In this document: in pieces, positions 1-33,581 of the stretch
How positions within the stretch are numbered: the stretch's first letter is position 1
Layout: each line of letters begins with the position of its first letter
From: Clostridia bacterium
Lineage (GTDB): Bacteria; Bacillota; Sulfobacillia; DUSP01
NCBI GenBank assembly: GCA_012842575.1
Contig: DUSP01000052.1
Span: 1 to 33,581, forward strand
DNA: 33,581 bases
Reading direction: 5' to 3'
The notes under the pieces: generated by a model
Told to the model about the DNA's origin: nothing
The model's input: only the letters and a program-made list of their open reading frames with translations
Database searches by the model: none
Program-made: the position numbers and the translations under genes

Positions 1-289
1 AAAGGCGGTCTTCGGTGAATATGCGTATAAAATCCCCATCAGCTCTACGAAGTCCATGACGGGCCATCTCCTCGGGGCGGCCGGCGCCATAGAGACTATA
101 GCCTGCGTGCTGAGCATCCGGCATGGTCGTATCCACCCGACCATCAACTATGAGGAGAAGGATCCGTGCTGCGACCTGGATTATGTACCAAATGTCCCCA
201 GGGACCGACGGGTCGATCGGGCGCTCAGCAACTCCTTCGGCTTCGGAGGGCAAAACGCCACCATCGTGGTGGGCCGGTTCCAAGAATGA
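1..289 (+). CDS. fabF: Beta-ketoacyl-ACP synthase II, C-terminal part (5' truncated)
   Basis: This is the last 95 or so codons of the condensing enzyme that elongates acyl-ACP with malonyl-ACP in type II fatty acid synthesis; the start lies before the window. The reading frame is open from base 2. The segment [17 protein letters not shown] carries the lysine and the first catalytic histidine (GH) of the KAS I/II family. The segment [17 protein letters not shown] carries the Asn-Ser-Phe-Gly-Phe-Gly-Gly-x-Asn signature near the C-terminus. The stop codon overlaps the rnc start in an ATGA arrangement, and fabF-rnc is a standard Firmicute order. Both conserved motifs are intact, so the identification is secure. 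Confidence 0.96.
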
Positions 290-1029
290 ACTACGATCTG
301 TCGGACCTGGATTACCCCGTAGAGGTACTCAAGGCGTACGGAATAGAAGTGGCAAGGCCCTATTTCTTGAAACTGGCCATGGTTCACGCCTCCTATGTCA
401 ACGAGAACCCCCAGGCCGAGCTCGAATCAAATGAGAGATTGGAGTTCCTAGGAGACGCCATTTTAGATTGCATAGTGAGTGAGTGGTTATTCTTTTCATG
501 TCCGGGGCGATCCGAGGGGGAACTCACGAAGATTCGCGCTTCCCTCGTTTGCAAGTCAACCCTCGCGAGGTGGGCGCGGCTTCTCGATCTGGGGAAGTGG
601 CTCTACATGGGAAGGGGAGAGGCGTCAAGTGGGGGTCGTGAGCGCCCGTCCATTCTGGCGGGTGCCTTCGAGGCCTTTGTGGCGGGGATATACATTGATG
701 CCGGAATGGATGCCGCCCGGTCACTCGTCACCGCTTTGGCCTCGGAGGAGATCAGGGCACTAAAGGAGAGAAAACCCGTACTCGATCCCAAGAGCAGCCT
801 CCTCGAATTGGTGGGCCGAAGACGCGCTTTGGCGTCAGGCAAAACCCCGAGCGTGGTCTTCCGCGTCGTAAAGGAGGCCGGGCCCCAACACGACAAACGT
901 TTCGAGGTTGAAGTCACGGTCGACGGTATCGGCGGAAAGACCCTCGTGGCTAGAGGATCAGGTCGTAGCCGAAGGGAGGCAGAGCGTGCCGCCTCACTTG
1001 CCGCACTGTCCGAGCTCGAGCGGTCGTAG
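286..1029 (+). CDS. rnc: Ribonuclease III
   Basis: This is the double-strand-specific endoribonuclease that processes rRNA precursors and structured mRNAs. It has 247 residues, near the family norm. The ATG at 286 overlaps the fabF stop and gives the expected N-terminus; an in-frame upstream start would put 40 unrelated residues in front. The RNase III signature [13 protein letters not shown] is at about residues 49-61, with E53 and D57 as metal ligands. A dsRNA-binding domain follows from about residue 165 ([10 protein letters not shown] to the [12 protein letters not shown] helix). One position is odd. Where the family has D-x-x-E (E. coli D114 and E117), this protein has [10 protein letters not shown], so Gly126 replaces the conserved Asp while Glu129 is kept. 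The codon is GGT, one transition from GAT. The gene probably forms an operon with fabF and converges on the antisense gene downstream. Confidence 0.97.
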
Positions 1030-1071
1030 GGCGTAGGTGGCGCCGGTGACCTCGCGAACTGCATGAGCCGC

Positions 1072-1962
1072 TTACGATCGGTAGTACCTAACCAAGGCGA
1101 GGACTACCCCTATGATGGAGATATCCATTTCCTCGACGCTCCTGATGAAAGAAACATCCATAGTGTCGACCAATACCGGCATCCCCTGTATTTTCGACAC
1201 GACGAACGGCCTAGGTGTTTTTATGCCGTGACGTGCCAAGACCAAGGCCCCGGGTTCTAAAGGAGCATCTGGGTCGATGACCACCACGTCTTGGGGCACA
1301 AAAAGTGGTCTCATGGAGTCTGACGTGACCAGTAACGCAAATGAACGGGCGCCGGGCTTTGAAGGTAGATATAACCGGGCATGACGATGGTAAGTGCGTT
1401 TTCGTCGATCTGCCCTGTTATGGTTTGATGAAGGTGCTGTCTTTTCGGGAGCGAGACTCCAGAGTAGCTCGGATTCTGTAATCAATGGGAGATTCAATGA
1501 TACCGGCCGGTGATATACCGTCTTAGCCGTCTTGACCTTTCTTGTTCGACCGCCGGGCTCGGGTATGAAGACGTCGGTTCCCCCGTCGGTCTTTAAGTCC
1601 TTTTCCTTCAACATTTCGGCATCTTGACCTTTACCGGCGAGAGGACTCGCCGTTTCCCCAGCGTCTCCCGTCTGGTACATAGCGGGTCTTGTGCGGGATG
1701 ATTTTACCTCCGCAGGGGCGAGAGGACTCACGACTTGTGTTTTTGAGGGTTCGTCCTTCGGGGGCTCTGATTGCAATAACGGTGTTTTCGGATGATCGGT
1801 CAAAACCATCCTTTTGAATTCCCTGATTCCCTTTATGCGCGCTTTCTCAAGCCAGTAATAAACCGACTTTTCCTCCGAGTAGCCCAGACGTCGGGCGATT
1901 TCCGCAACGGTTATGGCCGGGTCCTCGCGGACCAAGGCCGCCATGCGCTCCAGAACATTCAC
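1072..1962 (-). CDS. LexA/S24-like transcriptional regulator, lineage-specific
   Basis: The protein has 296 residues and starts at GTG (1962). Residues 1-55 look like a winged helix-turn-helix (VAEIARRLGYSEEKSVYYWL, then a basic wing). A hydrophilic, Pro/Ser-rich linker of about 110 residues follows. The C-terminal third resembles the S24 fold of LexA, UmuD and phage repressors: TSDSM contains the candidate nucleophile S216, and FVVSKIQG contains K257 at about the distance of the Ser-Lys dyad. The usual Ala-Gly cleavage site some 35 residues before the serine is not visible, so self-cleavage is uncertain. It is the only minus-strand gene and converges on rnc. The ribosome binding site is weak (AGAAGA). 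The linker DNA contains a 13-bp direct repeat (GGCGAGAGGACTC at 1636-1648 and 1717-1729). A role as a stress or developmental repressor is inference; it is not canonical LexA. Confidence 0.8.
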   Translation of the reverse strand: MNVLERMAALVREDPAITVAEIARRLGYSEEKSVYYWLEKARIKGIREFKRMVLTDHPKTPLLQSEPPKDEPSKTQVVSPLAPAEVKSSRTRPAMYQTGDAGETASPLAGKGQDAEMLKEKDLKTDGGTDVFIPEPGGRTRKVKTAKTVYHRPVSLNLPLITESELLWSLAPEKTAPSSNHNRADRRKRTYHRHARLYLPSKPGARSFALLVTSDSMRPLFVPQDVVVIDPDAPLEPGALVLARHGIKTPRPFVVSKIQGMPVLVDTMDVSFIRSVEEMDISIIGVVLALVRYYRS

Positions 1963-1969
1963 TTGTCTT

Positions 1970-1988
1970 CTACGCTCCGTAGCCTACG
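1970..1988. promoter_or_regulatory. Candidate operator: overlapping CTACG/CGTAG inverted half-sites
   Basis: CTACG, CGTAG and CTACG follow one another within 19 bp (1970-1974, 1978-1982, 1984-1988), making two overlapping inverted repeats with 3-bp and 1-bp spacers. They lie only 8-26 bp upstream of the GTG start of the S24-like regulator. This is where an autoregulatory operator would sit, but it could equally be a small hairpin in its 5' leader. Confidence 0.4.
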
Positions 1989-2056
1989 TTACTTGAGGTC
2001 GATCCGCTAAAAGGGTCTGTTATTCGATACTTTGAGGAAAAACCTTTACCCACCGT

Positions 2057-2074
2057 GTGTAATGTGATTTACAC
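2057..2074. promoter_or_regulatory. 18-bp palindrome, candidate operator
   Basis: GTGTAATGTGATTTACAC has perfect 6-bp arms (GTGTAA/TTACAC) around a 6-bp spacer. The symmetry and length fit a dimeric helix-turn-helix protein, and it lies in the divergent region between a regulator and spoVS. The bound protein is unknown. Confidence 0.4.
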
Positions 2075-2212
2075 GAAATAAGTAGTTGCACGGGGACGAT
2101 CCGGAGCACATTTTGCATGAAGCATAGGCCGAGCCGTCCTTCATATTCTTTGGAAATGTGAAAGGATGGCGATTCGCGCGGTTTCGGCATATTGTCCACC
2201 GAGGCCGGCAAA

Positions 2213-2239
2213 GGAGGATTTGGCAACAACAGGGAGAAT
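2213..2239 (+). promoter_or_regulatory. SigH-type promoter of spoVS
   Basis: GGAGGATTT at 2213-2221 matches the -35 consensus RNAGGAWWW at every position. After an 11-bp spacer, GGAGAAT at 2233-2239 followed by AA matches the -10 consensus RNNGAATWW at every position. The predicted start is near 2246, giving a leader of about 80 nt before spoVS. In Bacillus subtilis spoVS is a SigH-dependent early sporulation gene, so sequence and context agree. Confidence 0.75.
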
Positions 2240-2325
2240 AATACCACCACATTAACGCCTTGCCCATTCCCGCCGGCGTAACAGACTACTGTATTTGTAC
2301 TCACTTGTTTAAGGAGGTAGTCTTC

Positions 2326-2586
2326 GTGGAAGTACTCAAGGTTTCTGCGCAGTCAAAGCCGAAATCTGTGGCAGGCGCCTTAGCGGCGGTTCTCCGCGAA
2401 AAGGGTGTTGCGGAAGTGCAAGCGGTCGGCGCGGGGGCGGTCAATCAAGCGGTGAAGGCAATCGCTATAGCGAGGGGGTTTGTGGCGCCCAACGGTATAG
2501 ACTTGGTGGTGGTACCCGCCTTTGCGGAAATAGACATCGAGGGGGAAGAGCGCACGGCCATCAAGTTCATCGTGGGGCCGAGATAA
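2326..2586 (+). CDS. spoVS: Stage V sporulation protein S
   Basis: SpoVS is a small Alba-fold-like protein needed for correct spore septation and coat/cortex development in B. subtilis; its molecular activity is not well understood. The GTG at 2326 is chosen because AAGGAGG (2311-2317) sits 8 bp upstream and because it gives 86 residues, the length of B. subtilis SpoVS. The sequence is strongly conserved throughout: VEVLKVSAQSKPKSVAGALA at the N-terminus, AVGAGAVNQAVKAIAIARGF in the middle and GEERTAIKFIVGPR at the end. An in-frame extension upstream (from 2260) is not needed. The position between rnc and smc is unusual, since B. subtilis has the gene elsewhere, and a SigH promoter lies upstream. 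A 17-bp tandem duplication spans the stop codon. Confidence 0.95.
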   Translation: MEVLKVSAQSKPKSVAGALAAVLREKGVAEVQAVGAGAVNQAVKAIAIARGFVAPNGIDLVVVPAFAEIDIEGEERTAIKFIVGPR

Positions 2587-2602
2587 TCGTGGGGCCGAGA
2601 TA
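2569..2602 (+). repeat. Perfect 17-bp tandem duplication at the spoVS stop
   Basis: ATCGTGGGGCCGAGATA occurs twice back to back (2569-2585 and 2586-2602). The first copy encodes the last residues and most of the stop codon of spoVS; the second lies beyond it. The identity of the copies implies a recent slippage or duplication event that left the protein unchanged. Confidence 0.95.
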
Positions 2603-2670
2603 ATAAACGTGGACGGGCCGGACAGACCCCGACACCGCTTTATGCTTTGGATTACGGGTTGTCTATCGAT

Positions 2671-2703
2671 GGGTAAAGCGGCAGGAAGTCGCCGATGGTG
2701 CCC
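2671..2703 (+). ncRNA. Structured leader hairpin upstream of smc (unassigned)
   Basis: GGGT (2671-2674) can pair with GCCC (2700-2703), and inside it CGGC (2679-2682) pairs with GCCG (2691-2694), leaving an 8-nt loop AGGAAGTC and an asymmetric internal loop. The hairpin is followed 7 nt later by a terminator. I compared it by eye with cobalamin, ZTP, fluoride, glycine, T-box and c-di-GMP classes and none fits, so any ligand-sensing role is speculative. Confidence 0.35.
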
Positions 2704-2710
2704 GAAGAAA

Positions 2711-2742
2711 CCTGTTGATCGAAGAGATGGACAGGTTTTTTT
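2711..2742 (+). terminator. Rho-independent terminator between spoVS and smc
   Basis: CCTGTTGATC (2711-2720) pairs with GATGGACAGG (2726-2735), with one wobble and one mismatch, around the loop GAAGA. Seven T residues follow (2736-2742). The smc ribosome binding site TTGGAGG starts 2 bases later, so the element sits inside the smc leader and could act as an attenuator as well as ending the spoVS transcript. Confidence 0.7.
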
Positions 2743-2756
2743 GTTGGAGGTACCGG

Positions 2757-5700
2757 ATGCACCTTAAACACCTGGAGATATTCGGCTTCAAATCGTTCCC
2801 GGAACGGGTGAGCCTTTCCTTCTCACCCGGCATTACGGCCGTTGCCGGCCCGAACGGTTCCGGCAAGAGCAACATCGTCGACGCCCTACTTTGGGTTCTA
2901 GGAGAACAAAGTCCGAAGACTCTGAGAATCGGGCGAATACAGGATGTGATATTCGCCGGGAATACCTCTCGAAAGCCGATTTCCTACGCGGAGGTTTCGA
3001 TCTCCATCGACAATTGTGACGGGTCCCTTCGGATTCCGTATAGTGAAGTGGTCATCAAGAGGAGTGTCGACAGGGCCGGGCTGTGCGAATACTACCTTAA
3101 CGGTACTCCTTGCCGACTCAAAGACATCCAGGATCTGCTGATGGATACCGGGATAGGGAGGAATGCATACGCCATAGTGGGACAGGGTAAGATCGAGGAG
3201 ATCTTGAACCAGCGACCGGAAGAGAGGCGCTACGTCCTTGAAGAGGCGGTGGGTATAGGGCGGTACAGATGGCGAAAAAAAGAGGCGACTCAGAAGCTCG
3301 CGGAGGCCTCGAGGGATTTAGAGCGGCTAGGTGATATAATCGCGGAGTTGTCGCTACGGATAAATGAAATATCGCCGGAAGCCGATCGGGCTTTGGAATA
3401 CCTGACGCTTTGGAGGGCCCTCCGCAGTCTTGAGAAGAAACGAGCCCAGGCGGAAGTGGCAAGATACGCCGACCTGCTGGGCGAGATTCGGCGCGAAATA
3501 GAAGAAATTGAGGTGCGACTCGAGGAAAACGAATCGAAATCAGAAGAGGCGAAAGAGGATATAGAAAGGCTGGCCTCGGAACTCTCGATTCTAGAAGAGA
3601 AGCGACGAAACGCAGAAAGGGAAAAGTCCCAAATCGAGACCGAGAAGGCCTCCCTGGAAGGATCCATCGAGGCTTTGCGATCACAGCTGGAGCCGTGGGG
3701 AGAAAAAATCGAAGAGGAAAAGTCGCTCATAGACAAGCTTGAATCGAGGCGGCGTTCGTTATTAGAGGATTTGGCCCATCAGGAAGGAGACCTCCTCAAG
3801 GTCACGTCGGATTGGGAGAAAACGAAGTCGTTACAGTCCGAATTGAGGGAAACACTCGCAAATAAGACCTCGCAACTCAAGGAAAAGAAATCAGAGCTTG
3901 AGGAAGCCAAAGTGCGAATGATAGACCTACTCAACGAGAAGGCAGAAGCGGAAAAGAAATTGAGCACGAACCGTACCCTGCGGGAGTCGTTTGAGCGAGA
4001 TAAAAAAAGGATCGAGGAGCAAGAAGAAGCCTGCCGAAAAGAGGCCGAACGTTGCCGAGAAGATTTGACCGAGATCGAAGGCGCGTTGAAGAAGTTAGAG
4101 GAAGAGAAGGCTCACCTCCAGGAACGCCTGGAAGGACTGCGGTTTGCCATGGATTCCCTTAATGCGGAACTGGCAACCCTCAACGCCCTCAAGTCCCAAA
4201 AGAACGCTTCCCTCGTCGCCTCCAAGGCCAAATTGGAGACCCTCGAGGATATGGCATCCCGACGTGACGGCTTTGGGTCGGGAACACGGGCCATTCTCCA
4301 TGGGATAAAGCGCGCGGAACTAAAAGCATCCGGAATCGTCGGCCCTCTAGGGGACTTGATAGAAGTAAAGGGGGAATATGTCCTCGCTTTGGCCGCCGCA
4401 CTCGGTGGGGCCGCAGATTATCTGGTTGTCGAGGACGAAGAAACCGCCAGACGGTGTATCGAGTACCTAAAGAAGAAAAGGGCCGGAAGAAGTACCTTTC
4501 TTCCCTTGGACATGATACGGCCTTCATCGCTTTCACCGCGGGAGCGTGCTTGTGTGGATAAAGAGCGGGGCGCCCAAGTCCTCATCTCTTATTTGACTTA
4601 TGATAAGCACGTCGAACCCGCCATTTTACACGTTTTGGGCCGGGTGGTCGTGGCTTTGGATTTGGATCAGGCCGTAAGGCTTTGGAGGGCGGCGGGCTCT
4701 TCGTTACGGGTGGTCACCCTCGCAGGAGATGTGGTACGGCAAGGGGGTTCCATTACGGGGGGGCATTTTGCAGAGGACGGTAAAGATGGTGTAAAGCCAA
4801 GCCCCGTGGTGCGCAAGAGTACCATGGAAGCGCTGAGGAAAAGGATCCGTGAAGATAACGCCCATCTTAACGCCATCGATCAAGAAATCCGCCTCAAAGA
4901 AAGCAGGATACACGACCTTTCTATTGCGTCGGAAGAAGTCACGCGGGCCCTCGAAGAGGTCAAGAGGCAAGAGCTCGCCTTGCAAGCGGAGGCCTCCAAC
5001 ATCGCCGAGCGGTCAAGAAGGCTTACCGAGGAGTCGGAGAACCTCAAAAAGGAACGGGAATTCGTCTCTTTTAGAGTTGGGGGATGGGATGGGGGAACCT
5101 TCGACGATTTGCACCTCACCGACCTAATTGAAAAGATCCAGGCGGAAATAGCGGCCGTCGAGGAAAAGAGGGCCCTCTGGGAGAGGGATATCGAAGACCT
5201 GGAAGGGTATGTGCTTAGCCTACAGGAAAAGCTCGAAACCATTTCATCAGAAGCAGGTATGCTAAAGGAGGCCTATGCTTCTCGCTCGGAAAGGATATCG
5301 CGTACCAAAGGCCTGCTTCTCGAAACCGACCGTGAGATTGCGGAGGCTCAAGAAAGGTTTGATCGGTTGCTGGGTCGGGAAAAAGACTATAAATTGGACT
5401 TAGAAGATAAAGAAAGCAGGCTCCGAGAGATTTGCGGCGTTTTGAAAAAGGTGGACGCGACGTACTCGGCGTTGAAGGAACAAGAAGATAAAACCCGCTT
5501 GCGCCTCCTCGCTTTGGAAAAGTATCACCGCAGGCTGGTTGGGAAAGTGGAGGCCGACCGGTCCCTTCTTATGGAGAAGAGGTCTCTAGAATGGAAGGCG
5601 CAGTCGGAACTGGCTTCTTGGAAGACCGCGCTTTTGGGGCTGACCGATGAAAGTGAGGCGGCACCCGACGGTAATGTGCCCGATACGGCGGACGATGACG

Positions 5701-6452
5701 GGTTAAGCGAACTAAAAGATTTGGCCGTCCGCTATGGATTGGATATCCGAGCGGAGGCATCGGTTGGCCAAAATGGCGATGGCGAGTGCAATACTAATGG
5801 CCAAGAGACTACAGAGGAGCTCCTCGCCTTGATCCAGATCCTAAAGGAAAGACTCGATGCCTTAGGGCCCGTGAAATTACCCCTGATCGACGAGAGGAAG
5901 CATTTGCTGGCGAGAAGAGCATTCCTCGACGATCAGCGTCGGGATCTCGAGCGATCCAAGGCATCTCTTGCGTCTCTTTTGTCCGAGATCGACGAGGAAA
6001 TCGCCCACCGCTTCAAGGAGTCTTTCGACGCTCTCAGAGAACGTTTCAAGTCGAGGTTTGAGTCCCTCTTCGGGGGAGGGGAAGCGGATCTATTACTCAT
6101 CCCGGAAGACGACTGGGTTTCAGGGGGAATTGAAGTCATCGCAAGACCACCTGGTCGGAGGGTGAAATACCTCTCGGGACTGTCGGGGGGAGAAAGGACT
6201 CTTACTGGAATAGCGCTGATCTTTTCCTTGTTGGATTACAGACCTTCACCCTTCGTGGTCTTGGATGAGGTCGAGGCGCCTCTTGACGAAGCCAATGCCG
6301 CTCGTTTCATCCGGATGCTCAAGGGCTTGTCGGACCGCATGCAGTTCATCGTCGTAACTCACCAACGGCTTACCATGGAGGCGGCGGACGTGATATACGG
6401 CATCACAATGGAAGAACCCGGCGCATCCGTGGCGGTGTCACTGAAGTTTTGA
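2757..6452 (+). CDS. smc: Chromosome partition protein SMC
   Basis: This is the ATPase of the bacterial condensin that loads at parS and origin regions with ScpA/ScpB and compacts and aligns chromosome arms. It has 1231 residues, slightly long (about 1186 in B. subtilis). The ATG at 2757 is chosen because TTGGAGG (2744-2750) lies 6 bp upstream and the protein then begins MHLKHLEIFGFKSF, as the family does. Walker A GPNGSGKSN is at residues 31-39. Two long coiled-coil arms flank a hinge at about residues 515-690, which contains the GGAADYLVVED and TLAGDVVRQGGSITGGH segments. The C-terminal head has the signature LSGGERT near residue 1142 and Walker B VVLDEVEAPLDEAN near 1170. The second coiled coil contains a low-conservation acidic stretch near residues 965-1015. 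The stop is followed closely by ftsY. Confidence 0.98.
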   Translation: MHLKHLEIFGFKSFPERVSLSFSPGITAVAGPNGSGKSNIVDALLWVLGEQSPKTLRIGRIQDVIFAGNTSRKPISYAEVSISIDNCDGSLRIPYSEVVIKRSVDRAGLCEYYLNGTPCRLKDIQDLLMDTGIGRNAYAIVGQGKIEEILNQRPEERRYVLEEAVGIGRYRWRKKEATQKLAEASRDLERLGDIIAELSLRINEISPEADRALEYLTLWRALRSLEKKRAQAEVARYADLLGEIRREIEEIEVRLEENESKSEEAKEDIERLASELSILEEKRRNAEREKSQIETEKASLEGSIEALRSQLEPWGEKIEEEKSLIDKLESRRRSLLEDLAHQEGDLLKVTSDWEKTKSLQSELRETLANKTSQLKEKKSELEEAKVRMIDLLNEKAEAEKKLSTNRTLRESFERDKKRIEEQEEACRKEAERCREDLTEIEGALKKLEEEKAHLQERLEGLRFAMDSLNAELATLNALKSQKNASLVASKAKLETLEDMASRRDGFGSGTRAILHGIKRAELKASGIVGPLGDLIEVKGEYVLALAAALGGAADYLVVEDEETARRCIEYLKKKRAGRSTFLPLDMIRPSSLSPRERACVDKERGAQVLISYLTYDKHVEPAILHVLGRVVVALDLDQAVRLWRAAGSSLRVVTLAGDVVRQGGSITGGHFAEDGKDGVKPSPVVRKSTMEALRKRIREDNAHLNAIDQEIRLKESRIHDLSIASEEVTRALEEVKRQELALQAEASNIAERSRRLTEESENLKKEREFVSFRVGGWDGGTFDDLHLTDLIEKIQAEIAAVEEKRALWERDIEDLEGYVLSLQEKLETISSEAGMLKEAYASRSERISRTKGLLLETDREIAEAQERFDRLLGREKDYKLDLEDKESRLREICGVLKKVDATYSALKEQEDKTRLRLLALEKYHRRLVGKVEADRSLLMEKRSLEWKAQSELASWKTALLGLTDESEAAPDGNVPDTADDDGLSELKDLAVRYGLDIRAEASVGQNGDGECNTNGQETTEELLALIQILKERLDALGPVKLPLIDERKHLLARRAFLDDQRRDLERSKASLASLLSEIDEEIAHRFKESFDALRERFKSRFESLFGGGEADLLLIPEDDWVSGGIEVIARPPGRRVKYLSGLSGGERTLTGIALIFSLLDYRPSPFVVLDEVEAPLDEANAARFIRMLKGLSDRMQFIVVTHQRLTMEAADVIYGITMEEPGASVAVSLKF

Positions 6453-6466
6453 GGGGAGCGTTCAAG

Positions 6467-7426
6467 TTGCTGAAGGGAGATTCGGGGATTACGGGTACCT
6501 TTGGGGTCCTGTCGAGGATCACCAGAGGGCTTACAAAGACGAGAACGGGACTTTCGAATGCCCTCCGTGGAATACTGGGGCAAACATCGCGGCTGGACGA
6601 AGAGGCTTTAGCCCGGATCGAAGAGGTGTTAATACAAGCGGACGTGGGGGCGACCACCACGGCCAAGCTCGTGGATCTGCTCTCCTCGAAGATGACAGGT
6701 GCACATTCCAAAACGTCCGCAAACGACCTGTACTCGCGGATCGTTTCGGTTTTATCCGAGGAGATCACGCGGATCCTCGGTGAAAACCCCGGGCTTCTCT
6801 TGACCAGCGGTGTCAACGTCATTCTGATGGTCGGCGTGAACGGAAGCGGAAAGACCACCACCGCCGCCAAGCTCGCCTACCTCTTGAAGAACGAAAACAG
6901 GCGGGTGATCCTGGCCGCTGCTGATACATTCAGAGCCGCAGCCATCGAACAGCTCGAGGCGTGGGGGAAAAAAGTGGGCGTGCCGGTTATAAAGCACAAA
7001 GAAGGCAGCGATCCCGCCGCCGTGATATACGACGCCGTAATGGCGGCCAAATCCCGTTCGGTCGACGTGGTCGTCGCCGATACGGCCGGCAGGCTTCACA
7101 CTAAGAGCAACTTGATGGAAGAACTGAAAAAATGCCGGCGCGTGGCCAACAGGGAGGTAAAAGAGGCGCCCCAGGAGGTGCTACTGGTCCTCGACGCCAC
7201 TACGGGACAGAATGCCCTCCAGCAGGCGAGGGTCTTCAAAGACGCGGTGGGCGTTACAGGGGTGATCCTCACGAAACTCGACGGTACTGCCAAGGGTGGG
7301 GTTGTCGTATCTGTCAGAGAAGAAACCGGCCTCCCCATCAAATTCGTCGGTACGGGCGAGGGCATCGAGGACCTGTCCCCTTTTGACGCCTCGGCGTTTG
7401 CTAGGTCTCTGTTCGACGGCGTTTGA
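6467..7426 (+). CDS. ftsY: Signal recognition particle receptor FtsY
   Basis: FtsY is the membrane-associated SRP receptor GTPase that docks Ffh-ribosome complexes at the translocon. TTG at 6467 is preferred: AGGGGAG (6452-6458) lies 8 bp upstream, whereas the in-frame TTG at 6449 overlaps the smc stop and lacks a spaced site. The product has 319 residues. A short N-terminal region with basic residues stands in place of the long acidic A domain of E. coli, as in other Firmicutes. The N domain is followed by the G domain with GVNGSGKTT (about residue 123), AAADTFRAAAIEQL, VVADTAGRLH and ILTKLDGTAKGG, and ends with the family's FVGTGEGIEDLSPFD closing segment. All GTPase motifs are intact. It follows smc closely and is probably cotranscribed with it; a terminator follows. 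Confidence 0.97.
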   Translation: MLKGDSGITGTFGVLSRITRGLTKTRTGLSNALRGILGQTSRLDEEALARIEEVLIQADVGATTTAKLVDLLSSKMTGAHSKTSANDLYSRIVSVLSEEITRILGENPGLLLTSGVNVILMVGVNGSGKTTTAAKLAYLLKNENRRVILAAADTFRAAAIEQLEAWGKKVGVPVIKHKEGSDPAAVIYDAVMAAKSRSVDVVVADTAGRLHTKSNLMEELKKCRRVANREVKEAPQEVLLVLDATTGQNALQQARVFKDAVGVTGVILTKLDGTAKGGVVVSVREETGLPIKFVGTGEGIEDLSPFDASAFARSLFDGV

Positions 7427-7432
7427 GGCTTG

Positions 7433-7471
7433 GCCTGACCCAGGGGTTCAGCCCAGCCCAGGCGCTTTTTT
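7433..7471 (+). terminator. Probable intrinsic terminator after ftsY
   Basis: GCCTG (7433-7437) pairs with CAGGC (7459-7463), a second small stem (CTGACCC with GGGTTCAG, one bulge) can form inside, and six T residues follow at 7466-7471. The outer stem is short, so efficiency is uncertain. A new promoter follows within 100 bp. Confidence 0.55.
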
Positions 7472-7558
7472 GGTACACCCCATACACTCCATTGGCGTCG
7501 CTTCATCGGGGTGGTTCACCGGAGGTGTTTTCCGGATCTCCGACATCTCCGTGTGCCG

Positions 7559-7587
7559 TTGACAGGTACTGAAGGCTCGGATAAAAT
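7559..7587 (+). promoter_or_regulatory. SigA-type promoter for ylxM-ffh
   Basis: TTGACA (7559-7564), a 17-bp spacer and TAAAAT (7582-7587) form a near-consensus vegetative promoter. The predicted start is near 7594, about 45 nt before the ylxM start. A 9-bp near-perfect direct repeat (ATCTCCGAC/ATCTCCGTG, 7536-7553) lies just upstream. Confidence 0.8.
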
Positions 7588-7637
7588 CGGAGAGGCGTAA
7601 AGATAGAAACCTTGACGGAGTTCGGGGGAGAATCCCT

Positions 7638-8006
7638 TTGGATCTGGACGAACGGATTTATGTCACTCTTCTCTTGGACACGTATGGCGGCCTCCTCACA
7701 GAGAGACAGCGTACAGTGCTCCACCTCATTTATGAGGAGGATTTATCCCTTTCCGAGATAGCGGAATTGACGGGTGTATCCCGGGCTGCAGTCTTAGATA
7801 CCAAAGCCAGGGCCGAGAAATTGCTCCTTTGGTATGAAGACGCATTGAAAGTGGTCCAATCCGCGTCCCGCCGGAGGGAAGCACTCGAGGAACTGAACGA
7901 ACGCCTCGAGAAATCCATGTCCCGTTTGGGAAGAGACGACCCTGACCTCGTTTCGGCGGCAAGAATGGTGAAAGACCTGTTGGCGGGTGAATTGGATGGC
8001 CTTTGA
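7638..8006 (+). CDS. ylxM: YlxM/p13-like helix-turn-helix protein
   Basis: YlxM proteins are small sigma-70 region 4-like helix-turn-helix proteins encoded next to ffh in Firmicutes and linked to the SRP pathway. The protein has 122 residues. TTG at 7638 is chosen because GGGGGAG (7624-7630) lies 7 bp upstream. The N-terminal half contains RQRTVLHLIYEEDLSLSEIA followed by ELTGVSRAAVLDTKARAEK, the typical YlxM helix-turn-helix. The C-terminal half is a charged helix. The gene overlaps ffh by 11 bp, which suggests translational coupling, and it has its own promoter upstream. Confidence 0.93.
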   Translation: MDLDERIYVTLLLDTYGGLLTERQRTVLHLIYEEDLSLSEIAELTGVSRAAVLDTKARAEKLLLWYEDALKVVQSASRRREALEELNERLEKSMSRLGRDDPDLVSAARMVKDLLAGELDGL

Positions 8007-9351
8007 GTCGTTGTCGGAGAGACTGCAGGGAATCTTAAAGAGGCTGAGGGGAAAGGGGAAGCTCTCCCCACAAGACGTAGAGGCTGCCACCAAAGAGGTT
8101 AAGATCGCCCTTCTTGAGGCTGACGTGAATTTCAAGGTGGTCAAAGACTTCATAGCGCGCGTCAAGGAACGGGCGACGGGCGCGGAAGTCATGGAAAGCC
8201 TCACTCCTGCTCAACAGGTGATCAAAATAGTCCACTCGGAGTTGACCGCGCTCCTCGGAGGGGTGAACCAGAGACTTTCCGTGGCTTCACGCCCACCTAG
8301 CGTATACGTGCTAATGGGGCTTCAGGGCTCCGGAAAGACCACTACCTGTGCGAAACTGGGTAGACTCCTTTCCAGGCAGGGAAGGCGACCCATACTGGTG
8401 GCGGCCGACCTGGCGAGGCCCGCCGCGGTGAAGCAATTGGAGGTATTGGCGAATAACCTCGGCCTGCCGAGCTTCGCAGACCAAACCGCAAAAGATCCGG
8501 TGGCTGTCTCCGAGGCGGCCGTTGCGGACGCCGTGAAGCGGGGTATTGACGCGGTTCTAATAGATACGGCAGGACGGCTCCACATAGACGACGAGCTCAT
8601 GGAAGAACTCAAGGCCCTCGTCGATCGGGTTCACCCCACGGAGAGGTTGCTGGTGGTGGATTCCATGATGGGGCAGGACGCAGTAAAGGTCGCAGAAATC
8701 TTCGCGGACAGGATAGGTATCGACGGACTCATAATGACCAAACTGGACGGTGACGCTCGGGGAGGGGCGGCCCTGTCAGTCAAGGCGGTGACGGGGGTCC
8801 CCATAAAGTTCGTCGGTATGGGGGAACATCCCGATGCCCTCGAACCCTTTTATCCCGACCGTATGGCCTCGCGAATCCTGGGCATGGGGGACGTACTCAC
8901 CCTGATCGAAAAGGCCGAACGAACCATAAGCGAACGTGAAGCGCGCGAGCTCGAACGGAAGATCCGGGAGAACGAATTCACCCTGGAGGATTTCTTGGGA
9001 GAACTGAAGAGACTAAAAAACATGGGTCCCCTTGATCAGTTGTTGGGCATGATCCCCGGTTTCGGCAAAATCAAAGAACTCGGGTCCTTCGACGTGGGTG
9101 AGAGGGAACTCTCCAGAATAGAAGCCATTATATCCTCCATGACTAGGGAAGAAAGGAGAAAGCCGTGGATCATCGACGGGTCCCGAAGGAAGAGAATCGC
9201 CATGGGAAGCGGCACCAGGATCCAGGACGTGAATCGGCTTCTTCGGCAGTATTGGGAGATCGATCGGATGATGAAGCAGTTTGGAGGCAAAAAGGGGTCG
9301 CGGAAGAAGGGAGTGTTCCGTGGCTTTCCTTCGCCCTTCGGTAACGCCTGA
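7996..9351 (+). CDS. ffh: Signal recognition particle protein Ffh
   Basis: Ffh is the SRP54 GTPase that binds the small SRP RNA and hydrophobic signal sequences and delivers nascent membrane proteins to FtsY. The ATG at 7996 gives the usual MAFESLSERLQ N-terminus and 451 residues; an in-frame GTG three codons earlier is the alternative. G-domain motifs are GLQGSGKTT (about residue 108), VAADLARPAAVKQL, LIDTAGRLH and MTKLDGDARGG. The M domain contains LGMIPGFGK and the RNA-binding segment SRRKRIAMGSGTRIQDVNRL. The loop usually written DAMTGQ is DSMMGQ here, a mild change. The C-terminal tail is basic (KKGSRKKG). Confidence 0.98.
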   Translation: MAFESLSERLQGILKRLRGKGKLSPQDVEAATKEVKIALLEADVNFKVVKDFIARVKERATGAEVMESLTPAQQVIKIVHSELTALLGGVNQRLSVASRPPSVYVLMGLQGSGKTTTCAKLGRLLSRQGRRPILVAADLARPAAVKQLEVLANNLGLPSFADQTAKDPVAVSEAAVADAVKRGIDAVLIDTAGRLHIDDELMEELKALVDRVHPTERLLVVDSMMGQDAVKVAEIFADRIGIDGLIMTKLDGDARGGAALSVKAVTGVPIKFVGMGEHPDALEPFYPDRMASRILGMGDVLTLIEKAERTISEREARELERKIRENEFTLEDFLGELKRLKNMGPLDQLLGMIPGFGKIKELGSFDVGERELSRIEAIISSMTREERRKPWIIDGSRRKRIAMGSGTRIQDVNRLLRQYWEIDRMMKQFGGKKGSRKKGVFRGFPSPFGNA

Positions 9352-9419
9352 CGGGGGTTTGGCCTGACGGAGACGATGTGCAGGTGATAACCTTCAGGCG
9401 CTCGACCAGGAGGAATTGA

Positions 9420-9440
9420 GTTTGCTAGGTATTAGCAAAC
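9420..9440. repeat. Inverted repeat upstream of rpsP
   Basis: GTTTGCTA (9420-9427) and TAGCAAAC (9433-9440) form a perfect 8-bp stem around a 5-nt loop. No T tract follows on either strand, so it is not an obvious terminator. It could be an operator or an mRNA hairpin in the ffh-rpsP gap (9352-9539). I see no convincing promoter in this gap. Confidence 0.6.
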
Positions 9441-9466
9441 CGCCAATCATGAAAAGACCGAGCATG

Positions 9467-9509
9467 ACCTATAAGAGTACCTATAAGAGTTGAGTTTAAG
9501 AGTTGAGTT
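9467..9509 (+). repeat. Two nested tandem duplications (12 bp x2 and 13 bp x2)
   Basis: ACCTATAAGAGT is duplicated perfectly at 9467-9478 and 9479-9490. TAAGAGTTGAGTT is duplicated perfectly at 9484-9496 and 9497-9509. The second duplication starts inside the second unit of the first, so at least two separate events are implied. They lie 16 bp upstream of the rpsP ribosome binding site. Confidence 0.93.
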
Positions 9510-9539
9510 CAACCTACAGGAATTGGGGAGGTGTTGTGC

Positions 9540-9815
9540 TTGGCCGTACGGATCAGACTGAGAAGGATGGGGGCCAAGAAGAGGCCGTTTTACAGGTTTG
9601 TGGTGGCCGATTCCAGGTCGCCGAGGGACGGCAAGTTCATCGAGGAGATTGGGTATTATGATCCGTTGAAGAACCCGCGAGAGGTTCGCATAGAAGAGGA
9701 TAAGGCCGTAGAATGGATGCTCAAAGGGGCCCGTCCTTCCGAGACCGTACGCCGCCTGTTTGCCGAGGCGGGCGTAATGAAGAAATTGGATGAAGCAAGG
9801 GGTTTAGGAAGGTGA
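9540..9815 (+). CDS. rpsP: 30S ribosomal protein S16
   Basis: S16 is a small-subunit assembly protein that binds the 16S rRNA 5' domain. TTG at 9540 gives [20 protein letters not shown], exactly the family start, and 91 residues. GGGGAGG (9525-9531) lies 8 bp upstream. The in-frame GTG at 9531 would overlap the ribosome binding site and add three atypical residues. The conserved [22 protein letters not shown] segment follows. It heads the rpsP-khpA-rimM-trmD-rplS ribosome/tRNA operon, a conserved bacterial order. Confidence 0.98.
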
Positions 9816-9825
9816 GGAAGTTTTG

Positions 9826-10056
9826 ATGCGCGATCTCCTCGAGATCATCGTGAAGGCTCTGGTCGATCACCCGGACCAGGTGGAGGTCAAGGAAACGGAG
9901 GAGGGGGGTTCCGTTACTTTCGAACTCCATGTGGCGCCTTCCGATATAGGGAAGGTCATCGGGAGGCAGGGCCGGGTGGTCAAGGCCATCAGGACCGTCA
10001 TGAAGGCCGCCGCGATACGCGATAACAAGAGGGTATCGGTGGAGGTTTTGGGGTAG
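9826..10056 (+). CDS. khpA: KH-domain RNA-binding protein KhpA (YlqC)
   Basis: KhpA is a single-KH-domain RNA-binding protein that partners KhpB/Jag in many Firmicutes and influences cell division and mRNA. It has 76 residues, the family norm. ATG at 9826 follows AGGAAG (9815-9820); an in-frame TTG one codon earlier is less likely. The KH GxxG motif is seen as VIGRQGRVVKAIRTVM at about residues 45-60. The gene starts 10 bp after rpsP, and its stop is immediately followed by the rimM GTG, so coupling is probable. Confidence 0.95.
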   Translation: MRDLLEIIVKALVDHPDQVEVKETEEGGSVTFELHVAPSDIGKVIGRQGRVVKAIRTVMKAAAIRDNKRVSVEVLG

Positions 10057-10710
10057 GTGTCGTCCGGAGACGAGTACCTTTCGGTGGGGAAAGTGGTTTC
10101 GCCTTTCGGCATAGAGGGCGAGATCGCCGTCGTGCCGACTACAGACTGGCCCGAGAGATTTTACGACCTCAAGCACGTGTTTATCGAACAGCAAGGCGGT
10201 CCGCCGAAAGAGGTTTCGGTGGACGGCTGTCGGTTTCATAAAGGCCGAGTGCTTCTCAAACTTCGGGGAGTGGAAAACCGCTCCGAAGCCGAGAAGATGA
10301 AGGGGCTAGATCTTTGGATCCCAAAGTGCGAAGCAGTCCCCCTGCCCGAGGGGCACTGTTTCGTAGGGGAGATAATAGGTAGACGGGTGTACACGACGTC
10401 GGGAGAGCCGCTGGGGAGCGTACGGGCGATCTTGAGGACCGGGTCCAACGACGTCTATGTTACAAAGACTGACCGAGGGGAAGAAATACTCATACCGGCG
10501 ACCCGGGAGGTCGTGCAAAGCCTTGATCCCCGGGTGGAAGTCCGATTGCTCCCGGGACTCCTTGAGGCATGCAGAGTTCCGGCGAAGCGCGGCCGCAAGG
10601 TGGCACATGGCCGGAGGGCGAAGCGTGGGGAAGAAGACATGCTGGGGACGGAGAAGACATGCGATAAGGTCCGGCGGATGTCCGTAAAGGGAAAAGCGAG
10701 ACGAAAATGA
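10057..10710 (+). CDS. rimM: 16S rRNA maturation factor RimM with basic C-terminal tail
   Basis: RimM binds S19 and helps mature the 30S head. GTG at 10057 directly abuts the khpA stop and gives YLSVGKVVSPFGIEGEIAV, the family's N-terminal G-K-V-x-x-x-x-G-I-x-G-E-I pattern. The RimM N domain runs to about residue 95; a PRC-barrel follows (GEPLGSVRAILRTGSNDVYV to about residue 168). The protein has 217 residues against about 170 usual. The extra 47-residue tail is rich in Lys and Arg and has no recognisable domain. The tail DNA contains an 11-bp direct repeat at 20-bp pitch (AGAAGACATGC at 10632-10642 and 10652-10662), so it may have grown by duplication. Its stop overlaps trmD (ATGA). Confidence 0.95.
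   Translation: MSSGDEYLSVGKVVSPFGIEGEIAVVPTTDWPERFYDLKHVFIEQQGGPPKEVSVDGCRFHKGRVLLKLRGVENRSEAEKMKGLDLWIPKCEAVPLPEGHCFVGEIIGRRVYTTSGEPLGSVRAILRTGSNDVYVTKTDRGEEILIPATREVVQSLDPRVEVRLLPGLLEACRVPAKRGRKVAHGRRAKRGEEDMLGTEKTCDKVRRMSVKGKARRK
10632..10662 (+). repeat. 11-bp direct repeat inside the rimM tail
   Basis: AGAAGACATGC occurs at 10632-10642 and again at 10652-10662, exactly 20 bp apart. Because 20 is not a multiple of three, the two copies are read in different frames and encode different residues. That argues for a DNA-level duplication rather than a protein repeat. Confidence 0.85.
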
Positions 10711-11477
10711 GAGTTGATGTCCTTACCCTGTTTCCAGAGATGTTTACAGGTCCCCTGGACTCGAGCATAATATCCAAAGCCCGGCAATCCGGCAGACTCA
10801 GGATCAACGTCGTCAACATCAGGGACTTTGCCAAGTCGAAGCACAAGGTCACCGACGATGAACCGTACGGCGGCGGGCCGGGTATGGTGATGATGGCGGA
10901 ACCGGTGGTGTCCGCTGTGGAGCACGTGATTCGCGAGGGCGCCAAAGAAGGTTTGATGTCTCCGAGGATCGTGATGATGACCCCGCAGGGGGACGTCTTG
11001 ACCCAGGACATGCTGAGGGATTTTGCCATCGCCGAACATTTGGTGATCGTATGCGGGCATTATGAGGGGATTGACGAAAGGGTCAAAGAGATATTGAAAC
11101 CTGAAGAGGTGTCGATAGGCGACTATGTGCTGACCGGTGGAGAGATTCCCGCCATGGTGTTGATTGACGGTGTAGCGAGGCTCGTTCCCGGGGTTTTGGG
11201 AAAGATTGAGTCGACTCAAGAGGATTCCTTCTCCGGCGGGCTCCTCGAAGGACCCCATTACACGCGCCCTCGTGAATTCAGGGGAATGAGCGTACCCGAG
11301 GTCCTCCTTTCCGGGAATCACCGGCTCATAAGAAGATGGCGTCGCAAGGAAGCGCTCAAGCGCACGTGGGAAAGACGGCCCGATTTATTCGCGGTGGCCC
11401 CCCTTACTCCGGAAGACTTGGAACTATTGGAAGAGATAAAGAGGGAACAGGAGAGTGATTCCCATGAACGTGATTGA
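10707..11477 (+). CDS. trmD: tRNA (guanine-N1)-methyltransferase
   Basis: TrmD methylates G37 of tRNAs reading CNN and some other codons with S-adenosylmethionine, preventing +1 frameshifting. It has 256 residues. The start [13 protein letters not shown] is canonical. The trefoil-knot SAM site is seen as MTPQGD and [12 protein letters not shown], followed by [19 protein letters not shown], which carries the catalytic Asp region. The [12 protein letters not shown] loop is intact. The C-terminal helical domain with [23 protein letters not shown] is typical. It overlaps rimM by 4 bp and rplS by 14 bp. Confidence 0.98.
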
Positions 11478-11808
11478 TATGATCGAAGAAGCCGAGATGA
11501 AAAAGGACGTACCCGATTTCCGTCCCGGCGATACCGTCAGGGTACACGTGAAAGTGGTGGAGGGTGGCAGAGAAAGGATCCAATCCTTTGAAGGAGTGGT
11601 CATAGGCAGACGGGGTGGGGGAACCCGCGAGACCTTTACCGTCCGGCGGGTTTCGTACGGGGTAGGAGTAGAACGCACATTTCCGATACACTCGCCGAGA
11701 ATCGATAAGATCGAGGTCTTAAAGAGGGCCACGGTCAGAAGGGCGAAGCTTTACTACCTCAGAGAGTTGCGAGGGAAAGCCGCTAGGCTGAAGGAGAAGC
11801 GTCAATAG
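11464..11808 (+). CDS. rplS: 50S ribosomal protein L19
   Basis: L19 sits at the 30S-50S interface. ATG at 11464 is preferred: GGAGAG (11449-11454) lies 9 bp upstream, while the in-frame GTG at 11455 abuts that site. The product has 114 residues. Conserved parts are [51 protein letters not shown] and the basic C-terminal [20 protein letters not shown]. It begins inside the 3' end of trmD, so its translation is likely coupled. The next gene begins at the base after its stop. Confidence 0.98.
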
Positions 11809-12441
11809 ATGACCCAAGTATCTCCGGTCGATAATAAGGGTCTCCTGAGAGGCGGCGAAGACCATAAAGAAGATCACAAAAATGATGAGGAAAAGGGATA
11901 CGGGCGCGGGCGAGGGCTTCAATGGTTGAAGGAGATCGTCCAGACCGTTATCGTGGCCTTCGTACTCACTTTCCTTTTACGCGCCTATGTAGTCGAATCC
12001 TTCGTAGTAGACGGTCCTTCTATGGAACCGACCCTTCGTGACGGGGAGAGACTTCTCATCAGCAAACTTTCGTACGTCTTCTCAGAACCCAAGAGAGGGG
12101 ACGTCATCATCTTCCGTTATCCGAGAGACCCTCATAAGGATTACGTGAAGCGCATCGTGGCGCTCCCGGGCGACGAGGTCCGTATGGACATGGGCAGGCT
12201 ATATATCAACGGGCAACCGGTAAAGGAGCCATATGTCTTGGAAAGCCCGGTCGGCGACTTCAACACCATTACCGTGCCCGAAGGATGCGTATTCGTCATG
12301 GGTGACAACCGCGGCAACAGCGAGGACAGCCGGATGTTCGGCGCCGTGCCGATTAAACTCATCAAAGGAAGGGCATTTTTGGTTTTCTGGCCGCTTTCCG
12401 AGACCCATGTCCTGGCCAGGGGAGCAGGGGACATACATTGA
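11809..12441 (+). CDS. lepB: Type I signal peptidase
   Basis: This membrane-anchored serine/lysine protease removes signal peptides from secreted proteins. It has 210 residues: a hydrophilic cytosolic N-terminus of about 43 residues, one membrane segment (VQTVIVAFVLTFLLRAYVV), then the extracytoplasmic catalytic domain. S71 lies in GPSMEPTL and K114 in YVKRIVALPGD; the SGN-type box is MGDNRGNSEDSR. ATG starts at the base after the rplS stop, and the gene's own stop overlaps rbgA. The single transmembrane anchor is the Gram-positive SipS-like form. Confidence 0.97.
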   Translation: MTQVSPVDNKGLLRGGEDHKEDHKNDEEKGYGRGRGLQWLKEIVQTVIVAFVLTFLLRAYVVESFVVDGPSMEPTLRDGERLLISKLSYVFSEPKRGDVIIFRYPRDPHKDYVKRIVALPGDEVRMDMGRLYINGQPVKEPYVLESPVGDFNTITVPEGCVFVMGDNRGNSEDSRMFGAVPIKLIKGRAFLVFWPLSETHVLARGAGDIH

Positions 12442-13361
12442 AAGGCCGAGGGCAATTCCCCCTTCACATGAAACGCGCACTGAGGTCCATCGAAGAAATG
12501 ATGGACCTCGTTGATCTCGTAGTGGAAACCGTAGACGCAAGGATACCGAAGAGCGGGCGGAATCCGCTTTTGTTTCGCATTCTGAAAGGAAAGACCAGGG
12601 TTTTAGTGCTCACCAAGTCGAACCTGGCCGACCCAAACGCGACGCGGGTTTGGATGAGGAGGTTTAGGGAGCAGGGGGAGAACGTCCTGGCGGTCAGCGT
12701 CCTCGAAGGCTTCGGGGGCCGCCTGTTGGAGTCCGCCCTCGGGATGGCGGGGGGCGGGGGTGCGAGAGTGGGCCTCAGAGGAGAGGGCCCGAGGAGTCGG
12801 GGGGACCCACCCAAGAGGATAATGGTCGTAGGCATTCCCAACTCCGGAAAGTCCACCCTGATAAACGCCATCGCGGGGAAGCGTCTGGCGAGGACCGGAA
12901 AAAGGCCCGGCATAACTAGAGGATATCAATTGGTCAAGGTAGAAGATGGGGTGCTGGTGTTGGATACGCCAGGGGTATTGCCGATACCATGGCTCGATTG
13001 CGACCTCTCAAAGGGGGCGTGGCGACTGGCCGCGGTGGGTGCCCTCGAGGAAGGACGATACGATCATGAGGAAGCCGCGATGCTGTTATTGGACTACTTG
13101 CTCTTACGCTATCCAGGCATATTGGGTGACTACTCGCAGCGGCAGAATACACAAAACGGGAGGGGCCCTGCGCCCGGAGGCCCCTTGCCCGACGAGCCTA
13201 CGCAAGAAGACCCTCTGCTGAGGGCAAGGGAGACCTTGACGGCCATCGCGGGCGCACGCGGATGCATAGGGGCCGGTGGATCGCCGGACTTGTTCCGGGC
13301 GAGCAGCCTCGTACTGAGAGAATTCAGAGATGGAAAGATGGGCCGCGTCACCCTCGAATGA
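12438..13361 (+). CDS. rbgA: Ribosome biogenesis GTPase RbgA (YlqF), with altered G4 motif
   Basis: RbgA is a circularly permuted GTPase that drives a late step of 50S assembly. TTG at 12438 overlaps the lepB stop and has GCAGGGG 7 bp upstream; the product has 307 residues. Motif order is permuted as expected: G4 first (TKSN, residues 59-62), then G1 GIPNSGKST (132-140), G2-like GITRG and G3 DTPG (176-179). G4 is normally N/TKxD; here the Asp that reads guanine is Asn62 (codon AAC). The family N-terminal motif FPGHM is FPLHM. A Pro/Gly-rich insert lies near residues 234-254. G1 and G3 are intact, so nucleotide binding is likely, but guanine specificity is doubtful. It lies downstream of lepB in the usual clostridial-type order. 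Confidence 0.92.
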   Translation: MKGRGQFPLHMKRALRSIEEMMDLVDLVVETVDARIPKSGRNPLLFRILKGKTRVLVLTKSNLADPNATRVWMRRFREQGENVLAVSVLEGFGGRLLESALGMAGGGGARVGLRGEGPRSRGDPPKRIMVVGIPNSGKSTLINAIAGKRLARTGKRPGITRGYQLVKVEDGVLVLDTPGVLPIPWLDCDLSKGAWRLAAVGALEEGRYDHEEAAMLLLDYLLLRYPGILGDYSQRQNTQNGRGPAPGGPLPDEPTQEDPLLRARETLTAIAGARGCIGAGGSPDLFRASSLVLREFRDGKMGRVTLE

Positions 13362-13380
13362 GGTCTCGGCGGAGAGTACC

Positions 13381-13431
13381 CATTGGGGATTACCATCCAT
13401 TGAGGATTACCGTCCATTGGGGATTACCATC
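13381..13431 (+). repeat. 17-bp tandem repeat, three copies, after rbgA
   Basis: CATTGGGGATTACCATC at 13381-13397 is followed by CATTGAGGATTACCGTC at 13398-13414 and an exact copy of the first at 13415-13431. The middle unit differs at two positions. The array begins 20 bp after the rbgA stop. The rest of the gap (13432-13624) holds a 12-bp palindrome GCTTTGCAAAGC (13505-13516) and no convincing separate gene. Confidence 0.95.
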
Positions 13432-13624
13432 CTGAAACCCACCGAAGATGTCGTTGATGGTCAAACTCGAGCAGAACTCAGGATGAAAAGAGGGGTGGGC
13501 TTTTGCTTTGCAAAGCGGGGAAAAACCCGACGTCAGGGGACCAGGGCCAAAACTGTTAGAACCATCTATATCGAGCTTCCCAAACCCGGACACAAAACGA
13601 AGAAAGCGCGTTGAGAATTCCATT

Positions 13625-14455
13625 GTGAGTTCCAAAGAAACCTCGGTTTTGACCCTCGAGGAGATCCGCTCGTTGATCAGGAACAAAGACGGCGTTTTTC
13701 TCAGGGAAATGGCGCAGGTTTTGGCCGAGGACCCGCGGTCGGGGGCGAGGGCATTAAGCCGCAGGATAGCCGCTGAAATGGATGAGTTCAGAAATGAAGC
13801 ACGGCGCCTCAAAGAACGGTATGCCTTCGAACGGTCTTTACGCAAGGAAGGTATCGAGTTCATAGCCGGTATTGACGAAGCGGGACGAGGGTGCCTTGCG
13901 GGTCCGGTTGCGGCCGCCGCCGTCATGCTCGAACCTCACGCCGTAATCTATGGTCTCGACGATTCAAAAAAGATGACCCCGCGAGCGCGAGTTCTCGCGT
14001 TCCAAGAAATCTGCAAGAAAGCGGTGAGCATAGCGGTGAGCCTCGTCCCGGCTGATTATATCGACGTCCATAACATTGCGGTGGCCACCTTTGAAGCCAT
14101 GAAGCGATCCGTATCCGCATTGTCCGTGGTCCCCCAGATGCTTTTGGTGGACGGTTTCTACATCCCCGGCATGGGGGTTCCTCAGCGGGCCATCAAAGGG
14201 GGCGATCGGTTATCGAATTCCATTGCCGCGGCTTCGGTAGTGGCAAAGGTATTCCGCGACCGCTACATGGAAATCATGGAAAGGATTTACCCCGGTTACG
14301 GCTTCGCCGAGAATAAGGGATATGCCACCAAGGAACACGTCCGTGCCATCATCGCTTTAGGGCTGTGTGAGATTCATAGAAAGACCTTTTGCGCCACCGT
14401 GCTGAATAAAACGCGGAACGCCGCGGCCGATACGCTTTTGGAGGAAGGGGAGTAG
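13625..14455 (+). CDS. rnhB: Ribonuclease HII
   Basis: RNase HII removes ribonucleotides from DNA and RNA in RNA/DNA hybrids. With GTG at 13625 the protein has 276 residues, and its N-terminal 75 residues (LTLEEIRSLIRNKDG to LKERYAFERSLRKEG) match the extension of the B. subtilis RnhB type. The ribosome binding site for this start is poor. A TTG at 13508, with GAGGGG about 10 bp upstream, would add 39 residues of unlikely composition, so the start is uncertain. The four catalytic acids are D84 and E85 (GIDEAGRG), D176 (LLVDGF) and D212 (VFRDRYME). The SNSIAAASVVAKV segment is intact. The protein is followed directly by yraN. Confidence 0.95.
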   Translation: MSSKETSVLTLEEIRSLIRNKDGVFLREMAQVLAEDPRSGARALSRRIAAEMDEFRNEARRLKERYAFERSLRKEGIEFIAGIDEAGRGCLAGPVAAAAVMLEPHAVIYGLDDSKKMTPRARVLAFQEICKKAVSIAVSLVPADYIDVHNIAVATFEAMKRSVSALSVVPQMLLVDGFYIPGMGVPQRAIKGGDRLSNSIAAASVVAKVFRDRYMEIMERIYPGYGFAENKGYATKEHVRAIIALGLCEIHRKTFCATVLNKTRNAAADTLLEEGE

Positions 14456-14462
14456 ACGGATC

Positions 14463-14849
14463 ATGCCTCAGAGCAAGCATATTCTGGGGCGTACGGGGGA
14501 AAGCGTAGCCCTCGCACATCTTGAGTCATTGGGCTACCGCGTTCTCACCACCAATTACAGGTGCCCGGTGGGAGAAGCGGATATCGTCGCTCTTGACGGC
14601 GGGATCTTGGTCTTTGTGGAGGTGAAGACGAGATCCCTTTCGTCGAGGGGCGAGACATCTTTCGGAGAACCCGCCGAGAGGGTGGACTCACGTAAAATGG
14701 CCAGGCTTCGGGCCGTCGCTTCTCATTATGTGTTGACGCATTACCCGAGGGCTAAAGACGGTGACGTGAGCATCAGATTCGACGTGGTTTGCGTCATACG
14801 TTCTCCGAGGGGCTTCTCGGTAGACGTGATTCGCGGGGTGTCTGCCTAA
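14463..14849 (+). CDS. yraN: UPF0102 / YraN-family endonuclease-like protein
   Basis: This is a 128-residue member of the UPF0102 family, whose fold resembles restriction endonucleases and Holliday junction resolvases; its cellular role is not settled. The conserved core is present: GRTGESVALAHLESLGYRVL, then NYRCPVGEADIVALDGG and LVFVEVKTRS, with the E-x-D and E-V-K acidic/basic residues of the putative metal site. The ATG at 14463 is 7 bp after the rnhB stop, with GGGGAG about 10 bp upstream. The rnhB-yraN-comM-dprA neighbourhood is common in bacteria and suggests a link to DNA processing. Confidence 0.95.
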   Translation: MPQSKHILGRTGESVALAHLESLGYRVLTTNYRCPVGEADIVALDGGILVFVEVKTRSLSSRGETSFGEPAERVDSRKMARLRAVASHYVLTHYPRAKDGDVSIRFDVVCVIRSPRGFSVDVIRGVSA

Positions 14850-15047
14850 AGGTGTCGTGGGCGCGTTCGCTTTGGGAAGGCAAATTCTTCGACAGTATGA
14901 CCCGAAAATGTTCTCAGCCCGGTCAGCGAGTGCCTTTTGGGTCCTCTCGCCGGAGCCGGATGTCGAAAGTGGCCTTGTCCGACTGGAGGAATCTGGAAAC
15001 AAAGGTCGAATTCATGTGGTAGGAATCGACAGAGGTGAACGAGGCCT

Positions 15048-16859
15048 GTGCTTTCTCGTATACGCAGCATGGGAATCCAGGGGATCGAATCCTACGAAGT
15101 CACCGTGGAGGTCGACGTTTCCAGAGGCCTTCCGTCCTTCAACATCGTGGGATTAGGTGACCGAATCGTGAGTGAAGCAAAGGAGAGGGTAAGAGCGGCC
15201 ATCAGGAATTCGGGCCTGGACTTTCCGCTCGAACGAATAACGGTCAATCTCTTGCCCTCCGATGTACCGAAGGAAGGGTGTGGATTCGACTTAGCCATCG
15301 CCACGGGCATCCTCGCTTCCACGGGGCAAATACCGAGGGATGAACTCTCCGACATGCTGATCGTGGGAGGTCTCGGGTTGGACGGAGCGGTTTGGGAGGT
15401 CGAGGGGGCCCTTGTGTTGGCTTCCGGCGCCAAGGACGGGCTCTTAGTGCTGCCACCTGGCAACGCGGCTGAAGCCCTGGTAGTCCCACATGTCACCGCG
15501 ATAACCCCTTATACCCTTTCAGCCTTGGTCGGACATCTGAGGAAGCAAAAAAGGCTGCCCGAATATAAAGGGGTGATCCCCCGATCCCGAGACGGCGTGC
15601 GACCTTTTGATACACCCCATTGTTCCCCCGAATGCGATGACGACCGAGAAAAGTCAAAAGGGGCCGACGCCCGGATCCAGGCGAGGCCCGCTGACTTTTC
15701 CGATACGGGTAGCACGGAAGATGCCATCTTAGATATGGCAGAGGTAATAGGGCACGAAATGGCAAAGAGGGCGTTGGAAATAGCGGCCGCGGGTTTTCAC
15801 AGTGTGTTCATGAGCGGCCCTCCCGGTGCGGGCAAGACCATGCTTTCGAGGCGGCTCCCCAGCATCATGCCCGACCTGACGTATGAAGAGGCCGTCGTCG
15901 TCACAAAGACTTGGAGTGTCGCCGGCATGCACAAGGGAGGCTTAATCTTCAGGGCACCGTTCAGGTCTCCCCATCATACCATAACGGTTTCCGGCATGGT
16001 GGGAGGAGGCCGCAATCCTAAACCCGGCGAAGTGAGCCTCGCTCACGGAGGAATTCTGTTTTGCGACGAGCTCCCTCTCTTTAAGCGAGACGTCCTCGAG
16101 ACCCTAAGGCAGCCCATGGAGGATGGGGAAGTGAGCGTCTCCCGAAGCGGAGCCAAGGTGGTGTACCCGTCGAGGTTTATGTTGGTGGCGGCTCAGAACC
16201 CCTGTCCTTGCGGAGGATTACGTCTCGATGGCAGCGGTGAATGTAAGTGCACGCCCTGGGAAATACGGAGGTACAAGATGCGGGTACCGACCCCCATCCT
16301 CGACAGGATTGACATCTTCATCGAACTCGACGAGACGGATTGGCGAACGCAAGATTGGGGTACTCGAAACGGGCAAAATGGGAGCCTAGGAGACTCAGAT
16401 CGGGGATGCGGCGACGAAAACGTCTGCGGGGAAACCCGCAAGATACGAAAGTCGCCCCGCCCTGACGCGGAACCATCTGCTTCCATAAAGGTCCGGACCG
16501 AAATGGCGCGCAACATTCAAAGGGAAAGGCTCGGAGGGGAAAGGTCTAAAAAAGAAGGAGCTTCTGAGAGTACGCCCGGCACGTTGGGTAGGATCTTGGC
16601 CAACGGCTCCATGACTCCCGGCGAGGTCAGACGTTTTGTATCACTCACACCCGAAGCGCGGCGTTGCCTCGAAATGGCCGCAAAGGGGCACAAATTGAGC
16701 ATGAGGGGCATCTCCCGTACCATGAAGGTCGCAAGGACCATCGCCGATCTCGAAGGCGACATGCTTGTCAGGTCGCATCACATGGAGGAGGCCTTGTCGT
16801 ATCGCGAGGTGAGCGACAAAGACTTTCCGGTTTCCTGGTACGGGAAAGCCGCCCGATAA
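15048..16859 (+). CDS. comM: ComM/YifB-family AAA+ ATPase (Mg chelatase-like)
   Basis: In Gram-negatives ComM is a hexameric helicase that promotes branch migration during natural transformation; YifB homologues are widespread. GTG at 15048 gives MLSRIRSMGIQGIESYEVTV, close to the family start. The first 170 residues form the Lon-like S5 domain. The AAA+ core has Walker A GPPGAGKT at 257-264, Walker B ILFCDEL, and a zinc-binding-type loop CPCGG...CKC near 386-405. A C-terminal lid domain follows. At 603 residues it is about 100 longer than usual. The extra is in two hydrophilic, poorly conserved inserts, at about 175-225 and 430-500. The 198-bp gap before it (14850-15047) shows no gene or clear promoter. 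Confidence 0.95.
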   Translation: MLSRIRSMGIQGIESYEVTVEVDVSRGLPSFNIVGLGDRIVSEAKERVRAAIRNSGLDFPLERITVNLLPSDVPKEGCGFDLAIATGILASTGQIPRDELSDMLIVGGLGLDGAVWEVEGALVLASGAKDGLLVLPPGNAAEALVVPHVTAITPYTLSALVGHLRKQKRLPEYKGVIPRSRDGVRPFDTPHCSPECDDDREKSKGADARIQARPADFSDTGSTEDAILDMAEVIGHEMAKRALEIAAAGFHSVFMSGPPGAGKTMLSRRLPSIMPDLTYEEAVVVTKTWSVAGMHKGGLIFRAPFRSPHHTITVSGMVGGGRNPKPGEVSLAHGGILFCDELPLFKRDVLETLRQPMEDGEVSVSRSGAKVVYPSRFMLVAAQNPCPCGGLRLDGSGECKCTPWEIRRYKMRVPTPILDRIDIFIELDETDWRTQDWGTRNGQNGSLGDSDRGCGDENVCGETRKIRKSPRPDAEPSASIKVRTEMARNIQRERLGGERSKKEGASESTPGTLGRILANGSMTPGEVRRFVSLTPEARRCLEMAAKGHKLSMRGISRTMKVARTIADLEGDMLVRSHHMEEALSYREVSDKDFPVSWYGKAAR

Positions 16860-16923
16860 GGGCCGAAAGGCCTGATAAACGCCCAATAAACGCTCATAAA
16901 CGCCCGATAAATGTCCGATAAGT
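16851..16923 (+). repeat. Degenerate 11-bp tandem repeat over the comM stop
   Basis: Six units share the pattern GYYCRATAAR: GCCCGATAAGG (16851-16861, containing the comM stop), GCCTGATAAAC (16870-16880), GCCCAATAAAC (16881-16891), GCTCATAAAC (16892-16901, one base short), GCCCGATAAAT (16902-16912) and GTCCGATAAGT (16913-16923). Each unit carries a TAA, so stops recur in several frames. Confidence 0.88.
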
Positions 16924-16975
16924 GATCGAGGTTCTGTCACGTTCTTTGCAATAAAGCCTTGTCAAGACATAAGAT

Positions 16976-16992
16976 ATACGGCTCGATCGTAT
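16976..16992. promoter_or_regulatory. Palindrome upstream of the acyl-CoA dehydrogenase
   Basis: ATACG (16976-16980) and CGTAT (16988-16992) are inverted around a 7-bp spacer, about 80-90 bp before the dehydrogenase start. This could be an operator for a metabolic regulator. No strong promoter is evident in 16924-17063. AAAGGAGGG at 17007-17015 is a good ribosome binding sequence but lies too far from the likely start codon. Confidence 0.3.
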
Positions 16993-17069
16993 GGATTTGC
17001 CCATCGAAAGGAGGGAAGCGGCGCTTTATTCCCGGGCTACTGGCTCCAAACCCCCGGCGCCGCATGTTC

Positions 17070-18233
17070 ATGGTGAATTATTTGTTGAACGAAGACGAGG
17101 TCATGATCAGAGATTTAGCACGTCGCTTCGCCCGCGAAAGGGTAGCTCCCCTAGCGGCAGAGCTTGACGAAAAAGAAGAATTCCCGCGGGATCTCCTGAA
17201 GGACATGGCGAAGTCTGACCTGTTTGCCGTCTCGATGCCCGAGGAGTACGGGGGTACTGGGGAGAGCCTTTTTCAGCTTTGCCTTGTGGTAGAAGAACTG
17301 AGCTGGGCTTGTCCGGGTGTGGCCACGAGTTACGCCGCATCGTGGCTCGGGTCGGCACCCATTCTCATCGCCGGGACTCCTGAGCAGAAACGCAGATTTT
17401 TGCCCCGCCTTGCGGCAGGTGAAGCCATTGCCGCTTTCGCGCTCACCGAGGCGGACGCAGGTAGCGACGCCGGTTCCATCAAAACGAGGGCCGAAAGACG
17501 AGGGGAAGGGTACGTACTCAACGGGACGAAGCAATGGGTCACCAACGGCGGCGAGGCCCAGGTATACACCGTCATTGCTATGACGGATCCTTCCAAAGGC
17601 GCCAGGGGTGCCAGCGCCTTCGTGGTGGAGAAGGGCACGCCTGGTTTTTCTTTTGGCAAGAAGGAGAAGAAAATGGGAATCCGGGCTTCGGCCACCTGTG
17701 AGCTGGTGTTCGAGGAGTGCTTTATCCCGAAGGAAAACCTGATTGGGCGCGAGGGAACTGGTTTCATCATCGCCATGAAAACCCTCGACAAAGCAAGGCC
17801 CGGCGTAGGAGCGCAAGCCGTAGGGCTTGCCCAAGGGGCCCTTGACAGAGCCGTGGAGTATGCCGCCACGCGGAAGCAGTTCGGCCAGCCGATCATCTCA
17901 TTTCAAGCCATCGGACACATGCTGGCGGATATGGCTACCCAAATCGAAGCGGCGCGCGCCTTGGTATATTCGGTGGCGAGGATGATCGACGCCGGCGCAA
18001 AGGAGTATTCCAAGGAGTCGGCCATGGCGAAGATGTTCGCTTCCGATGTGGCCATGCGGGTCACTACGGACGCACTTCAGATATTCGGTGGCTATGGCTA
18101 CATGAGAGACTATCCCATGGAGAAACTCATGAGGGACGCCAAAGTCACCCAGATATATGAGGGAACGAACCAAATCCAGCGAAACGTGATAGCACAGGAA
18201 CTCATCCGCCAGGCCGGTCGTCGCAAGGAGTGA
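17070..18233 (+). CDS. Acyl-CoA dehydrogenase (short-chain/butyryl type)
   Basis: This FAD enzyme oxidises acyl-CoA to enoyl-CoA and passes electrons to electron-transfer flavoprotein, acting in fatty-acid or branched-chain amino acid degradation or, in anaerobes, in butyrate-type reactions. The start ATG at 17070 (387 residues) gives MVNYLLNEDEVMIRDLARRFA, near the family N-terminus; ATG 17064 is almost equivalent. FAD/substrate segments FALTEADAGSDAGSIKT and QIFGGYGYMRDYPMEKLMRD are present, and the likely catalytic base is E364 in IYEGTNQIQR. The exact chain length cannot be told from the sequence. It lies between comM and dprA, a DNA-processing context to which it has no obvious link, and overlaps dprA by 4 bp (GTGA). 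No gene for an electron-transfer flavoprotein lies nearby. Confidence 0.93.
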   Translation: MVNYLLNEDEVMIRDLARRFARERVAPLAAELDEKEEFPRDLLKDMAKSDLFAVSMPEEYGGTGESLFQLCLVVEELSWACPGVATSYAASWLGSAPILIAGTPEQKRRFLPRLAAGEAIAAFALTEADAGSDAGSIKTRAERRGEGYVLNGTKQWVTNGGEAQVYTVIAMTDPSKGARGASAFVVEKGTPGFSFGKKEKKMGIRASATCELVFEECFIPKENLIGREGTGFIIAMKTLDKARPGVGAQAVGLAQGALDRAVEYAATRKQFGQPIISFQAIGHMLADMATQIEAARALVYSVARMIDAGAKEYSKESAMAKMFASDVAMRVTTDALQIFGGYGYMRDYPMEKLMRDAKVTQIYEGTNQIQRNVIAQELIRQAGRRKE

Positions 18234-19522
18234 ATACGGTAAACACGACGCAGGGTTCGCGTGATTCACGGCATACAAAAGACCTATATAGCTGGATACA
18301 CCTTGCAAACCTCCCGGGTATAGGACCGCGGCGGTTCCTCGATCTCCTTTCCCTTTTCGGCTCGCCGGCCATGGTGCTCTCGCTCCCGGAGGGGGTCCTG
18401 CGCGATGCGCCCGGCATCGGCGCAGGACTGGCTCGGGTCATCGCCCATGGCAGACCCAAGGTGGATGCGGAACGGGAGGTTGCCCTCATGGAGAAGGCCG
18501 GCGTAACTCTCATCACGTACGACGACCCGTTTTATCCCGGGCTTCTCAGGGAGATCCACGATCCGCCGCCCTACCTCTATGTCGCCGGCAACCCATCGTG
18601 TCTCGCGGGGCAACTCATAGCCATAGTAGGCACGAGAAAGGTCACTCCATACGGACGGGCGGTGGCGAAAACCCTCGCTCGGGATCTCGCAGGTAATGGC
18701 TTTACCATCGTAAGCGGACTCGCAATTGGCGTCGACACTTGGGCGCATGTGGGGGCGTTGGAGGGCGGCGGCGCTACTTTAGCCGTCTTGGGGTGTGGGG
18801 TAGACGTCATTTACCCTAATGAGAACAGAGGGCTTGCCGCGAAGGTCCTCGAACACGGATGCCTTGCGTCCGAGTTTCCCATGGGTACCAAACCGGGCCC
18901 CGGTAATTTTCCCGAGAGGAATAGGATCGTGAGCGGGATGTCTTTGGGCACAATAGTGGTCGAAGCGGGACCCAAAAGCGGGGCGCTCATCACTGCAAAA
19001 CATGCGTTGGAGCAGAACCGGGAGGTATTTGCGGTTCCCGGTAGCGTGCTCGGCTCAAATTCAAAGGGTTGTCACGATTTGATCAAATCAGGTGCCAGGC
19101 TGGTGGAGTCTTGGGAAGACGTGGTTTCGGAGATCCCCGCGCTTGCGACGGGCGGTTTGGACCGCCGCCGTAACACCTCCGATAACGACGACGCGCCTCT
19201 CATCCTCGGTAAATCTTCACTAAACTTGTCATATGTAGAGACGGCCGTATATAATGCTTTGAAGGGTAGGGTCTCCCATAGCGGTGAAGTAGTAAGGTCG
19301 GTACTAGAGACCGAGCCGGAAATAAAGCCCGGGGAAGTGCTCGCCGCCTTGTCGAAGCTCTGCATGACCGGTGTCCTCGTCGAGTATCCCGGTAGGTTTT
19401 TCGGCGTTTCGCCGACTTATGGCGGTCGTAGGAGTGTGAGCAGTGTCCGAGACATCCCAAACACAAAAGAACACCAAGAAACAAAAACCCCTGATAATCG
19501 TCGAATCTCCGGCGAAGGCTAG
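18230..19522 (+). CDS. dprA: DNA-processing protein DprA (Smf)
   Basis: DprA binds incoming single-stranded DNA during transformation and loads RecA; homologues also occur in non-competent species. The GTG at 18230 overlaps the dehydrogenase stop; no better start exists before the conserved region. The protein has 430 residues. An N-terminal helix-hairpin-helix/SAM-like part (LANLPGIGPRRFLDLL) precedes the Rossmann-like core with AIVGTRKVTPYGRAV, IVSGLAIGVDTWAHVGAL, LGCGVDVIYPNEN, FPERNRIVSGMS and VVEAGPKSGALITAKHALE. A C-terminal winged helix is at about residues 330-395. The last 27 residues are encoded in DNA also used by topA, which starts 80 bp before the dprA stop. Confidence 0.96.
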   Translation: MNTVNTTQGSRDSRHTKDLYSWIHLANLPGIGPRRFLDLLSLFGSPAMVLSLPEGVLRDAPGIGAGLARVIAHGRPKVDAEREVALMEKAGVTLITYDDPFYPGLLREIHDPPPYLYVAGNPSCLAGQLIAIVGTRKVTPYGRAVAKTLARDLAGNGFTIVSGLAIGVDTWAHVGALEGGGATLAVLGCGVDVIYPNENRGLAAKVLEHGCLASEFPMGTKPGPGNFPERNRIVSGMSLGTIVVEAGPKSGALITAKHALEQNREVFAVPGSVLGSNSKGCHDLIKSGARLVESWEDVVSEIPALATGGLDRRRNTSDNDDAPLILGKSSLNLSYVETAVYNALKGRVSHSGEVVRSVLETEPEIKPGEVLAALSKLCMTGVLVEYPGRFFGVSPTYGGRRSVSSVRDIPNTKEHQETKTPDNRRISGEG

Positions 19523-21584
19523 GACCATTCAGAAATTCCTGGGTCAAAGATGGACCGTGAAGGCTTCTATGGGACACGTCCGCGACCTTCCGAAAAGCCG
19601 CCTCGGCGTTGACGTGGAAAACCGGTTCGAACCGAGGTATATCAATATCCGCGGAAAGGCGGACATCATCAACGCCTTGAGGAAAAGTGCGGGCGAAGCG
19701 TCCCGTGTCTACCTGGCTACCGACCCCGACAGAGAGGGAGAGGCCATTTCCTGGCATCTCCTCGAGATCCTCAACCTGGACCACGACGAAGATTGCAGGG
19801 TGGAATTCCATGAAATCACAAAGGACGTAGTGCAAAAGGCGCTATCCTCACCGAGGCCCATTAACCCTAACTTGGTCGACGCCCAGCAGGCCAGGCGGAT
19901 CCTTGACAGGTTGGTGGGATATAAGCTCTCGCCCCTGCTCTGGAGGAAGATCCGGGGCGGTCTGAGCGCGGGCCGCGTACAGTCGGTGGCGGTCAGGATG
20001 ATCTGCGACAGGGAGGCGGAAATCGAGGCCTTTACTCCCGAAGAATACTGGACCATCACCGCACTGCTCAGCGACGACGAAAACCCACCGTTTAAAGCGC
20101 GGTTCTTCGGAACCCTTGCGGGAAAAGTCGACATACGTAACGCCGGCGAGGCTCAGCGCATAATGGACGCTGTCAGAGACGTCCCCTTTACGGTGATTTC
20201 CACCGCGACAAAGGAGCGAAGGCGAAACCCCGCTTTGCCCTTTATCACGTCGACCCTACAGCAAGAGGCGTCAAGGAAGCTCGGGTTCACGGTCAAGAAA
20301 ACCATGCTCATAGCGCAGCAGCTCTACGAGGGGCTCGATATAGGGCCGGAAGGAACCGTAGGTCTCATCACTTACCTTCGCACCGACTCCACCCGAATCA
20401 GCGAAGCCGCGACCCGTGAGGCTCGCAATTTCATAAAGGAGCGTTTCGGGACACAATACGTATCGGATGTGCGTCAGCAGCCCGAGAGCAAGAAGCCAGG
20501 CATACAGGGCGCCCATGAGGCCATCCGACCCACCAGCGTTCACAGAGAACCTTCGAGCCTCACCCAGTTCCTCACGCCGGACCAGTTCAAGCTTTACAGA
20601 CTTATCTGGGATCGTTTCGTGGCAAGCCAAATGTCGGCGGCCGTATACGACGTCAGAACGGCCGACATCCAGGCTGGGCCTTATCTTTTCAAGGCTTCCG
20701 GGTCCAGATTGAGATTTCCGGGCTTTACCGTCCTTTATAGCGAGGGTGAGGACGGTAAGGCCGACAATGAAGAGGAGTTCTTGCCGGAACTCAAAGAAGG
20801 TCAAGAGCTCAGTCTAATAGGACTCGAAGACGAGCAGCACTTCACTCAGCCCCCTCCGAGGTTTACAGAGGCGATGTTGGTCAAAGCGCTGGAGGAAAAG
20901 GGTATAGGTCGTCCAAGTACGTATGCCCCCATCATCCAAACGATCCAAGATCGCGGTTACGTCAAAAAGGTTCAGAGACGCTTTGTCCCCACGGACCTCG
21001 GCAAGGTGGTGGTGAACTTGCTGAGAGAGCATTTCGCTGAGATAGTGGATATCGAATTCACGGCGAACCTCGAAAAGAAGCTTGACCTCATAGAGGAAGG
21101 TGAGGTCTCCTGGAGAAGCGTTCTTGAGGAGTTTTACGGTCCTTTTGCCGAGCGTTTGGCGCGTGCGGAAAGACTCATAGGTAAGGTGGAAATACCGGCG
21201 GAAATGACCTCGGAGAAGTGTGAGAAATGCGGACGGCCCATGGTGGTGAAAGAGGGTCGGTACGGGAAGTTCCTGGCCTGCTCCGGCTTCCCCGAATGCA
21301 AGAACTCCAAGCCGCTTCTCCTCGAAATCGGGGTTCCTTGTCCGCTTTGTGGCGCCCCCATCGTCGAGCGGCATACGAAAACAGGGCGGGTGTTTTACGG
21401 ATGTTCCGCTTACCCCCAGTGCTCCTTTACATCCTGGGACAAACCCGTCTCGGAAAGGTGCCCTGTGTGTGGGGGTCCGATGGTCGAAAGGAGGTCGGCT
21501 CAGGGGAAGACGAGCCTAAAATGTACGAATAGGGAGTGTCCGGCGGCGGGGGGTGATGGAAAACGGCCAAAGGAGGCAGGGTGA
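19443..21584 (+). CDS. topA: DNA topoisomerase I (type IA)
   Basis: TopA relaxes negative supercoils through a 5'-phosphotyrosyl intermediate. GTG at 19443 has AGGAG (19430-19434) 8 bp upstream and is the only standard start before the TOPRIM domain, so the coding region overlaps dprA by 80 bp. The product has 713 residues. TOPRIM motifs are LIIVESPAKARTIQKFLG and ATDPDREGEAISWHLLEIL. The active tyrosine is Y311 in GLITYLRTDSTRIS. Three C-terminal Cys4-type zinc ribbons follow (CEKCG...CSGFPEC, CPLCG...CSAYPQC, CPVCG...CTNREC). Its stop overlaps the trmFO GTG. Confidence 0.98.
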   Translation: MSETSQTQKNTKKQKPLIIVESPAKARTIQKFLGQRWTVKASMGHVRDLPKSRLGVDVENRFEPRYINIRGKADIINALRKSAGEASRVYLATDPDREGEAISWHLLEILNLDHDEDCRVEFHEITKDVVQKALSSPRPINPNLVDAQQARRILDRLVGYKLSPLLWRKIRGGLSAGRVQSVAVRMICDREAEIEAFTPEEYWTITALLSDDENPPFKARFFGTLAGKVDIRNAGEAQRIMDAVRDVPFTVISTATKERRRNPALPFITSTLQQEASRKLGFTVKKTMLIAQQLYEGLDIGPEGTVGLITYLRTDSTRISEAATREARNFIKERFGTQYVSDVRQQPESKKPGIQGAHEAIRPTSVHREPSSLTQFLTPDQFKLYRLIWDRFVASQMSAAVYDVRTADIQAGPYLFKASGSRLRFPGFTVLYSEGEDGKADNEEEFLPELKEGQELSLIGLEDEQHFTQPPPRFTEAMLVKALEEKGIGRPSTYAPIIQTIQDRGYVKKVQRRFVPTDLGKVVVNLLREHFAEIVDIEFTANLEKKLDLIEEGEVSWRSVLEEFYGPFAERLARAERLIGKVEIPAEMTSEKCEKCGRPMVVKEGRYGKFLACSGFPECKNSKPLLLEIGVPCPLCGAPIVERHTKTGRVFYGCSAYPQCSFTSWDKPVSERCPVCGGPMVERRSAQGKTSLKCTNRECPAAGGDGKRPKEAG

Positions 21585-22930
21585 TCGTCATCGGCGGCGG
21601 ACTTGCGGGAAGTGAAGCTGCTTGGCAGGTCGCAAGGCGAGGCGTCGAGGTTACACTTTTCGAAATGCGGCCTTCGGTTCTTACCCCCGCGCACCGGACC
21701 GGTCTTTTGGCGGAACTCGTGTGCAGCAATTCGTTGGGGTCCAATGAAATCCATACCGCTTCTGGCATACTTAAGGAAGAGCTTCGGATTTACGGCTCCA
21801 TGGTCATCAAAGCGGCGGACCAATCCAGGGTTCCCGCGGGACAAGCCCTTGCAGTGGACAGAGAGAGGTTTGCCATTTGGGTTACTAACGCCGTGGAGAA
21901 CCATCCGCTGATAAGTGTCAGGCGCGAGGTAGTTGAAACGTTGCCCGAAGGCGAAGTGGTGGTGATCGCTTCGGGCCCCCTTACTGCGGAACCACTGACG
22001 AAAGCCATAGTCTCGTTGACCAAAGAAGATGTTCTTCACTTTTACGATGCGGTTTCTCCCATCGTGACGGCGGACTCGCTCGACCTCGAACACATCTTCG
22101 GGGGCTCGCGGTACGAGAGGGGGACTACCTCCTTTGACTATTTGAATGCGCCGATGAACCAGGAGGAGTATGAAGCATTTTGGTCCGCGCTGGTTTCGGC
22201 CAAAGTAGCTTCCAAGGAGATTCCCAAGGAGGAGGAATACTTCGAGGGTTGTTTGCCCATTGAGGAGCTTGCCCGGAGAGGTAAGGATACGCTCCGGTAT
22301 GGCCCGTTGAAACCCGTTGGGCTCGTGGACCCGCGTACGGGTACGCAAGCGTACGCGGTGGTGCAGTTGCGCCGCGAAAACGCCTCGGGTTCCCTCTATA
22401 GTCTAGTGGGCTTTCAAACCGGGCTTCTATGGCCTGAGCAGCGTCGCGTATTCCGGATGATCCCGGGTTTGAGGGAGGCTGAGTTCGTCCGTTACGGTGT
22501 AATGCACAGGAACACTTTCATCAATGCTCCCAGGATCCTAAAACCAACCCTCGAGGCCCCGACCGTGAGTAAAGCCACCGGTGGCAGGGTATTCTTCGCC
22601 GGTCAGATTTCGGGTTCCGAAGGGTATGTGGAGGCCATCGCGACGGGGCTGTTGGCGGGCGTCAACGCTTCCCGCATAAAGAGGGGTCTGCCTTTGATAG
22701 AACCGCCGCCCGATACCATGTTGGGCGGGCTTTCTCATGGCATGACGACCGAAAGTGCTTCCGACTTTCAGCCGGTGAACGCAAGCTTTGCCCTGCTCGG
22801 ACCCGTGATGGACCGCATAAAACCTAAAGGATCAAGGCGTAGAGGGTTTAAAGCCAAACGCGAATACCGCATGACGGTCGCCAAGATATGTTTGGAAAGA
22901 GCTAGGAAATTAGCGAATATTATGACTTAA
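21581..22930 (+). CDS. trmFO: Folate-dependent tRNA(m5U54) methyltransferase TrmFO
   Basis: TrmFO uses methylenetetrahydrofolate and FAD to form ribothymidine at position 54 of the tRNA T-loop, replacing the SAM enzyme TrmA in most Firmicutes. GTG at 21581 gives MIVIGGGLAGSEAAW, the FAD dinucleotide-binding start, and 449 residues; AAGGAGG is 4 bp upstream. Catalytic-type cysteines are C48 (ELVCSNSLGSN) and C224 (YFEGCLPIEE), matching the two known functional cysteines of the B. subtilis enzyme. The FAD-binding C-terminal segment FFAGQISGSEGYVEAIATGLLAGVNA is present. It overlaps topA by 4 bp, and a new promoter lies just after its stop. Confidence 0.98.
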   Translation: MIVIGGGLAGSEAAWQVARRGVEVTLFEMRPSVLTPAHRTGLLAELVCSNSLGSNEIHTASGILKEELRIYGSMVIKAADQSRVPAGQALAVDRERFAIWVTNAVENHPLISVRREVVETLPEGEVVVIASGPLTAEPLTKAIVSLTKEDVLHFYDAVSPIVTADSLDLEHIFGGSRYERGTTSFDYLNAPMNQEEYEAFWSALVSAKVASKEIPKEEEYFEGCLPIEELARRGKDTLRYGPLKPVGLVDPRTGTQAYAVVQLRRENASGSLYSLVGFQTGLLWPEQRRVFRMIPGLREAEFVRYGVMHRNTFINAPRILKPTLEAPTVSKATGGRVFFAGQISGSEGYVEAIATGLLAGVNASRIKRGLPLIEPPPDTMLGGLSHGMTTESASDFQPVNASFALLGPVMDRIKPKGSRRRGFKAKREYRMTVAKICLERARKLANIMT

Positions 22931-22933
22931 CTA

Positions 22934-22962
22934 TTGTCAAGACCTTGTGAATGTGGTATCAT
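22934..22962 (+). promoter_or_regulatory. SigA-type promoter with extended -10 for xerC-hslVU-codY
   Basis: TTGTCA (22934-22939), a 17-bp spacer and TATCAT (22957-22962) with a TG dinucleotide one base upstream form a strong vegetative promoter directly after the trmFO stop. The predicted start near 22969 leaves a leader of about 38 nt before xerC. Confidence 0.8.
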
Positions 22963-23006
22963 GTTGTAGAAATGCGTCAAGTGCTATGAAATGGGAGGCC
23001 TTTCTC

Positions 23007-23987
23007 ATGAAACGGGAAAAGGTCTCAGTGTCGGAGCCAGGATTAGTTGCCCCCGGTGTTATACGGGGTGAGCCTGCCGATCCACAATGGTATTACTGGG
23101 TCGATCGTTACGTCGTAAGCAGGGCCAGCGAAAAAGGGCTGGCCTTAAATACGATTGAAGCGTATTCCAAGGATCTCGAACAGTTCAGAGTCTATCTCGA
23201 AATGATACAGCGCGGCATTTCATCTCTTGATCCCGCGGTCATCAAGGGGTTTTTGTCTTATCTCCATGATCAAGGTTATTCCAGACCTACGATAGCGAGA
23301 AAGCATTCCGCGGTTAGGTCTTTTCTGAGGTTTCTCTCGAGGGAAGGAAAGTTGGCTGCTAACCCGGCCAAGGGAATTCCCACGATTAAGCTCGAACGGA
23401 AGATACCGGATTTCCTCTATGAAGATGAAGTTTTGAAGCTACTCTCGATACCCGATCGGACCACGCCCTTGGGACTGAGAGATCGAGCGATTCTTGAGAC
23501 GTTGTACGCGACGGGCCTGAGAGTGGGAGAACTGGTTTCCCTGGACGTGGAGGATGTGGATTACTCTTTGGGCTACGTCCAAGTGGTAGGAAAAGGAGGA
23601 AAAGAGAGGTTCGTGCCTCTGGGGTCCATGGCCATCTCGGCCCTGGGCGACTATCTTGAGCGGGCAAGGCCCACTCTGATCGCAAAGAATAGGAAGGCTG
23701 CCGTTGACTCGGGCCCCCTCTTCGTCAATCTGAGGGGCGGACGCCTCAGCACCAGGGGCGTAAGGCTGATATTGGATAGGATCATCAGAAAAGAAGCGAG
23801 CTTGCGCAAAATTTCGCCTCATACCCTGCGGCATTCCTTTGCCACCCATTTACTCGAACACGGTGCGGATTTGAGGGCGGTACAAGAGATGCTCGGACAC
23901 GCAAGCGTGTCCACCACCCAAATCTACACGCATGTTACCAAGAAGCGCCTGAAGGAGGTTTACGACAAATACTTTCCCAGAGCATAA
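23007..23987 (+). CDS. xerC: Tyrosine recombinase XerC (CodV)
   Basis: With XerD this recombinase resolves chromosome dimers at dif. ATG at 23007 has GGGAGG (22993-22998) 8 bp upstream, a better start than the upstream in-frame codons at 22947 or 22986, which fall within or just after the promoter. The product has 326 residues, including about 25 extra at the N-terminus. The core-binding domain (about 30-120) is followed by the catalytic domain with R172, K196, H272, R275, H298 and nucleophile Y307, all in canonical contexts (TGLRVGEL, GKGGKER, HTLRHSFATH, LGHASVSTTQIYTH). xerC-hslV-hslU-codY is the codV-clpQ-clpY-codY order of B. subtilis. The gene could in principle be named xerD, but the context favours XerC. 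Confidence 0.96.
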   Translation: MKREKVSVSEPGLVAPGVIRGEPADPQWYYWVDRYVVSRASEKGLALNTIEAYSKDLEQFRVYLEMIQRGISSLDPAVIKGFLSYLHDQGYSRPTIARKHSAVRSFLRFLSREGKLAANPAKGIPTIKLERKIPDFLYEDEVLKLLSIPDRTTPLGLRDRAILETLYATGLRVGELVSLDVEDVDYSLGYVQVVGKGGKERFVPLGSMAISALGDYLERARPTLIAKNRKAAVDSGPLFVNLRGGRLSTRGVRLILDRIIRKEASLRKISPHTLRHSFATHLLEHGADLRAVQEMLGHASVSTTQIYTHVTKKRLKEVYDKYFPRA

Positions 23988-24158
23988 GGGCCCGGGTTAC
24001 CGCTTCGCGTGGGCGCGTACGTGGGTGCCAAGATGAGCCGATTTCTTTGCGCTAAAGGGCATCGGTCGGGTTTCCGTCCGGTTACGCTACGGAGGCAATG
24101 GTCTTGAGGTTTTGTGTTTGTCCGATTCTTCGTCTTATCACCGGGGTGATTCATCGTA

Positions 24159-24707
24159 ATGGAACTCAAAGGGACTACAATCGTGGCCGTGATGCGCGAT
24201 GGACAAGGCGCCATCGCCGGAGACGGCCAGGTGACTATGGTGGATAAAGTCATAATAAAGCAGCGGGCCAACAAGATCCGCCGCATATATGAGGGACGCG
24301 TCTTGGTCGGCTTTGCCGGCTCGGTAGCGGATGCATTTACTCTCTTTGAAAGACTTGAAGGAAAGCTTGAGGAAAGCAGGGGAAACCTTCCCAAAGCGGC
24401 GGTGGCTTTGGCCAAGGAGTGGCGCACCGACAAGATCTTGAGGCGCCTCGAAGCCATGTTGGTGGCCCTCGATCCGGAGCATTTGTTCGTCATTTCCGGC
24501 TGCGGCGAGGTAATCGAGCCTGACGACAAGATTGCCGCCATAGGCTCAGGAGGCCCGTATGCCCTTGCTGCCGCGAGAGCACTGAATCGTTTCACGAATC
24601 TGGATGCCCGAACCATAGCGGAAGAATCCCTGAGGATAGCCGCTTCCATTTGCGTCTTCACAAACGACAATATCGTCGTGGAGACGGTAGGTGTCAAGGA
24701 GCGGTGA
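24159..24707 (+). CDS. hslV: ATP-dependent protease subunit HslV (ClpQ)
   Basis: HslV is the proteasome-like peptidase of the HslUV complex. It has 182 residues; ATG at 24159 has GGGGTGA (24145-24151) 7 bp upstream. After removal of a short propeptide, the N-terminal nucleophile would be Thr6 in [11 protein letters not shown]. The core [22 protein letters not shown] and [18 protein letters not shown], and the later [10 protein letters not shown] and [16 protein letters not shown], are typical. It uses Thr as most HslV do, unlike the B. subtilis ClpQ Ser. The 171-bp gap before it (23988-24158) shows no convincing gene, promoter or terminator. Confidence 0.97.
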
Positions 24708-24760
24708 TCCGGCGGGCGGGCTTATGGTTTTGCTCATTGGCTTGATGGAGGTAGCGGGAA

Positions 24761-26176
24761 TTGACAAAGGAATGGGTTGAAGAGTTGACCCCACGAGAGA
24801 TCGTTACGGAACTGGACAAGTACATTGTAGGCCAAAGAGAGGCAAAGCGTTGTGTTGCGGTTGCGCTGAGGAACCGTTACCGTCGCCGCCTTTTGGACGC
24901 CAAGACGCAGGAAGAGATATACCCGAAGAACATCCTGATGATCGGGCCCACCGGTGTCGGTAAGACGGAAATAGCGCGTCGATTGGCCAGACTCGTCAAA
25001 GCGCCTTTCGTGAAAGTGGAGGCCACCAAGTTTACAGAGGTGGGGTACGTGGGGCGCGACGTCGACTCCATGGTGAGGGATCTCGTGGAAACGTCGATCC
25101 GAATGGTAAAGGCGGAGCGTACACAAGAGGTCCTGGAAAAAGCCAAGGCCCTAGCGGAGGAAAGGCTTCTTGATCTTTTGGCCCCGCTTCCGAAGCGGGA
25201 GAAGCCCGCAAGGAGCCCATGGGAGATGATCTTCGGTGCGCCCAGGACGACCGATGACGAGGATGAAGAATCTTTTAGGTGGAAAACGGAGAAAGCCAGG
25301 GAAGAGAGGCGTCTCGTGCGGGAGAGGCTTGCTTTGGGCCTGCTCGAAGACGAAATGGTCGAGGTGGAGGTAGAGGATACCTCTATGCCCATGGTCGAAG
25401 TGTTTTCGGGCGCCGGTGTGGAGGAGATGGGCATCAACATACAGGATCTCCTCGGGCCCCTCATACCCAAGAAGAAAAAGCGTCGAAAGGTTGCCGTGAG
25501 GGAAGCCAGGAAAATCCTCGAGCACGAAGAGGCCCAGAAACTGATCGATATGGATGCGGTGATCGCAGCCGCCATCGAGCGTTGCGAACAATTCGGCATC
25601 ATTTTCATCGACGAAATCGACAAAATCGCGGGGCGAGAACGCGGCGTAGGACCGGACGTTTCGCGGGAAGGGGTCCAACGGGACATTCTGCCGATAATAG
25701 AGGGGTCCACGGTGATGACGAAGTATGGACCCGTAAAAACCGATCACATCCTCTTCATAGCCGCGGGTGCCTTCCATGTTTCAAAACCTTCCGACCTCAT
25801 TCCCGAACTCCAAGGTAGGTTCCCCATTCGGGTTGAGCTTCAGGCCCTGGGGAAAGAGGATTTCATTCGAATCCTGACGCAGCCGGAGAACGCACTGACC
25901 AAACAGTATATCGCGCTTTTGGCCACCGAAGGTGTACAGCTCGAATTCACGCAAGACGGGATAGAAGAGATCGCGGAAATAGCATGCCGCGTGAACGACC
26001 AAACCGAAAACATCGGGGCGCGACGCTTGCACACCATCATGGAGAAGGTGTTGGAGGACCTGTCTTTCGAGGCGCCCGAATTGAAAGACCAAAAAGTCGT
26101 CGTAGATAGAGACTATGTCAGGGAGAAGCTGCGCGACGTGGTTGAGAACGTTGACCTCAGCCGCTACATCCTTTGA
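24761..26176 (+). CDS. hslU: ATP-dependent protease ATPase subunit HslU (ClpY)
   Basis: HslU is the AAA+ unfoldase that feeds HslV. TTG at 24761 has GGAGG (24747-24751) 9 bp upstream and gives the canonical [21 protein letters not shown] start; the product has 471 residues. Walker A is [15 protein letters not shown] near residue 62 and Walker B is [10 protein letters not shown] near 280. The intermediate I domain lies between, with an acidic, less conserved stretch (DDEDEESF). The segments [30 protein letters not shown] and [15 protein letters not shown] (sensor 2) are intact, and the C-terminus ends LSRYIL, the tail that docks into HslV. Confidence 0.98.
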
Positions 26177-26209
26177 CACGGTCCTCATTCAGGTGGGAGG
26201 GGAACTGTA

Positions 26210-26992
26210 TTGAGAAGGCTTCTTGAGAAGACTCGCCGCATCAACAGACTGATCCAGAAGTCCGCCGGTCTACCCGTGGATTTCAAGGAGATGGCCATGA
26301 TATTAAGCGAGTTGATTCACGCCAACGTTTATATCGTGAACCGTAAAGGCCAGATCCTCGGATATGCCCTGGTGGACGCTTTTGAGTGCGAGGTATTGGA
26401 AAGACGGGTGTTAGCCTCGGGGTCGTTCCCGGAGGATTACAACGATAAGCTCTTGAAAGTCGACGGCACCAGGCCTAACATCGCCCAGGAAGGAAGACTC
26501 TGCCTCTTTCAAAAAGACATGTCATGCAGCTACGAAGGAAAGGTGACAACGATAGTGCCCATCATAGGGGCCGGGGAAAGGCTTGGAACCCTTCTCTTGG
26601 CGAGATATGACTCAGTGTTTGACGACGAAGACCTCATCCTGGCCGAGTATGCCGCCGCCGTAGTAGGCATGGAGATACTTCGCGGGAAGGCGGAGCGACT
26701 GGAGGAAGAGGCGAGGAAGAAGGCCGCGGTCCAGGTAGCCATCGGGACACTATCCTATTCGGAGCTTGAAGCGGTGCACCACATATTCGACGAACTTTCA
26801 GGGAACGAAGGTTTTCTCGTGGCGTCAAAGATCGCCGACAGGGTTGGGATAACGCGTTCGGTCATAGTCAACGCCCTTCGGAAGTTCGAAAGCGCGGGCG
26901 TCATCGAGTCTCGTTCGCTGGGCATGAAGGGAACGTACATTAAAGTGCTCAATGACAGGCTCGTCGACGAGTTGAAGAAGCTGAGATCCTGA
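26210..26992 (+). CDS. codY: Global nutritional regulator CodY
   Basis: CodY is a GTP- and branched-chain amino acid-responsive DNA-binding protein that represses nitrogen, motility, competence and sporulation genes during rapid growth. TTG at 26210 has GGGAGGGG (26195-26202) 7 bp upstream; the product has 260 residues, the usual length. The N-terminal GAF domain includes [16 protein letters not shown]. The winged helix lies at about 203-240 ([20 protein letters not shown], then [20 protein letters not shown]) and is almost identical to the family signature. It ends the xerC-hslVU unit and directly precedes the riboswitch-controlled flagellar operon. Confidence 0.97.
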
Positions 26993-27082
26993 CCTGGCGG
27001 GTTGGAGGTCACGCGAATAATATACTCAGAAATAATATAGTATCGAAAAATTTGCAGGAGAAAAGAAGGAACTCCGCAACTT

Positions 27083-27110
27083 TTGTCGAAAAGCCGATAT
27101 AAGGTAATAG
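27083..27110 (+). promoter_or_regulatory. Candidate promoter(s) for the flagellar operon
   Basis: TTGTCG (27083-27088), a 16-bp spacer and TAATAG (27105-27110) give a moderate SigA match whose start would fall at about 27117, the first base of the aptamer. Inside the spacer, GCCGATAT (27093-27100) matches the -10 of SigD/sigma-28 flagellar promoters, but no TAAA -35 is found about 15 bp upstream. The AT-rich stretch 27016-27045 before it has several TATA-like words without a good partner. Confidence 0.45.
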
Positions 27111-27116
27111 TGGTAC

Positions 27117-27229
27117 GGGCTTCCAAAGCGATAAAGGCAAACCCGTCGAAAGGCGGGGACGCAAAGCCACGGGTCTAAAGCTTTTTGCCACGATAGCCGG
27201 GCTGCCGAAAGGGGAGGTTCGAAAGAAGT
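27117..27229 (+). ncRNA. Cyclic di-GMP-I (GEMM-I) riboswitch
   Basis: The core of the c-di-GMP-I aptamer is clear. AAAGGCAAACCCGTC begins the P2 arm, capped by a GAAA tetraloop at 27148-27151 and closed by GGCGGG. It is followed by the nearly invariant GACGCAAAGCC (27158-27168), CTAAAG of the tetraloop receptor side (27175-27180), and the P3 arm ending GGGCTGCCGAAAGG (27199-27212). An outer P1 extension can form between GCTTC (27119-27123) and GAAGT (27225-27229). A terminator starts two bases later and flgB follows. TGCCGAAAG (27203-27211) of the aptamer can instead pair with the terminator 5' arm. c-di-GMP-I aptamers ahead of flagellar operons are known, for example flgB of Clostridioides difficile. 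Confidence 0.92.
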
Positions 27230-27230
27230 A

Positions 27231-27280
27231 GGCCTGCTTTCGGGCATTGCTTTGGTGCCCGAAAGCAGGCCTTGTGTTTC
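27231..27280 (+). terminator. Intrinsic terminator of the c-di-GMP riboswitch
   Basis: GGCCTGCTTTCGGGCA (27231-27246) and TGCCCGAAAGCAGGCC (27256-27271) form a perfect 16-bp stem around a 9-nt loop, followed by TTGTGTTT. The T tract is interrupted, but the stem is very strong. Its 5' arm overlaps the region that can pair with the aptamer 3' end (CTTTCGGGCA with TGCCGAAAG, one bulged G), so it is the expression platform of the switch. Confidence 0.9.
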
Positions 27281-27376
27281 GATGTGAAGTCTTTTGAATC
27301 GACGACGGCCGTACCGTGGCCGACGAAAACGGAAAAAGCACAGTCCGGAGGCTTCTTTTTGGGAGGTGACGTCCCT

Positions 27377-27790
27377 TTGGACCTTACGCGTTCCAGCGCC
27401 ATCGATATCTTGAACACCGCTTTGGACGGCGCAGCGTCAAGGCTCTACCTTCTGGCGGATAATGTGGCGAATGTCGATACGCCGGGTTACAAGAGGGTGG
27501 ATACTTCGTTTTTTGACATTTTCAGCGCCATGCTGCGGACACGACCGGCCCTCACCCTTACCCGCACCGATCCTCGCCACTTACCCGAACCTCGCTCGGG
27601 TTCGAGCGGTCCGGAGCCCCGCGTATATACGGATACCAGTACCTCACAGCGGCTTGACGGAAATAACGTTGACATCGAATACGAGATGGCAAAAATGGCG
27701 GAGACCACCGTCCTCTATGACCTCTTGGCAAGGGAACTCTCTTCGAGGATTTCGATGCTGAGGACGGCCGCCTTCGAGGGGAGGAGGTAA
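27377..27790 (+). CDS. flgB: Flagellar basal-body rod protein FlgB
   Basis: FlgB is a proximal rod subunit exported by the flagellar type III system. TTG at 27377 follows GGGAGGTGA (27361-27369) and gives 137 residues beginning MDLTRSSAIDILNTALDGAA, in line with the family. The in-frame start at 27272 would lie in the terminator region and is rejected. The conserved rod motif ADNVANVDTPGYKR is at about residues 26-39, and the C-terminal VDIEYEMAKMAETTVLYDLLA helix is typical. It is the first gene of the riboswitch-controlled operon; its stop overlaps the region of the flgC start. Confidence 0.96.
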   Translation: MDLTRSSAIDILNTALDGAASRLYLLADNVANVDTPGYKRVDTSFFDIFSAMLRTRPALTLTRTDPRHLPEPRSGSSGPEPRVYTDTSTSQRLDGNNVDIEYEMAKMAETTVLYDLLARELSSRISMLRTAAFEGRR

Positions 27791-27792
27791 TG

Positions 27793-28305
27793 ATGGGTCT
27801 TTTCGATGCTCTGTCCGTTTCCGGATCTGGGTTATCCGCAGAACGACTGAGACTTGACCTGATATCCGATAACATCGCCAACGCGAACTCCACCAGGTCA
27901 AGCGACGGGACGCTGTATAGGCGCAAGACGGCGGTGTTCGCGCCACGCGCTCAAGGTAGATTATTTGGGAGTTTTTGGGGGATTCTCAACTATTTCAGGG
28001 CAAGGAACGGCGATACGACTCGGGTAGACTCCCTCGGGGGCCCCCTTGGCGGGGTCGGAGCGCCTGGGGGCGTTGGTGGGGTCAGAGTACTAAACATCGT
28101 CGAAGACCCATCACCCCCCAAAAGGAAATATGATCCCGGACACCCGGACGCAGGTCCCGACGGCTACGTGGAACTTCCCAACGTGGATGTCATTAAGGAA
28201 TTAGTCGAAATGATCAGTGCCACGCGCGCTTACGAGGCAAACGTCACCGCCATAAACGCGTATAAGCATATGGCGACGAGGGCGATGGACATGGGAAGGA
28301 GCTAG
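27793..28305 (+). CDS. flgC: Flagellar basal-body rod protein FlgC
   Basis: FlgC is another proximal rod subunit. ATG at 27793 is preferred because AGGAGG (27782-27787) lies 5 bp upstream; ATG at 27790 is too close. The product has 170 residues. LFDALSVSGSGLSAERLRLD and ISDNIANANST form the conserved N-terminus, and GYVELPNVDVIKELVEMISA and TRAYEANVTAINA the C-terminal helix. The middle has a Gly-rich insert (GGPLGGVGAPGGVGGV, near residues 80-96) that is not typical and makes the protein about 20-30 residues longer than the common form. Confidence 0.96.
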   Translation: MGLFDALSVSGSGLSAERLRLDLISDNIANANSTRSSDGTLYRRKTAVFAPRAQGRLFGSFWGILNYFRARNGDTTRVDSLGGPLGGVGAPGGVGGVRVLNIVEDPSPPKRKYDPGHPDAGPDGYVELPNVDVIKELVEMISATRAYEANVTAINAYKHMATRAMDMGRS

Positions 28306-28343
28306 GCGGAAGAACACCTGAACTGGGAAACCAAAGTTGAAAG

Positions 28344-28389
28344 TAAATGAGACGGGAACGGAAATAAATGAGCCGGGAATAAATGGAGG
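28344..28389 (+). repeat. Imperfect repeat around the fliE ribosome binding site
   Basis: TAAATGAGACGGGAA (28344-28358) recurs as TAAATGAGCCGGGAA (28365-28379, one mismatch), and a third partial unit TAAATGGAGG (28380-28389) contains the fliE ribosome binding site. Each full unit carries an ATGAG-like mini-start. Origin by duplication is likely. Confidence 0.75.
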
Positions 28390-28398
28390 CGCGACGAG

Positions 28399-28758
28399 AT
28401 GGGATTGATAGACGGCTTAGGGACAGGGTCGGTTCCTCCCGTACGATTGACGACATCTCCGGAAGGGGCGGCGGGCGTAATCGGGCCGAAGGGGCCCTCC
28501 GGGTCGGGTAAGCCCGGCAGCCCCGTCGGCGATTTCGCTTCGGTCTTGAAAGAAGCCCTGACGGAGGGCATCGAGGGGGCGGCTCGGCTTCAAGACCATG
28601 CCGACGCCGTTCTGGTCAACGCTCTTGCCGGCGGGAACGTCGAGATTCACGACGTCGTTTTGGCGACGGAAAAGGCTAAGCTCGCCCTTGAACTCCTCAT
28701 CCAGATTCGCAACAAGGCGATAGAGTCTTACCAGGAAATCATGCGAATGCAAGTCTAA
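28399..28758 (+). CDS. fliE: Flagellar hook-basal body protein FliE
   Basis: FliE links the MS ring to the rod and is needed early for export. The ATG at 28399 has GGAGG (28385-28389) 9 bp upstream; the product has 119 residues. The N-terminal 40 residues are Gly/Pro-rich and unconserved. The conserved part is FASVLKEALTEGIEGAARLQ followed by NALAGGNVEIHDVVLATEKA and LALELLIQIRNKAIESYQEI, ending IMRMQV as most FliE proteins do. It lies between flgC and fliF, the standard order. Confidence 0.96.
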   Translation: MGLIDGLGTGSVPPVRLTTSPEGAAGVIGPKGPSGSGKPGSPVGDFASVLKEALTEGIEGAARLQDHADAVLVNALAGGNVEIHDVVLATEKAKLALELLIQIRNKAIESYQEIMRMQV

Positions 28759-28799
28759 TACCGGGGGCCACGCGATGGTTTTCGGGAGGTATAGGCTGA

Positions 28800-30428
28800 A
28801 TGCCGGTCGGGCAAAGTAGTCTGGCTTTTCTTCGCGAGTTGATCTTTAAGGCGAAAGAGCGCTGGGAAGCGGTTCCGGCGAACACGCGACGATTGGTGTG
28901 GATGCTCGGCGTGGGAGTAGTCGCCGGCCTGGTCATATGGGTGGTGCTGGCGGGTGGTAAGCCTGATTTTTCGCCCTTATTCACCGACCTCGAACAGGAG
29001 GATGCATGGGAAATCATAGCATTTCTCGACGAGCAAAAGATCCCTTATGAGCTCGAAAACGGAGGAAGGACCGTCATGGTCCCCGCTTCCGAGGTTGACA
29101 AGTTGAGGCTTTCGTTGGCCGACAAAGGGCTTCCGCGATCCGGAACGGTTGGGTTTGAGATATTCGACAGGCAATCGCTGGGAAAAACCGATTTCGAGCG
29201 CCGACTCGACTATCTGCGAGCGCTTCAAGGGGAGCTTGAACGGACCATAAGCAAGATGTCCGGTATAGATGACGTCCGCGTGCACCTCGTGCTCCCGGAG
29301 GAGACGCTCTTCGTAAGCCAGGAAAAGCCCGCCAGCGCGGCGGTCCTCCTTAAATTGAAGCCGCTTTACTCTCCTAGACCCTCCGAGATCAAGAGCATAG
29401 TGTTCCTGGTATCCAGGGCCGTGCAGGGACTGGCTCCGGACAACGTGACGGTGGTGGATTCCAGAGGGAACGTATTATTTCCCTCATCCGGTGGTTCCGA
29501 TTCACTCGGCGAGGACGGACTCGAGGCGGCGGGCCTTAATGCCATCACTTTGACCAGGGAATTCGAAAATGATCTGGCCCGTAGCGTAGAGGGCCTCCTA
29601 TCTCGGGTGTTCGGTCCCGGTAATGCTGTAGTGAGGGTGAAAGCCGACCTCGACCTCAACAAGCAGACGATAGAACGCCGGCTTTTCGAGCCCGCTCCCG
29701 ATCCCGCAGGCTTGACGCGAAGCGTACAGGAATTGGAAGAGACCTTCCGCGGAACAGGGCTTCCCCCCCAGAATACGGGACCCACCGACGCCAATATTCC
29801 GGGATACCAGGCTGCCTCCGTTCAAGGGGGCGAGTCGGAGTACTCCAGGCGCGAAACCACGAGGAATCTGGAAATCAACGAAATCAGGGAACAAACAATC
29901 GTGGCGCCCGGAAGCGTCAAGAGGCTTTCGATTTCGGTCGTAATCAATAGACCCCTCGACGCCGCACAAGTGGACGCCGTATCCCGAACGGTGGCGGCGG
30001 CTATCGGGTACGATCCGCAGCGCAACGACCAAATCACGGTTACGGGTATTCCTTTCGATACGAGCCTGGCGGACGCTTTTGGAGAACAAGAGACCGCCTT
30101 CTCCCCGTTTTTTAGGTTTCTTGAGCCCTACCGGGCTTACGTACCCTTCCTGGCGGCGTTGGTTGCCGTGGCGCTCGTGTATTTACTCGGACGGCGACGA
30201 AAAGCTCCTTCTTTTGGTGAAGCCATACAAACGGCGCCCGGCGGCCCGGCGGTAGAACCCTCCATAGCCGTCGCGGGGGAGCCGACCTTCATGCCCAGCA
30301 AGGAAGAAGCGGTTGAGGAACTTCCCGAGCCTAGCAGGGACCGGGAACAGATACAGATAGAGAGGCTGATTCGTCGTAATCCGGAAATAGCGGCCAAGCT
30401 CATACACGCGTGGATAATCGAAGAATAG
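28800..30428 (+). CDS. fliF: Flagellar MS-ring protein FliF
   Basis: FliF forms the membrane-embedded MS ring, the base on which rod, export gate and rotor assemble. ATG at 28800 has GGGAGGT (28784-28790) 9 bp upstream; the product has 542 residues. The first membrane segment is near residues 31-51 (WMLGVGVVAGLVIWVVLAGG) and the second near 442-462 (YVPFLAALVAVALVYLLG). Between them are the YscJ-type ring-building motifs, for example PYELENGGRTVMVPASEVDK and DDVRVHLVLPEETLF. The cytosolic C-terminus (PEIAAKLIHAWIIEE) is the segment that binds FliG. Beyond fliF there is a 59-bp gap before the fliG start. Confidence 0.97.
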   Translation: MPVGQSSLAFLRELIFKAKERWEAVPANTRRLVWMLGVGVVAGLVIWVVLAGGKPDFSPLFTDLEQEDAWEIIAFLDEQKIPYELENGGRTVMVPASEVDKLRLSLADKGLPRSGTVGFEIFDRQSLGKTDFERRLDYLRALQGELERTISKMSGIDDVRVHLVLPEETLFVSQEKPASAAVLLKLKPLYSPRPSEIKSIVFLVSRAVQGLAPDNVTVVDSRGNVLFPSSGGSDSLGEDGLEAAGLNAITLTREFENDLARSVEGLLSRVFGPGNAVVRVKADLDLNKQTIERRLFEPAPDPAGLTRSVQELEETFRGTGLPPQNTGPTDANIPGYQAASVQGGESEYSRRETTRNLEINEIREQTIVAPGSVKRLSISVVINRPLDAAQVDAVSRTVAAAIGYDPQRNDQITVTGIPFDTSLADAFGEQETAFSPFFRFLEPYRAYVPFLAALVAVALVYLLGRRRKAPSFGEAIQTAPGGPAVEPSIAVAGEPTFMPSKEEAVEELPEPSRDREQIQIERLIRRNPEIAAKLIHAWIIEE

Positions 30429-30487
30429 CGAGGCGACAACGTTTACCAGGATCAGATAAAGTACTCAAACGTCGGGAGTTGGGTTCA

Positions 30488-31507
30488 TTGTCCGAGATAA
30501 GCGGAGTTACTAAGCTTACGGGTACGAGAAAGGCAGCCATATTTCTCATTTCCGTGGGTGCCGAGCTCTCTGCGCAGATAGTAAAACACTTAAATCAGGT
30601 CGACGTAGAGAAACTCACCGTCGAGATATCGCGGGTGTCCAAGATAGACAAGGACGTGCGTGCGAGAGTCTTCAGCGAATTCCAGGAGAGGTACCTTGCC
30701 GAAGCCAATATGGGAGAGGGCGGCCTTGACTGGATCAAGGAAGTCCTGGAGAGGGCGCTCGGGCCCCAGAAGGCAGCCGAAATATTTCATCGCCTTTCCT
30801 CGTCCATGAGGCCGCGTCCCTTCGAAATAGCCAGGAGCGCGGATCCGGCACAGTTGATGAGCTTTATCCAGAACGAACACCCTCAAACGGTCGCCCTAAT
30901 ATTGGCCTATCTCGATCCGGGCCAGGCGGCAGCGCTTTTGTCTTCGTTGCCCGAGGAAAAAAGGCTGGACGTGGTAAGGCGCCTTGCGCTCATGGACAGG
31001 ACTTCCCCTGAAGTGGTACGGGAAATCGAAAAAGTCCTGGAAAGAAAGATTTCATCTCTGATAGTGCAGGAATACACCTCCGTCGGGGGTGTACAGAGCG
31101 TGGTCGACATACTGAATCGGGCCGACCGGGCAACGGAAAAATCCATAATCGAATCCCTCGAGCTGAGCGACCCTGAACTGGCTGAGGAGATAAAGAAGCG
31201 GATGTTCGTCTTCGAGGACATTGTCCTCCTCGACGATCTCTCATTGCAGCGCGTGCTCCGCGAGGTCGATTACAACAGGGACCTGCCTATGGCTTTGAAA
31301 CTCAGCACCGAAGAGGTCAAGCAGAAGATCTTCAGAAACATGTCCTCCCGTGCGGTGGAGAACGTGAAAGAAAGCATGGAATACCTGGGTCCGGTAAGGC
31401 TGAAAGAAGTGGAAGAGGCACAGCAGAAAATCGTGAAGGTAATAAGGCGGCTTGACGAAGAGGGTGAGATCATCCTCAGGCGGCAAGGGGAGGAAATCGT
31501 GGTCTAA
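30488..31507 (+). CDS. fliG: Flagellar motor switch protein FliG
   Basis: FliG forms the rotor C-ring face that couples to the stators. TTG at 30488 has GGGAG (30474-30478) 9 bp upstream and gives 339 residues with the usual SEISGVTKLTGTRKAAIFLI N-terminus. An earlier in-frame start at 30410 would overlap fliF and add 26 unrelated residues. The EHPQ motif lies near residue 130 (QNEHPQTVALILAYL). The middle and C-terminal armadillo-like domains follow, and the torque-generating charged helix contains MFVFEDIVLLDDLSLQRVLR. All expected segments are present. Confidence 0.97.
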   Translation: MSEISGVTKLTGTRKAAIFLISVGAELSAQIVKHLNQVDVEKLTVEISRVSKIDKDVRARVFSEFQERYLAEANMGEGGLDWIKEVLERALGPQKAAEIFHRLSSSMRPRPFEIARSADPAQLMSFIQNEHPQTVALILAYLDPGQAAALLSSLPEEKRLDVVRRLALMDRTSPEVVREIEKVLERKISSLIVQEYTSVGGVQSVVDILNRADRATEKSIIESLELSDPELAEEIKKRMFVFEDIVLLDDLSLQRVLREVDYNRDLPMALKLSTEEVKQKIFRNMSSRAVENVKESMEYLGPVRLKEVEEAQQKIVKVIRRLDEEGEIILRRQGEEIVV

Positions 31508-31564
31508 TTACGCCTGATCGTACAGACGACCGAAAATCCGCTTCGGATTGAGGAGAGAAGAGGA

Positions 31565-32653
31565 TTGTTCAGGGTCATCAAAGGGGAACAGATTAAGTCC
31601 GATACTCATCAGGTCGTAAAACTGCCGGTCCCTTCGGGCGGCTCAGAATCCCAGGCTTCCCTACCTTTTCGAGGAGACCATCGGACTATAGCCGATACCG
31701 ATATGAACAAGGTGCAGGGGACATATCCGGCGCTTACTTCGATGGAGTCATCGGATACGGATGCGCAGCTGGCGGAGACAGCCGTGTCCCTCGACCCTTC
31801 CGTGAGGGGGCCCGGGGCGGCTGTATTCATGCCGGACAACGAATGCGGCGGCATCGGTGCCCTTTCGAGAGCGGCCGTGGGCGGTACCGGGGTCAAGACG
31901 ACGACAGCCGGAGCGTCCGCGGAGTTGGAAAAGGAAGGGATTGACAACGATCCTGCCGGGTCTGGGGTCGCGATGCAGAGCGTCATCATCGATTTGGCGG
32001 TACGCCAGGCAGAAAAGATTCTGGACGAAGCGGGGCAAAAAGCCTCTTCCATAGAGAAGGAAGCTTGGGGGCGGGGGTTTGAGGCGGGCTTCAAAGAGGG
32101 TATGGCTAAAAGCCTCGAGGAGAGCGAAGGCCTCCTCAACCAGGCAAAGGAAATCCTCGAGGATGCGAAGGCAAAAGCCGGGCGCATGCTGGAAGAATCA
32201 AAACGTGACCTCATAGACCTCGTGATCACTGTAGCCTCCAGGATCATCCGGGACGAAGTCAACCTCAGGCCCGATGTGATAATGCGTCTTCTCGACGAAG
32301 CGGTGGAGCGCCTCGACGGACAGGGAGTGCGGTCTTTACGGGCTAACCCCAGGGATGTGGTCGCCCTAGAAGAAAACCTCGGCAGGCTCGAGAAACGGTG
32401 GCCGGGTGTCGCCGGCGCGAAGGTGATACCCGACAAGTCCGTGGAAGCCGGCGGTATGATCATCGAGGGCGATCTTGGAACCCTTGACTGTACCATCGAT
32501 TCCCAACTCGCTCGGATGCGGTCCAAACTCTTGGAATCCTTGGATACCACCCTGGCCGACTTGCGAAAGGGTGTTTCCTCTGAAGACTTGGGCTTATGCT
32601 CCACGGGTATGGACTCACGGGAGCGAGCGGTCCAAGGTCTGACGGCGAAATGA
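31565..32653 (+). CDS. fliH: Flagellar assembly protein FliH with long N-terminal region
   Basis: FliH is the dimeric regulator (stator-like) of the export ATPase FliI. TTG at 31565 follows a purine-rich site (GAGGAGAGAAGAGG). The product has 362 residues, well above the usual 230-280. The first 140 residues are low-complexity and unconserved apart from the MFRVIKGEQIK start seen in many Firmicute FliH proteins. A Gly-rich GxxxG-type segment, GRGFEAGFKEGMAKS, lies near 170-184 and is followed by a long helix. The conserved C-terminal domain has LVITVASRIIRDEVNLRPDV and KVIPDKSVEAGGMIIEGDLG, typical of FliH/V-ATPase subunit E-like domains. Confidence 0.93.
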   Translation: MFRVIKGEQIKSDTHQVVKLPVPSGGSESQASLPFRGDHRTIADTDMNKVQGTYPALTSMESSDTDAQLAETAVSLDPSVRGPGAAVFMPDNECGGIGALSRAAVGGTGVKTTTAGASAELEKEGIDNDPAGSGVAMQSVIIDLAVRQAEKILDEAGQKASSIEKEAWGRGFEAGFKEGMAKSLEESEGLLNQAKEILEDAKAKAGRMLEESKRDLIDLVITVASRIIRDEVNLRPDVIMRLLDEAVERLDGQGVRSLRANPRDVVALEENLGRLEKRWPGVAGAKVIPDKSVEAGGMIIEGDLGTLDCTIDSQLARMRSKLLESLDTTLADLRKGVSSEDLGLCSTGMDSRERAVQGLTAK

Positions 32654-32756
32654 GGGTTTCTGCACGTCGGCATCGGCTTTAGCCTCTCGTTCTTTTGGGC
32701 GGGAGGGGACGGAGTGGACGGGCGATATCCCGCCGGGAAATGAAAGGGAGATGGCA

Positions 32757-33581
32757 TTGGGGAAACCGGAAGGGGTCGTGGACTTCGGCGAGCTTATACG
32801 AGTAGCCCGGGAATGCGATGTCCTCCTCTTGAAGGGAAGGGTATCGCAGGTTGTCGGCCTTGTGACGGAGGCCGTCGGTCCAGGTGTAGACATCGGGGGG
32901 ATGTGCGAAATCGTACCGAGACATGGATCCCCTGTGCTCGCCGAAGTGGTGGGGTTTAGGGGCGACAAGGTATTGCTCATGCCGTATTCGGAAATGAACG
33001 GTATCGGCCCGGGCGCCGTGGTAACGGACCTGGGTAAGACCTTCGAAGTCGCAGTGGGCCATTCCCTTTTGGGCAGGGTTTTGGACGGGCTCGGAAGACC
33101 CATCGACGGTCTTGGCCCAATCGAACCTGAAAGGAAATACCCCGTTGACAGAAAAGCTCCCGGACCGTTACAGCGGCGTGGCATCGAGAAAAGTATTTCG
33201 GTCGGCGTCAGGGCCATAGACACGTTTCTGACCTGCGGGAAAGGCCAGAGGGTCGGGATCTTTGCCGGAAGTGGAGTGGGCAAAAGTACGCTGCTCGGAA
33301 TGATCGCGCGTAACACGGAAGCCGACATCAACGTCATCGGACTCATCGGAGAGCGCGGTCGTGAAGTCAAGGAATTCATAGACAAAAGCCTTGGAGAGGA
33401 AGGTCTCAAGCGGTCGGTGGTCGTGGCGGCGACGTCAGACTCTCCACCCCTCGTTCGTATCAAGGCGGCGTTTGTAACCACCACCATCGCCGAATATTTC
33501 AGGGATCAAGGACTGGATGTGATGCTGATGGTCGACTCCATAACCCGTTTTGCCATGGCGGAGAGAGAAATCGGCTTGGCC
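32757..33581 (+). CDS. fliI: Flagellum-specific ATPase FliI (3' truncated by window)
   Basis: FliI is the hexameric F1-like ATPase that energises early steps of flagellar protein export. The frame is open to the window end, giving about 275 residues of the usual 435 or so. TTG at 32757 is preferred because AAAGGGAG (32743-32750) lies 6 bp upstream; the in-frame ATG at 32751 directly abuts that site. The N-terminal barrel (GRVSQVVGLVTEAVGPGVDI) is followed by LLGRVLDGLGRPIDG and the Walker A AGSGVGKSTLLGMIAR near residue 170. IGLIGERGREVKEFI and Walker B-region LDVMLMVDSITRFAMAEREI are present. The AAATSDSPPLVR region (read as VVAATSDSPPLVRIKAAFVT) is the FliI/YscN type rather than F1 beta. 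Confidence 0.97.
   Translation, partial: MGKPEGVVDFGELIRVARECDVLLLKGRVSQVVGLVTEAVGPGVDIGGMCEIVPRHGSPVLAEVVGFRGDKVLLMPYSEMNGIGPGAVVTDLGKTFEVAVGHSLLGRVLDGLGRPIDGLGPIEPERKYPVDRKAPGPLQRRGIEKSISVGVRAIDTFLTCGKGQRVGIFAGSGVGKSTLLGMIARNTEADINVIGLIGERGREVKEFIDKSLGEEGLKRSVVVAATSDSPPLVRIKAAFVTTTIAEYFRDQGLDVMLMVDSITRFAMAEREIGLA

Follow-up and report, generated by a model that had tools for sequence, protein, structure and literature searches.

A c-di-GMP-I-GGC riboswitch of predicted OFF type in the leader of a flagellar operon, and a sigma-H-like promoter element that accompanies it in many relatives

The codY-flgB locus

The window (the whole stretch of DNA that was analysed, 33,581 nucleotides) is a single contig from the 2.47-Mb draft genome of a Clostridia bacterium, and contains the start of a flagellar operon in the order flgB-flgC-fliE-fliF-fliG-fliH (Pfam Flg_bb_rod, FliE, FliF, FliG and FliH in the sequence). 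Upstream of the flgB leader lie a tyrosine recombinase gene, a proteasome-family (hslV-like) gene, an AAA (hslU-like) gene and codY. The features of the leader and its two flanking genes are as follows.

26210-26992, + strand: codY, the upstream neighbour (Pfam CodY 218.9 bits, HTH_CodY 111.7 bits)
27065-27093, + strand: candidate sigma-H-type promoter, degenerate, GAAGGAACT - 11 nt - GTCGAAAAG (AGGA-N17-GAAA)
27117-27124, + strand: 5' strand of the outer P1 helix (strand P), GGGCUUCC, eight pairs with 27213-27220
27127-27210, + strand: c-di-GMP-I-GGC riboswitch aptamer (RF03167, 81.5 bits)
27203-27211, + strand: strand A, the aptamer 3' strand TGCCGAAAG, able to pair with the terminator 5' arm
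27213-27220, + strand: 3' strand of the outer P1 helix, GGAGGUUC, partner of 27117-27124
27230-27272, + strand: intrinsic-terminator-like hairpin (strands T and H), 16 perfect pairs, with a weak U-tract after it
27237-27246, + strand: segment of strand T, CTTTCGGGCA, complementary to strand A (antiterminator)
27361-27369, + strand: Shine-Dalgarno-like GGGAGGTGA of flgB, from the sequence
27377-27790, + strand: flgB (TTG as start codon), which heads the flagellar operon (Pfam Flg_bb_rod)

The position of codY had led a preliminary description of this DNA to suggest joint nutrient and second-messenger control. That suggestion is unsupported, since the best CodY box in the codY-flgB spacer has 5 mismatches, which is at chance level (about a third of shuffled sequences do as well or better), and since the order hslVU-codY-flgB is conserved.

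The aptamer and its likely ligand

A cmscan search of the window places RF03167 (c-di-GMP-I-GGC) at 27127-27210 (+) with 81.5 bits (E 4.2e-18) against a gathering score of 59; it is the single Rfam match of the window and falls between the end of codY (26992) and the start of flgB (27377). The c-di-GMP-I aptamer described earlier from the letters alone is thus borne out by the covariance model, its class refined to the GGC subtype. All three of the ligand-contact bases G20, A47 and C92 (Vc2 numbering), whose equivalents we take to be G27136, A27163 and C27205, are present, and P2 is capped by a GNRA loop, CGAAAG. The leader folds much better than its shuffles (z -4.6). A secondary-structure model without ligand, blind to tertiary contacts, does not favour the inner P1 pairs. 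Covariation of the outer P1 helix is strong across 19 leaders, none of 20,000 permutations being equally good.

The base preceding GCAAA, G27136, occupies the G20 position. By pattern reading of the fetched loci, 86 distinct aptamer-like sequences likewise have G there, and the genome encodes two GGDEF and six HD_5 (HD-GYP) matches and no EAL domain match. The presence of G20 together with these GGDEF and HD-GYP matches makes c-di-GMP the likely ligand. Two real aptamers have A at position 20: that of the flgB leader in the same-order genome G002 (L136, identical to L035) and L163. A G20A change lets a class I aptamer bind cGAMP (PMC6274999), and with these A20 aptamers the ligand could have changed while the operon stayed the same.

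The terminator and the alternative pairing

Downstream of the aptamer, AGGCCTGCTTTCGGGC and GCCCGAAAGCAGGCCT form the 16-bp perfect stem that the preliminary description had reported, closed by an 11-nt loop and with a folding energy of -36.5 kcal/mol. Its 3' tail, TGTGTTTCG, is a poor U-tract, so that the strength of the terminator would come mostly from the stem. The hairpin does not begin two bases after the aptamer, as had been thought; the gap is 19 nt from the end of the Rfam aptamer and 9 nt from that of the extended P1. Without overlap between them, aptamer and terminator can both form at once.

The pairing named earlier as the alternative to the terminator exists exactly where it was placed, TGCCGAAAG (27203-27211) forming nine pairs with CTTTCGGGCA (27237-27246) around one bulged G, though in this leader taken alone its strength is no better than chance (p 0.09-0.2). 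In folding of successively longer RNA prefixes, the A-T helix reaches up to half of the ensemble at RNA end 27244, holds about a third of it around ends 27260-27264 and is gone when the RNA reaches 27272 and the terminator arm is whole; there the aptamer with completed terminator is some 11 kcal/mol better than the antiterminator. The switch, if it works, would therefore work kinetically, as has been proposed for the flgB riboswitch of C. difficile discussed below.

Comparison across relatives

The comparative set comprised 61 related genomes, our own included. RF03167 matches were found in 58 of them and FlgB matches in 40, and comparison of coordinates places an aptamer directly upstream of flgB on the same strand for about 32 of those 40, often preceded by codY and hslU. 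Twenty-six flgB leaders were examined in detail. Every one carries a terminator-like hairpin after the aptamer, with a more or less U-rich tail and a gap of 10-38 nt (median 21), and in none of the 26 do aptamer and terminator overlap.

Over these 26 leaders, the aptamer 3' strand is more complementary to the 5' half of its own terminator than dinucleotide shuffles are (mean z -1.28, Fisher p 3e-7), and the A-T complementarity persists against shuffles when each family is represented by a single leader (n=19, p 4.5e-5). Cognate strands also pair better than non-cognate ones (p 0.006) in a later version of the test; a first version, with truncated terminator arms, had given p 0.28, and between the two several terminator bounds were corrected by hand, the tests being refined along the way. 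Against unrelated terminators the raw pairing energy is distinctive (p 0.0008), the shuffle-corrected contrast weak (p 0.09). Because of that first result and of this last contrast, we regard the antiterminator as moderately supported by sequence comparison for the class, and as a candidate pairing in the window leader itself.

RF03167 aptamers occur in other arrangements as well. Tandem c-di-GMP-I aptamers lie directly upstream of flgB in one relative (L155; G003:C56:58180-58276 and 58378-58471), and further tandems occur in G012:C16 and G030:C277. The genome of the window has four more RF03167 aptamers: one (L002, 313-397) precedes a likely secreted protein whose Shine-Dalgarno sequence is masked by a hairpin, a second (L003, 1501-1598) lies upstream of flgF/flgG-like genes, and two with terminators stand before a CheY-like gene (L004, 1501-1594) and before another likely secreted protein (L005, 1501-1599).

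As to the lineage itself, G002, a relative of the same order, matches MAG record DYEP01000053 (labelled Symbiobacterium sp. Tomsk_54_12) without a difference over 3.4 kb. In G032, of the same class, the codY-flgB region shares about 77% identity with that of a Candidatus Fermentithermobacillaceae MAG (L100), whose spacer contains a perfect AGGA-N17-GAAT, a c-di-GMP-I aptamer scoring 84.6 bits and a clean terminator. From these MAG matches we infer that the class is an uncultured, largely MAG-based lineage of Bacillota.

A sigma-H-like promoter element

The sigma-H consensus is RNAGGAWWW-N11-RNNGAATWW. An element of this kind, AGGA-N17-GAAT, stands just upstream of the aptamer on the sense strand of 12 of the 26 leaders and on the antisense strand of none; its background over all fetched loci of the class is 0.0054 per 100 nt. 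It is seen in the flgB leaders L116, L118, L119, L122, L125, L126, L136, L139-L141, L143 and L100. Spacings other than N17 are nearly absent save for six cases at spacing 20, which arise because AGGAGGA overlaps itself. The relaxed form AGGA-N17-GWAW occurs in 20 of the 26, including the degenerate copy in the window, which keeps the conserved spacing, has a GAAA box and agrees with 12 of 15 consensus positions (p 0.69 alone, not significant). The full consensus fits the flgB leaders with a combined p of 1e-8 against shuffles. The two-box element was first spotted in leaders set side by side and then tested on those same leaders; a combined promoter-aptamer pattern was tested on additional genomes, and in its stricter form it yields 15 sites, spread over 14 of 154 genomes of the class, with 0 for the reversed control. 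Among aptamers outside the matched flgB set, the element accompanies 10 of 57.

The genome encodes SigH (TIGR02859, 373.1 bits against a cut-off of 294.8) and Spo0A. A classical sigma-H target is spoIIAA; in this genome it has AGGAAATTCTTGGATAACGATGAAT upstream, and a sigma-H-like site is found at 8 of 30 spoIIAA genes of the class. The strict sigma-H pattern has only two sites in the genome, neither at flgB, where the window copy is missed because it is degenerate.

Other readings of this stretch fared poorly. A sigma-70 scan gave 0 forward hits upstream of the aptamer in the codY-flgB spacer. As a sigma-D (sigma-28) -10 box, GCCGATAT at 27093-27100 is an octamer found once in the window with about one occurrence expected, and the full pattern TAAA-N-GCCGATA is found 6 times in the genome versus 5 for its reversed control; the octamer follows directly on the candidate sigma-H -10, with no matching -35. 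For TGTCGAA a Spo0A box was considered, but relatives can have A where it has C (TGTAGAAT), a variation more in keeping with a -10 box.

AGGA-N17-GAAT is also seen in codY-flgB spacers without a riboswitch, in Pelosinus (L061, L062) and in Negativicutes (L069). The type of promoter may for this reason be older or wider than its pairing with the riboswitch.

Proposed switch and its alternatives

That the leader holds a riboswitch is confirmed; its kind was already known, as was its target, flgB, in Clostridioides difficile. The flgB leader very probably acts as a c-di-GMP-I riboswitch that turns transcription OFF, of the C. difficile type. RNA polymerase would start slightly upstream of 27117, probably at the sigma-H-type promoter. 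At high c-di-GMP, the aptamer would form, with P1 and the ligand pocket retaining its 3' strand (27203-27220); with that strand held, the terminator at 27230-27272 would form and the flagellar operon be silent. At low c-di-GMP, the aptamer 3' strand would be free to pair with the terminator 5' arm (27237-27246), delaying the terminator and allowing polymerase to pass into flgB. The OFF direction, in which high c-di-GMP leads to termination, is likely for the window leader, since the anatomy (an aptamer and a terminator that can coexist), the C. difficile mechanism and the comparative data all fit it.

The opposite direction, an ON switch in which ligand-bound aptamer blocks the terminator and c-di-GMP turns flagella on, has a precedent in the pilM cGAMP riboswitch of Geobacter, and homologous aptamers do work in either direction (PMC9262584). 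The pilM terminator, however, needs the aptamer's own 3' strand, whereas here the terminator lies 19 nt past the aptamer; the same separation holds in all 26 flgB leaders, and flagella promoted by high c-di-GMP would be contrary to the general rule. We consider an ON switch highly improbable. Alternatively, the hairpin could serve chiefly as a fixed attenuator, or to end transcripts reading through from codY, with a small riboswitch effect. The great stability of the stem would suit such a role, as would the U-poor tail and an antiterminator far less stable than the finished terminator. Yet the order of aptamer and terminator is conserved and cognate A-T pairing is found in relatives, and the antiterminator of the C. 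difficile riboswitch is likewise only transiently stable; this explanation appears very unlikely.

The OFF layout would be unchanged if the aptamer bound another cyclic dinucleotide such as 3',3'-cGAMP. The A found at position 20 of the flgB aptamer in G002, and the acceptance of cGAMP by a class I aptamer with G20A (PMC6274999), lend this some plausibility; the G at 27136, shared with the 86 aptamer-like sequences, and the encoded GGDEF and HD-GYP matches speak against it, and we hold it to be the most improbable of these alternatives. A c-di-GMP-responsive OFF switch is the reading we prefer.

The unexpected part is the promoter resembling sigma-H promoters that accompanies the riboswitch in many members of the class. 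Whether sigma-H is the common driver of the early flagellar operon in this class, whose members carry SigH and Spo0A, with c-di-GMP exercising a veto through the OFF riboswitch (sigma-H AND NOT c-di-GMP), seems to us evenly balanced; if it is, motility would be part of the programme of entry into stationary phase, and the decisions to swim and to sporulate would be linked in one leader. The control of flgB by c-di-GMP, known from one pathogen, would be a deep and stable feature of a large and little-studied group of Bacillota, which offers some 26 natural variants of this switch for comparison.

Comparison with known systems

The closest counterpart is Cd1, the flgB riboswitch of C. difficile, a proven OFF switch (PMC9262584) at which c-di-GMP causes premature termination (PMC5386303). 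NMR and modelling of Cd1 describe an alternation between [PA][TH] and P[ATH]: in the bound state aptamer and terminator stand together, and in the free state the aptamer 3' strand pairs with the terminator 5' arm (PMC9262584). Aptamer class, target operon and the strand order P-A-T-H are common to Cd1 and the window, as are an aptamer and terminator able to coexist; the competing A-T antiterminator of Cd1 has a candidate counterpart in the window. The window aptamer differs in being of the Rfam GGC subtype, a member of the RF03167 riboswitches by score (81.5 bits, cut-off 59); no published work on flgB-linked GGC-type riboswitches was found in the literature searched. The pilM cGAMP riboswitch of Geobacter metallireducens has a homologous aptamer fold and terminator-based control in common with the window, but is an ON switch whose aptamer and terminator overlap in their strands and whose ligand is cGAMP (PMC9262584).

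The promoters also differ. That of Cd1 is a sigma-A promoter (PMC5386303, PMC7438776), and SigH inhibits flagellar genes in C. difficile (PMC5386303), whereas the class described here shows a sigma-H-like element. The nearest likeness to that element is with the sigma-H promoters of C. difficile, which have AGGA, about 17 nt and GAAT or GAAA (e.g. AGAGGATTATGAGAGTTCGTGTAGAAT; PMC7438776, Table 3).
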